Positions 1 through 64,000 of a stretch of 64,000 nucleotides of DNA are shown piece by piece. Below the pieces are notes generated by a model. That model was not told the DNA's origin. It searched no databases and saw only the letters and a program-made list of their open reading frames with translations. Within the stretch, counting starts at the first letter, position 1, and the number at the start of each line of letters is the position of its first letter. Source of the DNA: Sandarakinorhabdus glacialis (GTDB taxonomy: Bacteria > Pseudomonadota > Alphaproteobacteria > Sphingomonadales > Sphingomonadaceae). The DNA lies in contig NZ_BMJM01000003.1 of assembly GCF_014643455.1 (NCBI RefSeq), positions 1 to 64,000 of the forward strand, written 5' to 3'. The position numbers and the translations under genes were made by a program.

Positions 1-2
1 CC

Positions 3-158
3 GAGTTCCTCGAAGCCGCCAACGACCCAACCCATGAGCAGCACGAAGACGTCCACCGCTGGATCGGAAAGCCGTTCGACCCGAACCTCATCGATACCGC
101 CGCTACCGATCAAGCCCTCGAAGCCCTCGGACGTCGATGGAGCCGCCGAAAAGCCTGA
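3..158 (+). CDS. C-terminal end of a PRiA4_ORF3 / IS1096-passenger-like protein (5' cut by window)
   Basis: The first 51 codons readable in the window end at TGA 156-158. They show the C-terminal signature of the plasmid pRiA4b ORF-3 family (also called IS1096 element passenger TnpR family): EFLEAANDPTHEQHED, then RWIGKPFDPNLID, a short acidic/aromatic tail that normally closes these proteins. The rest lies left of the window. Family members are common on plasmids and beside transposons, and their function is unknown. It converges on the truncated cydB, only about 25-40 bases from where cydB homology stops, so it probably belongs to the DNA whose arrival removed the 3' half of cydB. The family call is by eye from a short fragment. 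Confidence 0.6.
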   Translation, partial: EFLEAANDPTHEQHEDVHRWIGKPFDPNLIDTAATDQALEALGRRWSRRKA

Positions 159-180
159 ACGGCGCCGCCCCATGCGGTTC

Positions 181-618
181 TCACCGGATGCTTACGATAC
201 CCTGCAGGATTGCGCCCAGGATCACGCCTTGGGAGAACGCCGCCACGACCGAGCCGAACGCAAATGCCCGGTCCCATATCCAGGGCCGAGTCGTCCGCGC
301 CCGATATTCAAAGGCAACGCCACGAAATACCTGGCCCAGCAGCATGATGATTATCGGCGTGTATACCGCCGGCATGATGATCGCATAGGCGAGCGGAAAG
401 GCGGCGAACAAGCCGCCGCCGCCAAGCACCAGCCAAGTCTCATTTCAATCCCATACCGGCGCGATGGTGTTCATCGCGGTGTTGCGGTCTTCGCCTTTCT
501 CGATCCACGGGAACAGGATGCCGATGCCGAGATCGAACCCGTCCATCACCACATAGCCGAATACGGCGATGGCAATTATGCCGGCCCATATCAGCGAAAG
601 CGTGTCATTGGGTGCCAT
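181..618 (-). pseudogene. cydB: cydB remnant, cytochrome bd ubiquinol oxidase subunit II (nonsense codon and 3' truncation)
   Basis: Starts at ATG 618, five bases after the cydA stop. The first 57 codons are typical CydB (WAGIIAIAVFGYVVMDGFDL, with the conserved start of helix I and the GFDLG motif). Codon 58 (447-445) is TGA exactly where the conserved glycine of WDGNETW should be; GGA to TGA is a single-base change. Reading on in the same frame gives NETWLVLGGGGLFAAFP and three more membrane segments as far as ILQGI, near residue 142. CydB homology then stops, with a TGA at 183-181. Normal CydB is about 330-380 residues, so more than half is missing. What remains cannot be a complete subunit. 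Translation past the TGA would still give a truncated protein. The neighbour to the left is a mobile-element-type gene end. Confidence 0.85.
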
Positions 619-623
619 TGCCG

Positions 624-2075
624 CTACTCCGCCAGAATTGCATCGGGGTCGACCTGCGGCGCCGGGGTAATGCCCGCCGTACGGGTTATGCCGTCCGGGC
701 CCTGCCCGCGCGTCGGCCCGGTTTCGCCGGGATGCGGCTCATGCCCCATCAGCTTGATGATGAACCAGGTGCCGGCCCCGAAAACTGCGAAATATACAAC
801 GATAAATGCCAACAGCGACGCCGCCACGGCCGGCGCAGCGAGCGGCGACGCGCTGTCCGCAGTTCGCAACAGGCCGAACACCGTGAACGGCTGCCGCCCA
901 ACCTCGGTCGTCACCCATCCCGCCAGGACGGCGACAAAACCCGCTGGTCCCATCACCAGTGCCAGTCGGTGCAGCCAGGGGCTGTCATGGAGCCTGCCGC
1001 GCCAGCGGGCCCATAAGCTCCAGCCGCCCATCGCCAGCATCAGGATCCCGATTCCCACCATGATCCGGAACGACCAGAACACGATCGGCACCGGCGCGCG
1101 ATCTTCGGGCGCGACCTTGTCCAGTCCGTCGATCGGCGCCTTAATGTCGTTCTTGAGGATCAACGAGCCGACCAGCGGCACCTCGACCTTGTAGCGCATG
1201 ACCTGCGCCTGATCATCGGGAATACCGAACAGGATCAATGGTGCGCCCCCGCCCGGCCCACCGGGATAGCTCCGGTAATGGCCTTCCATGGCAGCGATCT
1301 TGGCGGGCTGATATTCGAGCGTGTTTGCGCCGTGAGCGTGGCCGGCCAAGACCTGCAACGGCGCCACGATCGCCGCCATCCACATCGCCATCGAGAACAT
1401 GATGCGCGTGCCCTCACGCGGTGCGTTGCCGGCGCGGCGGTCCTTGAGCAGGTGCCACGCCCCTGCCCCGCCAACGACCAGCGCCGTCGTCAGATATGTC
1501 GCGAGCAGGACATGGACGAGGCGATACGGCATCGACGGATTGAAGATGACTTCGATCCAGCTTGTCGTGAAGAATTGCCCGTCGGCATTAATGCCGTAGC
1601 CTTGCGGCGTGTGCATCCAGCTGTTCACCGCGATGATCCAGAACGCCGAGATTGCCGTGCCGAGTGCCACCATGCACGTTGCCGCAAAGTGTAGCTTCTT
1701 GCCGACCTTTTCGAGCCCGAACAGCATGACGCCCAGGAAGCCGGCTTCAAGAAAGAACGCTGTGAGCACTTCATAGGCCATCAGCGGACCGATGACGGGA
1801 CCGGCCTTGTCCGAAAACACCGCCCAGTTGGTGCCGAACTGGTAAGCCATGACGATGCCCGAAACGACGCCCATGCCGAAGGTGATGGCAAAGATCTTCA
1901 GCCAATATTTGAACAGGTTGAGATAGACATCACGGCCGGATCGCAGCCACAAACCCTCAAGAACCATCAGGTAGCTGGCGAGCCCGATGGTGAACGCCGG
2001 GAAGATGAAATGGAACGATATCGTGAACGCAAACTGCATCCTCGCCAGTGTCAGTGCAGAAATGGTGTCGAACAA
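624..2075 (-). CDS. cydA: Cytochrome bd-type ubiquinol oxidase subunit I (CydA/CioA)
   Basis: A 483-residue, multi-pass inner-membrane quinol oxidase subunit that binds hemes b558, b595 and d and oxidises ubiquinol. The axial ligand positions are visible: His22 in the first helix (FAFTISFHFIFP), a second His in PYRLVHVLLATY, and Met in FWSFRIMVGIG. The conserved GRQPF motif is present (TTEVGRQPFTVFGLLRT). The quinol-binding Q-loop is short, as in cyanide-insensitive oxidases (CIO type), rather than the long E. coli form. The start is TTG at 2075 (product begins FDTISALTLARMQF, the usual CydA N-terminus). The tail after the last helix is hydrophilic. It is first in an operon with cydB, but cydB is broken here. 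Unless another cydB exists elsewhere in the genome, this subunit lacks its partner. Confidence 0.95.
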   Translation of the reverse strand: MFDTISALTLARMQFAFTISFHFIFPAFTIGLASYLMVLEGLWLRSGRDVYLNLFKYWLKIFAITFGMGVVSGIVMAYQFGTNWAVFSDKAGPVIGPLMAYEVLTAFFLEAGFLGVMLFGLEKVGKKLHFAATCMVALGTAISAFWIIAVNSWMHTPQGYGINADGQFFTTSWIEVIFNPSMPYRLVHVLLATYLTTALVVGGAGAWHLLKDRRAGNAPREGTRIMFSMAMWMAAIVAPLQVLAGHAHGANTLEYQPAKIAAMEGHYRSYPGGPGGGAPLILFGIPDDQAQVMRYKVEVPLVGSLILKNDIKAPIDGLDKVAPEDRAPVPIVFWSFRIMVGIGILMLAMGGWSLWARWRGRLHDSPWLHRLALVMGPAGFVAVLAGWVTTEVGRQPFTVFGLLRTADSASPLAAPAVAASLLAFIVVYFAVFGAGTWFIIKLMGHEPHPGETGPTRGQGPDGITRTAGITPAPQVDPDAILAE

Positions 2076-2079
2076 TTAC

Positions 2080-2122
2080 AGATACCCTGCCGCCCTGATC
2101 ATTTCGGGTATAACAGGTATCT
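2080..2122. promoter_or_regulatory. Inverted repeat upstream of cydA (possible operator)
   Basis: AGATACCCTG (2080-2089) and CAGGTATCT (2114-2122) form nearly complementary arms 24 bases apart, immediately upstream of the cydA TTG start. The position suits an operator or the 5' stem of the mRNA, but I cannot assign it to a known regulator. Confidence 0.25.
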
Positions 2123-2201
2123 GGTAAATTTCGCGCGAAGCATTGTCGCGGTCGTCGGCGCGGATGCCCCTAGGAGCATCACCGGGCGGAACTGATCTCC
2201 C

Positions 2202-3800
2202 TCACAGCAGCCAACGGATCGGCAGCCGCGACAGGCCCGCAAGAATCAGGCGCTGCAACGGGCCAGTGCCTGGTTCATGGGCATGAATGACGGTGCCGGT
2301 GGCGGTCTGCTCGATCCAGATCAGCTGCCCGTCGCTCCCGAGCCGTACTTCATAGGCAATGTCCGGCAAGGTGCCGACGAACAGGTCCTGCAGCCAGGCA
2401 GCAAGTGCCGGGCTATCGATGACGAAACCAAGCTCGGTGTTCAGGCGCAGCGACCGCGGATCGAAGTTGAACGAACCGACGAACATACGGTCGCGATCGA
2501 TGGTAAAGGCCTTGGCATGCAGTGCCGATCCGCTGACCCGAAAGGCTGCGCCGCGGCGCCTGAGGCCACCGCCGACGCTACCGCGGAAGCGCAGCCTCGC
2601 ACGGGCGGCAGGATCGGCGCCCTTGAGCTCCCACAGCCTCACACCCGCCTTCAGCAGAGGTATCCGGCATGGTGCATAGCCAGCATGGACGACGGCGACG
2701 TCGTTGGCCTTCAGCGCATTGGTAAGGATGTCGACCTCTACGCCGCGCGCGGCCAGCGCGGCGAAGCTGTCGATACCGGCGGCCGTCGGCACGAAATAGG
2801 CCGAAATCAAGCCGAGTTCGCGCTCGGGGGCTGAGACGATGGATGCAAGCCGGGTTGCAAACAGTTCTTTTCGCCGGACATAATGGAGACCCTTGGCGGG
2901 GTCGTCGCTGACCATGGTGACCATGGCCCAGTCGAACGGGATCGAGCCGGACAACAGGCCTTCGAGGAAATTGTCCCGAACCGCATCGGCATAGTTCCTG
3001 GCGAAACCGGTCTTGCTGGCGCGCGCCACGGCCTTGGCGAAATTGCCGGCTGAACGGGCATCGGCGAGAGGCAGGATTCGCTCGGCGAGATAGGCGGAGT
3101 CGCACGCCCAGTAGCGGTCGAAATCGGCCGAGACGTCGGGGACGACGGCGCCGATTGCCAGCACGTCGAAGTCGTCGAACAGGTTGAGATCGCTGGAGGC
3201 GAGATATTCGTCGCCGATATTGCGGCCCCCGGCGATGGTCAAAAGATTGTCGGCGGTCAGGCTCTTGTTGTGCATTCGGCGGTTGAGTCGGTGGAAATCG
3301 AGCAGATAATTTAGTGTCTTGGGCCAGCGAATCACGAACGGATTGAACAGCCTCACTTCGATCAGGGGGTGGCTGTCGACCATTGCCATCATGGTATCGA
3401 GCCCGCCGGTGCCGTTGTCATCTAGCAGCAGGCGGACCCGCACGCCGCGGTCGGCGGCTTCGCGGATGGCCTGGATCAACAGTGTCCCTGCGACATCCGG
3501 GTGCCAGATATAATACTGGATATCGAGGCTGTATTCGGCGCCGCGGATGAGGAGCATCCGGGCGGCAAAAGCCTCGCGGGGGTCTTCGAGGGTGTAGATC
3601 CCGGTTTGCCCGGGGCGTTGCGCGGTAAGGAGCGCGAGCCGGCGCGCGAACATGGTTTCCGTAGTATTCGCAAGGGTTTGCGTGTGTGGTCGCGGATCGA
3701 GCAAGCGTGCCGGCTTGGCATAGTGGCGCAGCGTTACCCAGCCTCGCCTCGCCAGAAGCAGCATCACCGCAAGGACGGCCAACAGCGCCAGGCTAGTCAA
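2202..3800 (-). CDS. Phospholipase D-family / cardiolipin synthase-like membrane-anchored protein
   Basis: 532 residues with one N-terminal membrane helix (residues 1-17) and two PLD domains. The HKD motifs are H177-x-K179-x4-D184 (MHNKSLTAD) and, near the C-terminus, LHAKAFTIDRDRMFVGSFNFDPRS. Both are complete, so the enzyme should be catalytically competent in phosphatidyl transfer or hydrolysis. The closest recognisable type is the family of YmdC/ClsC-like cardiolipin synthases, which also have a single N-terminal helix and YYIWHPDVAG-like spacing after the first strand. The start is TTG at 3800, overlapping the stop of the upstream endonuclease/exonuclease/phosphatase gene by 8 bases, so the two are probably co-translated. 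Exact substrate unknown. Confidence 0.85.
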   Translation of the reverse strand: MTSLALLAVLAVMLLLARRGWVTLRHYAKPARLLDPRPHTQTLANTTETMFARRLALLTAQRPGQTGIYTLEDPREAFAARMLLIRGAEYSLDIQYYIWHPDVAGTLLIQAIREAADRGVRVRLLLDDNGTGGLDTMMAMVDSHPLIEVRLFNPFVIRWPKTLNYLLDFHRLNRRMHNKSLTADNLLTIAGGRNIGDEYLASSDLNLFDDFDVLAIGAVVPDVSADFDRYWACDSAYLAERILPLADARSAGNFAKAVARASKTGFARNYADAVRDNFLEGLLSGSIPFDWAMVTMVSDDPAKGLHYVRRKELFATRLASIVSAPERELGLISAYFVPTAAGIDSFAALAARGVEVDILTNALKANDVAVVHAGYAPCRIPLLKAGVRLWELKGADPAARARLRFRGSVGGGLRRRGAAFRVSGSALHAKAFTIDRDRMFVGSFNFDPRSLRLNTELGFVIDSPALAAWLQDLFVGTLPDIAYEVRLGSDGQLIWIEQTATGTVIHAHEPGTGPLQRLILAGLSRLPIRWLL

Positions 3801-4578
3801 TGTTCAAGCCAAGCCTGACCCATATTGGCAGATGATCAGAGGCGACTACGGAGCGTACGCTGTGGTGGACGCCGGCACCCTCCAGGGCCAGGTCGCCGGA
3901 GACGAATATCCGGTCGAGCGCGGCGATGGGCATGCGCGCGTGGAAGCTGGGACCTGTCGGTATTACGCTGTAATTCCTCGAGAAATCGGCGATGGCGCCG
4001 GCCGAGACGCGCCATTCGTTGAGGTCGCCCATCAACAGGGTCGGTGGGTTGCCGGGCTGGGCGGCGACGTGGGCGATGATGGCGCGGGCCTGACGGCGGC
4101 GCCACAGGCCCGACAGGTCGAGGTGCATGCCGACGACCCTGAGCAGGGCGCCGTCCACTCGCAGGTCGGCGAGGACGGCGCCGCGGGGTTCGAGCGCGGG
4201 AATGCGCAGGACCGCATGGCGGACGACCTCGACCCGACTCGAGACCAGGATCGCGTTTCCGTGCCAACCTATTGATGCGGCCCGGGTTTCGAACTGCACC
4301 GGGTGCCAGTGATGCGCGGCCAGCAAGGGTAGCGGCAGCGCGCTGAGCCGCGAGCCGAAGCGGCGGTCGGCTTCCTGCAGGACGATGATATCGGCGCCGA
4401 TCTCGTCGATCACCGCCAGCGTGCGGGTCGGCATCCGGCGCATGTCGGTGCCGATGGCTTTCTGGATGTTGTAGCTGGCGATTCCGACCGAAACGGCCCG
4501 GTTGGCGGGCAGCTGGGCGAAAGACGGTTTTTCGGGGTGTGCCAGCGGTCGGTTCCGGGTCGGTTGCAGGACAGTCAC
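3793..4578 (-). CDS. Endonuclease/exonuclease/phosphatase family protein
   Basis: 261 residues, GTG start at 4578. The DNase I-like fold is recognisable from SYNIQKAIG near residue 34, IIVLQEADRRFGSR (metal-binding Glu), GMHLDLSG, LLMGDLNEWR (catalytic Asp/Asn pair) and the C-terminal SDHLPIWVRL (catalytic Asp-His). These proteins hydrolyse phosphodiesters in nucleic acids, lipids or inositol phosphates. The gene ends 8 bases inside the start of the phospholipase D-like gene. Pairing of an EEP-family protein with a cardiolipin-synthase-like enzyme is common in proteobacteria and suggests a lipid substrate, but this is inference. No signal peptide is evident. Confidence 0.85.
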   Translation of the reverse strand: MTVLQPTRNRPLAHPEKPSFAQLPANRAVSVGIASYNIQKAIGTDMRRMPTRTLAVIDEIGADIIVLQEADRRFGSRLSALPLPLLAAHHWHPVQFETRAASIGWHGNAILVSSRVEVVRHAVLRIPALEPRGAVLADLRVDGALLRVVGMHLDLSGLWRRRQARAIIAHVAAQPGNPPTLLMGDLNEWRVSAGAIADFSRNYSVIPTGPSFHARMPIAALDRIFVSGDLALEGAGVHHSVRSVVASDHLPIWVRLGLNID

Positions 4579-4638
4579 GGGACTGTCGACGGGTGGTTTA
4601 CGCCCGAAAACGGGGATCGGGGGGTATGCCGCGGGAAA

Positions 4639-6132
4639 TCAGCCTTCGGTGACGAAACACGCGCGGCCGGAAAAGGCGATCCGGGCGCACGCGTCGCGGG
4701 CTTTTTCGCGGCTGGCGAACGGCCCCATCTGGAGCCTGGTGACGGCGCCGTCGGAAGCGAAGATCGGCTTGTTGGCGGCGACGAGTTGCTTCTGCTTGAC
4801 CTTGACCTCGTCCCACGCCGCTTCGGCAAGTGCCTTTTGCGAAAAAGCGCCTAGCTGGACGCGCCATTCAGGGGGCTCCTTGCGGATCGGCCGGGCGGCG
4901 GGTGGGGGCGCCGGCTTGGCGAGGACTGCGACTTCGGTGGGCCTGGCCACAGGCGGAGCGACCGGCTTCGGCGCGGGGGCCGGAGCTCGGGCGGCGGCCG
5001 GAGCTGGGGCGGCGGCGAGTTGTTGCGACACGGCGGCGGGGATGTCGACGGTGCGGACCGGCGGCGCAGCCGGGCGGAGCGAGACAGCGGGCGCGGGGCG
5101 CGCGGCTGGCGGGGGCGGCTGGACCACCATCGCGGTCTGGGCGGGCGGGGGCGCGGGGCGGATGGCGGCGGTCTGCACCGGCGCCGTCTGCACTGGAACT
5201 GTCTGCACTGGTGGCCGCGCGGCTGCCGGTGCCGGGACGGGCGCCGGGCGGATTGCGGCGGTCTGCACCGGGGCCGGCTTCACGGGTGGCCGCACGGCTG
5301 CCGGCGCGGGGACGGGTGCCGGGCGAACGGCGGCAGTCTGGACAGGTGCCGGCTGGACCGGAGCCGGCTGGGCTTGCGCGGCCGATACCGCGGGCTGGGC
5401 GGCGGCGGTCTGCACGGGGGCTGGCTTGAGGATCTGGTCGCGGTGAAAGCGGTCGGGCGCGGCTGCGAGGGCAACCGGCGGCGGGCCGCCGAACACCGAG
5501 GGCACGCCGTTGCCGGCGGCGAGGCTGGCGGCGGTGGCGGCCCCGTTGGCGCGCTCGATTGCCGACAAATTGGCGCTGAGGGTAACGAGCGCGCTGGTGC
5601 CTTCGGGCAGGCCCTGTGCCGCGGCGCGCGACAAATAGGCATAGGCGAGCGTCAGGTTGCGCGGGATGCTGTCGCCGTTCCAGTTGGCGACACCCAGGAC
5701 ATATTGGGCGCGCATCTCGTTCTTGTCGGCGGCGGCGCGGAGCCAGCGGATGGCCTCCTGCTTTTCGCCGGCCTGGAAGAGCAGGATGCCGAGGTTGGCT
5801 TGCGCTGGAAGATGGCCCTTCAAGGCGGCGCGGCGATACCAGTCGCGGGCGATGACGACGTCCTTGGGCACGGCGCGGCCGAGCTTGTACGCCTGGCCGA
5901 TGTTGAACATCGCATCGGCATCGCCAGCGCTGGCGAACGGCGTCCACATCGCGACGGCGGCGGGATAGTCGCCGGTCCGCCACAGCTCGACGCCGGCGCG
6001 GACGCTCGGTTGCACGGGTGCCGGTGCTTCGGCGACGGGCGGCTTTTTCCGTGCCGCCAGCGCGGGGGCGGGCATTGCCAGCGGCGTCAACAGGCCGAGG
6101 ACTGCGACAGCGGTTAATCCTGTGCGTGCCAT
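4639..6132 (-). CDS. Secreted Sel1-like repeat protein with C-terminal SPOR domain
   Basis: 497 residues from ATG 6132. A signal peptide (VAVLGLLTPLAMPAPALA) is followed by Sel1/TPR-like repeats at about residues 45-180 (AMFNIGQAYKLGRAV, AQANLGILLFQAGEK, AQYVLGVANWNGDSI). Next comes a long low-complexity linker of repeated PAPVQTAA / RPAPVPAPAA units (about 230-400). The last 75 residues are a SPOR domain (WRVQLGAFSQKALAEAAWDE ... VTRLQMGPFASREKARDAC) that binds denuded septal peptidoglycan. The architecture predicts a periplasmic cell-division or cell-envelope protein. The start overlaps the end of the dihydroorotase-like gene by 19 bases. The linker repeats are also visible in the DNA (about 5160-5420) and could vary in number between strains. 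Confidence 0.85.
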   Translation of the reverse strand: MARTGLTAVAVLGLLTPLAMPAPALAARKKPPVAEAPAPVQPSVRAGVELWRTGDYPAAVAMWTPFASAGDADAMFNIGQAYKLGRAVPKDVVIARDWYRRAALKGHLPAQANLGILLFQAGEKQEAIRWLRAAADKNEMRAQYVLGVANWNGDSIPRNLTLAYAYLSRAAAQGLPEGTSALVTLSANLSAIERANGAATAASLAAGNGVPSVFGGPPPVALAAAPDRFHRDQILKPAPVQTAAAQPAVSAAQAQPAPVQPAPVQTAAVRPAPVPAPAAVRPPVKPAPVQTAAIRPAPVPAPAAARPPVQTVPVQTAPVQTAAIRPAPPPAQTAMVVQPPPPAARPAPAVSLRPAAPPVRTVDIPAAVSQQLAAAPAPAAARAPAPAPKPVAPPVARPTEVAVLAKPAPPPAARPIRKEPPEWRVQLGAFSQKALAEAAWDEVKVKQKQLVAANKPIFASDGAVTRLQMGPFASREKARDACARIAFSGRACFVTEG

Positions 6133-7349
6133 ACCAGCTCTCCCCCTTTTATAGTCATTTTTACGCGTCCGGCGACCGGCAGGCCATCGAACGGCGTGTT
6201 GCCGGCACCGATAAAGCGATCGCCGTCGATGCGCCACGGTGCATGTTCGTCGAAAAGCATAAGGTCGGCGGGTGACCCGAGGCTTAACGTGCCGCCGGCC
6301 AGACCGAAAAGTGCGGCGGGGGCGGCGGTCATGGTGTGCAGTGCCTGCGGCAGCGTCAGTGCGCCCGAGCGGACCAGCGACAGCGTCAACGCGAGCAGGG
6401 TCTCGGCACCGGCCATGCCGGGCTTTGCGTCGGCGAACGGCAGGCGTTTTTCTTCCTGGGTGCGTGGGTCGTGACCCGAGGCGATGACGGTGATGGTGCC
6501 GTCGGCGATGCCGGCTTCCACGGCGCGGCGGTCGTTGTCGCTGCGCAGCGGCGGCGACAGCCGGGCGAAGCTGCGGAAATCGGCGACCGATGTTTCGTTG
6601 AGCAGCCAGTGGGCGGGCGTAACGCCGGCGGTGATGGCGACTCCCCTGCCCTGCGCGGCGCGGACCAGGTCGATCGATTCGGCGGTGGTGATTTGGCGGA
6701 TATGGAGGCGGGCGCCGGTGGCTTCGGCGAGGCGGATGTCGCGGGCGACGGCGAGGCTTTCGGCGAAGGCGGGCGCGGCGGCGAGGCCGAGGCGGCTGGC
6801 ATAGTCGCCCTCGGTGGCGACAGCGCCGGCGGTGAGCGCGGTGTCCTCGGCGTGCGCGACGACGAGCATGCCGAAGGCGCGCGAATAGCTGAGCAGCCGG
6901 TGCATGACGGCGGTGCTGTCGATGGCGCGGCGGCCAGTCGCGGTGCCGACTGCGCCTGCCGCCTGGCAAAGGCCGATTTCGGCGAGCTCGTGGCCTTCAA
7001 GGCGCTGGGTCGCAGCGGCGAGCGGGTGGACCCAGACATCGGGTTTTCCCATGGCCTGCGAGAAGGCGATGAGGGCCGGGTCGTCGAGGGGGGGCGACTG
7101 GTCGGGCATGAGGACGACGCCGGTAATGCCGCCGGCGTGGCAGGCGCGGGCGTCGGCGCGGAAGACGCCGGCGTCGATGAGGCCGGGGGACAGGATGAGG
7201 CCGGTGGCGTCGATGATTTGGGCGTCTGCGGGGGGGGATTCTTGGCCGATGTGGGCGATGGTGCGGTCGCGGGTGATGACTGTTGCGATGGAGTCGAAAC
7301 CCGAGGCTGGATCGATTACGCGGGCGTTGGTTATGGCGAGCGGGGTCAT
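6114..7349 (-). CDS. pyrX: Dihydroorotase-like protein lacking catalytic residues (PyrX type)
   Basis: 411 residues of the amidohydrolase fold, directly downstream of pyrB with an ATGA overlap. The family metal site is lost. The strand that should read DxHVHLR reads [10 protein letters not shown], and about a dozen residues after it are missing. The usual TDHAPH is SGHDPR, although the following TQEEKRLPF is conserved. C-terminal features remain ([27 protein letters not shown]). Established precedent: in Pseudomonas and relatives a non-catalytic dihydroorotase homologue (PyrC'/PyrX) forms a dodecamer with PyrB and is needed for its assembly. The same structural role in aspartate transcarbamoylase is the best inference here; a separate active dihydroorotase should exist elsewhere. 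Confidence 0.8.
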
Positions 7350-8443
7350 GGGCGGGCGGCCGGGTTGGGGTTTGCGACGACAGAGTCACCCACCCCCTGC
7401 CCCTCCCTTGAAAGGGAGGGGAGCAGAGAAGAACGACCCTCCCCCGACCCCTCCCTGGAAGCAGGGAGGGGGGAAGAGAAGTCTACGCCGCGGCGTTTGC
7501 GGGTGAGGACGTCGAGGCAGGCCATGCGGACGGCGACGCCCATTTCGACCTGCTCGGTGACCGCGGAGCGGACGATGTCGTCGGCGATGCTGCTTTCGAT
7601 CTCGACGCCGCGATTCATCGGGCCGGGATGCATGACGAGGACGTCGGGGGCGGCGTTGCGGAGGCGGGCTTCGGTCAGGCCGAAAAAGCGGAAATACTCG
7701 CGGGTGGAAGGCACATAGGCGCCGTCCATGCGCTCGGTCTGCAGGCGGAGCATCATGACGACATCGGCACCGCGCAGGCCGGCGTCCATGTCGGTGAAGA
7801 CCTCGACGCCGAGCTGCTCGACGTTGGCGGGGAGCAAAGTCGGTGGGGCGACGACGCGGACGCTGGCGCCCAGTGACGCGAGAATCTGGAAGTTCGAGCG
7901 CGCAACGCGACTGTGGAGAATGTCGCCGCAGATGGCGACGGTCAGCCCGGCGATGCGGCCCTTGCGGCGACGGATGGTAAGCGCATCGAGAAGCGCCTGG
8001 GTGGGGTGTTCGTGGCGGCCGTCGCCGGCATTGAGGACGGGGCAATCGACCTTTTCGGCGATGAGCTGGACGGCGCCCGACGAGCCGTGGCGGATGACGA
8101 TGACGTCGGGGTGCATGGCATTGAGGGTCAGCGCCGTGTCGAGCAGCGTTTCACCCTTTTTGACCGACGACCCTGCGACGCCGAGGTTGACGACATCGGC
8201 GCCGAGGCGTTTGCCGGCGATCTCGAAGCTGAGCAGCGTGCGGGTGCTGTTTTCGAAAAAGGCGTTGATCTGGGTCAGGCCCGAGAGCCGGTGATCATGC
8301 TTTTCGGCGCTGCGGTTGCGCGTCACCCATTGTTCGGCCTCGTCCATGAGGAAGACCATTTCCCACGGCTTGAGCGAGGACAGGCCAAGGAGATGGGAGT
8401 GCGGGAACGGGTGCGCGCCGGCGGTGATGGCGGAGTGTTGCAT
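7346..8443 (-). CDS. pyrB: Aspartate carbamoyltransferase catalytic chain
   Basis: Condenses carbamoyl phosphate and aspartate in the second step of pyrimidine synthesis. Carbamoyl-phosphate site [13 protein letters not shown] (about residues 62-74), [12 protein letters not shown], and the aspartate-side motifs RLQTERM and MHPGPMNRG are all present. About the first 320 residues match the family. The last roughly 45 residues (from [11 protein letters not shown]) are not PyrB-like: they are encoded by two polypyrimidine stem-loop repeats at 7385-7485 and give two copies of a Ser/Arg/Gly-rich phrase. So a dispersed repeat has apparently replaced or extended the C-terminus. The gene ends with an ATGA overlap into the inactive dihydroorotase gene. 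It begins at ATG 8443. Confidence 0.95.
7385..7485. repeat. Two polypyrimidine stem-loop repeats inside the pyrB 3' end
   Basis: Stem-loops CCCTCCCTTGAAAGGGAGGG (7401-7420) and, at 7448-7471, CCCCTCCCT / AGGGAGGGG around a six-base loop. Each is preceded by a CACCC or CCCCGA tract and followed by a purine-rich AGAGAAG tail. The same architecture occurs at 28403-28456 (intergenic, nearly identical) and in a looser form at 23270-23325. This points to a dispersed extragenic-palindrome family that here lies within a reading frame. Confidence 0.7.
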
Positions 8444-8482
8444 GAAGTCGCGGTTTAGCGGGAATGCGCCGCAAAGGGCAAG

Positions 8483-9730
8483 TTATCGCGCCAGAAATGC
8501 GGCGACAGGCATGGTTGCGGCGCTGGCAAGCAACGGCAGGGCCGCCGGCCAACCAAGTTTCGGGCCGGCGGTGACGATCGTGATACCGGCCTTGACCAGC
8601 GTGTTGAGCAGGACAGGCAGCGCCAGGATCATGCCGGCGATGGCCGGATCGAGGCTGTTGGCCGGTAGTCCGCGCATGGTGACAATGGCAGCATCGACAT
8701 CCATCGAACCGGTTATCGCGAGCGTCAGGGCGATGCCGGCGTTGCCATAGCGGATTTCCGCCCAGCGCACGATAAGCGCCAGGATGGCGACGAAAACCGC
8801 GAAACCCAGTGCGGGCAGCAGCGCAAACGGGTTTCGGGCAACAGCGACATTGGTGGCCGGCGGCGCGTCGCGCGCCGATCGCCAGCGCAGGGCAACGAAC
8901 ACCAGCGCGATGATGGCGGCCGGGGCAATGATGATCGCGAGACGGGGCAATGCGAAGGGCACCAGCACGGCAGCAAGCACGGCGACCCGGACGAACATGA
9001 CCGCCGAGGCCACCGCGATTCCGGCCGACAGTGCGCGTGCGTGTTCAGGGGTGCCGCGGAGTTGCTGCGACAAGGCGGCGGTGACGGCAGTCGACGAATA
9101 GAGCCCGCCGATGGCGGCAGTGGCAAGGATGCCACTGGTGGCGCCGAACCGCCGGGAGGCCGCGTAGCCGGCGAACGACAGCCCGCAGACGATGACGACG
9201 ACGAGCCACAGGTCGCGCGGGTTCCAGGCGTTGTAAGGCCCCATGTCGCGGTCGGGGAGAAGCGGCCAGATGGCGGCAGCGATAATGGCAAAGCGGGCGA
9301 CGGCGTGGATATCGGTTTCGGTGAGGCCGCGCAGCCAGCGATGAAGCTGGTCTCGGCTGGAGAGCAGCAGGGTGACGACGGCGGCGGCGGCGAGTGCGGG
9401 AACGGGATTGCCGCTGCCGGCAAGGGCGCCCAGGCCGAGGGTGAGGAGCGCGGCGATTTCGGTGGTGGCGTCGGGCTGGATCGCGCGGCGATAGCCGATG
9501 ACGAGAATGGCGACGGCACCGATCGCCAGCGCGGCGGCGACAAGCGGGTAAACGATCGCCATCAGCCCGGCGAGGCCGCCGAGCAGCCCGAGCAGGGCAA
9601 ATGTTCGCAAGCCGGCGACGCGGCCGCCGCCGCGGATCCGGCGCTGGCGCCAGCCGCGTTCGACGCCGATCAGCAGGCCGACGGCGATGGCGGTGCCGAG
9701 ACTGGTCCACAGGGCGGGGTCGAGGGTCAT
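8483..9730 (-). CDS. MgtC/SapB and DUF4010 family membrane protein
   Basis: 415 residues and about 12 predicted membrane segments. The N-terminal MgtC/SapB-type domain begins LGTAIAVGLLIGVERGWRQR, containing the signature GxERxxR-like motif, followed by GLRTFALLGLLGGLAG. The C-terminal half matches DUF4010 (ATAAIGGLYSSTAVTAALSQ). Proteins of this architecture are common in proteobacteria. Some MgtC members help growth in low magnesium, but no function is established for the MgtC-DUF4010 fusion. It is the last gene before the putative distal attachment site of the island. Confidence 0.85.
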   Translation of the reverse strand: MTLDPALWTSLGTAIAVGLLIGVERGWRQRRIRGGGRVAGLRTFALLGLLGGLAGLMAIVYPLVAAALAIGAVAILVIGYRRAIQPDATTEIAALLTLGLGALAGSGNPVPALAAAAVVTLLLSSRDQLHRWLRGLTETDIHAVARFAIIAAAIWPLLPDRDMGPYNAWNPRDLWLVVVIVCGLSFAGYAASRRFGATSGILATAAIGGLYSSTAVTAALSQQLRGTPEHARALSAGIAVASAVMFVRVAVLAAVLVPFALPRLAIIIAPAAIIALVFVALRWRSARDAPPATNVAVARNPFALLPALGFAVFVAILALIVRWAEIRYGNAGIALTLAITGSMDVDAAIVTMRGLPANSLDPAIAGMILALPVLLNTLVKAGITIVTAGPKLGWPAALPLLASAATMPVAAFLAR

Positions 9731-10299
9731 GTTGTTGTCATGCGCGGAATGGGGCGGGAGGGCAAATCCGGGGGTTGCGCGCGTCTCGCCCTCGAGTGGG
9801 AGAGGGAGATCAAGCTAATCCGGAGGATCGAGAGGCTTCCGAACCGTTTAGCTAACTAACTGTATATGAACGCTTGATATTTTGATAAATTGGCGTTCCC
9901 CACACTATTCCCCACGTCGCCGCGCCGCGTCGTGATTTTTTACGCTGAGCGCTTCGCGTGCGCGCGCGAGGTGTTGAAGACCTCTGAACGCCCGGCGCTG
10001 GCCAACGATCCCCTCTCGTTCGGGCCAGCACTTTACAGACGCCGAACGGTGACCGCACGAAAGCTCGAATATCAAAATAATATATTCCGCGGCATCCCGG
10101 CTGGCGCTACCGGCCGTACGTTCCCGCGCGCAGGAGGGCGCCGGTTATTCTGCGTTAGGATATCATCCGCACGATTGACGCGGTTTCCCCGACGACAGCC
10201 GCCAACGTTTTCGCCGCCCCGCCTCCGTCCGCGTCCGAACGGTCGCGCCTATATTGTACCGGCGCCACCATAACTTGGTGACGCCGGTCGATCACATGA
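9731..10299. other. Non-coding stretch at the left boundary of the island
   Basis: No supported gene. It contains the 26-bp copy of the tRNA-Ser 3' end (9820-9845). Right of this copy the base composition becomes uneven, with A/T-rich patches (about 9850-9890, 10065-10090). Short open frames here have no recognisable family signature or ribosome-binding site. Confidence 0.5.
9820..9845. other. Putative distal attachment site (partial tRNA-Ser 3' end copy)
   Basis: Begins with CCGGAGGATCGAGAGG, identical over 16 bases to 18263-18278, and matches 23 of 26 bases of 18263-18288, the 3' end of tRNA-Ser(GGA). The repeat is in direct orientation. The integrase lies next to the intact tRNA at the other end, which is the usual arrangement for tRNA-targeted islands. 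Confidence 0.7.
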
Positions 10300-10848
10300 T
10301 CAAACCGCCGCGATGCTGCGGCGACGGCGGGCTACAGCGCCGACGAGGCCGAAACCCGCGATCAGCATCACCCACGACTCCGGCTCAGGGACGGAGTTCA
10401 GCGTGACGCTGTCCCAACCAACACTGTCTGCACCGCCGGTTACAAGAACACTGCGGCCGGTGCCTGAAAAGCTTACGCCGGTATTGAAAAAGGCACTCGG
10501 GCTGGCAGGCGGGTTGCCAATAGTCAGCGAGCCGAGCAACGTTCCGCTCCCGCCAAGGCCGCTGTAAACGGAGAAGGTGCCGGGGGCGAAGACGCCAGCG
10601 GCGAAGCTCAACGAACTGAAACCCGCGGCGTAATTGAGGATGCCGATGGCGCTGCTAGTATATGCGATGTTGGGAAATGACGTGGCGCCGAAGCCGCTAA
10701 CGGTCGTGAAGCCCGACCAGGCAGCGCCGCCGTAGTTGACCGGGACTGCGACTTGGTCGCCAAGATCATCAAAGTTGAAAACGATCGTGGCGGCGTTGGC
10801 GGCGTTGGCGGCGCACAAGGCCACAGCCGCGAAAAGTAGTTTTTTCAT
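10300..10848 (-). CDS. PEPxxWA-CTERM-type exported protein
   Basis: 182 residues. Signal peptide at 1-20 (KKLLFAAVALCAANAANAA), a beta-rich Gly/Ser/Ala-rich middle (FNFDDLGDQVAVPVNYGGAA), and a C-terminal sorting signal VPEPESWVMLIAGFGLVGAV followed by RRRR. This tripartite tail (PEP motif, membrane helix, basic cluster) is the exosortase-associated CTERM signal, in the variant typical of sphingomonads. The predicted route is export and sorting at the outer surface or into a polysaccharide matrix. No exosortase is in the window. Upstream (10849-11040) is an A/T-rich segment suited to a promoter. Ligand unknown. Confidence 0.85.
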   Translation of the reverse strand: MKKLLFAAVALCAANAANAATIVFNFDDLGDQVAVPVNYGGAAWSGFTTVSGFGATSFPNIAYTSSAIGILNYAAGFSSLSFAAGVFAPGTFSVYSGLGGSGTLLGSLTIGNPPASPSAFFNTGVSFSGTGRSVLVTGGADSVGWDSVTLNSVPEPESWVMLIAGFGLVGAVARRRRSIAAV

Positions 10849-12163
10849 CGTTTAATTTCCTACAAAAGTGGAATGCTGCGCAACACCGCGTATTGTCTAA
10901 AATAAAACGCCTTTGACCATGCAAGAACCATGCCATTTAGATTGCCTTAAAAAAGTATCTTTAAAATCAATATTATAGCGAAACAATATTTGGAGACATC
11001 TTAACTAAGTGTAAAGTCAGCCGTCAGTTTTTGCGCAGCTTCGTAATGTTTTAGGGTTAAAGTCTGAATTGTGGATGGGCGCGCGGAGCAATGGCATCGG
11101 TGTCCCCAGGCCACGCGTTGCAAGGTTTCGCATCCCGCCCCCTGCCCCCGTCTGGTAACTATATGTGGAGAGGATCCCGCCCCTATCCGCGCCTACAACA
11201 GGCGATGTCGGGGAGCGGTAACCGCTCCCGCCAGCGCTTTATTCCGCATGCGCTGGGGTGTAGCGGGATAGAATTCCAGCCCCACTTCATGCGAAAAGCT
11301 CCCCCGCAAATTGCAGGAGCTAGGTGTCCGCGCCGGTTAAACAAGCTCGGCTCGCGCCGGTATCACAATGCCTGTATTGCGCGGCCCGGCGACGAACGTT
11401 GTCGTTTTCCAGTGCCCATGGGGACACTGGCGTGAAACCGCTCACCACGTCGCCAACGGCCATGCCGGCGCGCCATGTTGGTACTGCCCCAAGTCTCGTA
11501 GATGAACACCAATCGGTCAGGATCAAGGTCGAGCTGGCCCTCGAACCTGGCCCAGCGCTGGCTCAGGATGTCCAGCTCATGACCCGGGAACTCGCAAGGT
11601 ACTGGAATTGAACAAAATCATTGTGAATCGGGCTCTTAGATCACTTCCATAGCGCAGGCCCGTGCGGTTATGCTGCGCACCGGCGGTCGGGTTCCACATG
11701 TCAACTTCCAGAATCGGTCTCGCAATCTCCCGGAATCTCACAGAAACGCGATCTACCACCGTTTCCCGGGCGTTATGACAAAGCCTCTAAAACTCCTACC
11801 TCCAAGATACAATCTTGAGGGAGCGCACACGCAATTTGGGAATTCATTCTGTCAACACGACCTGAATTCAAAAGCGCCGCAACCCTTCCGGCGGTCCAAA
11901 ACAAAAGGCGTTTCGAACCGGTTGCGCAATTATATCGACATTATTGTCACTATCTTTGGTAATATTATTCCGGGCAATAATTACCGTCCCCGGAATGTCC
12001 ACAACCGTGTAACGCGTTTTCAACGACTAAGGACGAGTAATGTCTCGGATATCGATCCGGAACAAATATGATTTCACAACGCGGCGACGTTTTCAATCGG
12101 CATGCTGTTAAACATGGCAAGGCGTCGGGGTAAGCGCGCGCCGAATATATAGGGGGATATTCT
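10849..12163. other. 1.3-kb stretch without an intact gene
   Basis: A/T-rich upstream region of the PEP-CTERM gene (10849-11045), unrecognised sequence (11046-11330), an IS630 transposase remnant (11337-11578, annotated separately), then more unrecognised DNA leading to the autotransporter. A short palindrome, ATTATT-CCGGGC-AATAAT, lies at 11964-11981. No ribosome-binding site with a recognisable product was found in any frame. Confidence 0.5.
11337..11578 (-). pseudogene. Degenerate IS630-family transposase fragment
   Basis: On the minus strand the segment reads ELDILSQRWARFEGQLDLDP, then DRLVFIYETWGSTNMARRHG and RWRRGERFHASVPMG, matching the DDE-domain centre of IS630 transposases (usual form LVFIDETWxxTNMAxxxGW). 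After that a one-base frameshift is needed to continue as HWKTTTFVAGPRNTGIV before a TAA at 11339-11337. The catalytic Asp of FIDETW is Tyr here. Both ends of the gene are missing. It is therefore an inactive relic about 80 codons long. Confidence 0.75.
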
Positions 12164-14395
12164 ATGCGGACATTGCGCCTTTCGTTGCTCTCTGCAATCG
12201 CCTTTGGGGCCTGCAGTCCGGCACTTGCCGAGCGGCAGACCGCGGTTGGCCCCGGCCTAATACCGCTCAACGCTACAGGTGGCCTTGGCGGCGTCGACAT
12301 GTCGGGTTCGGCGACGACGGGGACGCTGGTGGTTGGCGTTGTCGGCGGAACGGCCACGGATATCTTCACGCTTAACAACCCTGCGCTTCCCGGCCGCGTC
12401 GCGATTTCGACGGCGGCGAGCAGCCAGGGCAATATTGTCTTCAACAGCAGCTCGACCGTCTATGGCAACATCGGCGTGACCCAGCCGGGCGGGCCGTTTC
12501 TGCTAGCAATCTCGGGTGCCGGCGATGGCTCCATAGTCAACTTCGTGGGGCCGGTCTTCGCCACGACGGTGAATGTCACCGGGACCGGAACGATGAATTT
12601 CAACAGTGGTTCGATCAATGTCGCCGCGACCAACTTTGCCGGCGACGGCACGATCAGCCTAGCCCCCAAGACCACCTTAATCGGCGCGATGACAACAACG
12701 GCAGGCGCCAAAACCGGTACCCTCGTCCTCGGCGAAGGCAGCACCCTCGACGGTGCAGTCGGCGGCGCCATCGGGTTGAAGGCGATCAACGTCGTTGGCG
12801 GTAGCAACCTTGCCGGCGTCGCAGCCAACATAACCGGCGCGGTCGATGCCTTTGCCTTTACACTCGGCACCAACACACTGAACATCGGCGGGGCCCTGAC
12901 TATCGCCAATATCGGCACTTCCGGGGTCATCAACACCACTCTCGCCAGCACGTCGGTCTATGGCAAGATTCAGCCCGTCGGCGCCGCCAACTTGGGGCCG
13001 AGCCTGCTGGTCAACGTGACCGTGGCGCCCAGCGCTTATATTCCGGTCGGCAGCCAATTCAACATCGTCAACGCCACCAGCGGCACTAACGGCAGCGTCA
13101 TCAACATCGCGGTCATGAACCCGAGCAATCCGCTGTATACCTTCAAGGCGGTTCCTCTCGGCGGCACCATCGGTGGACTGGTGCGGATCGAGGCAACCGG
13201 CACGCCGCTGCTGGTGCCGGTCGCGCCGCCGGTCGGGGTGCCGTTGCCCGTCACCCTGCCGACCGCCGCGGCGGTTGTCCCCGTGCTCGTCGCGGTCGTG
13301 CCGACGCCCGATCTGATCAACGTGCTTTCACCGATCAACGCCATTTCCGATGCGGCGACCGTGGTTGCTGCGATCAGTCAGCTGGCGCCGTCATCCACCG
13401 ATGGCGCGGCAGCTCTGGTCACCTTCCATGGCACCCGGCAGTTGCAGAACCTGTCGCTGGCGCGTCTAGCCAACATCGCGTGCGACCTTGAAAGCCAAGC
13501 CGAACCGCGGCTCAAAGAGGTGGCGCCGATGTGCACGGGCTCGAAACGTCGCGGCGGCCTGTGGATGCAAGGCTATGGCTATTTCTCTAACCAGGACAGT
13601 CAGAGTGCCGTCGCCGGCTATGACGCCAGCATCGGCGGCGCGGTTCTAGCATGGGATGCCCCGATCGGCGAGTTCACCCATGCCGGTGCCGGCCTCGGCT
13701 ATGCCCGCAGCACCATCCGATCGAACGAAAGCACGTCTCGGTCTGCAATCGACAGCTATCAGGTCAGCATATATCTTGGCCATGAACCCGGCCCGTGGTT
13801 CATCAATGGCGCGCTTTCGATGGCCGCCAATGATTATTCAGGCACGCGCGACATCGTGTTCCCCGGCGTCTCGCGGAAGGCGACGCACAACTACAACGGC
13901 CAGAGCTATGCCGCGATTGCGACCACCGGCTTGAACCTGCGGTCGGGCGACTTCGCCGCCACCCCGCTAGCCTCGATCCAATACAGCCGCGTCGATCTTG
14001 ACGGCTATGCCGAAACCGGCGCTGGCGACATTGATCTTTTGGTCACATCGCGCAGCTATGAGTTCGTTGAATCGACGCTGGGCCTAAAGCTGTCGAAGAA
14101 TGCCCAATACAGCGGTGGCGTCTTCATTCCCGAGGTTCATGCCAAATGGCTGCACCAATTCAAGAACCCCGAGCTGGCGCAGGTCGCCGCCTTCGATGTT
14201 GCCGGATCGCAATCCTTCGTTGTCCCGGGCCTCGTGGTTTCGGACAACACGCTGAATGTCGGTGCCGGCGTCACCCTCGCATCGTGCGGGTGCACCACGC
14301 ACGCCTGGTCAGTCGAAGCCGGCTATGATTACTATCGGGCAGGTTCGGGCAGCACGGCGCATCAGGCGAACCTGAGGTTGTCGACGCGGTTCTAG
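12164..14395 (+). CDS. Autotransporter outer-membrane beta-barrel protein
   Basis: 743 residues with a signal peptide (LRLSLLSAIAFGACSPALA), a passenger rich in Gly, Thr, Ser, Ala and Val that has the repetitive beta-helix look of autotransporters (about 30-350), and a Pro/Val-rich hinge (LLVPVAPPVGVPLPVTLP). A C-terminal barrel domain of about 270 residues follows (GLWMQGYGYFSNQDSQSAVA ... LRLSTRF), ending in Phe as required for BAM recognition. The passenger is translocated through or with the barrel to the surface; no protease or lipase motif is seen in it, so its activity is unknown. The start is supported by AGGGGGATATTCT before ATG. It lies within the putative island. Confidence 0.9.
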   Translation: MRTLRLSLLSAIAFGACSPALAERQTAVGPGLIPLNATGGLGGVDMSGSATTGTLVVGVVGGTATDIFTLNNPALPGRVAISTAASSQGNIVFNSSSTVYGNIGVTQPGGPFLLAISGAGDGSIVNFVGPVFATTVNVTGTGTMNFNSGSINVAATNFAGDGTISLAPKTTLIGAMTTTAGAKTGTLVLGEGSTLDGAVGGAIGLKAINVVGGSNLAGVAANITGAVDAFAFTLGTNTLNIGGALTIANIGTSGVINTTLASTSVYGKIQPVGAANLGPSLLVNVTVAPSAYIPVGSQFNIVNATSGTNGSVINIAVMNPSNPLYTFKAVPLGGTIGGLVRIEATGTPLLVPVAPPVGVPLPVTLPTAAAVVPVLVAVVPTPDLINVLSPINAISDAATVVAAISQLAPSSTDGAAALVTFHGTRQLQNLSLARLANIACDLESQAEPRLKEVAPMCTGSKRRGGLWMQGYGYFSNQDSQSAVAGYDASIGGAVLAWDAPIGEFTHAGAGLGYARSTIRSNESTSRSAIDSYQVSIYLGHEPGPWFINGALSMAANDYSGTRDIVFPGVSRKATHNYNGQSYAAIATTGLNLRSGDFAATPLASIQYSRVDLDGYAETGAGDIDLLVTSRSYEFVESTLGLKLSKNAQYSGGVFIPEVHAKWLHQFKNPELAQVAAFDVAGSQSFVVPGLVVSDNTLNVGAGVTLASCGCTTHAWSVEAGYDYYRAGSGSTAHQANLRLSTRF

Positions 14396-14491
14396 GGCTC
14401 CCGGCGGCCGGTGCGCGCGTTCCCTCTTTATCAGGGGTTGCGGCGCGTCGGCCTGCCGAGCGAGTCAGGCAGACGCGGGTCCCTTCACATC

Positions 14492-14572
14492 TTTCGCCGA
14501 AGCTATGGCTTCTTCAACCCGGCATTCCCCGACGAGCCGCTGATCTTCGTCGAAGTCCTGCTAACCGACGAG
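14492..14572 (+). pseudogene. Fragment resembling malonyl-CoA decarboxylase
   Basis: The plus strand encodes RRSYGFFNPAFPDEPLIFVE, then VLLTDEP. It closely resembles the conserved FFHPxxPDEPLIFVEVALT segment of malonyl-CoA decarboxylase. Flanking sequence in the same frame is not recognisable, and the frame ends at 14599. So this is a relic of about 27 codons, not a functional gene. The identification rests on one motif from memory. Confidence 0.45.
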
Positions 14573-14692
14573 CCGAGACTTGCGGCTCGGTGCGGATGAG
14601 TACGGCCGCGCTTGTACGTCGTAAGGCAGGTCGCATTATATGGCCGGGTGGTGATGAACTCACGGCCCGGCTCGCCCCCGGGCAGCGCACAC

Positions 14693-14773
14693 AAGACGCC
14701 TCGACCCTTCGTCTGGCGCGCCGATCCAGACGAAATTCTCGCCGCCGTCAGGGACGATTACCAAACGATGTAA
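14693..14773 (+). pseudogene. C-terminal tail of an IS630-family transposase
   Basis: Reads KTPRPFVWRADPDEILAAVR followed by DDYQTM and TAA (14771-14773). The phrase PxPFVWxxxxDEILAAV is the characteristic end of IS630-type transposases. Upstream sequence does not continue the protein. It is in the opposite orientation to the remnant at 11337-11578, so the two are either separate insertions or a rearranged one. Confidence 0.6.
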
Positions 14774-15196
14774 TCAATCCGCTAGCTGCCGGGGGATCGA
14801 CATAAAGTCCTTCGTCGCCTGCGTTTCCCGCGTCGGTAACCAGGTCAACCGCCATTCGCTCGCCCGCCGTCCGTCCGCCGTCTTGACGTTGAACGCTCCC
14901 GCCCGCGTCTTGACGATGAAACCTGCTACCTCCAGCTCGCCGAACGCGCGGCGCGCGGCCCTCCGGTCGGAGATGGCAAGCTGCAATGTGGCTTCGCGCT
15001 CGCCCAGGCCGATCTCGCCGTTGTTATGGCCGTTGTAGCGCCTTGCCAATTCGACCAGCAGCGCGCGCGCTATCGGCCGCAATGCGCCATAGGCGGGACT
15101 ATTCAGCAGCCAATGGTGGAGCATGACGTAGCGGGGGATTTCTTCATTGCGCCCGGTGGCGTTCGCCCGCCGTCCAGGCCTTCGAATTTTCGACAT
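14774..15196 (-). CDS. Helix-turn-helix protein of the phage/island type
   Basis: 140 residues. After a basic N-terminus, residues 22-120 look like a winged-helix domain: YVMLHHWLLNSPAYGALRPI, ARALLVELARRYNGHNNGEI, LGEREATLQLAISDRRAARR, AFGELEVAGFIVKTRAGAFN. Similar small proteins are frequent beside integrases in alphaproteobacterial prophages and islands; their role (replication or control) is not established. It ends immediately beside the IS630 tail. It is the last gene of the island cluster, separated by 81 bases from the upstream 78-residue gene. Confidence 0.6.
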   Translation of the reverse strand: MSKIRRPGRRANATGRNEEIPRYVMLHHWLLNSPAYGALRPIARALLVELARRYNGHNNGEIGLGEREATLQLAISDRRAARRAFGELEVAGFIVKTRAGAFNVKTADGRRASEWRLTWLPTRETQATKDFMSIPRQLAD

Positions 15197-15277
15197 TGCT
15201 TTCCTTCCCGGCGACGCGCGCCAGCCGAAAGGGGGCGACTAGGATTCCCGGCCGCCCCCGCGCTTATGCGACGACCT

Positions 15278-15514
15278 CTAAAGGCCGCTTGGCGGCCCGC
15301 TAGGCGAGTTGCAGGCGAGATAGGCCGCGATGGCCCCGCCAAGCTCTGCAATGCGCTCCAGCGGAATCGTGACGCCTTGGCGCGTCGGTTTAAGCGTATC
15401 GCCATCCCGCCACCACTTGCGCCAGTTGCCGAACGTGCGGCCCTCGTGGGTCGTCACCTCCAGCCGCCACACGTCGCCCCGGTGCGCGACTTCGAACAGC
15501 ACCGCGCCGCTCAT
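15278..15514 (-). CDS. Small island protein of unknown function (78 aa)
   Basis: ATG at 15514 overlaps the stop of the upstream 92-residue gene by four bases (ATGA). The product begins SGAVLFEVAHRGDVWRLEVT and continues EGRTFGNWRKWWRDGDTLKP and ERIAELGGAIAAYLA. It has several aromatic and basic residues and no membrane helix. The pattern (beta strands, then a C-terminal amphipathic helix) is reminiscent of small single-strand DNA-binding or coactivator p15-like proteins, but I do not claim the family. Confidence 0.55.
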   Translation of the reverse strand: MSGAVLFEVAHRGDVWRLEVTTHEGRTFGNWRKWWRDGDTLKPTRQGVTIPLERIAELGGAIAAYLACNSPSGPPSGL

Positions 15515-15789
15515 AGTTTCGGCCCGATAATGGTGACAGGGGAGTGCAGGACGTAGCGGCCATGCCAGCCGCCCTCGTGGGTTTCGCGCATGGTCTCGAT
15601 GACCAGTCCATAGTCCCGGCGGAGGTTGTGGACATAGGCCCCCAGCCGATAGGCCCACGATGCGACCTCCAGCGCCGTGACGCCCGCCGTGCCGCACCGA
15701 ATTAGCGCCTCGAGCGACTTGGCGACTTGGCCGTTGACGGTCATCGGCCCCCGCGGCCCGATGGCCGTGATGACAGGTTGCGCCCTCAT
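15511..15789 (-). CDS. Putative winged-helix island protein (92 aa)
   Basis: Begins RAQPVITAIGPRGPMTVNGQ. Residues 20-65 (VAKSLEALIRCGTAGVTALE, VASWAYRLGAYVHNLRRDYG) resemble the winged helix used in small regulatory proteins of alphaproteobacterial islands. The end (GGWHGRYVLHSPVTII) reads as the beta wing. It is flanked by ATGA overlaps on both sides, so the four small genes are translationally coupled. Partner and target unknown. Confidence 0.6.
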   Translation of the reverse strand: MRAQPVITAIGPRGPMTVNGQVAKSLEALIRCGTAGVTALEVASWAYRLGAYVHNLRRDYGLVIETMRETHEGGWHGRYVLHSPVTIIGPKL

Positions 15790-16007
15790 GCGTCGCCGCC
15801 CATGCCGACAAGCTCAATCACGCTGTTAGCAACGGCTGGTGAGAGCCGGCACCGCGCGCCAATGATGCGCGCCGCATATTCGGTTGAGCCGATCCGGGGA
15901 TCGGGGTAAGCGGGAACTGCCTTGCTGGTGAAGCGGGCGACGTTTGGAGTGGGAGCCGTTGGCGCGGCTTCCACCCTTTCCGGCAATAGCTTGGCCATCA
16001 TACTCAT
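15786..16007 (-). CDS. Small island protein of unknown function (73 aa)
   Basis: Sits between the AlpA-like gene and the winged-helix gene with four-base overlaps at both ends, which supports expression as one operon. The product (SMMAKLLPERVEAAPTAPTP ... GARCRLSPAVANSVIELVGM) has a disordered Pro/Ala-rich start and a helical C-terminus. No family recognised. Confidence 0.5.
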   Translation of the reverse strand: MSMMAKLLPERVEAAPTAPTPNVARFTSKAVPAYPDPRIGSTEYAARIIGARCRLSPAVANSVIELVGMGGDA

Positions 16008-16186
16008 GCCTCCCCACTCAATGTCGGAAGGCTATCGGCCCAGGCTTTCGCGTCGCTCTTGGCAATGCGGCTGGACCGGCCAATTTTTGTGATCCGGATT
16101 TGGCCAGCTTTTGCTGCTCGATAGAGTGACGTGCGTCCGAGCGCATAGATGCGCAGAAACTCCGCGATACTGTAGAATCCGTCCAT
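16004..16186 (-). CDS. AlpA/excisionase-like helix-turn-helix protein (60 aa)
   Basis: Whole protein is one MerR-like/AlpA-type helix-turn-helix: DGFYSIAEFLRIYALGRTSL, YRAAKAGQIRITKIGRSSRI, AKSDAKAWADSLP. Such proteins act as excisionases or as activators of integrase and island genes. The position near a P4-type integrase (751 bases away on the same strand) fits. It is first in the run of four overlapping small genes. Confidence 0.75.
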   Translation of the reverse strand: MDGFYSIAEFLRIYALGRTSLYRAAKAGQIRITKIGRSSRIAKSDAKAWADSLPTLSGEA

Positions 16187-16293
16187 GGTGTTTTCTCCGG
16201 GACCAGCGTGATTGCTGGTGCATCCCGGGATTCCAGTTAAGCCCTCTACGGCCCATGCGAAGATGGTTATTCGGCCGTCCGTTTTGACATGAT

Positions 16294-16998
16294 TTAAGTT
16301 GGTGGAGTTTCATCACTACCCAGCGCGGGGCGATAGTTGAGAAGCCCAAGCGGACGCGGCGATAGCTCGTCCATTTCAGCAGCCAACAACTCCCGCCTTA
16401 CCTCTGCAATCGTGTACGTTGGGGAGATGCTTCCGGCTCGCTCATGCAATGACTCAATGGCGAGCTTTGCTAGGTCGCGTTCTAGGGCAATAGCGCCATC
16501 GGCAGGGAACCGCGGTATCAACGCCTCGAGTGTGCGCAGATATGTCGAATAGGGGTACTCGATACGTGCAAGTCGATAAGCCTGTACGAGGACCCAATCT
16601 TCTCGCTGCTTGCTCAATTTTGCCATGAGGCGCCGATGGGTCGATATTTCGCTTTGTCCCGGTGCAATAGCAGTACAGGCCTTTGCGATGGAGTAGTTTG
16701 AAACGAGCGTAAAAGGATCGCGGCCATCTAACCAAGTGCGCGCGTCAGCCTCTAAATGCGACCACATGAGCCTTATGTCCTTCTCGCGTGGCCGACCAGT
16801 TTTTGCCTTTGCCGCGCGCTTCGCCGCACCGAGAACTTCCGTCTTTCCGTAGATCCCACACAGCCGTGCAAGCTCCTCGTCCAATGTAGGGCGTTGAATC
16901 CCCGCTTGTGCATTGGCTATTTTTTCAGCGTAGTGCTCATGCCGCCACGACCTTGAGCGCCACGCCGCGCCCACCGTCGCAATAGTCTGCCCAGGCAT
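16294..16998 (-). CDS. Island protein of unknown function (up to 234 aa)
   Basis: Reading frame from 16998 overlaps the end of the integrase gene by about 60 bases. The first 20 residues (GQTIATVGAAWRSRSWRHEH) may be only an overlap artefact, but no later standard start precedes AEKIANAQAGIQRPTLDEEL. The middle has ARLCGIYGKTEVLGAAKRAA, GRPREKDIRLMWSHLEADAR and a helical, charged second half. No catalytic motif, membrane helix or family is recognised. The GRPRxKD phrase suggests possible nucleic-acid contact. Confidence 0.5.
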   Translation of the reverse strand: MPGQTIATVGAAWRSRSWRHEHYAEKIANAQAGIQRPTLDEELARLCGIYGKTEVLGAAKRAAKAKTGRPREKDIRLMWSHLEADARTWLDGRDPFTLVSNYSIAKACTAIAPGQSEISTHRRLMAKLSKQREDWVLVQAYRLARIEYPYSTYLRTLEALIPRFPADGAIALERDLAKLAIESLHERAGSISPTYTIAEVRRELLAAEMDELSPRPLGLLNYRPALGSDETPPT

Positions 16999-18121
16999 TC
17001 ATCATCACCCGTCGCCGATCCAGCAAAGTGCCGCGCCGATAGGCGGCGTCCGACTTGTTGCCGATGGCATGGGCTAAAGCCGCTTCCGATAATTCGTTAG
17101 GGAAGCCTGCAACCTCGCCGCACCAGTCTTTGAAGCTGGAGCGAAAGCCGTGCGGCTTGGCGGTCTCGCCCATGACGCGCAGCACCTTACCCATGGTGGC
17201 ATCGCTCAATGGCTTGCCGCTTTTTAGGCCGGGGAAAACCAGCGCGGCGTCATCGGTGCGGAGCGCCAGCGCCCGCTTGAAAACCGCCACGGCGGCTGGT
17301 GACAATGGGATAACGTGCGGCTTGTTGCGCTTCATGCGCTCTGCCGGGATCGACCAAAGGCCGGCGTCTAGGTCCAGCTCGTCCCATACCGCGCCCCGAA
17401 CCTCACCGCCGCGCGCCGCCGTCAGGATCATGGTTTCGAGCGCCAGCCGCCCGATGCTTTCACCGTCGCGGAGCCGTGCAATGAATGGCGCGACATCGGC
17501 GAAAGGCATCGCTTCGAAATGGCCGCGCTCCGCCGTCACCCTTGGCAGTCCCTTGGACAGCGCCCGCAATGGCGCTTCCGATTCCCGGTGGCCCTTCACA
17601 TAGGCCCAATCCAGCACCGCGCCGATGCGCTGGCGCACCCGCCGCGCGGTCTCATTCTTGTCGATCCAGATAGGCAACAGCACATCGAGGATTTCGCGCC
17701 GATCGATTTTGTTTACCGGCAAGTCGCCGATGACGGGATAGGCGTAGGTCTCCAGCGTCCTTATCCATTGCGTGCTGTGCTTCCCCTCACTCCACGCCCG
17801 CTTTTGCGCCTTGTGGACAGTCGCCGCGGCAACGCGGAACGTCGGCACGCCATCGGCCTTCTTGCGCTCTGCTACGGGGTCCAGGCCCGCCTCAAACTGC
17901 CCCCGCACCACGTCGCGCGCCTTGCGGGCGTCTGCCAGCGATAGCTTGTCGAGGCTGCCCAGCCCGAAATCGCGGCGCTTGCCGGCCTTTTGCATCCGGA
18001 CCAGCCACGACGCGGAGCCTGATTCGCCGACCTCGAGATACAATCCGCCGCCATCGGCATGACGCCCCGGCACCTTGCGGAGCTTTGGAATTGCAATTGC
18101 CTGTAGGATTGAGTTGGACAC
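16937..18121 (-). CDS. int: P4-type tyrosine recombinase (island integrase)
   Basis: 394 residues from GTG 18121, preceded by GGGGGGAAG. N-terminal arm-binding domain of the DUF4102 type (GRHADGGGLYLEVGESGSAS, FGLGSLDKLSLADARKARD) and catalytic domain with Arg in TAARGGEVRG, His-x-x-Arg in PHGFRSSFKDW, the later His in LAHAIGNKSD and the nucleophile Tyr in AAYRRGTLLDRRRVMM. Catalyses site-specific integration and excision. It starts about 140 bases from the 3' end of tRNA-Ser and reads away from it, the standard location for islands using that tRNA as target. A longer in-frame start exists at 18178 but has no conserved sequence. Confidence 0.9.
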   Translation of the reverse strand: MSNSILQAIAIPKLRKVPGRHADGGGLYLEVGESGSASWLVRMQKAGKRRDFGLGSLDKLSLADARKARDVVRGQFEAGLDPVAERKKADGVPTFRVAAATVHKAQKRAWSEGKHSTQWIRTLETYAYPVIGDLPVNKIDRREILDVLLPIWIDKNETARRVRQRIGAVLDWAYVKGHRESEAPLRALSKGLPRVTAERGHFEAMPFADVAPFIARLRDGESIGRLALETMILTAARGGEVRGAVWDELDLDAGLWSIPAERMKRNKPHVIPLSPAAVAVFKRALALRTDDAALVFPGLKSGKPLSDATMGKVLRVMGETAKPHGFRSSFKDWCGEVAGFPNELSEAALAHAIGNKSDAAYRRGTLLDRRRVMMNAWADYCDGGRGVALKVVAA

Positions 18122-18262
18122 GCGGTTTCTTCCCCCCAGCTTTCCCCACACTGTCACCCGGATTGTGACGAACAGCAAGGCACTGACGGGAACATGGGAC
18201 CGGCCACCCCCCTACGCAATGGGCGGATTTTGGAACGTCGGCGAGTGTCGGGGAAGGGGTAA

Positions 18263-18288
18263 CCGGAGGATCGAGAGGGATTCGAACC
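18263..18288. other. Putative attachment site at the tRNA-Ser 3' end
   Basis: Covers the 3' acceptor strand and part of the T-arm of tRNA-Ser plus four bases beyond. Direct repeat of 9820-9845 (first 16 bases identical, 23/26 overall). Crossover in such systems normally falls in the identical core, leaving the tRNA functional. Confidence 0.7.
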
Positions 18289-18354
18289 CTCGAGGGGCGA
18301 TTAACCCCTACACACTTTCCAGGCGTGCGCCTTCGACCACTCGGCCACCGATCC
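18267..18354 (-). tRNA. tRNA-Ser (anticodon GGA)
   Basis: Acceptor arms GGATCGG (18354-18348) and TCGATCC (18274-18268) pair with one G-U. D-arm TGGCCGAGTGG, anticodon loop CTGGAAA (GGA), a long variable arm GTGTGTAGGGGTTAATCGCC, and T-loop GGGTTCGAATCCC complete a class II serine tRNA. The base at the discriminator position (18267) reads U rather than the usual G, followed by CC and then G, so CCA is not fully encoded. This sits inside the attachment repeat and may reflect integration. Confidence 0.95.
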
Positions 18355-18400
18355 ATCCGGACGGGCGCGATAGCCTGCGCGCGGCGGGATGGCAAGCGAA

Positions 18401-18426
18401 GGGCGGCGCCGTTGCCGGAACCGCCC
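18401..18426 (-). terminator. Possible terminator hairpin after flagellin
   Basis: On the transcribed strand, GGGCGG and CCGCCC arms enclose a 14-base loop and are followed by TTCGCTT, 25 bases after the flagellin stop. There is no clear U-run, so this is a weak call. Confidence 0.3.
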
Positions 18427-18450
18427 CCTGCCCGCTCGCCGTGTCGAGAC

Positions 18451-20646
18451 TTACCGCAGCAGCTGAAGGACCTGTTGTTGCGACTGGTTGGCCTGCGCCA
18501 GCATCGCCTGTGCCGCCTGGCTGAGGACTTGCGACTTGGCGAGGTTGGTGGTTTCGGCCGAGAAATCGGCATCGACGATGCGCGATCGCGACGAAACGAG
18601 GTTGACGCTGTTCGACGAGAGGTTGTTGACCGTCGCCTCGAGCCGGTTCTGGACGGCACCGAGGTTGGCGCGATCGAGGTTGATGGTGTTCAGCGCCTGG
18701 TCGATCGCGTCGAGGGCGGCGACGGCGCCTTCCTGGGTGCCGAGATCGATGTCGGCGACCTTCAGCCCGCCGTCGTCGGAGCCGTATTTGTTTTGCTCGA
18801 AGCCCAGTTTGGCGAAGTTGGAGGCGGTGCCGAAGCCGAGCGTGCCGGCCTCGATGTTGATGCCTTTCGACGATGCCAGCGAGACCGTCGCATAGGCGGT
18901 CTGGACGGTGTCGGCGGTAAAGACGGCCGGGTCGGCAAGGCCCTGGACGGTATAGGCGGTGTTGGTGCCGCGGACGGTGACGCTGCCGAGGCCGAAGTTG
19001 GCGGCGGCGGCTTCGTCGCTGTCGAAGGCGACGGCGATGTTGCGGCCGTCGGCGGCGGTGAGCGAAAGACCGCCCTTGCCGCTGTCGGAGGCGACCACAC
19101 CGGTCAGGCCGCTGAACTTGTTGATTTCACGCGCGACGTTTTCGCGCGTGGCCTGGGCGGTGTCGGTGCTGTCGAGAGTGATGTCGATCTGGACGCCGTT
19201 GATCGCCAGCGTGGCGGTCGCGGTCGCAGCGATGACCGTCGTCGGTGCGGCACCGTCGAGGGTGAGGCTGTTGGCCTTTGCCGTGACGAAGGTCTCGGCG
19301 CTCGAGGCGTTGATCGCCGCCGCGATGGCGATGGCGGAGGCGGCTTTCTTGCTCGACAGGGCGCTGTCGTCGGAGAAGGTGTCGTCGGCGGCGGTGGCAC
19401 CGCGGATCGCGATGTTGTTGATCCGCAGGTCGCCGGTGTTGAGGGTCATGGCCCCGGCAGCATTGGCGGCGATGGCGCGGCTGTCAGTGGTGACTCCCGA
19501 AATGCCGCGTTCATAGGTGCCGACCTGGAGGCCGGAGCGCGCGATGCGGCCGGCACTGGTCGAGCTGATCTCGATCGGGTTGCCGTTGTTCGAGACGAGG
19601 TTGAAGCTGCCCGATTGCGCGCCGGTCTTGAGGCCGGTGGCGGCCTGGGTCAGGGCGCCGGTATCGAAGCTGACGATAACGTTGCGGCCGTCGGCGGCTT
19701 CGAGGCGGATGCCGGCGAGGTCGTCGCCGGTATCGATGGCGCGGACGCCGGTCTGCCCGGAGATGGCGTTGATGGCATCCGAGAGCAGGGTGCGGTTGGC
19801 GGCGGCGCTGGTGGTGGTGGTGACCGAGACGGTGGCCTTGCCGTTGATGGTGACGGTGCCGGTAAGCGCGGCGGCGGTCATCGCCGAGCCGGTCATCACG
19901 GTCTTGCCGACGACGGCGGAAACGCCGGTCTGGGCGCTGGCACGGTTGATGGCGGCGACCTTCGATAGCGCCGAGGCGGCCTTTTCACCCGAGGACAGAT
20001 TGTCGTCGTCGGAGGACGAGGCGCCTATGTTGAAATTGTTGATGAGCAGGTCGGAGGCGATGAGCGACTGGTTGGCCGACAGGTTGGTGCTGGTGGCTTC
20101 GAAGGCACCGCTGGCCGACAGCGCGGCGGTGGCGCCGGTGCCGAGATCGGCAGCGCGCGACGAGCCGATGTCGAACTTGACGGTTTCGCCGGCGCGGCTG
20201 CCGGTTTGCAGCAGGACGTTCTTGGCCGAGCCGTCGAGCAGCTTGATGCCGTTGAAGTTGGTGCGCGCGCCGATCGAGTCGATTTCGCCGGTGAGCTGCT
20301 TGACTTCGGCCTGGAGGTTTTTGCGATCGTCGTTGGTGACGGTGCCGGTGCTGGCCTGGACGGCGAGTTCGCGCATCCGCTGCAGCATGTTGGTGACTTC
20401 GCCCATGGCGCTTTCGGCGGTCTGCGCCATGCTCATGCCGTCGTTGGCGTTGCGGATGGCGACGGCGAGGCCGCGGACATCGGCGGTCATCCGCTGGGAG
20501 ATGGCGAGGCCGGCGGCGTCGTCCTTGGCGGAATTGATGCGCTGGCCGGTCGACAGGCGCTCCATTGCCATGGCAAGGCCCATCTGCGAGGTGCGCTGGC
20601 CGGCTTGGGCCGTCAGTGCCGAAATATTGGTATTGATCACCGTCAT
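18451..20646 (-). CDS. fliC: Flagellin, large form with central repeats
   Basis: 731 residues from ATG 20646 ([20 protein letters not shown] upstream). The N-terminal D0/D1 region ([40 protein letters not shown]) and C-terminal D1/D0 region ([20 protein letters not shown], then [20 protein letters not shown] and LLR) are complete. The middle of about 450 residues holds repeated flagellin-IN-like modules ([13 protein letters not shown] ... [12 protein letters not shown] and [14 protein letters not shown] ... [12 protein letters not shown]) separated by Ser/Ala/Asp-rich segments. This makes the protein much larger than the usual 270-500 residues. No other flagellar gene is nearby. A sigma-28-type promoter lies upstream. 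The product is exported through the flagellar type III apparatus to form the filament. Confidence 0.95.
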
Positions 20647-20705
20647 GTCTGATACTCCCGGTTCGGTTCCCCGGCTGCCGTAAATCACGGGGCGCCGTGA
20701 GCCAG

Positions 20706-20732
20706 ATATCGGCGGGGCGGCGGATTGCTTTA
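20706..20732 (-). promoter_or_regulatory. Sigma-28 (FliA) promoter of flagellin
   Basis: On the minus strand TAAA (20732-20729) and GCCGATAT (20713-20706) are separated by exactly 15 bases. They match the class III flagellar consensus TAAA-N15-GCCGATAA at 11 of 12 positions. The -10 element lies 59 bases upstream of the flagellin ATG. Confidence 0.75.
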
Positions 20733-20750
20733 CTTTTGCGCTATTGAAGG

Positions 20751-21458
20751 ATGACTGCGATTTCGGACGAGACCTTTCCCCTGCTGCTGCACGGCATGCC
20801 GTTCGCGATCCTGCACCGGGATACGCATGTGGTGATCATCGACAAGCCGGCGGGCATGGCGGTGCACCCGGGGCCGAAGACGCCGGACAGCCTGGAGGAT
20901 TATTTGCCCGACCTGGCGTTCGGCAACCAGCGGTTGCCGGTGATGGCGCACCGGCTCGACCGGGATACGTCGGGGTGTTTGATCATCTCCCGGCATCCGA
21001 AATCGATCAAGCGGGTGTCGACGCTGTTCGAGGCGGGCAAGGTCAAGAAGCTGTACTGGGCGGTGCTCGATGGGCTGCCGGAGGAGGATAGCGGGACGGT
21101 GGATGCGCCGTTGTTGAAGATCTCGAGCGCCGAGGAAGGCTGGCGGATGATCATCGACAAGCGGGGCAAGCGCGCGGTGACACATTGGGAGGTCATCGAC
21201 CGGGCGGCGAAGCTGGTGGCGTTTCGGCCGGAGACGGGGCGGACGCACCAGCTGCGGGTTCATGCGGCGGCGCTGGGGTTCCCGATTTTGGGCGATCCTG
21301 TCTATGGCAAGGGCCAGGGGCCGATGCGGTTGCACGCGCGGGGGATCACCCTGCCGTATGACGAGGCGGCGCCGCTGGTGATTACGGCGGCATTGCCCAA
21401 GGATTGGCCGTCGCAGGCGCTGTTCTCGCCGGCGAACGGGACGGCGTTGCCGATCTGA
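20751..21458 (+). CDS. RluA-family RNA pseudouridine synthase
   Basis: 235 residues, without an S4 domain. Motif I/II with catalytic Asp: [20 protein letters not shown]. Other family features are [16 protein letters not shown] near the start, [11 protein letters not shown], and [20 protein letters not shown] with GDPVYG at the end. Isomerises specific uridines in rRNA or tRNA to pseudouridine. Which position is modified cannot be read from sequence; the short, S4-less form resembles RluA/TruC-type enzymes. Divergent from flagellin with about 100 bases between. Confidence 0.9.
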
Positions 21459-21523
21459 CCGCCGAAAGTTTCCGAGTGTGGCTCAAAGGCACTTGTCTTG
21501 GGTGGCATAAGGCGCGAGTCTGA

Positions 21524-23248
21524 ATGGCCGTTCATGTTGGGGCGAACGCGGACTGGAAGACAGGGGGCTTTGTGCAACAGGCACTGGTGATCGGGCGGGT
21601 GTCGGACGTGGCATCGGGCGGGGCTGTGGTCCGGCTGGATGCGGCGGTACTCGAGCGGCTGCGCAGCGATACCGACAGTGCGCTGGCGTTGGCGGGTGCG
21701 GTCGGCGGCCAGGTCAAGATCCGGTCGGGGGCGACATGGTTGCTGGGGACGATCCAGGCGACGCGGAGCGATGCCGGCGGCGAAGTGCTGGCCGAGATCG
21801 ACCTGATCGGCGAGAGTAAAGCGGCAGCGGACGGCACTTTAGTCGATTTCCGGCGCGGCATAACGGGATACCCGCGCAGCGGCGACGCAGTGTGGGCTGT
21901 GGGGCATGACGATTTGGCGGCGCTGTTTGGGGCGAGCAACCAGCCGCACATCGATGTGGGAACCGTCTATCCGACGCCGGATATTCGCGCGACGCTGCTG
22001 ATCGACCAGATGCTCGGCAAGCATTTTGCCGTGGTGGGTTCGACCGGATCGGGCAAGTCGACAGCGACGGCGCTGATCCTGCACCGGATTATCGAAATGG
22101 CGCCGCACGGGCATATCCTGGTGCTCGATCCGCACGGCGAATACGCCAGCGCGTTTGCCAGCAACGGCAGCAATTTCAGCGTCGACAACCTCGATTTGCC
22201 GTACTGGTTGATGAACTTCGAGGAGCATTGCGAGGTCTTCATCACCAGCGACGGGGTGGAGCGCGAGCTCGACAAGGCGATCCTGGCGCGGAGCCTGATC
22301 GAGGCGCGGGCGAAAAGCATGATCGCCGACCGGTTTCCGAGCATGACCGTCGACAGCCCGGTGCCATACATGCTCGGCGACCTGCTGGGGGCGCTGATCG
22401 GGCATATGGGCAAGCTCGAGCATGGCAGCGAAGTGGCGCGCTATGTCCGGCTGAAGAACCGCATCGAGGAGATTTTGCGCGATTCGCGCTACAGCTTCAT
22501 GTTCAAGCGCGAGTTGAGCAGCGACAGCATGAAGGGCTTCCTCGGGCGCATCCTGCGGATGCCCGGCGACGGCAAGCCGATCTCGGTGGTCGATCTTTCG
22601 GGGGTGCCGACCGATATCGTTGCCGTGGTGGTGGCGCTGTTGTCGCGCATCGTTGCCGATTACGCGATGTGGGCGCGCAGCGAGCGGCAGCGGCCGATCC
22701 TGCTGGTTTGCGAGGAAGCGCACCGATATCTGCCCTCGGAGCGCGTGGCGACCGGGTCGGCAGTGCGCAAGGTGCTCGAGCGGATTGCCAAGGAGGGGCG
22801 CAAATACGGGGTGTCGCTGGCATTGATCACGCAGCGGCCTTCGGATCTGGCGGAAGGGGCGCTGTCGCAGTGCGGGACGATCATCGCGATGCGGCTCAAT
22901 AACGAGCGCGACCAGTCTTGCGTGCGGAATGCGATGCCGGAAGGTGGGCGGGGGTTCCTGGATTCGATACCGGCGCTGCGGCGGGGTGAGTGTTTGATCT
23001 GCGGCGAGGGCGTGACGGTGCCGATGCGGGTGCTGATCGATGCGCCCGAGGCGCACAAGCGGCCGCATTCGGGGGATCCTTCGTTTGCGGCTTTGTGGTC
23101 GCAGGCCGGCGGGGAAGATGCGATGCTGGATCGGGTGATCTATCGGTGGCGGACACAGTCGGAGCGGCCGCAGGAGAATGTCGTGGTGGTGGCGCCGGAG
23201 ACGTTTTCGCGGTTGCTGTTGCGGCCTGTGGCTAGTGGGGAAGATTAG
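21524..23248 (+). CDS. HerA-like DNA-translocase-type ATPase (DUF87)
   Basis: 574 residues. An N-terminal beta-barrel (HAS-barrel-like: GRVSDVASGGAVVRLDAAVL ... QVKIRSGATWLLGTIQATRS) precedes a RecA/FtsK-type ATPase core. Walker A is GSTGSGKSTATALILHRI at about residue 172, Walker B is PILLVCEEAHRYLP near 404, and the sensor-like segment is VSLALITQRPSDL. The arginine-rich end of the core is RLNNERDQSCVRNAMP. Archaeal HerA works with the nuclease NurA in end resection; many bacterial HerA proteins pair with nucleases or sirtuins in defence. No such partner is adjacent here, so function is open. Transcribed in the same direction as the pseudouridine synthase, 65 bases apart. Confidence 0.85.
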   Translation: MAVHVGANADWKTGGFVQQALVIGRVSDVASGGAVVRLDAAVLERLRSDTDSALALAGAVGGQVKIRSGATWLLGTIQATRSDAGGEVLAEIDLIGESKAAADGTLVDFRRGITGYPRSGDAVWAVGHDDLAALFGASNQPHIDVGTVYPTPDIRATLLIDQMLGKHFAVVGSTGSGKSTATALILHRIIEMAPHGHILVLDPHGEYASAFASNGSNFSVDNLDLPYWLMNFEEHCEVFITSDGVERELDKAILARSLIEARAKSMIADRFPSMTVDSPVPYMLGDLLGALIGHMGKLEHGSEVARYVRLKNRIEEILRDSRYSFMFKRELSSDSMKGFLGRILRMPGDGKPISVVDLSGVPTDIVAVVVALLSRIVADYAMWARSERQRPILLVCEEAHRYLPSERVATGSAVRKVLERIAKEGRKYGVSLALITQRPSDLAEGALSQCGTIIAMRLNNERDQSCVRNAMPEGGRGFLDSIPALRRGECLICGEGVTVPMRVLIDAPEAHKRPHSGDPSFAALWSQAGGEDAMLDRVIYRWRTQSERPQENVVVVAPETFSRLLLRPVASGED

Positions 23249-23269
23249 GGGTTTTCGGCGCAGGGGACC

Positions 23270-23325
23270 ACCCCCACCCGCTCGCTGAAGAGCGAGTCGC
23301 CTCCCCCCTTGAGGGGGAGGACAAG
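23270..23325. repeat. Double stem-loop repeat between the HerA-like and RpiR genes
   Basis: Stem-loop CTCGCTGAAGAGCGAG (23281-23296) followed by a polypyrimidine one, CCTCCCCC...GGGGGAGG (23300-23320), after a CCACCCCCACCCG lead. Related to the repeats at 7385-7485 and 28403-28456. It lies between two convergent genes, where it could also act as a bidirectional terminator. Confidence 0.6.
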
Positions 23326-23327
23326 AG

Positions 23328-24152
23328 TTAGCGTTGGAAGCCGATGAAGTCCTGGTAATTGCTCGATAGTTGTTCGAGACGGGCGTGGACTTTTTCGGCG
23401 CCGATGTGGCGGACGACGTCGTCGACGAGGAGGTTGAGCAGCGAGGCGAGCGCAGTGTTCATGTCCCAGAAGTGCCCGAGGCTGACTTCGGCGGCGAGGA
23501 TGTGGGGGGTGAGGTCGCGGGCCCAGGGGCAATAGGGGTCGGTGACGACGATGACGTCGAGGCCCTGGACGCGGCCGCGTTCGGCGAGCAGGCGGAAGTG
23601 GCGGGAATAGCGGCGCAGGTCGACGAGGACGAGGGCATCACCGGAACTGCATTCTAGCAGCTCGGCGTAGAGTCCGGTGCGCCGGTCGAGCTCGCTGACG
23701 CCGGGGCGGACATAGCCGAGGTGGTGCGCGAAGCCGGCGGCGAGGCCTTGTTCGGTCTGGAAACCGGCGACATGGACGGTGCGGGCTGTTGCCAGGAGGT
23801 TGGTGATCGCTGCCCATTCTGGCGTTTCGGCGAGGCGGTAGACGTTGGCGATGGCGGCGGTTTCGGCCTTTAGGCGGGCGTCGGGACCCGAGGCCGTGTC
23901 GGTGAGCGGGCGCAGCCAGGGGGCGTCGTTGTCGCGAAGGTCATCTTTCAGCGCCGACAGCCGTGCGTAGCCGATGGTCTTGAGGAAGCGGCCGACGGTC
24001 ATTGCCGAGACGCCAACGCGCTGCCCGATCGAGCTGGCGGTCTCGAAGGGGACCGACGCCATGTTGTCGAGCAGCCAGCCAGCGATCATGCGTTCGGAGA
24101 CGGTGAAGTCGTCGTAGCGGGCGCGGAGCTGCTCGGTGATCTTGTCGGTCAT
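23328..24152 (-). CDS. MurR/RpiR-family transcriptional regulator
   Basis: 274 residues. N-terminal helix-turn-helix of the HTH_6 type (YDDFTVSERMIAGWLLDNMA, SSIGQRVGVSAMTVGRFLKT) and C-terminal SIS sugar-phosphate-binding domain (ARTVHVAGFQTEQGLAAGFA, GDALVLVDLRRYSRHFRLLA, VIVVTDPYCPWARD). Family members sense phosphosugars or amino-sugar metabolites and control nearby catabolic genes. The next gene on the same strand is the penicillin-acylase-like hydrolase, which ends 44 bases upstream of this start; regulation of that operon is possible but not shown. Confidence 0.85.
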   Translation of the reverse strand: MTDKITEQLRARYDDFTVSERMIAGWLLDNMASVPFETASSIGQRVGVSAMTVGRFLKTIGYARLSALKDDLRDNDAPWLRPLTDTASGPDARLKAETAAIANVYRLAETPEWAAITNLLATARTVHVAGFQTEQGLAAGFAHHLGYVRPGVSELDRRTGLYAELLECSSGDALVLVDLRRYSRHFRLLAERGRVQGLDVIVVTDPYCPWARDLTPHILAAEVSLGHFWDMNTALASLLNLLVDDVVRHIGAEKVHARLEQLSSNYQDFIGFQR

Positions 24153-24196
24153 GATAGCGCGTTAACATGGACGGCGCGCGCTAACACGACAAGAGT

Positions 24197-26293
24197 TCAG
24201 GGGCGGTCGGTTGGCCCGGTGTCGGAGCGCAGGTCGGCGGGGTCGAAGTGGACAGGCTTCCATTGCTCGCGGACGAAGAACGGGGACTGGTCGGCATAAT
24301 GCGGCGAGAGCGTGCGGGTGGTGGCGGCGCCGAACTGGTGGATGCTGCGCGACACGACCGGGCCGCCGCGTGGCCATTCGACCAGCATGATGAAGCCGTC
24401 GCCGTTGTTGGCGACGCGGCGGCCGTCGGGCGCGGTTTCGCCGATGATGGCGCGGACCGCGTCGGGGCCGCCGTAAACCGGCAGGTCGAGGTCGCCGCGG
24501 CGCAGGCGCTGGAAATCGCCGAGCGGAACGTCGAGGGCGCCGAAATCGCGGGTCATGGTGTCGACGGCTTCGCGGAGCGCCGTCGCGGGGTCGGCGAGCG
24601 GGATGTCGAGATAGGCGGTGCGCGCGGCGGGGGCGAAGGCGATGGTGACGAAAGTGTCAGCGGCGCCCTTGCCGTCGAGGGTCCAGTCCCAGCCGGCGAG
24701 GAGCTTTTGCGCGGCGGCGAGATCGGGGGATTTGCCGGTGTCGACGGCCATCAGCTGGCGGTACCATTTTCCGGCCCAGCCGGTTTTGTCATAGCCCTTG
24801 TCGAACTTGATGCGGAGCAGGTCGGCGCGCGAGATGGGTTTGTCGCCCATTGCGGCGAATAGCGACTGGTAGCGTAGCGCGCGATTGGTGACGAAGGTCT
24901 CGACCCCGAGTTCGGGGGCGAAATCCGCCGGCGATTGGGCGTCGGCGGGGGCGGTGCTGAGGAACGGATGATTGTTGCTGTTAGCGACCCAGCCCGAGGC
25001 GGGATCGATGGTGGCGGGATAGGCCGAGAACGGCAGGTAGGATTTCCAGAGGGTTTTGGAGGTGTCGCCGGGGAGGACGCCTTTCCAGTCGAAACCGGGC
25101 GCGCGAACCGGGAAGCGGGCGTTGTAGAACATGCCGATATGACCTTGCGCGTCGGCGTAGATAAAATTGGTGCCGCTGATCGCCTGCATCGCCATGACAT
25201 TGCGCCATTCGGTGCAATCGCGCGCCTTGGTCAGGCGGTAATATTGCTCGACCTGGCGGACGTCGTCGAGCCCGGCGTAGCGGATGGCGAAGGCACCTAG
25301 ATCGTTCTTGATGACCGGACCATGGACCGAGCGGTAGAGGGTGCGTGGGATCGGCAGCGTCAATGGCCCGAACTTGACGCGGAGCCAGACGCGGCGGGTT
25401 TCGAGCGGGCGCCATTGGCCGTCGAAGCGGTAGTTCTTGCCGCTGGCGTCGAGGACGAGCTTGTAGGTGTCGATCAGGTCGGGACGGTTGACGGTGTTGG
25501 TCCAGCCGAGAGTCTTGTTGTGGCCGAGCAGCGGATAGGGAGCGCCCGGGAACAGTGCGCCGGCAAAATCCCAGCCTTCCTCCGAATGGACGACGACTTC
25601 CCACCAGCTGACGCCGCCGGTCCAGGGTTGGTGCGAATTGACGATGAGGCGGGTGGCGCCGTCGTTCGAGCGGCGGCCGGCGATGGCGAAGCCGTTCGAG
25701 CCGCGCTCGTCGGCGGGGCCGGCATCGCGCGGCGGCAGCCTGCCTTCGACAAGGGCGGCAAGCGGCTTGTCGAGGCCGAAGAAGAACGGCGAGCGCAGCA
25801 TGAAGCCGGCGACGATGTCCTTGCCGTTGATCGGGAACAGCGCGCGCAGGCGGAGCTCGCCGGGGTGCTTGGCGGCGTATTCGTTGAGGCCCTGGGCATA
25901 GGCTTCGACAAGGGCGCGGGTGGCGGGTGACAACAGGCCGTAGTGGCGGGCCGCGGTTTCGTTGGCGCCGAGGAAGGCCGAGGCGAAATCGGCCTTGGCG
26001 CCGGATTCGCCGTGAATGGCGCCGCCGCGGCCACGGACGGCGGCGACGACATCCTCGATGTTGCTGAAATCATCCTCGGCATGGGCGATGGCGAGGCCAT
26101 AGGCGACATCGGCGTCGGTCTTGCCGAAGATATGGGGCACGCCGAATTCGTCGCGGACGATGCTGACGTCGCGCTCCGGAGCCGGATCGCGGGCCGAGCC
26201 GTGCGCGGTGAGGTTGTCCCAGCTGGCCAGGCCGACGAAGATCGCGGCGAAGACGCCGAGGACGATCAGCAGCGGCGACAACCAGCGCGGCAT
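24197..26293 (-). CDS. Penicillin acylase-family Ntn hydrolase (possible acyl-homoserine lactone acylase)
   Basis: 698 residues with an N-terminal membrane anchor or signal (LSPLLIVLGVFAAIFVGLA). Alpha-chain features: IVRDEFGVPHIFGKTDADVA and YGLAIAHAEDDF. Autoproteolysis site Gly198-Ser199 (RGSNGFAIAG) generates the beta-chain N-terminal nucleophile Ser199, followed by NSHQPWTGGVSWWEVVVHSE. Asn in TNTVNRPD and the C-terminal HQFG also fit. The family deacylates beta-lactams, N-acyl homoserine lactones or other amides in the periplasm; substrate cannot be assigned. ATG 26293 overlaps the stop of the upstream amidohydrolase by one base (TGATG), so they form an operon. Confidence 0.9.
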   Translation of the reverse strand: MPRWLSPLLIVLGVFAAIFVGLASWDNLTAHGSARDPAPERDVSIVRDEFGVPHIFGKTDADVAYGLAIAHAEDDFSNIEDVVAAVRGRGGAIHGESGAKADFASAFLGANETAARHYGLLSPATRALVEAYAQGLNEYAAKHPGELRLRALFPINGKDIVAGFMLRSPFFFGLDKPLAALVEGRLPPRDAGPADERGSNGFAIAGRRSNDGATRLIVNSHQPWTGGVSWWEVVVHSEEGWDFAGALFPGAPYPLLGHNKTLGWTNTVNRPDLIDTYKLVLDASGKNYRFDGQWRPLETRRVWLRVKFGPLTLPIPRTLYRSVHGPVIKNDLGAFAIRYAGLDDVRQVEQYYRLTKARDCTEWRNVMAMQAISGTNFIYADAQGHIGMFYNARFPVRAPGFDWKGVLPGDTSKTLWKSYLPFSAYPATIDPASGWVANSNNHPFLSTAPADAQSPADFAPELGVETFVTNRALRYQSLFAAMGDKPISRADLLRIKFDKGYDKTGWAGKWYRQLMAVDTGKSPDLAAAQKLLAGWDWTLDGKGAADTFVTIAFAPAARTAYLDIPLADPATALREAVDTMTRDFGALDVPLGDFQRLRRGDLDLPVYGGPDAVRAIIGETAPDGRRVANNGDGFIMLVEWPRGGPVVSRSIHQFGAATTRTLSPHYADQSPFFVREQWKPVHFDPADLRSDTGPTDRP

Positions 26294-27594
26294 CAGCGCG
26301 TGCCCCCGGCGATGCTCCGGGCGTCCTTATGGACGACGCCGCCCTTGATGACGACCGCGACGGTCTGCAGCGCGGCGATGTTGGTGAGTGGGTCGCCGGC
26401 GACGGCGATGATGTCGGCGTAGCGGCCCGGCGCGATGGCGCCGACGTCTGCCGTGCGGCCCAGGGCTTCGCCGGCGTTGACGGTGGCGGCCTGGATGGCC
26501 TGCATCGGGGTCATGCCCCATTCGGTCATCTTGGCGAATTGCAGTGCGTTGGTGCCGTGCGGATAGACGCCGGCATCGCTGCCGAACACGTGGCGGACAC
26601 CGGCCTTGACCGAGCGCTGGAAGGTCTGGCGCTGCTTGAGGCCGATCTGGCGTTCCTTTTCGAGGCTTTCGGCAAAGACGCCGTTTTTCGCGCCTTCGGC
26701 GAGGATGTAGTCGTCGTCGTAGATGTCCATCGAAAACCAGGCGCCGTTTTTCTTGGCGAGTGCGAAGCTTTCGTCGTCGGCGAGGCTGGCGTGCTCGATG
26801 GTGTCGGCCCCTGCCCTCAAAGCTGCGTTGATGCCGGCGGTGCCGTGCGCATGGACGGCGACCTTGAGCCCAAGCATATGGGCTTCGGCGACGAGCGCGT
26901 CCATTTCGGCCTGGCTGTATTGCTGGGCGCCGACGGTGGTGGTTTTCGAGAAAACTCCGCCGGTCCCGCAGAATTTTATGACCTCGGCACCCATCTTGCG
27001 CAGCTGGCGGACCTTGGCGCGGATGGCGTCGGGGCCATCGGCAACGCCTGGCGTGTCGACATGGATCTCGGGCTGGAATTCGGTGGCGTCGCAGTGGCCG
27101 CCGGTGGCGCCGATCGCGTAGGTGGCGGGGACTATGCGCGGGCCGGGGACGTAGCCGCCCTCGATGGCCTGCTTGAGGCCGATGTCGTCGAGACCGCCCG
27201 AGCCGAGGTTGCGGACGGTGGTGAAGCCGGCGTCGAGGGTGCGTTTGGCGAACGCGGTGCTGATGACGCTGCTGAAACTGCGCGCGTATTCGAGGCCGCG
27301 ATAGCCGCCGATGGTGGGGTCGCCCGAGAGATGGACGTGCATGTCGATGAGGCCGGGGAGCAGGGTGAGGCCGGGGAGATCGATGCGGCGCGCGCCGGCG
27401 GGGATGGCGGTGCTGGCGGCGGGGCCGGCGGCGGTGATGCGGCCGTCGACGGCGATGACGACCGGGTCGGCGATGACCCGGCCGGCGACGACATCGATCA
27501 TGCGAGCGCCGGTGATGGCGATGGTTTCGGCGGTTGCAGGGATGGCGGAGCAGAGGGCCAGTGCGGCGATGGACGGTCTGAAGATCTTGCGCAT
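26293..27594 (-). CDS. Secreted amidohydrolase-family metal-dependent hydrolase
   Basis: 433 residues from ATG 27594. Signal peptide RKIFRPSIAALALCSAIPAT with cleavage near AETIA. The amidohydrolase barrel shows the binuclear metal site: HVH in GLIDMHVHLSGDP, a metal-bridging Lys in AEVIKFCGTGGVF, His in LKVAVHAHGTAG, His in ADTIEHASL, and the catalytic Asp in HVFGSDAGVYPHG. The closest characterised relatives are periplasmic prolidase-like or imidazolonepropionase-like enzymes acting on N-acyl amino acids or Xaa-Pro dipeptides. Operon with the penicillin acylase gene suggests sequential breakdown of an acylated peptide or amide, which is inference. A longer frame from 27657 has no signal sequence at its start and is disfavoured. 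Confidence 0.9.
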   Translation of the reverse strand: MRKIFRPSIAALALCSAIPATAETIAITGARMIDVVAGRVIADPVVIAVDGRITAAGPAASTAIPAGARRIDLPGLTLLPGLIDMHVHLSGDPTIGGYRGLEYARSFSSVISTAFAKRTLDAGFTTVRNLGSGGLDDIGLKQAIEGGYVPGPRIVPATYAIGATGGHCDATEFQPEIHVDTPGVADGPDAIRAKVRQLRKMGAEVIKFCGTGGVFSKTTTVGAQQYSQAEMDALVAEAHMLGLKVAVHAHGTAGINAALRAGADTIEHASLADDESFALAKKNGAWFSMDIYDDDYILAEGAKNGVFAESLEKERQIGLKQRQTFQRSVKAGVRHVFGSDAGVYPHGTNALQFAKMTEWGMTPMQAIQAATVNAGEALGRTADVGAIAPGRYADIIAVAGDPLTNIAALQTVAVVIKGGVVHKDARSIAGGTR

Positions 27595-27721
27595 GGAGCC
27601 CCCGGTTTGACGGCTGCACGCTAGGCGAGCGATGCCGGCGCTGCAACCATAGTGCAATAAACCTGCATCCGCAGCGGCGGCCGTGTCGTAGCTGTCCCTA
27701 ACTTTGGGGAGTGGACTTGCG

Positions 27722-28375
27722 ATGGGTTATATTGCTGCAAATGCTGAAGATAATACGACCGGACTGCGCCTGTTGATCGGCGATACGTCGCCGTTGGTGG
27801 CGGCCGGGCTGGCGGCGATGCTGACCGCGCGCGGTCATGTCGTGGTGGCGAACGTCGGCAATGGCGCGGATGCGGCGGCAGCGATCGCCGGTGGCGACAT
27901 CGACGTGGCGCTGCTCGACCTGGGGCTGTCTGATCCGACGCCGATGGCGATCATGGGATCGATGCGCGGCAGGCGGGCGGTGCGCGTCGTGGTGATGGCG
28001 CAGGACGGCGAGCACGCGGGGCTGGTCGATGCGATCGAAGCCGGTGTCGATGGCATCGTGCTCAAGTCGCAGGGACCGGCAACGCTCGATATGTGCCTGG
28101 CGACGGTGGCGGCGGGCGGGCCGTGGCATGACCGGCGGGCGCTGGCGGCGGCGTTCGAGCGGCGGCGGTCGGCGGGGGCGGCGTTGCAGCTGACGCGGCG
28201 CGAGCGGGATGTGGCCAGGTTGGTGGCGACGGGGCAGCGGAATAGGATCATTGCCGGGGCGCTGGGGATTTCGGAGGGGACGGTGAAGATGCACCTGCAT
28301 AACGTCTATGCGAAGATGGGGGTGGAGAGTCGGACGCAGTTGGCGATGGATGCGCGGGTAAAAGCGCTGGATTAG
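27722..28375 (+). CDS. NarL/FixJ-type response regulator
   Basis: 217 residues from ATG 27722 (TTG 27704 is an alternative). Receiver domain: GDTSPLVAAGLAAMLTARGH, phospho-acceptor Asp in VALLDLGLSDPTP, and Lys in GIVLKSQGPATL. The C-terminal LuxR helix-turn-helix is LTRRERDVARLVATGQRNRI, AGALGISEGTVKMHLHNVYA and KMGVESRTQL. The N-terminal acidic pocket is degenerate (one Asp in GDTSP). No histidine kinase is adjacent, so it is an orphan regulator. Targets unknown; divergent from the amidohydrolase operon. Confidence 0.85.
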   Translation: MGYIAANAEDNTTGLRLLIGDTSPLVAAGLAAMLTARGHVVVANVGNGADAAAAIAGGDIDVALLDLGLSDPTPMAIMGSMRGRRAVRVVVMAQDGEHAGLVDAIEAGVDGIVLKSQGPATLDMCLATVAAGGPWHDRRALAAAFERRRSAGAALQLTRRERDVARLVATGQRNRIIAGALGISEGTVKMHLHNVYAKMGVESRTQLAMDARVKALD

Positions 28376-28402
28376 GGTTGGTTTGGGGTTGGTTTGAGCG
28401 GC

Positions 28403-28456
28403 AGAGTCACCCACCCCCGACCCCTCCCTTGAAGAAGGGAGGGGGGAGAAAAGACT
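28403..28456. repeat. Polypyrimidine stem-loop repeat
   Basis: CAGAGTCACCCACCCCCGA leads into CCCCTCCCTT-GAAG-AAGGGAGGGG (28421-28444), followed by GGAGAAAAG. Almost the same as the element at 7382-7430, including the CAGAGTCACCCAC lead. It lies between the convergent response-regulator and glycosyltransferase genes. Confidence 0.7.
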
Positions 28457-29501
28457 AGGCGGCCAGGGGGATGTCGACTTCGGCGAGGGCGGAGAGGAAC
28501 TGGTCGCAGGAGCGGTCCCAGCTGTAGGTGGCGCCGTGATGGGCGGCGGCGGTGCGGTCGGCGGTGAGGGCTTTCGCCATGGCGGCGGACAGGTTTTCGT
28601 CGACGCCGCCGATGCATTGGCCGGGGCGGAAGCCGTCAGCGTCGGGGCCGAGGATGTCGAGGGGGCCGGGGACGGGGTAGCCGGCGACGGGGGTGCCGCT
28701 GGCCAGGGCTTCGATGATCACGAGGCCGAAGGTGTCGGTGCGGCTGGGGAAGACGGCGATGTCGGCGGCGGCGTAGGTCGAGGCGAGTGCTTCGCCGTGG
28801 AGGCTGCCGAGGAAATGCGCCTCGGGATAGCGGGCGCGGAGGTCGTCGAGGGCGGGGCCGTCGCCGACGAGGACCTTGCTGCCGGGCCAGTCGGCAGCGA
28901 GGAAGGCCTCGATGTTCTTTTCGGGGGCGACGCGGCCGACGTGGAGGGCGATCGGTTTCGGAAGTTCGGCGAATAGCGGGTGCGGGGCGCGGTCGGGGGT
29001 GAACAGCTTGAGGTCGACGCCCCGGGTCCAGGGGCGGGTGCGGTGGAGGCCGTGTTCGGCGAGTTCGGCGGCGAGGCGCGGCGTCGCGACGAGGATATGC
29101 TGGGCGGGGCGGTGGAAGCGTTCGAGCAGGCGCCAGAACAATGACGGCGAAAGCCCGGTACGCGCGGCGGCATAATCCGGAAAGCGCGTGTGGAAGCTGG
29201 TGGTGAAGGGCACGCCGCGGCGGATGCACCAGCCGCGGGCGAGCCAGCCAAGCGGGCCCTCGGTGGCGATGTGGACGGCGTCGGGGTCGAAGCCCGCGAT
29301 GACGTTGGCGATGGTGCGGCGGGTGGTGAGCGCGAGGCGGATCTCGGGGTAGCTCGGCATGGCGACCGAGCGGAAGCGATCGGGCGTGATGGTCTGAATG
29401 CGGTGGCCGCGCGCGGTGGCGAGGTCGACGATGGTCGAGAGGGTGCGGACAACGCCGTTGACCTGCGGGCTCCACGCGTCGGAGACGAGGGTGATGCGCA
29501 T
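28455..29501 (-). CDS. Glycosyltransferase family 4 (GDP-mannose-dependent mannosyltransferase-like)
   Basis: 348 residues. GT-B fold with N-terminal LVSDAWSPQVNGVVRTLSTI, acceptor-side FTTSFHTRFPDYAAARTGL, and C-terminal donor domain: HVGRVAPEKNIEAFLAADWP, VLVGDGPALDDLR, and the E-x7-E motif in FPSRTDTFGLVIIEALASG. The pattern is that of MgtA-like mannosyltransferases that build glycolipids. It shares one base with the stop of the upstream phosphoesterase gene (TGATG), so both are likely part of one lipid or glycolipid pathway. Acceptor unknown. Confidence 0.85.
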   Translation of the reverse strand: MRITLVSDAWSPQVNGVVRTLSTIVDLATARGHRIQTITPDRFRSVAMPSYPEIRLALTTRRTIANVIAGFDPDAVHIATEGPLGWLARGWCIRRGVPFTTSFHTRFPDYAAARTGLSPSLFWRLLERFHRPAQHILVATPRLAAELAEHGLHRTRPWTRGVDLKLFTPDRAPHPLFAELPKPIALHVGRVAPEKNIEAFLAADWPGSKVLVGDGPALDDLRARYPEAHFLGSLHGEALASTYAAADIAVFPSRTDTFGLVIIEALASGTPVAGYPVPGPLDILGPDADGFRPGQCIGGVDENLSAAMAKALTADRTAAAHHGATYSWDRSCDQFLSALAEVDIPLAA

Positions 29502-30406
29502 CAGGCGGGGCTTGCGATGAGTGCGGGCTGGGCGAGCTTGCGGAGCGCGGCGGTGCGGGCGGCCCAGTCGATGATCTCCATGCGACCGTCGGCGTGCTCG
29601 ACGAGCGCCGTGCAGCTTTCGACCCAGTCGCCGTCGTTCATGTAGATGATGCCGCCGATCTCGCGGATTTCGGCGGAGTGGATATGGCCGCAGATGACGC
29701 CGTCGACGCCGCGTTCGCGGGCGGCATGGGCGACGACTTCCTCGAAGCGCGAGATGAAGGCGACGGCGTTCTTGACACGGTGTTTTATATAGGCCGACAG
29801 CGACCAGTACGGCAGGCCGAACTGGCGGCGGCAGGCGTTGAACCAGACGTTCATGCGCAGCAGCACGGAATATCCCATGTCGCCGGCGAAGGCGAGCCAG
29901 CGGGCATAGAGGACGACGCCGTCGAACTCGTCGCCGTGGAGGACGAGGAGGCGCTTGCCGTCGGCGGTGACGTGGATCGCCTCGGGCATGATCTCGACGC
30001 CGCCGAATGCGAGGCCGGTGTAATCGCGCAGGGCCTCGTCGTGGTTGCCGGGGATATAGACGACGCGGGTGCCCTTGTTCGCCAGCTTGAGGATGCGGCG
30101 GATGACGTCATTGTGGCGGGCGGGCCAGTACCAGCCGCGCTTGAGGCGCCAGCCGTCGATGATGTCTCCGACCAGGTAGAGCGTCTCGGGCTTGATCGAG
30201 TGGAGAAAGTCGTGGAGCAGCTCGGCGTTGCAGCCGGCGGTGCCGAGGTGGGTGTCGCTGATCCAGACGGTGCGGAACTTGAGCTTGCCGCGCGGGGTCA
30301 GGTCGTCGTCATCCTCCCAGTGGCGTTTGCCGGCGTGCGGCGGCGGTAGCGGTCGATCGGCTTCGAATACGGGTTCGTCGAATGCGACCAGTGGTAGACT
30401 TGCCAT
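29501..30406 (-). CDS. LpxH-like metallophosphoesterase
   Basis: 301 residues. The calcineurin-like metal site is complete: DTHLG in VWISDTHLGTAGCN, GDIIDGWRLKRGW, GNHDEALRDY, HGDEFDGVVLYARW, and CGHIHSAEIREIG, ending NDGDWVESCTAL. It resembles UDP-2,3-diacylglucosamine pyrophosphatase but belongs to the longer branch that usually sits beside a glycosyltransferase, as here (one-base overlap). Probably hydrolyses a phosphate or pyrophosphate of a lipid-linked sugar at the cytoplasmic face of the membrane. The N-terminal 35 residues are acidic and disordered. Confidence 0.85.
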   Translation of the reverse strand: MASLPLVAFDEPVFEADRPLPPPHAGKRHWEDDDDLTPRGKLKFRTVWISDTHLGTAGCNAELLHDFLHSIKPETLYLVGDIIDGWRLKRGWYWPARHNDVIRRILKLANKGTRVVYIPGNHDEALRDYTGLAFGGVEIMPEAIHVTADGKRLLVLHGDEFDGVVLYARWLAFAGDMGYSVLLRMNVWFNACRRQFGLPYWSLSAYIKHRVKNAVAFISRFEEVVAHAARERGVDGVICGHIHSAEIREIGGIIYMNDGDWVESCTALVEHADGRMEIIDWAARTAALRKLAQPALIASPA

Positions 30407-30466
30407 GGACTTGCCCTCCGCCTGCGTATGGCCAGCCCTCTACATGTTGTGCGTGACAATATAGCG

Positions 30467-31870
30467 TCAGTCGATCCGCTCCGGCACCGCTTCGAGCGCC
30501 TCGACGAAATCGGTGCGCCATTTGACGACATCGTCGTTGACCACGCCGTCGATCATCGCCTCCCAGCGGCGCTTGCGTTCGGGAAGCGGCATGTCGAGGC
30601 CCTGCTTGATGGCGTCGGCGATTTCCTCCTGGCTATAGGGGTTGATGAGCAGCGCGTCGGTCAGTTGCAGCGAGGCGCCGGCGAAGCGCGACAGGATGAG
30701 GACGCCGGGGTTGGCGGGGTCCTGCGCCGCGACATATTCCTTGGCGACGAGATTCATGCCGTCGCGCAAAGGCGTGACGAGGCCGATGCGCGCGGTGCGG
30801 TAGATGGCGGCGAGCTCGTGGCGGGGGTAGCCGCGGTTGACGTAACGGATCGGCACCCAGTCGAATTCGGCATAGGCGCCGTTGATGCGACCCGACAACG
30901 TGTCGAGTTTCGAGCGGATTTCCTGGTACGAGCCGATGTCGCCGCGGGTCGGCGGGGCGACCTGGAGGAGGAACACTTCCTCGCTGCGTTCGGGGTTGTC
31001 GGCGAGGAAGCGTTCATAGCCGAGGAAGCGTTCCTCGAGGCCCTTGGAATAGTCGAGCCGGTCGACGCCGACGATCATCTGGCGGCCGTTGATGCTTTCG
31101 GCCATGCGCTTGCGGATGACGAGCGCCTCGGGGCTGTCGGCAGCTTCCATGAAGGATTGCGCGTCGATGCCGATCGGGAAGGCGCCGGTCGCAATGGTCT
31201 TGCCGAAGGCGGTGATGGAGCCCCCCTCCCCTTCGACGGCGTCGGTTTCGCGAAGCAGATGGTCGCGGAATGATTCGCGCCACTCGGTCGTCTGGAAGCC
31301 GACGAGGTCATAGTCGAACAGGGTTTCGACGAGCGCTTCGTGGCGCGGCAGGGTGGCGAGCAGGCGTGACGGCGGCCAGGGAATGTGGAGGAAGAAGCCG
31401 ATGCGGTTGGTGACGCCCCGCTTGCGAAGTTCGCCCGCAAGCGGAATCAGGTGGTAGTCATGGACCCAGATGATGTCGTCGGGCTCGATGATCGGCACGA
31501 GGGTGTCGGCGAAGCGCTGATTGACGCGGGCGTAGCCGGCATCGAAGTTGCGGTCGTATTCCGTCAGGTCGATGCGGTAGTGAAACAGCGGCCACAGCGT
31601 CTTGTTGGCATAGCCGTTGTAATATTCCTCGACGTCCTGTTCCTCGAGGTCGATCGTCGCCGTGGTGATGCCGCCGGTGCGCTGCATGTCGATATGGCCG
31701 GTGAATTCGAGGGTGCGCTCGCCGCTCCAGCCGAACCAGATGCCGCCATATTCGCGCAGGGCTTCGGCAAGGGCGACCGACAGCCCGCCCTGCCCGCCGG
31801 CGGGCTGGTTGGTGGGAGCGGTGACGCGGTTGGAGACGACGATGAGCCGGCTCACAATTCGATACTCCAT
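30467..31870 (-). CDS. otsA: Trehalose-6-phosphate synthase
   Basis: Transfers glucose from UDP-glucose to glucose-6-phosphate. GT20 signatures: LIVVSNRVTAPTNQPAGGQG, GLSVALAEALREYGGIWFGW, DIIWVHDYHLIPLAGELRK, RIGFFLHIPWPPSRLLATLP, MIVGVDRLDYSKGLEERFLG and RDGMNLVAKEYVAAQ. 467 residues from ATG 31870, or 462 from GTG 31855, which begins directly at SRLIVVSNRV and has GGAG 8-10 bases upstream. Third gene of the otsB-GH15-otsA operon (10-base gap after the GH15 stop), a stress-protectant locus. Confidence 0.95.
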   Translation of the reverse strand: MEYRIVSRLIVVSNRVTAPTNQPAGGQGGLSVALAEALREYGGIWFGWSGERTLEFTGHIDMQRTGGITTATIDLEEQDVEEYYNGYANKTLWPLFHYRIDLTEYDRNFDAGYARVNQRFADTLVPIIEPDDIIWVHDYHLIPLAGELRKRGVTNRIGFFLHIPWPPSRLLATLPRHEALVETLFDYDLVGFQTTEWRESFRDHLLRETDAVEGEGGSITAFGKTIATGAFPIGIDAQSFMEAADSPEALVIRKRMAESINGRQMIVGVDRLDYSKGLEERFLGYERFLADNPERSEEVFLLQVAPPTRGDIGSYQEIRSKLDTLSGRINGAYAEFDWVPIRYVNRGYPRHELAAIYRTARIGLVTPLRDGMNLVAKEYVAAQDPANPGVLILSRFAGASLQLTDALLINPYSQEEIADAIKQGLDMPLPERKRRWEAMIDGVVNDDVVKWRTDFVEALEAVPERID

Positions 31871-31880
31871 CGGACAACAA

Positions 31881-33734
31881 TCATCGCACGGCGCTCCAGG
31901 GTTTGGACAGGAGGACGGCGCAGTTGATGAGGCCGGTGAGCGAATAGGTTTGCGGGAAATTGCCCCACGGCGCGCCGGTCTCGAAATCGGAGTCTTCCGA
32001 GAGAAGGCCGGAGTGGGTGAGCCGGGTCAGTGCGGTTTCGAACAGCGCGCGGGCCTCGTCGGAGCGGCCCACGAGGTGGAGCGCCTCGATCAGCCAGAAG
32101 GTGCAGAAGTTGAAGGCGGTCTCCGGGGCACCGAAATCATCGGGCTCGCCGTAGCGGAGCATGGCGTTGCCGCGGCGCAGCGTGCGTTCGACGGCGGCGA
32201 AGGTGGCGAGAAAGCGCGGGTCGTCGGGGGCGAGGAAGCGCAGCTCGACCATCTGGAGCAGGCTGGCGTCGATGTCCGAGCCACCGAGCGAGGCGGCGTA
32301 ATGCCCGAGGTCGGCGTTCCAGGCGCGAGTTTCGATTTCCTCGCGGATGACGGCGGCGCGGGCGCGCCAGTGATCGGCGCTGTCGGGCAGGCCGAGGCGC
32401 TGGGCGGCGTAGCAAAGCCGGTCGCAGGCGGCCCAGCACATGAGGACCGAATAGGTGTGGACGCTGGCGCGCGTGCGGAATTCCCACAGGCCGGCATCGG
32501 GCTGGTTGCGCATCGCAAAGGCGCGGTCGCCGACTTTTTCGAGGGCGTGGAAGTCGGCGATGTCGGCGGGGCGGAGCAGCCGGTCGTCGTAGAAAGCCTG
32601 GACGTTCGACAGGACGATCTGGCCATAGACGTCGTGCTGGAGGTGCTCGGCGGCCTGGTTGCCGATGCGGACGGGGCCCATGCCGCGATAGCCCGGCAGG
32701 CCGGGGGCGAAGCGTTCGGGCAAGGATGCTTCGAGGCCGACGCCGTAGAGCGGCTGGACATGGCCGCCGCCCGTCGCGTCGACGATGTTCCGCAAATAGC
32801 CGAGGTAGTTTTCGAGGACGTCGAGTGCGCCGAGCCGGTTCAAGGCCTGGACGGTGTAATAGGCGTCGCGCAGCCAGCAGTAGCGATAGTCCCAGGTGCG
32901 GACGGTGTTCGGTGCCTCCGGGATCGAGGTGGTCAGCGCAGCGACGATGGCGCCGGTTTCCTCATGGGTGCAGAGGCGCAGCGCGATGGCGGCGCGGATG
33001 ACGACCGATTGCCATTCGACGGGAGTGGCAAGGCCGCGCGCCCAGTCCTGCCATTCGGCGAGGGTTTCGTCGTGCATCGAGCGCGCCTGCGCCTGGATGT
33101 CGCCGGTGAAGGGCTCGTCGGGGCCGAGGAAGAAGGCCAGCGATTTTTCGAGGCGGAACCAGCGTTCGTCATGGACATGGCCGACCGGCGCATCGGTCGT
33201 CAGGCGCATCGGCTGGCCGTCGACAAGGTAGCGGATATGGTTCGATCCCGAGGTGCGCTGCGGGGCCTGCTTCGTCCAGTTTACCGTCGGGCGCAGGCGG
33301 ACGCGGATGCGCGGCGCGCCGGACAATGGTCGGATGATGCGGCAGAAGGCGGTCGGGCGATAAGTGCGGCCGTGGCGGTGATAGCGCGGCGCGAAATCGG
33401 TGATCTCGACCTGGGCGCCCGAAGTGTCGGTGAGGACGGTGCGCAGGATGGCGGTGTTGCGGCGATAGGATTGTTCGGCGACGGCAAAATTCTCGATGTC
33501 GATGGCCCAGAGGCCGAAGGCGTCGGGGCTGTCGGGGTCGGTGCCGCCGAGCAGCGCCGAGAAAAACGGTTCGCCATCGACGCGCGGCAGGCAGCCCCAG
33601 ACGAAGCGGCCCTCGCGGTCGACGAGGGCGGTGACGGCGCAATTGCCGATCGGCGCGAGATCGAGATTGCCCCAAGGTTGGGGGGAACTTTCGGGGGCCC
33701 TTTCGGGCGCGGCGGCGGGGGTGCTGGAGGTCAA
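31881..33734 (-). CDS. Glycoside hydrolase family 15 protein (trehalase/glucoamylase-like)
   Basis: 617 residues. N-terminal beta-sandwich (DLAPIGNCAVTALVDREGRF, WGCLPRVDGEPFFSALLGGT) and (alpha/alpha)6 barrel with RTWDYRYCWLRDAYYTVQAL carrying the catalytic-region Arg/Asp, plus DVYGQIVLSNVQAFYDDRLL and YGEPDDFGAPETAFNFCTFW. Proteins of this type between trehalose genes are often trehalases or glucan hydrolases. Location between otsB and otsA, with a TTGA overlap to otsB, makes a trehalose- or alpha-glucan-related role likely. TTG start at 33734. No signal peptide, so cytoplasmic. Confidence 0.9.
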   Translation of the reverse strand: MTSSTPAAAPERAPESSPQPWGNLDLAPIGNCAVTALVDREGRFVWGCLPRVDGEPFFSALLGGTDPDSPDAFGLWAIDIENFAVAEQSYRRNTAILRTVLTDTSGAQVEITDFAPRYHRHGRTYRPTAFCRIIRPLSGAPRIRVRLRPTVNWTKQAPQRTSGSNHIRYLVDGQPMRLTTDAPVGHVHDERWFRLEKSLAFFLGPDEPFTGDIQAQARSMHDETLAEWQDWARGLATPVEWQSVVIRAAIALRLCTHEETGAIVAALTTSIPEAPNTVRTWDYRYCWLRDAYYTVQALNRLGALDVLENYLGYLRNIVDATGGGHVQPLYGVGLEASLPERFAPGLPGYRGMGPVRIGNQAAEHLQHDVYGQIVLSNVQAFYDDRLLRPADIADFHALEKVGDRAFAMRNQPDAGLWEFRTRASVHTYSVLMCWAACDRLCYAAQRLGLPDSADHWRARAAVIREEIETRAWNADLGHYAASLGGSDIDASLLQMVELRFLAPDDPRFLATFAAVERTLRRGNAMLRYGEPDDFGAPETAFNFCTFWLIEALHLVGRSDEARALFETALTRLTHSGLLSEDSDFETGAPWGNFPQTYSLTGLINCAVLLSKPWSAVR

Positions 33735-34513
33735 GCGGCGGGCTCCAATGCGGTGAGCCAGGCTTGGACCGCGTCGACGTTGGCGAGGCGGTAGCGGGCG
33801 GCGGTGGGGCGCGGTTGGCCGACGAGGATGCCGAAGCCGCCGTGCACGGCCGCCGCCTCGAAGGCGACTTCGTCGGTCAGGTCGTCGCCGACGAAGATCG
33901 GCCGCGCGCCGGCAAACGGTGCTTCGGCCATGAAGGCGGTGAGCGCGCTAGCCTTGTCGGGGCCTTTTTCGCGAATTTCGAGGACCATGCTGCCGGCCTG
34001 GAGCAAAAGGTCGTGGCGACCGGCAATGGCGCCGATAGCGTCCTCGGCGAAGGTCCGCAGTTCCGGCGCGCCGCGATAGTGGAGCGCGATGCTGAGCCCC
34101 TTGTCCTCCATCTGCAGGCGCGGGCGGGAAGTGACCAGTGCCTCGACCTCGGGGCGGGCGGCGGCCATTCCGGTGGTCGGCGCGGTGCGGGTCCAGACGC
34201 CCTTGGCATCGCGGCGTTCGAGGCCATGGATGCCGGCAACAGCGATGCCGTCGATCGATAACAGGCTGTTGATGACGGCGACGCTGCGGCCGCTGACGAT
34301 CGCCATGCGGCCGCTGAGTGCGGTACGGGCCCGCATCACGCAGCGGCGCATCTGGATACCGACGACGACCTGGTCGGGACGCGGGCGGATGACCGTCAGG
34401 GTGCCGTCGAAATCGAGGAACAGCGCATCGCCGGCGACGTCGATCGGCGGCGGCACGGCAAGTTCGCGGACTGGCGGCGGGGCTGGCTCGGGTGCCTGGG
34501 CGCTGGGGAGCAT
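33731..34513 (-). CDS. otsB: Trehalose-6-phosphate phosphatase
   Basis: 260 residues from ATG 34513. HAD superfamily: nucleophile motif LFLDFDGTLT (Asp34, Asp36), motif II MAIVSGRSV, Lys of motif III in EIREKGPDKASAL, and motif IV FVGDDLTDEVAFEAA. The cap domain and GIAVAGIHGLERRDAKG are typical of OtsB. Completes trehalose synthesis from the OtsA product. First gene of the operon; its stop overlaps the GH15 start. A longer frame (to 35122) runs antisense into the LysR gene and is not supported. Confidence 0.93.
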   Translation of the reverse strand: MLPSAQAPEPAPPPVRELAVPPPIDVAGDALFLDFDGTLTVIRPRPDQVVVGIQMRRCVMRARTALSGRMAIVSGRSVAVINSLLSIDGIAVAGIHGLERRDAKGVWTRTAPTTGMAAARPEVEALVTSRPRLQMEDKGLSIALHYRGAPELRTFAEDAIGAIAGRHDLLLQAGSMVLEIREKGPDKASALTAFMAEAPFAGARPIFVGDDLTDEVAFEAAAVHGGFGILVGQPRPTAARYRLANVDAVQAWLTALEPAA

Positions 34514-34768
34514 GGTGACCGGAGAGCCGGCAAGGTCTTGTTCGGGTTGCAAAGTAATTCCGCCGTCGATGCCACGTGCGAGCCAGCACGCCCCTGCGTA
34601 ACGACTGAATGCTGCGCCGGGTCCATAGGCACCTCCGTTGCCGCGACGAAACGAAGGCGCTGTGGGACGGGACGACGTGTGCGGACCGCCGCCGCCAGCC
34701 CGAAGGTGGCGTTTGACCATTACCGCCACCGGCACGACACCGTCCGCCGAGCGTCTGGGGGGCGCCAA

Positions 34769-35812
34769 TTGATCGAATCGCGGCGGCTGCGGCAGTTTCT
34801 TGCGGTGTACGAGCTTGGCAGCATCGGCCAGGCCGCCGAACGCTTGCTGCTGACCCAGCCGGCGCTGTCGAAAAGTCTGCGCGGGCTCGAGGACGAACTC
34901 GGCGTGCGGCTGTTCGACCGGACGCCGCAGGGGGTATTGCCGACCGGCTATGGCGAATTGCTGGCGGGGCATGCGCGGATCATCGAGGCGCAGTTGCGGC
35001 AGGCCGAGGCCGCCATCGGCGCGATGCGCGGCAAGGCGCAGGGCCATGTGGTGGCGGGGATTGCGCCGAGCGTGGCGGCCAAGCTGATGCCGCTGGCGAC
35101 GATCGCGCTGCGGCAACGGCATCCAGGGATCGAGCTATCGGTGATCGAGGGACTGGCCGAGGATTTGCTGCCGCAACTGCGCGATGGTCAGGTGGATGTC
35201 GCGATCGGGGCGTGGGCGACGGAGACTCGGGTGCCCGGTGCAGGATTCACGGCGGAAATGATCGTCGTCGACGCGCTCGAGGCCTTCGTGCGCGAAAGTC
35301 ACCCGCTGGTCGACGCGGCGCGGCCGATCGCGCTGGAGACCCTGCTCGATTGCCAATGGGCGCTGCCGCCGGAGTCGCAGGCCTGGCGCCAGATCTTCGA
35401 CGGGCTGTTCACCGAGCGCGGGCTGGTGCCGCCGCGGCCGAGCGTGGTGAGCACGTCGGCGGGGTATCTGAAGTCCTTGATGCTGCAGGGGGATTACCTG
35501 AGCTTCCTGCCGTCGCAGCTAATCACGCCGGAAACCGATGGATTGGTGCCGTTGCCGATCGATGCGCCGCGGATGCACCCGGATATCAGCATGATCTTTC
35601 AGGACGGGCGCTGGAGAAGGCGCCGGTGGCCGCGCTGGTCGAGGTGCTGCGCGAGGTTGGGCGGGAGCTTGCGGCGGCGCGCGGGGGGTAAGGTCCGAGG
35701 GCGCGCGGCAGGAGCCGATGTCTTCGTCATGCCGAACTTGTTTCAGCACCCATCGTGCGCCTGGAAAATCGGGCCCGGCGGCGGGGTGGATGCTGAAACG
35801 CGTTCAGCATGA
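34769..35812 (+). CDS. LysR-family transcriptional regulator, frameshifted near the 3' end
   Basis: TTG start at 34769 after GGGGGG. HTH domain RRLRQFLAVYELGSIGQAAE, LLLTQPALSKSLRGLEDELG, VRLFDRTPQGVLPTG; effector domain follows (GHVVAGIAPSVAAKLMPLAT ... SQLITPETDGLVPLPIDAPR). Around 35602-35606 one base appears lost: the current frame turns into an Arg/Trp-rich run (DGRWRRRRWPRWSR) and reads on to 35812 through a palindromic repeat. The other frame gives a normal ending, RALEKAPVAALVEVLREVGR then ELAAARGG, with TAA at 35689-35691. Either a recent 1-bp deletion or a sequencing error. Divergent from otsB, which it might regulate. Confidence 0.8.
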   Translation: MIESRRLRQFLAVYELGSIGQAAERLLLTQPALSKSLRGLEDELGVRLFDRTPQGVLPTGYGELLAGHARIIEAQLRQAEAAIGAMRGKAQGHVVAGIAPSVAAKLMPLATIALRQRHPGIELSVIEGLAEDLLPQLRDGQVDVAIGAWATETRVPGAGFTAEMIVVDALEAFVRESHPLVDAARPIALETLLDCQWALPPESQAWRQIFDGLFTERGLVPPRPSVVSTSAGYLKSLMLQGDYLSFLPSQLITPETDGLVPLPIDAPRMHPDISMIFQDGRWRRRRWPRWSRCCARLGGSLRRRAGGKVRGRAAGADVFVMPNLFQHPSCAWKIGPGGGVDAETRSA

Positions 35813-35813
35813 C
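35726..35813. repeat. GTCATGC-type palindromic repeat, copy 1
   Basis: Left arm GTCATGCCGAACTTGTTTCA (from 35726, continuing GCACCCATC) and right arm GGATGCTGAAACGCGTTCAG (from 35788, continuing CATGAC) form an imperfect inverted repeat of about 26-29 bases with a 33-base spacer. The same element occurs at 52281-52371. Similar extragenic palindromes are widespread in sphingomonads. Confidence 0.8.
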
Positions 35814-35827
35814 CGACTCCTTGTTGT

Positions 35828-36232
35828 TTACGCTTTCGCCAGTGCCGCAGTGATGTCGGCGACGCTGTGGCCGGTCAGGTCCTTTGAGATTTCGCCGACG
35901 AGCTTGGCTTCGAGGGCCTTGTGCCAGTGCTTGCGCAGTTCGCCGAGGGTGCGCGGAGCGGCGATAACGATAAGGGCGTCGAACTTGTTGTCGAGCGCCT
36001 GGGCGTTGAGCATGGCGGCGGTGGCGGCGGCGAAACTGTCTTCCTCGGACTGGGATTCGTCGGGGTTAGCTGCGCTGCTCAGGTGGCGACTGCCGGCGCT
36101 GTAGTTCTCGCCGCTGGGGGTTTCGGTTTCGACCGCGGTCAGGCTCGGCTCGGCCTCGGTGCCGGTGTTGCGATAAAGGTTGAGTTTCTCGCCATCGGCG
36201 ACGGCGATGAGGGCAGCGTGAGCGATGAGCAT
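35828..36232 (-). CDS. Host attachment protein (AtsE-like family)
   Basis: 134 residues: HAALIAVADGEKLNLYRNTG at the start, then ETPSGENYSAGSRHLSSAAN, SFAAATAAMLNAQALDNKFD, ALIVIAAPRTLGELRKHWHK and LVGEISKDLTGHSVADITAA. This matches the family annotated as protein required for attachment to host cells, related to bacterial eRF1-like (baeRF) domains that resemble the peptide-release factor M-domain. The original name comes from plant attachment in Agrobacterium; a stress- or ribosome-linked role is equally possible. Single gene, divergent from the FAD oxidase. Confidence 0.8.
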   Translation of the reverse strand: MLIAHAALIAVADGEKLNLYRNTGTEAEPSLTAVETETPSGENYSAGSRHLSSAANPDESQSEEDSFAAATAAMLNAQALDNKFDALIVIAAPRTLGELRKHWHKALEAKLVGEISKDLTGHSVADITAALAKA

Positions 36233-36333
36233 GGTAAGTTCCTGTGCTTGAATAGGCCCGTGATGAACGCCGGGGGTTGGGATGCGTTGCGCCGGTGGTG
36301 GACATCGCCGGCCGGAGGGTGGTCAATGGCGGC

Positions 36334-37770
36334 ATGCAGAGCGACTCGATATTGGTGCGCGAAAGCCGGTCGGAAGCAGCCGGCACGGCGGGGGTGATTG
36401 CGGCGCTGGCGGCGCGGTTCGGTGATCGGATGACGACGGCGGCTGCGGTGCGCGAGGCGCATGGGCGCGGCGAGGGACTGCGTGATTTGTTTGCACCCAG
36501 CGCGGTGGTGTGGCCGGGGTCGAGTGCCGAAGTCGGGGAGATACTGGCGCTGTGCAATGCGGCGCTGGTGCCCGTGATACCGTTCGGGACGGGGACGTCG
36601 CTCGAGGGGCAGTTGCAGGCGCTGAATGGCGGGATCTCGGTCGACTTGTCGCGGATGGACCGGGTGATCGAGGTCAATGCCGGCGACATGGATTGCCGGG
36701 TCGAGGCGGGGGTGACGCGCGAGGCTTTGAACCATGCGATTCGGGATGCGGGGCTGTTCTTTCCGCTCGATCCGGGGGCGAATGCGTCGCTCGGCGGCAT
36801 GGCGTCAACGCGGGCGAGCGGGACGAATGCCGTGCGCTATGGAACGATGCGCGAGGTGACTTTGGGACTGACGGTGGTGACGCCGCAGGGGAGGGTCATC
36901 CGTACGGGTGGCCGGGCGCGGAAATCGGCGGCGGGATATGATCTGACGCGGCTGTATATCGGCAGCGAGGGGACGCTGGGGATCATCACCGAGCTGCAGT
37001 TGCGGCTGTTCGGGATACCCGAGACGATCTCGGCGGCGAGCGTGCAGTTCGCGAGCCTGGGCGCCGCGGTCGAGGCGGTGATGGCGGTGATGCAGATGGG
37101 CATTTCGGTAGCGCGGATCGAGCTGCTCGATGCGGTGCAAATGCGGGCGTGCATCGCCTGGTCGAAGCTGTCGGGTTATGCCGAGGCGCCGACGTTGTTC
37201 ATCGAGTTTCACGGCAGCCCGGCGGCGGTGGCGGAGCAGATCGAACAGGTGCGCGGGGTGACCGATGCGTTCGGCGGCAGCGCGTTTGCCTTTGCCCATG
37301 CTACCGAGGATCGCAACCGGATGTGGCGGGCGCGGCACGATGCGTACCATGCGGCGCGCGGGCTGGCGCCGGGCAAGGACAGTTTCACAACCGATGCCTG
37401 CGTGCCGATTTCGCGGCTGGCCGAGTGTATCGCCGAGAGCCATGCCGAGGCGGAGTCGCTGGGGCTGACGGCGCCGATCGTCGGGCATGTCGGGGACGGC
37501 AATTTTCACATGCTGGTGCTGTTCGACCCGGCGGACGCGGATGAGCGGCGGCGAGCGGACCGGTTGGCGACGAGCGTTTCGGAGCGCGCCATCCGGATGG
37601 GCGGGACGTGTACGGGCGAGCATGGCATCGGGGTGCATAAACTCGAAGCAATGGTGTTGGAGCATGGCGCGGGCGCGGTGGCGGTGATGCAGGCGGTGAA
37701 GGCGGCGCTCGATCCGAATGGCATCATGAACCCGGGCAAGACGGTTCCCAGCACGGTGTTTCCGCTTTAA
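36334..37770 (+). CDS. FAD-linked oxidase, D-lactate dehydrogenase (cytochrome) type
   Basis: 478 residues from ATG 36334 (TTG 36277 upstream is less likely). FAD-binding type 4 domain: PFGTGTSLEGQLQALNGGIS, DPGANASLGGMASTRASGTN, ARKSAAGYDLTRLYIGSEGT. The C-terminal FAD-oxidase domain contains the HVGDGNFHMLVLFDP metal/substrate motif and the ending GTCTGEHGIGVHKLEAMVLE. The family oxidises D-2-hydroxy acids and passes electrons to cytochrome c or quinone. Full-length. It is followed after 10 bases by a small Lrp/AsnC ligand-binding protein, which suggests a co-expressed sensor of the substrate or of an amino acid. Confidence 0.9.
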   Translation: MQSDSILVRESRSEAAGTAGVIAALAARFGDRMTTAAAVREAHGRGEGLRDLFAPSAVVWPGSSAEVGEILALCNAALVPVIPFGTGTSLEGQLQALNGGISVDLSRMDRVIEVNAGDMDCRVEAGVTREALNHAIRDAGLFFPLDPGANASLGGMASTRASGTNAVRYGTMREVTLGLTVVTPQGRVIRTGGRARKSAAGYDLTRLYIGSEGTLGIITELQLRLFGIPETISAASVQFASLGAAVEAVMAVMQMGISVARIELLDAVQMRACIAWSKLSGYAEAPTLFIEFHGSPAAVAEQIEQVRGVTDAFGGSAFAFAHATEDRNRMWRARHDAYHAARGLAPGKDSFTTDACVPISRLAECIAESHAEAESLGLTAPIVGHVGDGNFHMLVLFDPADADERRRADRLATSVSERAIRMGGTCTGEHGIGVHKLEAMVLEHGAGAVAVMQAVKAALDPNGIMNPGKTVPSTVFPL

Positions 37771-37780
37771 AAGGTACGCC

Positions 37781-38041
37781 ATGCAGACCTTTTTCATCTT
37801 CGTTTCGTGCCGGCGCGGGCAGACCTATACGGTCGGGCGCGCGATCCTGAAGGAAGTGCCGGGGGTGAAGGAGGTCTCGTCGATCAGCGGCAAATGGGAC
37901 TTGCTGGTGCAATTGGCGGTCGACGAGGCGCGCGATGTCGGCGAGCTCATCAACGAACGGCTGGCGGCGATCGAGGGCATTCGCAAGACGAAGACGCTGG
38001 TGGCTTATTATGTTTATAATCCGGAAGATGTTTTCTTTTGA
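37781..38041 (+). CDS. Stand-alone Lrp/AsnC ligand-binding (RAM) domain protein
   Basis: 86 residues, one RAM domain and no DNA-binding domain: QTFFIFVSCRRGQTYTVGRA, PGVKEVSSISGKWDLLVQLA, VDEARDVGELINERLAAIEG, IRKTKTLVAYYVYNPEDVF. Such domains form rings that bind amino acids, and stand-alone copies may modulate full-length Lrp proteins. Ten bases after the FAD oxidase, so the two are likely one transcript. Confidence 0.8.
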   Translation: MQTFFIFVSCRRGQTYTVGRAILKEVPGVKEVSSISGKWDLLVQLAVDEARDVGELINERLAAIEGIRKTKTLVAYYVYNPEDVFF

Positions 38042-38092
38042 TGCGGGGCGCGGCATCAGGCTGAAATCGTGATTGCGGATCGGGGAAATGCG

Positions 38093-38425
38093 ATGACGAT
38101 GATGATTTTTGCGGCGATCCTGCTGGGCGCCGGTGCGGCCGGGGCGCAGACTTCGGCTCCTCAGGCAGGGACGGTTGGACCTTCCAGAATACCTGGCGAG
38201 ACGCGCGAGCAGAAGCTGGCGGCGATCGACAATCTGCTGAAGGACATGGACGTCAACCAGGACGACGTGATCACCGAGATGGAGTGGACCAGTGCGGGTG
38301 GCCGCGCGGCGGGGTTCGAGGCGCTCGACGGCAATCGCGACGACCGGCTGACGCGGCAGGAAATTCGCAGCAACGCGCGCAAGTTGAAGGCGTTCGAGGA
38401 TATCGAGGCGGCGGCGCCGTTCTGA
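38093..38425 (+). CDS. Exported EF-hand protein
   Basis: 110 residues from ATG 38093 with a GGGGA upstream. Signal peptide TMMIFAAILLGAGAAGAQ. Two EF-hand loops: DVNQDDVITEME (all acidic positions filled) and DGNRDDRLTRQE. Between them is a helix (WTSAGGRAAGFEAL). Predicted to bind calcium in the periplasm. Convergent with the 444-residue gene of the caspase operon, with only 3 bases between stops. Confidence 0.8.
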   Translation: MTMMIFAAILLGAGAAGAQTSAPQAGTVGPSRIPGETREQKLAAIDNLLKDMDVNQDDVITEMEWTSAGGRAAGFEALDGNRDDRLTRQEIRSNARKLKAFEDIEAAAPF

Positions 38426-38428
38426 CGA

Positions 38429-39763
38429 TTATTCGGCGGGAACGTCGAAGGTTGTCAGCGTGCGGCTGCGTACGAGCATGCGCATCAGGGTATCGAGGCG
38501 CTCGCGCGCGGCGATGAACTGCGGCAGGTCGGCGCGAGCGATGGCGAAATCGACTTCGCTGTTGGCGCTGACGTCGATGTAGAGGCGGACGCGCTCGAGC
38601 ATGTAGCTTAAGCCCGAGCGGAACCACGGACAGCGGCCGCCGATCGCGGTCTGCAGCAGCGCCAGCGCGTCCTCGTGCTGGCCCAGCCGGGCGAGGAGTT
38701 CGGCGCGCAGGATCGGGATATCGGGGAGCGCGGGCGACAGGCGGCCGAGCGAGGTCAGCCACGCGTCGAGGCCAGAGAGTTCGTTGGCGCGGAGCAGCAC
38801 ATAGGCGCCGGTGACAGCGCGCAGGACCGAGCCGCCGGGGCTGAGCATGGCGCGTTCGCCCTGGTTGACCATGTCCTCGGAGACCGTCCACATTTCAGTG
38901 AGGACGCCGTTTTCGACAAAGGACAACAGGGTGTTGGCCTCCTCGGTGACGGTCGAGCGGAAGCGGACGAAGGACCCGGCGGGACCGGACGCGAGGTTGG
39001 CGGCGATGTCCTTGGTGCCGGGCGTGTCGTCGACGCAGGCGGTGCATTCGTCGAACGGGACGACCGAATAACGGACGCAGGCGCCGATCGGCTGGGCGAC
39101 GAGCTGGTCGCAATCGGCGATGCGGGCGATTTGGGTGGGCTGGTCTTGGGAGAGGATGAAGGTCTCGCCGAGGCCGGCTTCGAGTGCGGGGTGACGCGAG
39201 CCGGGGACAGCATCCCAGGCGGCGAACCAGTTGCCTTGCCAGAGACGGACGGTCTCGGTCGTGGGAGCTGGGGCGGCAGGCGGCGGCGGGGTCGGTGCGT
39301 CCGCCATGACGCTCTCGGCGGCGACGAAACCCCGGGTCATGCGGTTGTAGATCTGTTTGGCAGCGATGCGGACGGCTTCGCGGATCAGCTGTTGGCCGTG
39401 AGGAATGCGTGCCGGAGCGGATGCGCTAGCTGGTGCCAGAGCGGATGCGCTAGCTGGTTCTGGAGCGGCTGCGCCGACCGGGGCGGGAGCGAGCGCTCGC
39501 GGCGGGGCGGGCGCGCGCCCCGCCGGTGTCCGTGATATCGTGTCCGCGCCGGCGGTGACGGTGACGGTCTCGCCGCAACTGCGCTCGCGGCCATCGGGTG
39601 TCACCACCGAGACGAAATAGAGCCCCGGCGGCACGCCGATCGGCGAGCCCGAGACGCCGACGCCGATAATCTCGCCGTCGGGGGTGCGGACCTTGACCGG
39701 CAGCGGGCCGAGGCTTCGCTCGGCGGCCGGGCCATCGCAAGTGATGGTGCCGAACTCGCTCAC
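38429..39763 (-). CDS. Multidomain partner protein of the caspase operon (444 aa, function unknown)
   Basis: Starts at GTG 39763, overlapping the caspase stop by four bases (GTGA). The N-terminal 80 residues look like a beta-sandwich (ITCDGPAAERSLGPLPVKVR, GVPPGLYFVSVVTPDGRERS). A Pro/Ala/Ser linker follows (about 80-115), part of it encoded by a 24-bp tandem repeat. Next is a helical stretch (GQQLIREAVRIAAKQIYNRM), then a globular domain of about 150 residues with paired Cys (DCDQLVAQPIGACVRYSVVP, DECTACVDDTPG). The last 100 residues include one TPR-like helix pair (RAELLARLGQHEDALALLQT). No signal peptide or membrane helix is seen. No family recognised. The end position in an operon with two proteases suggests a substrate, sensor or scaffold, which is inference. 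Confidence 0.75.
   Translation of the reverse strand: MSEFGTITCDGPAAERSLGPLPVKVRTPDGEIIGVGVSGSPIGVPPGLYFVSVVTPDGRERSCGETVTVTAGADTISRTPAGRAPAPPRALAPAPVGAAAPEPASASALAPASASAPARIPHGQQLIREAVRIAAKQIYNRMTRGFVAAESVMADAPTPPPPAAPAPTTETVRLWQGNWFAAWDAVPGSRHPALEAGLGETFILSQDQPTQIARIADCDQLVAQPIGACVRYSVVPFDECTACVDDTPGTKDIAANLASGPAGSFVRFRSTVTEEANTLLSFVENGVLTEMWTVSEDMVNQGERAMLSPGGSVLRAVTGAYVLLRANELSGLDAWLTSLGRLSPALPDIPILRAELLARLGQHEDALALLQTAIGGRCPWFRSGLSYMLERVRLYIDVSANSEVDFAIARADLPQFIAARERLDTLMRMLVRSRTLTTFDVPAE
39414..39468. repeat. 24-bp tandem repeat in the linker of the 444-aa gene
   Basis: Unit GGAGCGGATGCGCTAGCTGG-TGCC (39414-39437) is repeated at 39438-39461 with three changes and begins a third time at 39462 (GGAGCGG). 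The length is a multiple of three, so copy-number change would keep the frame. It encodes alternating Ala/Ser/Pro octapeptides (PASASALA-type). Confidence 0.8.
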
Positions 39764-40959
39764 GGCACGCTTGCCAGATCGAAGGTCCATGGCATCGGCA
39801 TCTGGATCGAGAAATAGGTGACCTCGGAACTGGCCTGCGCAAAGCGGTTCGACGATGGCTGCACCGTCATGCGGTACTGCCCGGCGGTGATCGGGATCGA
39901 CAATTGCATCTCCCCGATGCCCGGCACCGGCGTGACCTTGTTGGTGTTGATCTCGGTCATCGAGACGCCGCCGACATGGCCCTTGTAGTCGGCGGGTTCG
40001 AGCCAGACCTTGAGTGTCATTTCCGGAGCGTCGCGGCGGAAGCAGAGCACCGGGTTGGAGACCAGCCCGGTCAGCTCGACACGCGCGTCGAACAGCGCAT
40101 CGGCGACTTCGATGCCGGCCTTCAATGACGAGGCGTTGACTGGCCAGACGCTGCCCTTGATGCCGGCGACGCTCTGTTTGCCGAACGAGCCGTTTTCGAG
40201 CGCCCACAGCAGCGCCAGCCCGAAATAGGTCGGTTTGCCGGCTTCACCCGCCGCGACGCCGCCGGTGGTGGTGGCGAAGAAGATGGGCGCCTTGCGATCG
40301 TCGTAGATGTTGAGATCGGCGGTGAAGATGGCCGGCGGATCGATCGGGTCGATGCCGTCGAGCGCCTCGGGCTTGTCGCGACAGGCATCGACGAAGAAAA
40401 ATTGCTCGCGGCCGATATCGGGGCGCTTGGCCGACGGCGCCATGCCGTTGCGGATGTTGCTGAGGCGAAAGCTGCGCGACATCTCGGCGAACGGCTGTTC
40501 GAGGAAATCCTGGGCGAGCAGGATCGATTCCTCGAGCGAACGCCGTACGCCGTGGCCGCTGAACAGAAACAGCGCCTGGTTTTCGGCCTGGGTCGCCACG
40601 TCGATGCGCCAGTTGAGGAGGGCGAGCTCGATATTCCTGATGGTCGGAGCAACCAGCCCCGGAGCGGCGAGCGCGGGGTCGACGGCGATCTCCTCGGGCG
40701 ATGGTGCCACCAGCAGGCGGATGGTCGCCAGCGGGCGCATCAGCCGCTTGTCGGTGTCGAGCCTTTGCAGTTTCGCCGACAGCGCCATCGCCGTCAGCGC
40801 CGAGGATTTGAGCTGGCGCAGCGCCAGCAGGCCAGTGCCGGGCGGGTCGTCGGCGGCCGGCAGGAAAGTGTAGTCGCTGACGCCGATCAGCACGGCGTGG
40901 AGGCCGGGATTGCCCAGCAGTGCGGCGCGGCGGTCGAGGATCAGGGCGGGATCAGCCAC
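39760..40959 (-). CDS. Caspase-family cysteine protease (peptidase C14)
   Basis: 399 residues. The caspase-hemoglobinase fold begins HAVLIGVSDYTFLPAADDPP near residue 21. The catalytic dyad is His136 in ALFLFSGHGVRR and Cys193 in QFFFVDACRDKPEAL, each after a hydrophobic strand as required. The C-terminal 130 residues are beta-rich (PEMTLKVWLEPADYKGHVGG, LSIPITAGQYRMTVQPSSNR) and may be a binding domain. No signal peptide, so cytoplasmic. Start overlaps the astacin gene end by eight bases. Bacterial caspase-like proteases act in regulated cell death, antiphage defence and developmental control. The operon partners here (astacin, small membrane proteins) are not a combination I recognise. Confidence 0.88.
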   Translation of the reverse strand: MADPALILDRRAALLGNPGLHAVLIGVSDYTFLPAADDPPGTGLLALRQLKSSALTAMALSAKLQRLDTDKRLMRPLATIRLLVAPSPEEIAVDPALAAPGLVAPTIRNIELALLNWRIDVATQAENQALFLFSGHGVRRSLEESILLAQDFLEQPFAEMSRSFRLSNIRNGMAPSAKRPDIGREQFFFVDACRDKPEALDGIDPIDPPAIFTADLNIYDDRKAPIFFATTTGGVAAGEAGKPTYFGLALLWALENGSFGKQSVAGIKGSVWPVNASSLKAGIEVADALFDARVELTGLVSNPVLCFRRDAPEMTLKVWLEPADYKGHVGGVSMTEINTNKVTPVPGIGEMQLSIPITAGQYRMTVQPSSNRFAQASSEVTYFSIQMPMPWTFDLASVP

Positions 40960-41785
40960 TCAGGCTGGCCTTGGGCACGCCGGCGTAAAGCGCCTCGACC
41001 GCAGCGATATCGCCGGCGCTGAGCGCGTCGCGCTGGCCCATGACGACGCCGGGGGGCACGGGCTTCAAGGGAATGATGGTGCGGCTGCCCGGCGTGACCG
41101 CAAAGGCGTTGGCGGGGTAATGCATGATCGAGCCATAATCGTAGAAGCCGACGTCGATGGTCTTGACGATCTGCTGTTCGAAATTGTGCTCGGTGCCGGG
41201 GCGGGCGTTGTCGGTGTCGATCCTGACCCATTTGTCGCGGTCGATGCGGCATTGCTCGTGCCACAGGCCGACGGCGTGGCCGATCTCGTGGATGATGTTG
41301 CCGGTGGTGCAATTGTCCATGAGAATGATGTCCTGGACGCCGCCCTGCCGGCCGACCTGCGAGGCGCAACCGCGCGGATCGGTCTTGAAGCGCAGCCAGT
41401 CGGGCTGGTTGGTGCGCGGCACGAAGCGGATGCCGGTGCGGGCGTTCCAATGGTCGATGGCGGCGGTGACGCGGGCGGGATTGGGAAGACCAGCGGCGAT
41501 TTCGTACGGGACGATGCGGTTTTTCCAGCGATATTGCTCACCCTTGATGCCGGCGCCTTCGAGGTGGACGTCGCTCGATTCGAGCAATTTCGGCATGGAT
41601 TTCAGGTTCTTCGCGAACGCGGCGGTGCTTTTTTCGATCTCGTCGGTGGTGCCGAGGATGATGCAGCCTTCGAAGACCGCGAGGCCATCGACATTGGCGT
41701 AGCGGACCTGTTTCCAGGCGCTGCCATGCGGTTTGATCCAGGTGGTGCGGATGTCGTCGCTTTCCATGAAACCTTCGCTGCACAT
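40952..41785 (-). CDS. Astacin-family (M12A) zinc metalloprotease without signal peptide
   Basis: 277 residues. Zinc motif His166-Glu167-x-x-His170-x-x-Gly-x-x-His176-Glu177 (HEIGHAVGLWHEQCR) and Met-turn at about 219-223 (GSIMHYP, with the Tyr ligand) define an astacin. The catalytic domain starts near RWKNRIVPYEIAAGLPNPAR (residues 86-105) and holds the usual FVPRTNQPDWLRF segment. The first 80 residues could be a propeptide. Astacins are normally secreted, but no export signal is seen, which is unusual and fits joint action with the cytoplasmic caspase encoded next. Eighteen bases separate it from the upstream membrane-protein gene. Confidence 0.88.
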   Translation of the reverse strand: MCSEGFMESDDIRTTWIKPHGSAWKQVRYANVDGLAVFEGCIILGTTDEIEKSTAAFAKNLKSMPKLLESSDVHLEGAGIKGEQYRWKNRIVPYEIAAGLPNPARVTAAIDHWNARTGIRFVPRTNQPDWLRFKTDPRGCASQVGRQGGVQDIILMDNCTTGNIIHEIGHAVGLWHEQCRIDRDKWVRIDTDNARPGTEHNFEQQIVKTIDVGFYDYGSIMHYPANAFAVTPGSRTIIPLKPVPPGVVMGQRDALSAGDIAAVEALYAGVPKASLSG

Positions 41786-41803
41786 GATGTGTTGCCCCCT
41801 GCC

Positions 41804-42241
41804 CTATTTGATTTCACGGGCCGCAGAACCGGCGGCGATGCCTGCCGTAACGGCGGCGCTGACGATGCTCGCGGCCGGCGGCGGTTCGTCGAAGCTGTAG
41901 GTCGGCTGGGCGCTCTCGCCGGGAATGGTTTCACCGACGCCAAGCGACTTGCGCCGGCCATCGAGGAAATAATCGGCGCCAAAGTTTTTCGACAGGCCGA
42001 CAAGGACGACGAGCACAGGGAAATAGCTGAAAAAGCCGATGGCGAGGCCGAGGCCATAGGCGCCGAACAGGCGTTCGGAGGCTGCACCGAACAGGCTGGT
42101 CACCGCAGCGCCGCCGACCGCGCCGAGGATGGTGGTGATATCGGTGAACGAGGCTTCGGATTTTCGATAGCGATTGACGAAATACAGGAACCAGCCGATC
42201 ACCAGCCCGAAGCCGAGCGCGCCTGTTTCGGGCATCGTCAT
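41804..42241 (-). CDS. Small membrane protein of the caspase-astacin operon (145 aa)
   Basis: Two or three membrane segments: ALGFGLVIGWFLYFVNRY (residues 8-25), a Gly/Ala-rich stretch TTILGAVGGAAVTSLFGA (36-53), and GLAIGFFSYFPVLVVLVGL (65-83). A soluble linker with Pro/Glu (GESAQPTYSFDEPPPA) follows, and a final Ala-rich hydrophobic helix (ASIVSAAVTAGIAAGSAA). The Gly-rich second segment looks like those of small pore- or scaffold-forming proteins, but no family is recognised. Four-base overlap with the upstream membrane-protein gene. Confidence 0.75.
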   Translation of the reverse strand: MTMPETGALGFGLVIGWFLYFVNRYRKSEASFTDITTILGAVGGAAVTSLFGAASERLFGAYGLGLAIGFFSYFPVLVVLVGLSKNFGADYFLDGRRKSLGVGETIPGESAQPTYSFDEPPPAASIVSAAVTAGIAAGSAAREIK

Positions 42242-42567
42242 CGCACTGTTCCCCTTGTCGGAATCGCGGCCCGCAGCGCGGCGTGTGCGGCGGCGCCCAG
42301 CCCGAAGCCGGCGTAAAACGGCGACAAGGGGAGACTGATCCGCAGTGCCAATACGGGCACCGGCATCAGCCAGATCAGGCCGATGCCGAACAGGCCGAGC
42401 GCCGATAATATCGTTACCGGCCAGCGCAGGAACAGCGCCGACCAGCCGGCAACTGCGCCGATTGCGAACACGGAAAGCCCCAGCCCGACCATATCAGTCC
42501 CCGCCACAGTCAAGGAAGTCGCAACTATTGTTGCTGATATCCCAATTGCTCGCCCGTATTGTGACAT
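42238..42567 (-). CDS. Small polytopic membrane protein, first gene of the caspase-astacin operon (109 aa)
   Basis: From ATG 42567. Four hydrophobic segments fill most of the protein: GISATIVATSLTVAGTDM, GLGLSVFAIGAVAGWSALFL, VTILSALGLFGIGLIWLMPV and SPFYAGFGLGAAAHAALRAA. No family recognised. It begins 134 bases from the divergent diheme cytochrome gene, so the intergenic region 42568-42701 must carry the promoters of both transcripts. An upstream in-frame start at 42606 is possible but adds only a basic, non-hydrophobic stretch. Confidence 0.7.
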   Translation of the reverse strand: MSQYGRAIGISATIVATSLTVAGTDMVGLGLSVFAIGAVAGWSALFLRWPVTILSALGLFGIGLIWLMPVPVLALRISLPLSPFYAGFGLGAAAHAALRAAIPTRGTVR

Positions 42568-42701
42568 TACATCAAATTTGGCGGCAAAGCCACGCCGGCT
42601 GCACACCGCCGGCTCTTGCGTAAAGTGCGCCGGTGTGAAACCATTTGGATAATCAAAAAAGTTCCTCGGATCGCAGACTTGTCTTGAGGGGACTGGGGAC
42701 C

Positions 42702-44534
42702 ATGCGTTTCGTATTTCTGTCGCTTGCCGGCATCGCCGCCGCGGCCGGGCTGGCTTCGGGCTGCGTACCCGAGACCGGCGCCGGCGCCACCAGTCCGCGC
42801 AGCCAGGGCTGGACCGAAAAGGATCGCTATGGCTGGTATCGGGGCACGCAGGGGTCGCGCCTGATGCCGTTGGCGTGGTTCGCGGCGCTCAAGCAGCCGG
42901 GCGGCGCGGGGCTTTTGTCTGACGAGAAATATCTGACCGGGTTCGGATATATCCCGGCGGCGGCGAGCGATCCGATCCGGATGCCGATCGGCTTCGTCAT
43001 CGACAGGCAGCGCGACGACAGCTTCAAGGTGACCAATTTGCGCTGGTATGCCGGGCAGAAGGGCGACAGCCCGCAGGCGGCCGAGCCGTGGCTGGGTCTG
43101 AACTGCGCCGCCTGCCACACCACCGAGATCGCCTATGACGGCAAGCCGATGCGGATCGACGGCGGGCCCGGGCTAGGCGATTACCAGTCGCTGGTCGAGG
43201 CGATCGACAAGAGCCTGATCGAGACGCGGCGCGATCCGGCGCGGTTCGATCGCTTTGCGGCGCGGGTGCTTGAGGGCAAGGACAATGCGGGCAACCGGAC
43301 GCAATTGCAGGGGGCGCTCGACGGGTTGATCGACTGGCAGGCGCGCACCGAGGCGCTCAACGGTACGCCGCTGCGCTCGGGCTATGCGCGGGTCGATGCG
43401 TTCGGGCATATCTATAACAAGATCGTGATGTTTGCCGGCGCGCCCGACCCGATCGTCAACCCCGCCGATGCGCCGGTCAGCTATCCATTCCTGTGGAACA
43501 TCCACAAGCAGCGCCAGGTCCAGTGGAACGGCGGGGCGCAGAACGGCCGGTTGAGCCTGGGGGGCAACAAGACGCTCGAATATGGCGCGATGGGGCGCAA
43601 TGCCGGCGAAGTCATCGGGGTGTTCGGCGAGGTGATGGTGCAGCCGGTCGGCGGGATCGGCAGCCAGTTGAAGGGCTTTCCATCGAGCTTCAACGCCGCC
43701 AATCTCGACTCGCTCGAGGTCGTGCTGGCGCGGCTGGAGCCGCCGAAATGGCCAGCGGCGTTTCCCCGGATCGACACGGCGAAGGCGTCTGTCGGCCAAG
43801 TGCTTTTCGCGCGAGATTGTGCCGGCTGCCACAAGACGCCCGACAAGCAGGTTGCCGGGCAGCCGACCGAGACGATGCACCGTTTCGGCGCCACCGCTGC
43901 GAACAATCTGACCGACATCTGGATGGCCTGCAACGCCTTCACCTATGACGGGCGCAGCGGCGGGTTGAAGGGGACAAAGGAGGGGTATTTCAGTGGCACG
44001 CCGCTGCCGGGGGTGGCGCCGGTCGGGACGATGCTGGCGACGACGGTGAAGGGTGCGCTGGTCGGCAAGAAGGGCCAGATCCTGAAAACCGCGGGCAACA
44101 GCTTCTTCGGGGTCGATCGCCCGCCCGAAGTGTTTGCCTTCGATACGACGGGCATGACGGCGCGGCAGGCGCGCGACATGCGGCGGCAATTGTGCAGCAC
44201 GACCGATCACGCGCTGCTGGCGTACAAGGCGCGGCCGCTGGATGGCATCTGGGCGACGGCGCCGTATCTCCACAATGGCTCGGTGCCGACACTGTACGAC
44301 CTGTTGTTGCCGGCTGCGCAGCGACCGAAGAGCTTTGCGCTGGGGACGCGCAGCTATGACCCCGGCAAGGTCGGTTATGCGGCGGCGGCGCCCGACAACC
44401 GGTTCATCTTTGCCACCGTGGACGGTGGTGGCCGCCCGATCGACGGCAACAGCAACGCCGGGCATGATTATGGTGCCAGCCGGATCAGCGACGCCGATCG
44501 CTGGGCGCTGGTCGAATATATGAAGACGCTTTGA
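42702..44534 (+). CDS. Diheme cytochrome c, RoxA/MauG-like lipoprotein
   Basis: 610 residues from ATG 42702. Lipoprotein-type signal: VFLSLAGIAAAAGLASGC, with lipobox Cys. Two c-type heme sites: CAACHTTE near residue 130 and CAGCHKTP near 380. The sequence around GIWATAPYLHNGSVPTLYDL and the tail KSFALGTRSYDPGKVGY are characteristic of the RoxA-like branch of the cytochrome c peroxidase/MauG group, which includes rubber oxygenase. Those proteins use one heme to bind oxygen. Expected in the periplasm or at the inner face of the outer membrane. The P450 gene follows with its ATG overlapping this stop (TTTGATGG), so an oxidative lipid or polymer pathway is plausible. Confidence 0.88.
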   Translation: MRFVFLSLAGIAAAAGLASGCVPETGAGATSPRSQGWTEKDRYGWYRGTQGSRLMPLAWFAALKQPGGAGLLSDEKYLTGFGYIPAAASDPIRMPIGFVIDRQRDDSFKVTNLRWYAGQKGDSPQAAEPWLGLNCAACHTTEIAYDGKPMRIDGGPGLGDYQSLVEAIDKSLIETRRDPARFDRFAARVLEGKDNAGNRTQLQGALDGLIDWQARTEALNGTPLRSGYARVDAFGHIYNKIVMFAGAPDPIVNPADAPVSYPFLWNIHKQRQVQWNGGAQNGRLSLGGNKTLEYGAMGRNAGEVIGVFGEVMVQPVGGIGSQLKGFPSSFNAANLDSLEVVLARLEPPKWPAAFPRIDTAKASVGQVLFARDCAGCHKTPDKQVAGQPTETMHRFGATAANNLTDIWMACNAFTYDGRSGGLKGTKEGYFSGTPLPGVAPVGTMLATTVKGALVGKKGQILKTAGNSFFGVDRPPEVFAFDTTGMTARQARDMRRQLCSTTDHALLAYKARPLDGIWATAPYLHNGSVPTLYDLLLPAAQRPKSFALGTRSYDPGKVGYAAAAPDNRFIFATVDGGGRPIDGNSNAGHDYGASRISDADRWALVEYMKTL

Positions 44535-45775
44535 TGGGCGATTACCTGTCGCGCATCGAGGCTGTGCCGGCGGTGCAGCGCTGGGGGCTGGTGCGCGACT
44601 GGATTTTCACCGAGCCGCTGCCGTTCTTTGCCGAGATACGGCGCGAGCGCCCGGTGCTAGTGCTGCCCGAGCTGACGCTGGCGTTCCGGCACGCCGATTG
44701 CATGACGATCCTGCGGCGTCACCACAGTTTCGGGGTCGATTTGTACAAACCCAAGCAGGGCGATTATTTCATGGCGCAGGACGATACGGCGGTCCATTGG
44801 CGCGAGAAATCGATCATGAAATCGGTGCTCGACCGCGAGGATATTCCGGCTATTCGCGCTTGGGTGGGACAGGCCACCAAGGCGGCGCTCGATGCCGGCG
44901 GCGGCGAGATCGAGGCGGTGCGGGCGATTACGCGCGGCATCCCGGCGGGGCTGGTCCAGCGCTGGTTCGGATTCACCGATGCCGACCCCGACAGGCTGAT
45001 CGAATGGTCGTACTGGAACCAGCAGGACGCCTTCTGGAACCAGCCGTTCGATGCGGGCTTTACCCGCGATCCGGACGGGATCGTCGCCAATCGCAAGCGC
45101 GCCAGCCTCATGCTGGGGCTGTACCTGGCGCGGCTGATCGCGCGGCGGACGGTAGCGGTCAAGCTGGGCAGCGATGCGACCGACCCGGTGACGCGGCTGC
45201 TCAAGCTGGCGTTTTCGGATGCGTGCCGGTTCGATGTGAAGAACGTGCTGTTCAACATCGGCGGGCTGCTGATCGGGGCGACCGAGACGACATCGCACAC
45301 CGTTACCAATGCGCTCGAATATCTGCTCGGCAATCCCGACCTGCTGGCAAGCGCCAGGGCGGCGGCCACCCTGCCCGACCCGGCATTGTTCGATGGCCAT
45401 GTCGACGAGGCGCTGCGGTTTCGGCCGGCGTTTCCGTATTATTTCCGCACCTGCCATGTGCCGACGGTGCTGGCGCCGGAGACGCCGCACGCAGTGGCGG
45501 TCGCGCCGGGGACGAATGTGCTGGCGGTGAGCCACAGCGCGATGTTCGACGCCGCGGGGTTCCCCGATCCGGAGGCGTTCATGCCGGGGCGCGACCAGTC
45601 GGACAGCTTTACCTATGGACAGGGCATCCATGCCTGCCTCGGCATCGCTGTCGCCAAGGTTATGGTACCCGAGATCGTGCGACAGTTAGTGCTGCGCGAA
45701 GGGCTGACGGCGGTGTCGCCGCCCGACTATCGCGGCGGGCGGGTGCCGGAGGCGTGGCAGCTGCGGTATCGGTGA
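44534..45775 (+). CDS. Cytochrome P450
   Basis: 413 residues from ATG 44534. Heme-thiolate loop FTYGQGIHACLGIAVAK with Cys368, K-helix ExxR in DEALRFRPAF, and I-helix GGLLIGATETTSHTVTNALE carrying the oxygen-activation Thr. N-terminal helix lacks a membrane anchor, as in soluble bacterial P450s. Substrate unknown. A candidate electron donor, a ferredoxin-NADP reductase-like protein, is encoded at 56.4-57.7 kb, though the link is speculative. Translationally coupled to the diheme cytochrome. Confidence 0.93.
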   Translation: MGDYLSRIEAVPAVQRWGLVRDWIFTEPLPFFAEIRRERPVLVLPELTLAFRHADCMTILRRHHSFGVDLYKPKQGDYFMAQDDTAVHWREKSIMKSVLDREDIPAIRAWVGQATKAALDAGGGEIEAVRAITRGIPAGLVQRWFGFTDADPDRLIEWSYWNQQDAFWNQPFDAGFTRDPDGIVANRKRASLMLGLYLARLIARRTVAVKLGSDATDPVTRLLKLAFSDACRFDVKNVLFNIGGLLIGATETTSHTVTNALEYLLGNPDLLASARAAATLPDPALFDGHVDEALRFRPAFPYYFRTCHVPTVLAPETPHAVAVAPGTNVLAVSHSAMFDAAGFPDPEAFMPGRDQSDSFTYGQGIHACLGIAVAKVMVPEIVRQLVLREGLTAVSPPDYRGGRVPEAWQLRYR

Positions 45776-45778
45776 ACG

Positions 45779-48190
45779 CTATTCCGGACGGGTCCTGACC
45801 GTCGTCGAGCGCAGGACCTCAACGGGGATGGCCTTGTAGGCCGGGGTGTGCGCGTGAAGGTCATGGTGGCCGAGCGGCACCAGCGGCGTCGCTTCGGGAA
45901 AATAGGCACCGCAGCAGCCGCGCGGGATGTCGTAGGGGACGATCTGCAGCCCGCGGACAATGCGTTCATGGCCATCGTCCATGGCCGTCCTGAGGTCGAC
46001 GAGTTCGCCGGCGGCAAAGCCCTGCGCCGCGATGTCGGCGGCATTCATGAAAACGACCATGCGGGTGCCGGTGACGCCGCGGAAGCGGTCGCTATAGCCG
46101 TAGATGCTGGTGTTGAACTGGTCGTTGCTGCGAAAAGTGGTCAGCTGGAGGACGCCGGCCTTGCGGTAGTTTTCGGCGGTGCCGCCGAACATCTGGGTCG
46201 GCACGATGAAGTTGGCCTTGCCGCTGCGGGTGTTCCATTTGCGCTCGCGCGCGGCGACCGGGCGTTCGATGCCGCCGGGGTGGAACATGTTTTCATTCAG
46301 CTTGTGGAACGTCGCCGGCCAGGTGGCTTCGATGGCGTGGCGGATCGTCGAATAGTTCCCGACCCATTCGGTCCATGGCACCTTGGCATTCTCGGGCAAG
46401 GCCGCCAGCGCGATGCCGGCGATGATCGCGGGTTCGGACATCAGCTCGGGCGATGCCGGGGCGACACGGCCTTTCGAGCCGTGGAACTGGGCGAGGCTGC
46501 TTTCCATCGAGACGGCCTGGGGACCGCTGGCCTGCTTGTCGACCTCGATGCGGCCGAGGCATGGCAACAAATACGCGACCTCGCCGTGGACGATGTGGCT
46601 GCGGTTGAGCTTGGTCGCGATCGCCACGGTCAGGCGCAGCTTGCTCCAGGCTGCCTCGACGCGGGGAATGTCGGGCGCGGCGCGGGTGAAGTTGCCGCCG
46701 AGCGCGACGAAGGCCTTGACCCGGCCGTCGATCATCGCCTCGCAGCCAGTGACGGTGGTATAGCCTTCATGGCAGGGCGGTTCGAAGCCGTACATCTCCT
46801 TCAGGCGGTCGAGCGGCACCAGCTCGGGCTTTTCGGTGATGCCGACGGTGCGCTGCCCCTGGACGTTGGAATGGCCGCGGACGGGGCAGATGCCAGCGCC
46901 GGTCTTGCCGATGTTGCCGCGCAGCAGCAGCAGATTGACGAGCATCTGGACGGTCTGGGTGCCGGCAACATGCTGGGTGATGCCCATGCCGTAGATGCCC
47001 ATGACCTTGCCGGCGCCGGCGTACTGGACGGCGACCGCCTCGAGATCGGCGCGGCCGAGCTGCGAGACCTGCGCGATTTCGGCCCAGTCGGCGGCGCGGC
47101 AGTAATCGGCGAATTCGGCGAACCCATGCGTGTGTTCGGCGATGAAATCATGGTCGAGGACGCGGCGCGACGTGGCGGCGGCAGCGGCGGCCTTGATGGC
47201 GAAGCCCGCGTCATTGTCGGTCTGCGCGAGCAGAGCCTTGCGGTCGGTCGAGCCGGCGGCGCCCGCTTCGACGGCGGCGTCGTCCATCGACACCAGCGCC
47301 TTGCAGATGCCGGTCAGCGCGGCGATGTCGCCGCCGACGGCGACCTGGAGGATCTTGTCGGAAATCTGCGTCTCCGAGAAGGTCAGCATTTCCCTGGGCG
47401 ATTGCGGATTGGTGAAACGCTGGAGCCCACGTTCCTTCAACGGATTGATGCTGATGATGGCGGCACCGCGTTTCTTGGCATCCTGAAACTGGTGGAGCAT
47501 GCGCGGCGAATTCGTCGCCACATTGTGCCCCAGATAGAGCATCAGGTCGACGCTTTCGAAGTCCTGGAGGGTCACCGTGCCGACCGAGACGCCGATGCTT
47601 TCGGGCAAGGCGACGCTGGTTGATTCGTGGCACATGTTCGAGCTGTCGGGCAGGTTATTGGTGCCGTAGATCCGCGCCAGCAGCTGGAACATGTAGCTCG
47701 CCTCCAGGCTGGCGCGGCCGCTGGCGTAGAAGATCGCCTGGTCGGGATCATCCTGCAACGCCCGGAGTTCCTCGCCGATTTCGTTGAACGCCTGCTGCCA
47801 CGACACCGGGCGATATTTGTCGGTCGCGGAATCCCAGCGCATCGGCATGGTCAGACGGCCGGCGACCTCGAGATCATGGTCACGCCAGCCGGCCAGTTCG
47901 GCGAGCGTGTGGGTTTCGAAGAATTTCTGGTCGACGCGCTTGCGGGTGATTTCCCATGCCGTCGCCTTGGCGCCGTTTTCGCAATATTCGAACGGCTGTG
48001 GCTCGGCGGGTTTGCCCCAGGCGCACGAGACGCACATATAGCCGTCGGGCTTGTTCTGGTCGGCGAGCGTGACGATGGCGTCGGGGACATGTTCTTCTGC
48101 CAGGATGCGGGCCACGGAGCGCAGCGAGCCATAGCCGCCGGCTGGACCCTTGTACGGTGCAATCCTGGGAAACCTACGCGGACCACTCAT
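45779..48190 (-). CDS. Molybdopterin oxidoreductase, FdhF/YdeP family
   Basis: 803 residues from ATG 48190 (SGPRRFPRIAPYKGPAGGYG). The N-terminus has MCVSCAWGKPAEPQPFEYCE, where Cys residues are arranged as in YdeP, not as the full 4Fe-4S CxxCxxxC motif of classical formate dehydrogenases. Molybdopterin-binding features: MCHESTSVALPESIGVSVGT, GHNVATNSPRMLHQF, VRGHSNVQGQRTVGITEKPE, and the C-terminal dinucleotide-binding segment TTFRSNDQFNTSIYGYSDRF. E. coli YdeP is linked to acid resistance. FdhD, which sulfurates such cofactors, is encoded about 950 bases away. A longer frame begins at 48343 without conserved sequence. Confidence 0.88.
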   Translation of the reverse strand: MSGPRRFPRIAPYKGPAGGYGSLRSVARILAEEHVPDAIVTLADQNKPDGYMCVSCAWGKPAEPQPFEYCENGAKATAWEITRKRVDQKFFETHTLAELAGWRDHDLEVAGRLTMPMRWDSATDKYRPVSWQQAFNEIGEELRALQDDPDQAIFYASGRASLEASYMFQLLARIYGTNNLPDSSNMCHESTSVALPESIGVSVGTVTLQDFESVDLMLYLGHNVATNSPRMLHQFQDAKKRGAAIISINPLKERGLQRFTNPQSPREMLTFSETQISDKILQVAVGGDIAALTGICKALVSMDDAAVEAGAAGSTDRKALLAQTDNDAGFAIKAAAAAATSRRVLDHDFIAEHTHGFAEFADYCRAADWAEIAQVSQLGRADLEAVAVQYAGAGKVMGIYGMGITQHVAGTQTVQMLVNLLLLRGNIGKTGAGICPVRGHSNVQGQRTVGITEKPELVPLDRLKEMYGFEPPCHEGYTTVTGCEAMIDGRVKAFVALGGNFTRAAPDIPRVEAAWSKLRLTVAIATKLNRSHIVHGEVAYLLPCLGRIEVDKQASGPQAVSMESSLAQFHGSKGRVAPASPELMSEPAIIAGIALAALPENAKVPWTEWVGNYSTIRHAIEATWPATFHKLNENMFHPGGIERPVAARERKWNTRSGKANFIVPTQMFGGTAENYRKAGVLQLTTFRSNDQFNTSIYGYSDRFRGVTGTRMVVFMNAADIAAQGFAAGELVDLRTAMDDGHERIVRGLQIVPYDIPRGCCGAYFPEATPLVPLGHHDLHAHTPAYKAIPVEVLRSTTVRTRPE

Positions 48191-48290
48191 CGAACTCTCC
48201 GGGCTGACACCATGTGAAACGCGCCAGTTGAAAACCGGCATCCCCCGAAGCTGAGAAATTTGGACGCGACCCGCCTCGACTTCGGTTCTT

Positions 48291-49058
48291 TCAGGGGGCC
48301 GAGAGCCGCCAGCCACGGCGTGCAAGGGCGGCACCGGCGACAAAATACGGCAACATGCCGGGCACCCACATCAACAACCCAGCAAGCTGCTGGTCGGCGA
48401 GCGGCCCGATGCCCCAGGCCGCCGTCGACGACATGTGCGCGGTGTAAAGCGGTGCCGGCGCAAAAGCCAGCAAGGCACCGAGAAGGCCCATCTGCCCGAT
48501 CGAGGCGACGACGAGGACGGCGGCGCCGGAGAATTCGGACGGCGAGAAGATGGCGCGCCAGAAGGCGAACGCGGACACCAGCATGCTGGCCTGCATGACC
48601 CAGTACAGCGAAGCATGGCCGAGCGCGGCGGCGTAAAGCGCGGGTGAGTGCCACGCCCAGAATACCACGGCGGCAAACAGGAATGCCGGCCAGGCCGGAG
48701 CGCGGACGGTGCGCGGAAAGGTCAGGGCAAGCAGCGGCGCAACAATGGTCGTCAGCGCCAGTTGATGCACGACATGAGCCGAAAACAGCGCGCCGGTCAG
48801 GGCGTTCATCGGCGAGACGAACAGGAATGCGAGCACGCCGGTCGCTGACGCCAGCATTCCCCTGCGCTCCGGATCGGTACCGATGCGGCGGTCGCCGATG
48901 AACCAGGCCAGCGCGAGTGCCGCAATGAATACCGGATCGAGGTTCCAATGCGAGAACCAGTCGAAAGGCGTGGGGGGTGGGCCGCCAGGAACTCGCATCG
49001 CCGATAACGCCTCCTTCGCTGCCGCAATCGACGCTTGATTGGTCGATGTCTGCAACAT
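48291..49058 (-). CDS. CtaG/Caa3-type cytochrome c oxidase assembly family membrane protein
   Basis: 255 residues with about seven membrane segments. Family features: WNLDPVFIAALALAWFIGDR, LFVSPMNALTGALFSAHVVH (conserved metal-binding-type His), AVVFWAWHSPALYAAALGHA, and GIGPLADQQLAGLLMWVPGM. CtaG-like proteins help copper delivery to caa3 oxidases; many orphan copies have unknown function. It sits upstream of the YdeP-type gene on the same strand, 100 bases away, and diverges from fdhD. Confidence 0.85.
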   Translation of the reverse strand: MLQTSTNQASIAAAKEALSAMRVPGGPPPTPFDWFSHWNLDPVFIAALALAWFIGDRRIGTDPERRGMLASATGVLAFLFVSPMNALTGALFSAHVVHQLALTTIVAPLLALTFPRTVRAPAWPAFLFAAVVFWAWHSPALYAAALGHASLYWVMQASMLVSAFAFWRAIFSPSEFSGAAVLVVASIGQMGLLGALLAFAPAPLYTAHMSSTAAWGIGPLADQQLAGLLMWVPGMLPYFVAGAALARRGWRLSAP

Positions 49059-49143
49059 GAACGAAAAGCGCGCTGAAGTGTTCCTTGCGGTGGCTTGTTC
49101 GAGCCATGGCTCTTATGCCCGTGGTCGGCAGTGGAGCAGGCGC

Positions 49144-49947
49144 GTGAAGATACCAGCAGCAAGTATCATGGTTTCGAGCCGCGCCTGCCGGCCGGATGGC
49201 CAGCAGGTGACCGAGCGCTGCCTGCCCGAGGAATGCGCCGTTGCCATCATCCATGACGGCACGACTTATGCCGTGTTGATGGCATCGCCGACCGATCTCG
49301 AGGATCTTGCGATCGGCTTCAGCCTGACCGAAGGCGCGATCGCGAACATGGCCGCAGTGGCCGAATTCGAAATGGTCGGCCAGGCGGATGGCATCGAGCT
49401 GCGGCTGTGGCTGCGGGCCGGCGAGGGCGGGGCGGCGGGTGACCGGCGGCGGGCGATCGTCGGCGGCAGCGGGTGCGGGCTGTGCGGGGTCGAAAGCCTC
49501 GCAGCGGCGATACACCAGGTGGCGAAGGTGACGGCCGGGTTGCGGTTTTCGCACGGCGAGATTGCCGCGGCGGCGGCGTCGCTATCGGGACGACAGCGGC
49601 TGGGCGACGCGACGCGCGCCGTCCACGCGGCAGGGTTCTGGACGCGATCCGAAGGCTTGGTGGCCATTCGCGAGGACGTTGGCCGGCACAATGCCCTCGA
49701 CAAGCTGGTCGGCGCCATGGCGCGGATGGGTCGCGACGGCAGCGGCGGCATCGTGGTGCTGACCAGCCGGGTGTCGGTCGAGATGGTGCAAAAGACGGCG
49801 CGGTTCGGCGCCTCGGTGCTGGTCGCGATCTCGGCGCCGACGGCGCTGGCGGTGCGAACGGCGGACGCGGCCGGAATCGCGCTGGCGGCGGTGGCCCGCG
49901 TGGACGGCTTCGAGATTTTCTGCGGTGCGGAGCGCATCGCCCAATAA
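49144..49947 (+). CDS. fdhD: Formate dehydrogenase accessory sulfurtransferase
   Basis: 267 residues from GTG 49144 with GGAGC about 8 bases upstream; longer and shorter starts (49039, 49168) exist. Sulfur-relay Cys pair in GGSGCGLCGVES, catalytic neighbourhood VAIREDVGRHNALDKLVGAM, GGIVVLTSRVSVEMVQKTAR and the end RVDGFEIFCGAERI. FdhD carries sulfur from IscS to the molybdenum cofactor of formate dehydrogenase-type enzymes, fitting the YdeP-type oxidoreductase encoded nearby on the opposite strand. Confidence 0.92.
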   Translation: MKIPAASIMVSSRACRPDGQQVTERCLPEECAVAIIHDGTTYAVLMASPTDLEDLAIGFSLTEGAIANMAAVAEFEMVGQADGIELRLWLRAGEGGAAGDRRRAIVGGSGCGLCGVESLAAAIHQVAKVTAGLRFSHGEIAAAAASLSGRQRLGDATRAVHAAGFWTRSEGLVAIREDVGRHNALDKLVGAMARMGRDGSGGIVVLTSRVSVEMVQKTARFGASVLVAISAPTALAVRTADAAGIALAAVARVDGFEIFCGAERIAQ

Positions 49948-49949
49948 GC

Positions 49950-50744
49950 CTAGTCGAAGCGGAACCCCGAGATGGCGGTCTGCAGCACCAGTTCGCCATA
50001 AACATGCTCGCCGGGGGCTTCGGATGCGCCGGCTGCGACCATCAGCGGCAGCAAATGTTCCTCGCGGGGATGCGAGAAGCGTCCGCCGGGGGCGATCGCC
50101 CAGCCTTGCAGGGCTTCGGCGCGCCCGGGGCCGGGCTGGGCGATGGCAGCGGTCAGCCAAAGGTCGAATTCCTCCGACGGCGCGGTGGCGCGGGGGTCGC
50201 CATAGCCGCGCATGTTGTGGAAGCTCATCCCCGAGCCGAGGATGAGGACGCCGTCGCTGCGCAGCGCCGCGAGCGCCCTGCCCGCGGCGACATGGAGCGC
50301 GGGATCGAGGTCGCGGTCGACCGACATCTCGATGAGCGGAATGTCGGCGTCGGGGAACGCCACCTTGAGCGGGATGAAGACGCCGTGATCGAGGCCGCGG
50401 GCGGGATCGACTGTGGCGGTCAGGCTGGCCGCGCGGAGCAGGTCGGCGGCGCGGGCGGCGAGTGCGGGGGCGCCGGGGACGTCGTAGCGCAGGTCGTAGG
50501 TGTAAGGCGGGAAGCCGCCATAATCATAGATCGGCGGCGGCCTGGCGGCGCCGGTGAAGGCGAAGCCGCGCGTCTCCCAATGGCCGGAGACGACGATTAT
50601 CGCGGTCGGGCGTTCCGGCAGCGTGGCGGGCAAGTCCTTGAGGAAACGCTCCATGCCGGTCCAGTTGCCGGCAGGATCGGGCATGAAGAAACACGGCCCG
50701 CCGCCGTGCGGGATGAAGAAGCTCGGCTGGACGGGTGTCGCCAT
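49950..50744 (-). CDS. ygiD: DODA-type extradiol dioxygenase family protein (YgiD-like)
   Basis: 264 residues. The class III extradiol dioxygenase fold shows SFFIPHGGGPCFFM (metal-binding His), IIVVSGHWETRGFAFTG (His), ARGLDHGVFIPLKVAFPDAD (catalytic His) and GVLILGSGMSFHNMRGYG. YgiD opens DOPA-like catechols at the 4,5 position. Convergent with fdhD (2 bases between) and preceded, with one base between, by a DoxX-family gene, a frequent arrangement. Confidence 0.9.
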   Translation of the reverse strand: MATPVQPSFFIPHGGGPCFFMPDPAGNWTGMERFLKDLPATLPERPTAIIVVSGHWETRGFAFTGAARPPPIYDYGGFPPYTYDLRYDVPGAPALAARAADLLRAASLTATVDPARGLDHGVFIPLKVAFPDADIPLIEMSVDRDLDPALHVAAGRALAALRSDGVLILGSGMSFHNMRGYGDPRATAPSEEFDLWLTAAIAQPGPGRAEALQGWAIAPGGRFSHPREEHLLPLMVAAGASEAPGEHVYGELVLQTAISGFRFD

Positions 50745-50745
50745 G

Positions 50746-51141
50746 TCAGGCGCGCCGCTTGCGCAGGGCGTCGAGGCTCCACGGGCCGGGACCGGCGAAC
50801 ACGAGATAGAAAAAGACGAGGCAGAACGTGATCGCGGTCTCGCCCTGGTTGACCGCGGGCCAGAAGCTGCGCGGGAAATGCGCGATGAAATAGGCGAAGG
50901 CCATCTGCCCGGCGCAGACGAACGCGGCGCTGCGGGTGAACAGGCCGATGGCGATCAGCGTGCCGCCGATGATCTCGATCCAGGCGGCAGCGAACAGCAT
51001 CAGCGGCAGCGGATCGAGAGCGCCGGGCTGCGCCGCCGGGAACTGGAAGATTTTCATCAGCCCGTGCTGGAGGAACAGCAGCGCCGTGACGATGCGAAGG
51101 ACCGACAGGATCCGCGGCGACCAGTCGGCGAGATACGACAT
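50746..51141 (-). CDS. DoxX-family membrane protein
   Basis: 131 residues and four membrane segments: SVLRIVTALLFLQHGLMKIF, LMLFAAAWIEIIGGTLIAIG, SAAFVCAGQMAFAYFIAHFP and ITFCLVFFYLVFAGPG. The LFLQHGLMKIF signature defines the DoxX/MPO1 group. In operon with the DODA dioxygenase, one base apart. Often associated with redox stress; mechanism unknown. Confidence 0.88.
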   Translation of the reverse strand: MSYLADWSPRILSVLRIVTALLFLQHGLMKIFQFPAAQPGALDPLPLMLFAAAWIEIIGGTLIAIGLFTRSAAFVCAGQMAFAYFIAHFPRSFWPAVNQGETAITFCLVFFYLVFAGPGPWSLDALRKRRA

Positions 51142-51244
51142 CTTGGTTCTCCAGAGCAGGTTCGCCTTGTCGCAGACCGCGTGCAGGATGCAATGCCCGG
51201 TACCGGTTGCAGGAACCGGGGCGCGCCTGACGGCTTAGGAGGGT

Positions 51245-51583
51245 ATGTCCTTGCGGACCGATAATGAAGGCGAACCGATGACCGAAGCGACCTGGAACGA
51301 TGATGCGATGACGCCGGATATCGACTGGCGGATGAGCGCGGCGCTGGAAAATGTGCCGCGCGGGGATCTCGATGTTGCGGAGGTCACCAGCCTGGCGGGG
51401 GCGGTGCGGGCATGGCAAAAGCTCGATCCCGAGCACCAGTCGGCTGCCACTTTGACTCCGGAACACGCCATCCGCATCGAGGGCGTGTCGACCGAGAGCT
51501 TCGCCGGCGAGGCAATCGGCGTACTGGCTGGGTTGCTGCAGCCCGGGCACGACGATGACGAGACCGGGCCGATTGCGGCCTGA
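51245..51583 (+). CDS. Hypothetical acidic protein (112 aa)
   Basis: ATG 51245 follows AGGAGGGT closely; an internal ATG at 51278 is an alternative. The product is acidic, predicted helical and soluble (TEATWNDDAMTPDIDWRMSA, WQKLDPEHQSAATLTPEHAI, SFAGEAIGVLAGLLQPGHDD). No family recognised. Divergent from the DoxX gene and followed 44 bases later by a zinc-ribbon-like gene. Confidence 0.6.
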   Translation: MSLRTDNEGEPMTEATWNDDAMTPDIDWRMSAALENVPRGDLDVAEVTSLAGAVRAWQKLDPEHQSAATLTPEHAIRIEGVSTESFAGEAIGVLAGLLQPGHDDDETGPIAA

Positions 51584-51627
51584 AGCATGACCGCTCACCG
51601 TCCGGCGGTTTCTGCTAAGGGCGTCCG

Positions 51628-52257
51628 ATGTTGACCTCATCGATCCCTGTTATCCGTTCCGTGGCGCGCATTTGCGCCGAGCCCAAGTGCCGGCGACGCG
51701 CCATGCTGACGACACCCGACCTGTTCGCGACCATCGTTCCCAACCAGGGCGGCGGAACGCGCAAGGAAGCGGCATATGACTGCCCGGCGTGCGCCCGGCA
51801 GAACGACGTGCCGGCGGCCTTGTTGCCCAAGGGGCTGGTACCGCTGCTGCCGCTGCGCGAGGCGTGGCTGGCGGCACGGGCGGTTGAGGTTGTAGCTGTG
51901 CCGGAGCCGGTGGCTGCGCCTTTGGTGGCAGCGGAGCCCGCGCTTGCGGCGAAGGTGGAACCTGTGGCGGTAGCTGCTGTGCCGGCTTTGGAAGTCCCTG
52001 TCTGGGCGACCGGGAAATCGGGGCGATCGTTGCTGGATGAGGGGTTGTCGGCAGTGCGGGCGGGGACGGCCTCGATGGTTGGACTTCGGCGCAGGGATGG
52101 CCAGTTTGTGGCTGAGGCGATCGCTGTGGAGGCGGTTGAGGACCTGCTGGACTCACTTGACGAGATGGATTGCGAATTGCTCATTATCGACGGCGGGCTT
52201 GGGGCCGGGAAGACGATTTTCCATCCAAGGGCCGGTGCCACGAGTTTCGTTCGCTAG
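51628..52257 (+). CDS. Hypothetical protein with a putative zinc ribbon (209 aa)
   Basis: Cys residues at 16 and 21 (CAEPKCRR) and 52 and 55 (YDCPACARQ) could bind one zinc ion. The middle is an Ala/Val/Pro/Glu-rich linker (about 85-125) and the last 80 residues form a small acidic domain (LLDEGLSAVRAGTASMVGLR, AVEAVEDLLDSLDEMDCELL). The phrase GLGAGKT near the end resembles a P-loop fragment but lacks its context. No family recognised. Confidence 0.55.
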   Translation: MLTSSIPVIRSVARICAEPKCRRRAMLTTPDLFATIVPNQGGGTRKEAAYDCPACARQNDVPAALLPKGLVPLLPLREAWLAARAVEVVAVPEPVAAPLVAAEPALAAKVEPVAVAAVPALEVPVWATGKSGRSLLDEGLSAVRAGTASMVGLRRRDGQFVAEAIAVEAVEDLLDSLDEMDCELLIIDGGLGAGKTIFHPRAGATSFVR

Positions 52258-52280
52258 GTTCCTCGCTCCTAAAACGCGAT

Positions 52281-52371
52281 CGTCATGCTAAACTTGTTTC
52301 AGCATCCATCGCGCCGCCGGGCAAAAAATTTCATGTTGCGAAATGGATGCTGAAACAAGTTCAGCATGACG
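52281..52371. repeat. GTCATGC-type palindromic repeat, copy 2
   Basis: CGTCATGCTAAACTTGTTTC (from 52281, continuing AGCATCCATC) and GGATGCTGAAACAAGTTCAG (from 52345, continuing CATGACG) are near-perfect inverted arms with a 34-base centre. Same family as 35726-35813. Located between the convergent zinc-ribbon and TonB-receptor genes. Confidence 0.85.
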
Positions 52372-52406
52372 AAGAGCTGTAGGGCTGGGCTACAGCTGCC
52401 GTGAAT

Positions 52407-54749
52407 TCAAATAGTAAAGCCCAGCGTCGCGCCGATCACCCGCGGGTCGCTGGGCGTCCCGAGGATCAGACCGGAGTTGCCGGCCTGAGTCGTCAGGTTC
52501 TGGATATAGTTGGAATTGAACAGGTTGCGGGCGAACACCGTCACGCTCCAGCCTTGCGCAGCGCGGAAACCGATGGAGGCGTTGGTGATGTTGTAGCCGT
52601 CGATGAGAGTGAAGCGCGAAAGCGTCGGATCGCCGTAATAGCTGCTGCGCCAGCTCGTGTCGGCGTGGACGAAGACTTCGCCGGGGCGGCTGGCGAGGGT
52701 CAGCGGCAGGGCGTAATCGCCGCCGATTGTCGTCGCCGAGCGCGGCAGGCCGGACAGCCGGCCGCCGGTCAGGTTGCACGCCGTCGTCGCCGATCCCTGC
52801 AGTTCCAGCGGGCATGGTCCCTGCGGATATTCGGCGTATTCGCCATCGGCATAAGCGACCGAGGCGCGCAATTGCAGGCCGGCGACCGGCACCGCGACGG
52901 CGTCGATCTCGAAGCCCTTTACCGTCACCTTGGGAATGTTCGAAAGGTAGCCGCGCAGCGCGACGGTCTGCGTGGAATCGACCAAAGTTGCCTGAAAATC
53001 GCGGACTTCAGTGTAGTAGCCGGCGAGGTTGAACCGTAGCCGCTGATCCCAGAAATCGGCTTTCAGGCCGGCCTCGTAGGTCGTGTTGCGTTCGGGCGCG
53101 ACGACGGCGGTCGCCAGCGCCGGCTGGTTCTGGGCGTTGAGCGGCAGGCCCGACATGTTGATGCCGCCCGATTTGAAGCCGCGCGCAAAGCTGGCGTAAG
53201 CGAGCACGCCGCCCCCAAGCTCATACGATGCATTGGCGCGGCCCGACAGGCTGCCGTCATCGCTGCGTGCCGCATAGGTCTGCGGGCGGAGGATCGACAG
53301 CTTGGCGCTGACCAGCGCCGGCACAATCGTCTGCAGGCCGCCGAAAACGAAGGTCGAATAATCGCCTTGCTTGCTCTCGATCGTATAGCGCAGCCCGCCG
53401 GTCAGCGTCAGCCGGTCGATGGGCTTCCAGTTGACCTCGGCAAAGGTCGCATAGCTGTCGGTGGCGAAGCGGGTACGGCCGTCCTGGCCATAGCCGTCGA
53501 GCAGGTTTGAAGGAAATTGCGGTGCCGGGCCGAGCAGCCAATAGGCCGCGGTGGGGCCGTAGATCGAGACCGGTCGGCCGGTGATGACCTGCCGGAAATA
53601 GTAGAGCCCGGCGACATAGCCGACCGGGCCGTCGCCGTTCGACGCGAGCCGGAGTTCCTGGCTGATCTGGTCCTGCCGCGAGGGGATGCCTTGGGTCAGC
53701 TGGATAGGCAGCCCAGTATAGTCGCGGTCGTTGGCGGCGTTCCAGTTCCAGAACCGCCATGCCGTGACCGAGGTCATCGTCGCGTAATCGAGGTCCCAGT
53801 CGGTGACGAGCGAGACGCCGCCCTCGTTTGTATCGACCGCCAGCGACGCGTCGATGTCGGTCAGCCGGTCATCGGGATTGGTGCTCGGCGGGGCGTAGCC
53901 GAGGCCGGCAGCGAGCGCCGGGAACTGTCGCGCCGCCGGCCGCAGCGACGTGCCGGTGCGCAGATAGACCTGGGTGCAGCATTCGCTCTTGAAATTGTTC
54001 CAGTCGCCCGTCAGCCGGAGGGTCAGCGCATCGGTCGCTTTCCACAGCAATTGCCCGCGCACCGCCTGGTTGTTCAGCGTGTTCTGGTCCTTGTCCAACG
54101 CGACATTGTGGAGGACGCCATCGCGCCGCGTCGCCAGCCGGGACAGGCGGAATGCCAGCTTGTCGGCGATGATCGGCCCCGAGATCGCCGCCTTGGCCTG
54201 GAAGAAGTCATGCTCGCCGTACGACGCCTCGCCCTGCGCCTGCCAGTCGAAACTTGGCGCACGGCTGACGATGCTGATCGCGCCGGCAGTGGTGTTCTTG
54301 CCGAACAGGGTGCCCTGCGGCCCGCGCAAGACCTCGATCCGCTCGATGTCGACGAAATCGAAAGCGGCGGTGGCCGGCCGGGCGTGATAGACTTGGTCGA
54401 CATAAAAGCCGACGCCGGGTTCGAGCCCGTCATTGGCCTGGCTGACGGCGACGACGACGCTGCCAAGCCCGCGGATGGTGAAAGCCGTGTTGCGCGGGTT
54501 CGCCGAGCTGTAGTTGAGGCTGGGAACGAGCAGGCTGAGCTGGCCGGTGTTGACGGTATAGCTGCGATCGATGAGCTCGCCGCCGACGACCGACAGCGCG
54601 CCGGGGATGGCCTGGGCATTCTCGGTGCGGCGACGCGCGCTGACGAGGATTTCAGGCAGGCGCGAGACGCCGTCATCCGCCTCCTCGGCACCGGCACTGC
54701 TCGTCGTCGCCAGCGCCACCAGCAACGCCGCCCCCAGGATCGTCTTCAC
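52407..54749 (-). CDS. TonB-dependent outer-membrane receptor
   Basis: 780 residues. Signal peptide ILGAALLVALATTSSAGAEE. Plug domain: LPEILVSARRRTENAQAIPG (TonB-box region), FTIRGLGSVVVAVSQANDGL, DFVDIERIEVLRGPQGTLFG with KNTTAGAISIVSR. Barrel strands follow to an aromatic end (VIGATLGFTI). The plug and barrel style is the one abundant in sphingomonads for uptake of sugars, siderophores or hydrophobic compounds; ligand not predictable. Divergent from the acyl-CoA dehydrogenase gene (about 200 bases apart). Confidence 0.92.
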   Translation of the reverse strand: MKTILGAALLVALATTSSAGAEEADDGVSRLPEILVSARRRTENAQAIPGALSVVGGELIDRSYTVNTGQLSLLVPSLNYSSANPRNTAFTIRGLGSVVVAVSQANDGLEPGVGFYVDQVYHARPATAAFDFVDIERIEVLRGPQGTLFGKNTTAGAISIVSRAPSFDWQAQGEASYGEHDFFQAKAAISGPIIADKLAFRLSRLATRRDGVLHNVALDKDQNTLNNQAVRGQLLWKATDALTLRLTGDWNNFKSECCTQVYLRTGTSLRPAARQFPALAAGLGYAPPSTNPDDRLTDIDASLAVDTNEGGVSLVTDWDLDYATMTSVTAWRFWNWNAANDRDYTGLPIQLTQGIPSRQDQISQELRLASNGDGPVGYVAGLYYFRQVITGRPVSIYGPTAAYWLLGPAPQFPSNLLDGYGQDGRTRFATDSYATFAEVNWKPIDRLTLTGGLRYTIESKQGDYSTFVFGGLQTIVPALVSAKLSILRPQTYAARSDDGSLSGRANASYELGGGVLAYASFARGFKSGGINMSGLPLNAQNQPALATAVVAPERNTTYEAGLKADFWDQRLRFNLAGYYTEVRDFQATLVDSTQTVALRGYLSNIPKVTVKGFEIDAVAVPVAGLQLRASVAYADGEYAEYPQGPCPLELQGSATTACNLTGGRLSGLPRSATTIGGDYALPLTLASRPGEVFVHADTSWRSSYYGDPTLSRFTLIDGYNITNASIGFRAAQGWSVTVFARNLFNSNYIQNLTTQAGNSGLILGTPSDPRVIGATLGFTI

Positions 54750-54948
54750 GCTTTTACCCCGTCAATGTATTTGACCGGATATAGCGGGTTCGATCGTGAC
54801 GCCAGCCCTGCCGCAACTGAAGGCAAAATGGTCGGGCAGCGCAGCGCGTCACGCCCCAGATCGAAAAGCAACTGGCGTTATGCATGTTGTGACGCGGTTC
54901 GGGTCTGCTCTATCCCGGTCGTTGCAAAAGCGTTGGGGAGCCGAGACA

Positions 54949-56184
54949 ATGGCGATCGATTTCGAGATTCCAGCCGAAGCCAAGGCCGTGCGCGAGCGGG
55001 TGCGCCAATGGGTCCACGACGAATGTTTCCCCGCCGAAAAACGCCTGGCGGACGGCGGCGACTACAAGACTATCCTCGCCGAACTGCGCACCAAGGCGCG
55101 CGCGCAAGGGCTATGGTGCCCGTTCATCCCGGTCGAGCATGGCGGCATGGGGCTGCGGCCGCTGGCCAATGCGCTGGTGCAGATGGAGCTGGGCGAAAGC
55201 TATCTCGGGGCGCTGTCGCTGAACACCCAGGCGCCCGACGACGCGACGATCCTGACGCTGCTGACGTACGGGACCGATTACCAGAAGGAAAAATACCTCA
55301 AGCCGCTGCTCAACGGTGAGAAGCGCATCTGCTATTCGATGACCGAAAAGGCCGCCGGCGCCGACGCCACCGGCATGCAGACCACCGCGGTCAAGGACGG
55401 CAACGAGAATTACATCCTCAACGGTGAAAAATGGTTCTCGAGCGGCGCCAGCGTCGCCGACATCGTCATGATCATGGCGAAGACCAACCCCGAGGCGCCG
55501 CGCCACCAGCAATTCTCGACCTTCATCGTCGAGCTGCCCAACCCCGGCTACCGCATCGTCCGCAATATCAAGACCATGGCGCCCGAAAGCGACCTGTATC
55601 ACGCGCTCGGCGGCGGCCATGCCGAGGTCGAGATCAAGGACCTGGTGGTATCGGCCGACAATCTGCTCGGCGGCGAAGGCAATGGCTTCGGCATGGGCCA
55701 GCACCGGCTGGCGTATGGCCGCCTGCGCCACGGCATGCACAATGTCGCGATGGCGCAACGCGCGCTCGACATGGCGGCCAAGCACATCACCAGCCGCGAG
55801 ACCTTCGGCAAGCTTTTGTCGGAGCGCCAGGCGGTGCAGTTCATGATGGCCGAGTGCGCGACCCAGCTTTATATCTCGCGGCTGATGCTGCTCCACATCG
55901 CCTACAAGGCCGAGAACGGCCTCGACCTGCGGCAGGAAAACTCGATCGCCAAGGTCTATCTGGCGCACATGGTCCATCATGTCGTCGACACGGCGATCCA
56001 GCTCCACGGCGCGCTCGGCTATTCGATGGATACGCCATTGGCGCGCTGGTACACCCAGATCCGCTCGCAGCGCCTCGTCGATGGCGCCGATGAAGTGCAT
56101 CGCTGGACGGTCGGCCGGAATGTCATCAAGGCGTATCAGCGCGATGGCACGACGGCGGCGGCAGTTGGTGGGGATTTGCTCTAG
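54949..56184 (+). CDS. Acyl-CoA dehydrogenase
   Basis: 411 residues from ATG 54949 with GGGGAG upstream. FAD enzyme features: ICYSMTEKAAGADATGMQTT (FAD-binding strand), YILNGEKWFSSGASVADIVM, HNVAMAQRALDMAAKHITSR, and the C-terminal IQLHGALGYSMDTPLARWYT with VDGADEVHRWTVGR. The catalytic-base position and chain length match the branch near ACAD10/11. Oxidises acyl-CoA thioesters; chain preference unknown. Confidence 0.92.
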   Translation: MAIDFEIPAEAKAVRERVRQWVHDECFPAEKRLADGGDYKTILAELRTKARAQGLWCPFIPVEHGGMGLRPLANALVQMELGESYLGALSLNTQAPDDATILTLLTYGTDYQKEKYLKPLLNGEKRICYSMTEKAAGADATGMQTTAVKDGNENYILNGEKWFSSGASVADIVMIMAKTNPEAPRHQQFSTFIVELPNPGYRIVRNIKTMAPESDLYHALGGGHAEVEIKDLVVSADNLLGGEGNGFGMGQHRLAYGRLRHGMHNVAMAQRALDMAAKHITSRETFGKLLSERQAVQFMMAECATQLYISRLMLLHIAYKAENGLDLRQENSIAKVYLAHMVHHVVDTAIQLHGALGYSMDTPLARWYTQIRSQRLVDGADEVHRWTVGRNVIKAYQRDGTTAAAVGGDLL

Positions 56185-56238
56185 GTCGATTGGGGATGGA
56201 ATGGGTGGGTCCGGAACCCTGACCCCCTGACATCCGCT

Positions 56239-56315
56239 TGGTCGGGGCGAGAGGATTCGAACCTCCGGCCTCTGCCTCCCGAAGGCAGCGCTCTACCGGG
56301 CTGAGCTACGCCCCG
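56239..56315 (-). tRNA. tRNA-Pro (anticodon CGG)
   Basis: Minus strand: acceptor CGGGGCG pairs with CGCCCCG, D-arm TAGCTCAGCCCGGTAGAGC, anticodon loop TTCGGGA (CGG), T-loop GGTTCGAATCC, discriminator A and an encoded CCA (56241-56239). Strong cloverleaf. Confidence 0.97.
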
Positions 56316-56365
56316 ACTCCGTGGAAACGGGCCTATAACGCCGGCCGCAAATCAGTGCAAGCCAG

Positions 56366-57679
56366 CTAGCTACTCAGCCCGAGCATCTGTGAAACGCTGA
56401 TGAACTTCTCGCGCGGTGCCCCCGGCCGGGCGCGCGAAACTTCGGCGGCGTCGATTGCCTGCCAATGCGAAAAGCCCGTCGGCTTGACCCCGCGCGAGGC
56501 GAGCAGCGCATCGAGCGTTGCCGCCGCGTCGCCGCCCTTGCCCTGCGGCACGTCGGCGGCGATGGCGTCGACCACCGAGAAGCCGTCGGGCCGGTTGGTG
56601 CCGATCGTCCCCGAAGGACCGCGCCGCGCCCAGCCACTGGCGTACAATCCCGGGAAAATGCGCCCCTGCGGATCGCCGGCGAAGCGCCCGAGCCCGGTGT
56701 CGTAGGGCACGCCCTCGATCGTGGCGGTGCGATAGCCGATGCAGGCGACGACCAGCCCGCACGGGATGGCGTGCAGCTCGCCGGTGCCGACGGCTTTCCC
56801 ATCCTCAAGGCGCGTCGTCTCGACGATCAGGCGTTCCGCCTTGCCGTTGCCCTCCACCGCGACCGGCCGCCGGTAGAATTCGAAATGGATCGTCACCGGC
56901 TTGTCACCGCGCGGGACGGCGGCAAAGCTGCGGATATGGCCGACCATCTTGCGGTGGCCGGGATCGAGCGCCGCGTCCTCCTCGACCGGCGGCAGGTCGC
57001 CGGGGCGCACCAGCGGCTGGGCCCGCTCGAGATGGCCGAGCTCGCCCGCTTCCTTGACGGTAAAGCTCGCCTGGTGCGGACCCCTGCGCCCGACGATATG
57101 GATGTCGCGGACCGCCGATTGGCGCAATTCGTCCACGGCGTGCTGGGCGATGTCCGACGTCTCCAGCTCATCGCAAGTCTTGGCGAGGATGCGCGCGCAA
57201 TCGATCGCGACATTGCCGTTGCCGATGATCGCGGCGCCGTGATGCGACAGCGGCACATCGAGATCGGCGAAATCGGGGTGGCCATTGTACCATCCGACGA
57301 ACGCCGCGCTTCCGAGCACGCCGGGCAGATCGTCGCCGGGAATGCCGATCGGCTTGTCGTGCGGCGCGCCGACCGACAGCACGACGGCGTCGTAGATCGA
57401 GGTCAGCTCGGCGATGGAAATATCGCGGCCGATCTCGACATTGCCGACGAAGCGCACCCCCTGCCCCTGGTTGGTGGTTTCATAGCGCCGCGACACTGCC
57501 TTGATCGACTGGTGATCGGGCGCGACGCCGGCGCGGATCAGGCCGTACGGCGTCGGCAACCGGTCGATGATGTCGATGCGGGCATTGCCGCCCCAGTGCT
57601 TCAATGCGGCTTCGGCGGTGTAGTAACCGGCGGGGCCAGCGCCGATGATGGCAATGTTCAGGGTCAAGACGCTCTCCAT
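56366..57679 (-). CDS. FprA-type ferredoxin/adrenodoxin-like NADP reductase
   Basis: 437 residues from ATG 57679. N-terminal FAD motif [20 protein letters not shown], then [20 protein letters not shown], the typical [33 protein letters not shown] (NADP domain) and [18 protein letters not shown]. The C-terminus has [17 protein letters not shown]. This is the adrenodoxin-reductase/FprA family, which passes electrons from NADPH to ferredoxin and so can feed P450s. An in-frame extension to 57883 has no conserved sequence. Confidence 0.9.
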
Positions 57680-57826
57680 TGGGCGCGATCGGCAGATTAC
57701 AGCCGCACATATCGCGCAGGCTCGCCCGTGGAAAGCCGCGTCCTGCTTGGGCACGGTAAAGAATGGCTGGTTGCCAACACCCCAACAGGTTGCGTGTGGC
57801 GGGCGCGCTGCTACACACGCGGCAAC

Positions 57827-59635
57827 ATGACAGCCGACATATCCCTTATCCGCAATTTCTCGATCATCGCGCATATCGATCACGGAAAATCGACGCTCGC
57901 CGATCGCCTCATCCAGACCACCGGCGGCCTCACGGCGCGCGAGATGTCCGAGCAGGTGCTCGACAACATGGATATCGAGAAGGAGCGCGGCATCACCATC
58001 AAGGCGCAGACGGTGCGCCTCGATTATCCTGCCAAGGACGGCAAGCTATATGTCCTCAACCTGATGGACACCCCTGGCCACGTCGATTTCGCCTATGAGG
58101 TATCGCGCTCGCTGGCAGCCTGCGAAGGCGCGCTGCTGGTCGTCGATGCAGCGCAGGGCGTCGAGGCGCAGACGCTCGCCAACGTCTATCAGTCGATCGA
58201 GCACGACCATGTCATCGTGCCCGTCATCAACAAGGTCGATCTGCCCGCCGCCGAGCCCGAGCGCGTCAAGCAGCAGATCGAGGACGTCATCGGCATCAGC
58301 ACCGATCACGCCGTGCTAACTTCGGCCAAGTCGGGCATCGGCATCGAGGATTTGCTCGAAGCCATCGTCACCCAGATTCCGCCGCCCAAGGGCGATGCGA
58401 CCGCGCCGCTCAAGTGCATGCTCGTCGACAGCTGGTACGACCCGTATCTCGGCGTCGTCATCCTGGTGCGCGTCATCGACGGCGTCCTCAAGAAGGGCCA
58501 GCAGATCGCCATGATGGCCGCCGGCACGACCCACTTGGTCGATCGCGTCGGCTGTTTCCGCCCCAAGATCGAGCAGCTCGAAACGCTCGGGCCGGGCGAA
58601 ATCGGCTTCATCACCGCACAGATCAAGGAAGTTGCGCAGACCAACGTCGGCGACACCATTACCGACGCCAAACGCCCGACCGCCGAGGCGCTGCCGGGCT
58701 TCAAGACCGTCCAGCCGGTGGTGTTCTGCGGGCTGTTCCCCGTCGATGCCGCCGATTTCGAGAAATTGCGCGACAGCCTCGGCCGCCTGCGCCTCAACGA
58801 CGCGAGCTTTTCGTTCGAGACCGAAAGCAGCGCCGCGCTCGGCTTCGGCTTCCGCTGCGGGTTCCTCGGACTTCTGCATCTGGAAATCATCCAGGAGCGC
58901 CTGACCCGCGAATATGACCTCGACCTGATCACCACGGCGCCGTCGGTCGTCTACAAGATGCTGCTCCGCGATGGGCGTATTCTCGAGCTTCACAACCCGT
59001 CGGACATGCCCGACCCGAGCACCATCGAGCTGATCGAGGAGCCGTGGATCGAAGCCGTCATATTCACCCCCGACGAGTATCTCGGCAGCATCCTCAAGCT
59101 GTGCCAGGACCGCCGCGGCATCCAGAAGAACCTGACGTACGTCGGCGGCCGCGCCCAGGTGACCTACGAACTGCCGCTCAACGAGGTCGTCTTCGATTTC
59201 TACGACCGGCTGAAATCGATCTCACGCGGCTATGCGTCGTTCGATTACCACCAGATCGGCCACCGCGAGGGCGACCTCGTCAAGATGTCGATCATGGTCA
59301 ACGCCGAGCCCGTCGACGCGCTCAGCATGATCGTCCACCGCGGCGCCGCCGAATCGCGTGGCCGCCACATGTGCGAACGCATGAAGGACCTTATCCCCCG
59401 CCATCTGTTCAAGATCCCCATCCAGGCGGCGATCGGCGGCAAAGTCATCGCGCGCGAAACCATCGCCGCGATGCGCAAGGACGTGACGGCGAAATGCTAT
59501 GGCGGCGACGCCAGCCGCAAGCGCAAGCTCCTCGACAAGCAGAAAGAAGGCAAGAAGCGCATGCGCCAGTACGGCAATGTCGACATCCCGCAGGAAGCCT
59601 TTATCGCGGCGCTCCGCATGGGCGACGAGAGCTAG
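57827..59635 (+). CDS. lepA: Elongation factor 4 (LepA)
   Basis: 602 residues from ATG 57827. GTPase motifs: [17 protein letters not shown] (G1), [15 protein letters not shown] (G2), [20 protein letters not shown] (G3), INKVDLP (G4) and SAKSGIG (G5). The LepA-specific C-terminal domain is complete, with [20 protein letters not shown] and [20 protein letters not shown]. Ribosomal back-translocase, membrane/cytosol shuttling; highly conserved. Monocistronic here. Confidence 0.98.
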
Positions 59636-59758
59636 TTTTCGGCCTGCCGGGCGTCTTGCCAATTCTTCACGCGCCGGCCACGCAGCGGACATTCCACAAG
59701 GCTCAAAACGACGGCGTCGGAACGGACATTCGTTCCCGACAACGGAGTGCAAGTCCCC

Positions 59759-59923
59759 ATGCTTACCCAGTCCCGTGTCAAGATGCTGCTTCCTGCCCTG
59801 GCCCTGCTGGCGATCGCCGGCACGACCGCCGCCACTGCCGCCACGCCGGCAAGGCCCGACAAGGCCACGTCGCACGTTGCCAAGCCGGCCAAGGTCACCA
59901 AGACGGTCAAGGCGACCAAATAA
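59759..59923 (+). CDS. Small secreted Lys/Ala-rich peptide (54 aa)
   Basis: ATG 59759 to TAA 59923. Signal peptide LTQSRVKMLLPALALLAIAG with an Ala-x-Ala-type site (TAATAA), leaving about 28 residues: ARPDKATSHVAKPAKVTKTV, KATK. GGAG lies about 13 bases upstream of the ATG. The mature part is basic and contains repeated AKxxK-type units. Possibly a periplasmic histone-like or cation-binding peptide; no family recognised. It is followed by the response-regulator gene and could be a target of that system. Confidence 0.6.
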   Translation: MLTQSRVKMLLPALALLAIAGTTAATAATPARPDKATSHVAKPAKVTKTVKATK

Positions 59924-60044
59924 CCAGCTCTGACCCAGCGGAATGGCCGCGGTGCACCAGCGCCGCGGCCATGACGCGTTTGTCATGCCACAATCGCCGT
60001 GCGGGCAGGTATTGCTGCCGCGGTATCTGAGGTAAAGTATCGAT

Positions 60045-60734
60045 ATGGCCAAGATCCTTTGTATCGAAGACGATCCCACCACTGCCGATTATATCGCCAA
60101 GGGGCTGGGTGAAGCCGGCTTCACCGTCGACATCGCCGCCGATGGACGCGACGGGCTGTTCCAGGCCAGCGACGGCAGCTACGACGCGATCGTGCTCGAC
60201 CGGATGCTGCCCGGCATGGACGGGCTTGCGGTGCTATCGGCGCTCAGGGCCGCCGGCGTCGTCACCCCGGTCGTCATGCTGTCCGCCCTCGCCAGCCTCG
60301 ACGAGCGCGTGCGCGGGCTGCGCGCCGGCTCCGACGATTACCTCGGCAAGCCCTTCGCCCTCGCCGAACTGCTGGCGCGCATCGAGGCGGTCCGCCGCCG
60401 CTCGCAGGCCGCCGCCGGCGGTGATGCGCCGGTCACGCGCCTCGCCCACGGCGATCTCGAGGTCGATCTCCTGTCCCGCCGCGTCACCCGCGCCGGCCGC
60501 CGTATCGAGATCCAGCCGCGTGAATTCCGCCTGCTCGAATTCCTGCTCCGCCACGCGGGCCAGGTCGTCACCCGCACCATGTTGCTCGAGGGCGTCTGGG
60601 ATTACCACTTCGACCCCGGCACCAACGTCATCGACGTCCATGTCAGCCGGCTGCGCAAGAAACTCGACGATGGCGGCGCGGCATCGCTGCTCCACACCGT
60701 GCGCGGCGCCGGCTATCGGCTCGGCGAGGCCTGA
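60045..60734 (+). CDS. OmpR/PhoB-type response regulator
   Basis: 229 residues. Receiver domain: acidic pair in LCIEDDPTTADYIAKGLGEA, phospho-Asp in YDAIVLDRMLPGMDGL, Lys in LGKPFALAELLARIEAV. Winged helix: QPREFRLLEFLLRHAGQVVT, RTMLLEGVWDYHFDPGTNVI, DVHVSRLRKKLDDGG. Pairs with the adjacent histidine kinase. The arrangement resembles QseB/CzcR/ PmrA-type regulators, but no stimulus is shown. Confidence 0.95.
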   Translation: MAKILCIEDDPTTADYIAKGLGEAGFTVDIAADGRDGLFQASDGSYDAIVLDRMLPGMDGLAVLSALRAAGVVTPVVMLSALASLDERVRGLRAGSDDYLGKPFALAELLARIEAVRRRSQAAAGGDAPVTRLAHGDLEVDLLSRRVTRAGRRIEIQPREFRLLEFLLRHAGQVVTRTMLLEGVWDYHFDPGTNVIDVHVSRLRKKLDDGGAASLLHTVRGAGYRLGEA

Positions 60735-62131
60735 CGATCGCTATCGGGCCCGGCACCGATTTCTGGCGCTGGCCGCGGACGACGACGTCGCGCATCGCGG
60801 GGATCGTCTTTCTCGCCATCCTGCTGAGCAGCGGTATCATCCTGGGCTTCATCGCCAAGGTGACGCAGAACCAGCTCGACGCCGACGCCCGCAGCTTGCT
60901 GGTCGCCGAACGCGAGACGATCGTCGAGGTTTTCAATCGCGAAGGTGTTGCCGGCGCAGCGGCGCTGATCGAGGCCGAACTGCGCATTCCCGGCCCGCTG
61001 GCGACGCTGATCACCGGGCCATCGAGAGCACCCGGTGGCCAGGCCAGCAAGCCGATTGCCGGCGACCTGCCAGGCTGGCCGGCGGGCCTTGCCACCGACG
61101 ACGGCTTTCACCGGCTCGAACTGCTCCGCGTCGGCCGCACCACTGCCGAACCCTTCCTTGTCACGACCAAGCAGCTGTCCGGCGGCTATCGCCTGCTCGT
61201 CGGTCGCAGCCTGGAGGAACAACAGCGTCTGACGGCAACCCTGACGACATCGCTGGTCGCCGCAATCGGCATCGCGCTGGCGCTGGCTTTGGCGATCAGC
61301 TTCCTGCTCACCCGCACCATCGGCAGCCGCGTCCAGGAGATCGCCGATGTCGCCGGCGCCGTCTCGGGCGGCGATCTCAGCCGCCGCGTCGACTTGCCGG
61401 CGCTTGGCCGCGGCGATGCCTTCTACAGCCTCGGCATCGCGCTTAACGCCATGCTGGCGCGCATCGAGGCGCTGCTCGACGAACTGCGCTCGATCACCGA
61501 CGGACTGGCCCATGATCTGCGCTCGCCGCTGACCCGCATGAAGGCCCGCATCGACCGGCTGGCGATATCGGGCGGTGACGATGCCGCGATTGCTGCAATC
61601 GGCGTCGAGGCTGACGCGCTGCTCGCCATGCTCGACATCAGCCTCGAAATCAGCCGCCTCGAAGCCGGCATCGGCCGCGACGGCTTCCGCCGCATCGACC
61701 TCGCCGAACTCATCAACGACATGGCCGAAATGTACGGGCCCCTGGCCGAGGACAATGGCGTCGCGCTGACGGCGCGATCGGACGGCCCGGTCGAGATCAT
61801 GGCCAACCGCCAGCTGCTCCTCCGGGCGCTCGCCAACCTGGTCGACAACGCACTGCGCCATGCGCCGGGCGGCGGCGAGATCATGCTCGAGGCCGCGGCG
61901 AGCAGCGACGGCGCGCGGCTCAGCGTCGCCGATCGCGGACCCGGCATCGCCGACGCCATGCGCCCCGAGGCGCTGCGCCGCTTCGGCCGGCTCGACGCCG
62001 CCCGCTCGAAAAGCGGCGCCGGGCTCGGACTGTCGCTTGCGGCGGCAATCGCGCGGCTGCACGGCGGCACGCTGACGCTCACCGGCAACAACCCGGGGTT
62101 GCGCGTCGAGATCGCTATTCCCGCGAATTAA
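60731..62131 (+). CDS. Sensor histidine kinase (HAMP type)
   Basis: The frame is continuous from CTG 60731, which overlaps the response-regulator stop (CTGA), to 62131. TM1 is RIAGIVFLAILLSSGIILGF; TM2 is SLVAAIGIALALALAISFLL; then HAMP (TIGSRVQEIADVAGAVSGGD), H-box LAHDLRSPLTRMKARID, N-box NLVDNALRHAPGG, G1 VADRGPGIAD and G2 AGLGLSLAAA. The first standard start codon (GTG 60860) would remove TM1. So translation probably begins earlier at a non-ATG codon coupled to the regulator stop, or the base is a sequence error. Periplasmic sensor region of about 110 residues, no recognised domain. Confidence 0.9.
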   Translation: MTIAIGPGTDFWRWPRTTTSRIAGIVFLAILLSSGIILGFIAKVTQNQLDADARSLLVAERETIVEVFNREGVAGAAALIEAELRIPGPLATLITGPSRAPGGQASKPIAGDLPGWPAGLATDDGFHRLELLRVGRTTAEPFLVTTKQLSGGYRLLVGRSLEEQQRLTATLTTSLVAAIGIALALALAISFLLTRTIGSRVQEIADVAGAVSGGDLSRRVDLPALGRGDAFYSLGIALNAMLARIEALLDELRSITDGLAHDLRSPLTRMKARIDRLAISGGDDAAIAAIGVEADALLAMLDISLEISRLEAGIGRDGFRRIDLAELINDMAEMYGPLAEDNGVALTARSDGPVEIMANRQLLLRALANLVDNALRHAPGGGEIMLEAAASSDGARLSVADRGPGIADAMRPEALRRFGRLDAARSKSGAGLGLSLAAAIARLHGGTLTLTGNNPGLRVEIAIPAN

Positions 62132-62140
62132 ACGACCCGG

Positions 62141-63343
62141 TCAGCCCGACACCAGCACCCCATGGCGCTTCTTCCCCGCCGAAATCCGGGCTCCCGGCCT
62201 CGCCATCGCAGCCTCATCGGCAATGGCTTCGCCGTCGATACGCGCGCCGCCGCCGGCCACCAGCCGCCGCGCCTCGCCCTTCGACGCCGCAAACCCCAGC
62301 CCGACCAGAGCATCGAGGATCGTCACCGGCCCCACCACCGCAAAGCTCGGCAAATCATCCCCTGCCCCGCCGGCAAAGGTCGCCGCCGCTGTCGCCGCCG
62401 CAGCGTCCGCCGCCTCGCGCCCTCGGCACAGCGCCGTCGCCTCGGTCGCCAGCACCGCCTTGGCATGGTTGATATCGGCGCTTGTCAAGGTTTCGATCTC
62501 GCCCAGCGGCAAGTCGGTGAACAGCCGCATGAACCGCGCCACATCGGCATCGTGGGTATTCCGCCAGAACTGCCAGTAATCGAACCCCGGCAGCGAATCC
62601 TCGTGCAACCACACCGCACCGGCAGCGGTCTTGCCCATCTTGGCGCCATCGGCGCGGGTGATCAGCGGTGTCGTCAGCCCGAACGCGTCACGCGCATCGG
62701 CGCGCCGGATCAGGTCGGTGCCGTTGACGATATTGCCCCATTGGTCCGACCCACCCATCTGCAGCACGCAGCCGAACCGGCGATTTAACTCGAGATAATC
62801 ATAGGCCTGCATGATCATGTAGTTGAACTCGAGGAACGACAGCGACTGGTCGCGGTCCATCCGCAGCTTGACCGAATCGAAGCTGAGCATTCGGTTGACC
62901 GAGAAATGCCGACCGATATTGCGCAGGAACGGGATATATTCCAGCTTTGACAGCCAGGCGTCGTTATCGACCATGATGGCATCGCTCGGGCCGTCGCCAA
63001 AGGTCAGGAACCGCTCGAAAATCCGCCGGATACTCGCCTTGTTGGCCTCGATCCGCTCGTCGTCGAGCAAGGGCCGGTCATCGCTGCGAAACGACGGATC
63101 GCCGACCTTGGTGGTGCCGCCGCCCATCAACACGATCGGCTTGTGGCCGGTTTGCTGGAGATGCCGCAGCATCATGATCGACACGAGATTGCCGATATGC
63201 AGGCTCGGCGCGGTGCAGTCATACCCGACATACGCCGTCACGACACCGTCCGCCGCCGCCGCATCGAGCGCCGCCGGATCGGTGATCTGGTGGATAAAAC
63301 CGCGCGCGTCGAGCGTGCTCAGGAAGGATGAAGCGTAGGTCAT
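62141..63343 (-). CDS. tyrS: Tyrosyl-tRNA synthetase
   Basis: 400 residues from ATG 63343. Class I motifs: HIGH as PSLHIGNLVSIMMLRHLQQT and KMSKS as GAKMGKTAAGA. Tyrosine pocket YVGYDCTAPS, MIMQAYDYLELNRRFGCVLQ and GSDQWGNIVNGTDLIRR. C-terminal S4-type domain (GFAASKGEARRLVAGGGARI) is present. Convergent with the histidine kinase (9 bases between stops). Confidence 0.98.
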   Translation of the reverse strand: MTYASSFLSTLDARGFIHQITDPAALDAAAADGVVTAYVGYDCTAPSLHIGNLVSIMMLRHLQQTGHKPIVLMGGGTTKVGDPSFRSDDRPLLDDERIEANKASIRRIFERFLTFGDGPSDAIMVDNDAWLSKLEYIPFLRNIGRHFSVNRMLSFDSVKLRMDRDQSLSFLEFNYMIMQAYDYLELNRRFGCVLQMGGSDQWGNIVNGTDLIRRADARDAFGLTTPLITRADGAKMGKTAAGAVWLHEDSLPGFDYWQFWRNTHDADVARFMRLFTDLPLGEIETLTSADINHAKAVLATEATALCRGREAADAAAATAAATFAGGAGDDLPSFAVVGPVTILDALVGLGFAASKGEARRLVAGGGARIDGEAIADEAAMARPGARISAGKKRHGVLVSG

Positions 63344-63368
63344 GCCGCACCCATACCCAGTCATCCCG

Positions 63369-63425
63369 TGTCATGCCAGCGCAGGCTGGCATCCCGAACG
63401 CGGACCGCACGCCCACAGCATGACA
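63369..63425. repeat. MPACAGMT-type palindromic repeat
   Basis: Outer arms TGTCATGC (63369-63376) and GCATGACA (63418-63425), inner hairpin TGCCAGC-GCAG-GCTGGCA (63374-63391). A translated read gives the familiar MPACAGMT phrase of a repeat family widespread in proteobacteria. Located between tyrS and anmK. Confidence 0.75.
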
Positions 63426-63454
63426 GCCACGATCCGCCGCGCTATCGTCCCCGA

Positions 63455-64000
63455 ATGATCCTCACCACCGCCATCGGCCTCATGTCCGGAACCTCCATGG
63501 ACGGCATCGACGCCGCCCTGATCGACACCGACGGCGAAGGTCAAATCATACCGCGCGGCTTCGTCTCGCTCCCCTACGACGCCGAATTCGTCCACCGTCT
63601 CAAGGCCGCCGCCGCCCACGCTTTGGAACAGCACCGCCCCGGCCCCGATGCTCTCATCGACGCCGTCGCCGCCGAACTGACCGGCCTCCACGCCATCGCC
63701 GTCCACCAATTGCTCGCCGAAACAGGCACCGATGCGTCCGACGTCGCCCTCATCGGCTTCCACGGCCACACCGTCGCCCATCGCCCCAACGGCGCCGCCG
63801 ATCGCCGCTGGACGTGGCAGATCGGCGACGGCCCATTACTCGCCGCCGCGACGCGCATCGCCGTCGTCCACGATTTCCGCTCCGCCGATGTCGCCGCCGG
63901 CGGCCAGGGCGCCCCTCTCGCGCCGGGCTACCACCGCGCGCGCTCCGAGGGGCTCGGCCGCCCGCTCGGCGTGCTCAATCTCGGCGGCGTCGGCAACCTC
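63455..64000 (+). CDS. anmK: Anhydro-N-acetylmuramic acid kinase (3' end outside window)
   Basis: First 182 codons from ATG 63455. ATP-site start AIGLMSGTSMDGIDAALIDT, GFHGHTVAHRPNG, the sugar-site segment VHDFRSADVAAGGQGAPLAP and LNLGGVGNL are diagnostic of AnmK, which phosphorylates recycled anhydroMurNAc in peptidoglycan salvage. Divergent from tyrS, which is its usual neighbour. The gene runs off the right edge; no stop is visible. Confidence 0.95.
   Translation, partial: MILTTAIGLMSGTSMDGIDAALIDTDGEGQIIPRGFVSLPYDAEFVHRLKAAAAHALEQHRPGPDALIDAVAAELTGLHAIAVHQLLAETGTDASDVALIGFHGHTVAHRPNGAADRRWTWQIGDGPLLAAATRIAVVHDFRSADVAAGGQGAPLAPGYHRARSEGLGRPLGVLNLGGVGNL

What the first reader, a model, noticed from the sequence alone, without database searches (positions are those of the whole stretch)
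38429..42567. Five-gene operon combining a caspase-family protease, an astacin-type metalloprotease and two small membrane proteins
Seen: five minus-strand genes with junctions of 4, 18, 8 and 4 bases (overlap, gap, overlap, overlap). They encode a four-segment and a two-to-four-segment membrane protein, an astacin with an intact zinc site (HEIGHAVGLWHE, SIMHYP) but no signal peptide, a caspase with an intact His136/Cys193 dyad, and a 444-residue multidomain protein. Established: bacterial caspase-like proteases act in defence and regulated death; astacins are normally exported zymogens. Inference: the two proteases may form an intracellular cascade acting on or through the membrane proteins, with the 444-residue protein as sensor, scaffold or substrate. 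I know of no described system with this gene set.
Basis: partly seen in the sequence, partly recalled or inferred. Interest (0 to 1): 0.85.

Follow-up and report, generated by a model that had tools for sequence, protein, structure and literature searches.

The report
Caspase-astacin variant of Canu defence
A bacterial gene cluster pairs a caspase and its partner, like those of a recently described anti-virus system that switches on a DNA-cutting enzyme, with a second protein-cutting enzyme that looks locked by a built-in safety catch, suggesting that bacteria swap the weapon while keeping the trigger.

Summary
The five minus-strand genes are real. The caspase and the 444-residue protein are homologues of CanA and CanB of the canu caspase-nuclease defence system (Science 2025): profiles built only from six loci with an MBL-type third gene recognise both (4.9e-36 and 3.1e-11). 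The nuclease CanC is not found here, nor in eight further loci where an astacin lies beside CanA-CanB (2 plasmids, and 6 of the 80 astacin loci fetched). Eight of nine of these astacins carry Cys where astacin pro-segments carry the zinc-blocking Asp (FEGD becomes FEGC); 6 of 79 other astacins do. Best reading: CanA-CanB is a trigger with exchangeable effectors, and here it unlocks a cytosolic cysteine-switch astacin zymogen. The 145-residue membrane protein recurs in three of nine such loci and, without astacin, near CHAT-domain genes in five of five actinobacterial plasmid records (two share the same proteins), so it may be a further output. No activity, cleavage or phage defence was tested, and ten window genes tested showed no PADLOC match.

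The parts
42238..42567 (-). 109-aa small membrane protein (TM109), first gene of the operon; alternative GTG start at 42606
   Evidence: no Pfam match; marginal 15-residue match in L044
41804..42241 (-). 145-aa membrane protein (TM145); homologues in trio loci L044 and L067 and near CHAT-domain genes on actinobacterial plasmids
40952..41785 (-). Astacin (M12A) metalloprotease with N-terminal pro-segment, no signal peptide; predicted zymogen effector
   Evidence: PF01400 2e-46; BMP1 and astacin relatives in PDB
41663..41665 (-). Codon of Cys41 in FEGCI, at the column of the zinc-blocking Asp of astacin pro-segments
41255..41290 (-). Zinc site HEIGHAVGLWHE (residues 166-177)
39760..40959 (-). 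CanA-type caspase (399 aa), His136/Cys193, C-terminal all-beta domain
38429..39763 (-). CanB-type protein (444 aa): N-terminal beta domain, Pro/Ala-rich linker, TPR-like C-terminus
42568..42644 (.). Divergent intergenic region shared with the RoxA-like cytochrome gene at 42645; probable promoter region (inferred)
   Evidence: no sigma-70-type match there

Best explanation
A canu-type defence operon with an exchanged effector. Shown here: the caspase and the 444-aa protein are homologues of the CanA-CanB pair; no CanC MBL nuclease gene is found; an astacin with a pro-segment sits beside CanA-CanB in this and eight other loci. Inferred: CanA-CanB responds to infection and switches the caspase on; the caspase cuts the astacin pro-segment, removing the Cys41-zinc lock and freeing an active metalloprotease in the cytosol, which arrests or kills the infected cell. 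The 145-aa membrane protein (window, L044, L067) or a PLD-family enzyme (L003, L004, L106 fused to CanB; L040 separate) would be an additional output acted on by one of the two proteases.
Against: No cleavage, activity or phage protection is shown. KaeCanABC itself was not compared. Of the six MBL-type third genes three are over the Pfam cut-off and three under it. MALT1 is tied within 1 Z with a plant metacaspase (16.6), and the model is poor (pLDDT under 50) in parts of the active-site region. No recognisable defence island: ten window genes have no PADLOC match at 1e-3, and operon G+C is the window's (0.660, 0.657). The ninth trio astacin (L004) is divergent; the alignment puts Asp in its column. 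Six Cys-type astacins lie outside trios. The CanA tree allows one gain plus losses, the astacin tree does not resolve the trio group, and the Fisher test ignores kinship. Absence of CanC is limited to the DNA held (8.9-20.6 kb per locus, 64 kb for the window).
Confidence: 0.6

Rival explanations
1. The membrane protein TM145 is the main effector: the caspase cuts or releases TM145, which damages the inner membrane; the astacin is an amplifier or accessory.
For: TM145 homologues lie near CHAT-domain genes without astacin in five of five actinobacterial plasmid records found; CHAT proteases belong to the same clan as caspases (recalled). TM145 or a PLD enzyme is present in 7 of 9 trio loci, never both.
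Against: TM145 is absent from 6 of 9 trio loci, whereas the astacin is in all nine by selection. In two of the five plasmid records the nearest CHAT match is just under the Pfam cut-off (23.2 against 24), with an annotated CHAT gene one further gene away. In L067 the TM145 part carries a C-terminal extension with a weak NlpC/P60 match, which suggests an anchor rather than a pore.
Confidence: 0.2
2. The order is reversed: the astacin activates the caspase or CanB, and CanA acts on other targets.
For: Both are proteases in one operon; direction cannot be read from sequence.
Against: The astacin carries the zymogen lock and varies with the locus, while CanA-CanB is constant; in canu CanAB is the activator.
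Confidence: 0.08
3. An exported or injected LegP-like astacin that happens to sit beside a caspase gene.
For: NCBIfam LegP profile 1.3e-81.
Against: Score 273.7 under the cut-off of 300; no signal peptide-like segment; recurrent adjacency to CanA-CanB in nine loci.
Confidence: 0.05
4. Part of a metabolic or redox unit with the divergent RoxA-like cytochrome and P450 genes.
For: A RoxA-like gene lies divergent beside the astacin or its operon in the window, L044, L091 and L113.
Against: The other seven trio loci were not seen to have it (not searched for in all); RoxA-like with P450 occurs in G008 without the operon.
Confidence: 0.07

Closest known systems
Canu (CanABC caspase-nuclease) defence system, PMC12799240
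   Same: CanA-type caspase with MALT1-like fold and C-terminal beta domain; CanB-type partner directly downstream
   Different: No CanC MBL nuclease found; astacin and, here, two membrane proteins instead
Astacin zymogens: animal astacins and bacterial myroilysin (PMC9848320, PMC9629494; passages)
   Same: Astacin catalytic domain with N-terminal pro-segment; myroilysin uses a cysteine lock, animal enzymes an Asp in FXGDI
   Different: No signal peptide; keeps the FXG-I frame but with Cys for Asp, whereas myroilysin is reported to lack the motif
LegP-type astacins (NCBIfam NF045530)
   Same: Profile match over nearly the whole length (1.3e-81)
   Different: Below the curated cut-off; operon with a caspase
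EACC1-caspase and CATRA conflict systems (PMC7159879, PMC8195603, PMC12657218; passages)
   Same: Caspases with variable partner domains in conflict systems
   Different: EACC1-caspase model 16.2 bits against a cut-off of 140; CATRA-specific domains not tested

Membership tests
Canu (CanABC) | CanA: caspase-family protease, MALT1-like, with C-terminal Ig-like domain | tested here: met
Canu (CanABC) | CanB partner encoded next to CanA | tested here: met
Canu (CanABC) | CanC MBL-fold pro-nuclease with gating insertions | tested here: not met
   CanC profile: no hit at E 0.1 in window or the eight other astacin loci
Canu (CanABC) | Caspase-driven activation of the effector and phage protection | not testable with these tools
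   Bench work needed
Astacin (M12A) | HExxHxxGxxHE zinc site, Met-turn, catalytic domain | tested here: met
   PF01400 2e-46
Astacin (M12A) | Pro-segment with a zinc-blocking switch residue | tested here: inconclusive
   Cys41 at the FXGD column; zinc ligation is inferred
LegP equivalog NF045530 | Score over curated cut-off | tested here: not met
   273.7 against 300 bits
EACC1-associated caspase NF047832 | Score over curated cut-off | tested here: not met
   16.2 against 140 bits
CATRA | CATRA-specific domains with caspase and TPR | not tested
   No CATRA model was identified; the 444-aa protein has only weak TPR matches in Pfam

The most novel reading that the evidence does not exclude
CanA-CanB is a general bacterial caspase trigger whose effector slot has been refilled repeatedly (MBL nuclease, astacin zymogen, lipase-type hydrolases, PLD). 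The astacin form is a true intracellular two-protease cascade in which a caspase releases a cytosolic metzincin from a hybrid lock (animal-type FXG-I frame with Cys for Asp), and TM145 founds a family of membrane outputs gated by caspase/CHAT-clan proteases.
Probability: 0.35. Interest if true: 0.85.

Novelty: new variant of a known kind. Interest (0 to 1): 0.72.

Why it matters
The canu paper proposed that proteolytically activated enzymes other than nucleases may serve in antiviral immunity (Discussion passage). This operon family would be such a case: a caspase-type trigger coupled to a metalloprotease zymogen inside the cell, parallel to the protease cascades of animal cell death. It also offers a natural set of astacins with Cys in the FXGD position; [quoted passage not shown] The prediction is directly testable with purified proteins.

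Tried and rejected
Tried without gain: PF00656 search of the own genome (no match); first genome-contig scan with a two-sequence alignment (56 candidate stretches, none confirmed); viral-contig scan with a CanA alignment (29 stretches, none confirmed); astacin alignment in 398 genomes of the phylum (one weak match besides the own); caspase and astacin in up to 396 genomes of the order (one and two weak partial matches besides the own); empty-site search: AsnC and FAD-oxidase genes adjoin in G004 and G007 and RoxA-like with P450 in G008, but no genome showed both flanks joined, so insertion is neither shown nor excluded. The CanB model is weak (pLDDT 52.5, pTM 0.43); only its C-terminal repeat and N-terminal beta part are used. 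The regex count of switch residues was superseded by the alignment column. P0007 is a Nonomuraea ORF in a frame other than the TM145-like match and was not used. The astacin tree did not resolve the trio group.

Considered and rejected: chance neighbourhood (recurrence in nine loci); a CanC gene elsewhere in the window (profile search negative); a plain secreted astacin (no hydrophobic N-terminus).

Full report
Observation. The third gene encodes an astacin (PF01400 2e-46), the fourth a caspase (PF00656 1e-6), and the fifth has only weak TPR matches. The caspase His136 and Cys193 are invariant in 15 CanA-type sequences.

Distribution. In the window's own order the caspase and the astacin are nearly absent: of 396 genomes searched (own included) one other had a weak partial caspase match and two others weak partial astacin matches. 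On plasmids, tblastn found 15 records for the caspase and 18 for the astacin. Two records held both side by side: Pararhizobium gei NZ_CP119410 (astacin, then caspase with 4-bp overlap, then a 1374-aa protein) and Bradyrhizobium barranii NZ_CP096257.

The caspase and the 444-aa protein. The N-terminal part of the P. gei 1374-aa protein is related to the 444-aa protein (5e-8) and is followed by trypsin and PLD domains. Other plasmid loci show caspase, a protein of about 420 residues, and a third gene of about 350 residues, three of which pass the Pfam Lactamase_B cut-off and three lie below it. The third gene of the Rhizobium leguminosarum locus L015 matches PADLOC LmuA, RTasMBL and Avs1a. That is the layout of canu, CanA-CanB-CanC, described in PMC12799240 (section 8 read in full; other parts as passages): a caspase like MALT1, a partner CanB that co-purifies with it, and an MBL pro-nuclease that CanAB activates; KaeCanABC protects E. 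coli against phage T4.

Astacins with and without the caspase. Six of the 80 have CanA and CanB beside the astacin: Ideonella (L040), an uncultured Sphingomonadales bacterium (L044), Bradyrhizobium huanghuaihaiense (L046, CanA-CanB on the opposite strand, converging), Methylomonas (L048), Skermanella (L067) and Mesorhizobium (L106); two cyanobacterial loci have other caspases (L076, L086). With the two plasmids and the window this makes nine trio loci. 74 of the 80 lack CanA-CanB.

The switch residue. Animal astacin pro-segments share FXGDI, whose Asp blocks the zinc; myroilysin uses a cysteine and lacks the motif (PMC9848320 and PMC9629494, passages). In an alignment of 88 astacins (the 80, the window and seven plasmid sequences; the Deinococcus and Flammeovirga sequences fetched were left out) the column of that Asp is Cys in 8 of 9 trio astacins; the ninth, B. 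barranii, is divergent and aligns an Asp there without certainty. In the other 79 it is Asp in 71, Cys in 6, Ala in 1 and a gap in 1. Fisher p is 4e-7 but ignores kinship. The eight Cys lie 118-125 residues before HExxH. Of the six Cys-type astacins outside trios, two (L047, L051) have an M6 peptidase gene close by and two (L076, L086) other caspases.

History. In a tree of 21 CanA sequences seven astacin-partnered ones form a clade (100/99). That of L046 is sister to the MBL-type L015 (100/98). The astacin label needs three changes, two of them forced by well-supported branches. Repeated pairing is the simplest reading; one gain with losses is not excluded. Other CanA-type loci carry lipase-like genes beside CanA, such as a Tle1-like phospholipase in L017 and a divergent patatin in L009; those in L166, L168 and L171 match alpha/beta hydrolase models only weakly.

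Further outputs. A PLD-family enzyme is present in L003, L004, L106 (fused to CanB) and L040 (separate gene), TM145 in the window, L044 and L067, neither in L046 and L048. TM145-like genes on plasmids of Nonomuraea, Rhodococcus and three Streptomyces lie near CHAT-domain genes in all five records; two of these share the same proteins, and in these two the nearest CHAT match is just under the Pfam cut-off. In L067 the TM145 part is followed by a domain with a weak NlpC/P60 match (0.0096).

Mechanism. Inferred from the above and from canu: infection is sensed by CanA-CanB, the caspase becomes active and cuts the astacin pro-segment, the Cys leaves the zinc, and the freed metalloprotease damages the cell; TM145 or PLD may add to this. 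Direction of the cascade, cleavage sites and trigger are not shown.

Context. The window has no evident defence island: ten genes tested gave no PADLOC match, and the operon's G+C equals that of the window. A tyrosine integrase gene lies about 20 kb away at 16937-18178. A RoxA-like cytochrome gene is divergent to the operon here and in L044, and divergent to a pro-less astacin in L091 and L113.

Literature. Searches for astacin with caspase, operon and anti-phage terms, for canu, and for related terms listed no paper on an astacin beside a caspase in bacteria; the word astacin does not occur in the held main text of the canu paper. The library is open-access only, so this does not prove absence.

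Verdict. A new variant of a known kind: canu-type trigger, different effector. Homology to CanA-CanB about 0.9; the full zymogen-cascade reading 0.6.

Noticed in passing
window 42645-44534; L044 4287-6194; L091 about 4950-6755; L113 about 4888-6723: A RoxA-like cytochrome gene lies divergent beside the astacin or its operon in four loci; in L091 and L113 the astacin lacks the pro-segment and CanA-CanB are not found.
   Followed up: partly
L003 6737-7117, L048 2089-2439, L059 8135-8503 (and similar starts in L076, L086): A small YscW/YbaY-like gene lies near Cys-switch astacins (Pfam YscW matches in L003, L048 and L059).
   Followed up: partly
L047 9351-10916, L051 5294-6901: An M6-type peptidase gene lies close to Cys-switch astacins in two loci, another possible two-protease pairing.
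   Followed up: no
L115, L116, L117, L118, L173: TM145-like membrane proteins near CHAT-domain genes on actinobacterial plasmids, an apparently uncharacterised association.
   Followed up: partly
window 16937-18178: Tyrosine integrase gene with arm-binding domain, about 20 kb from the operon.
   Followed up: no
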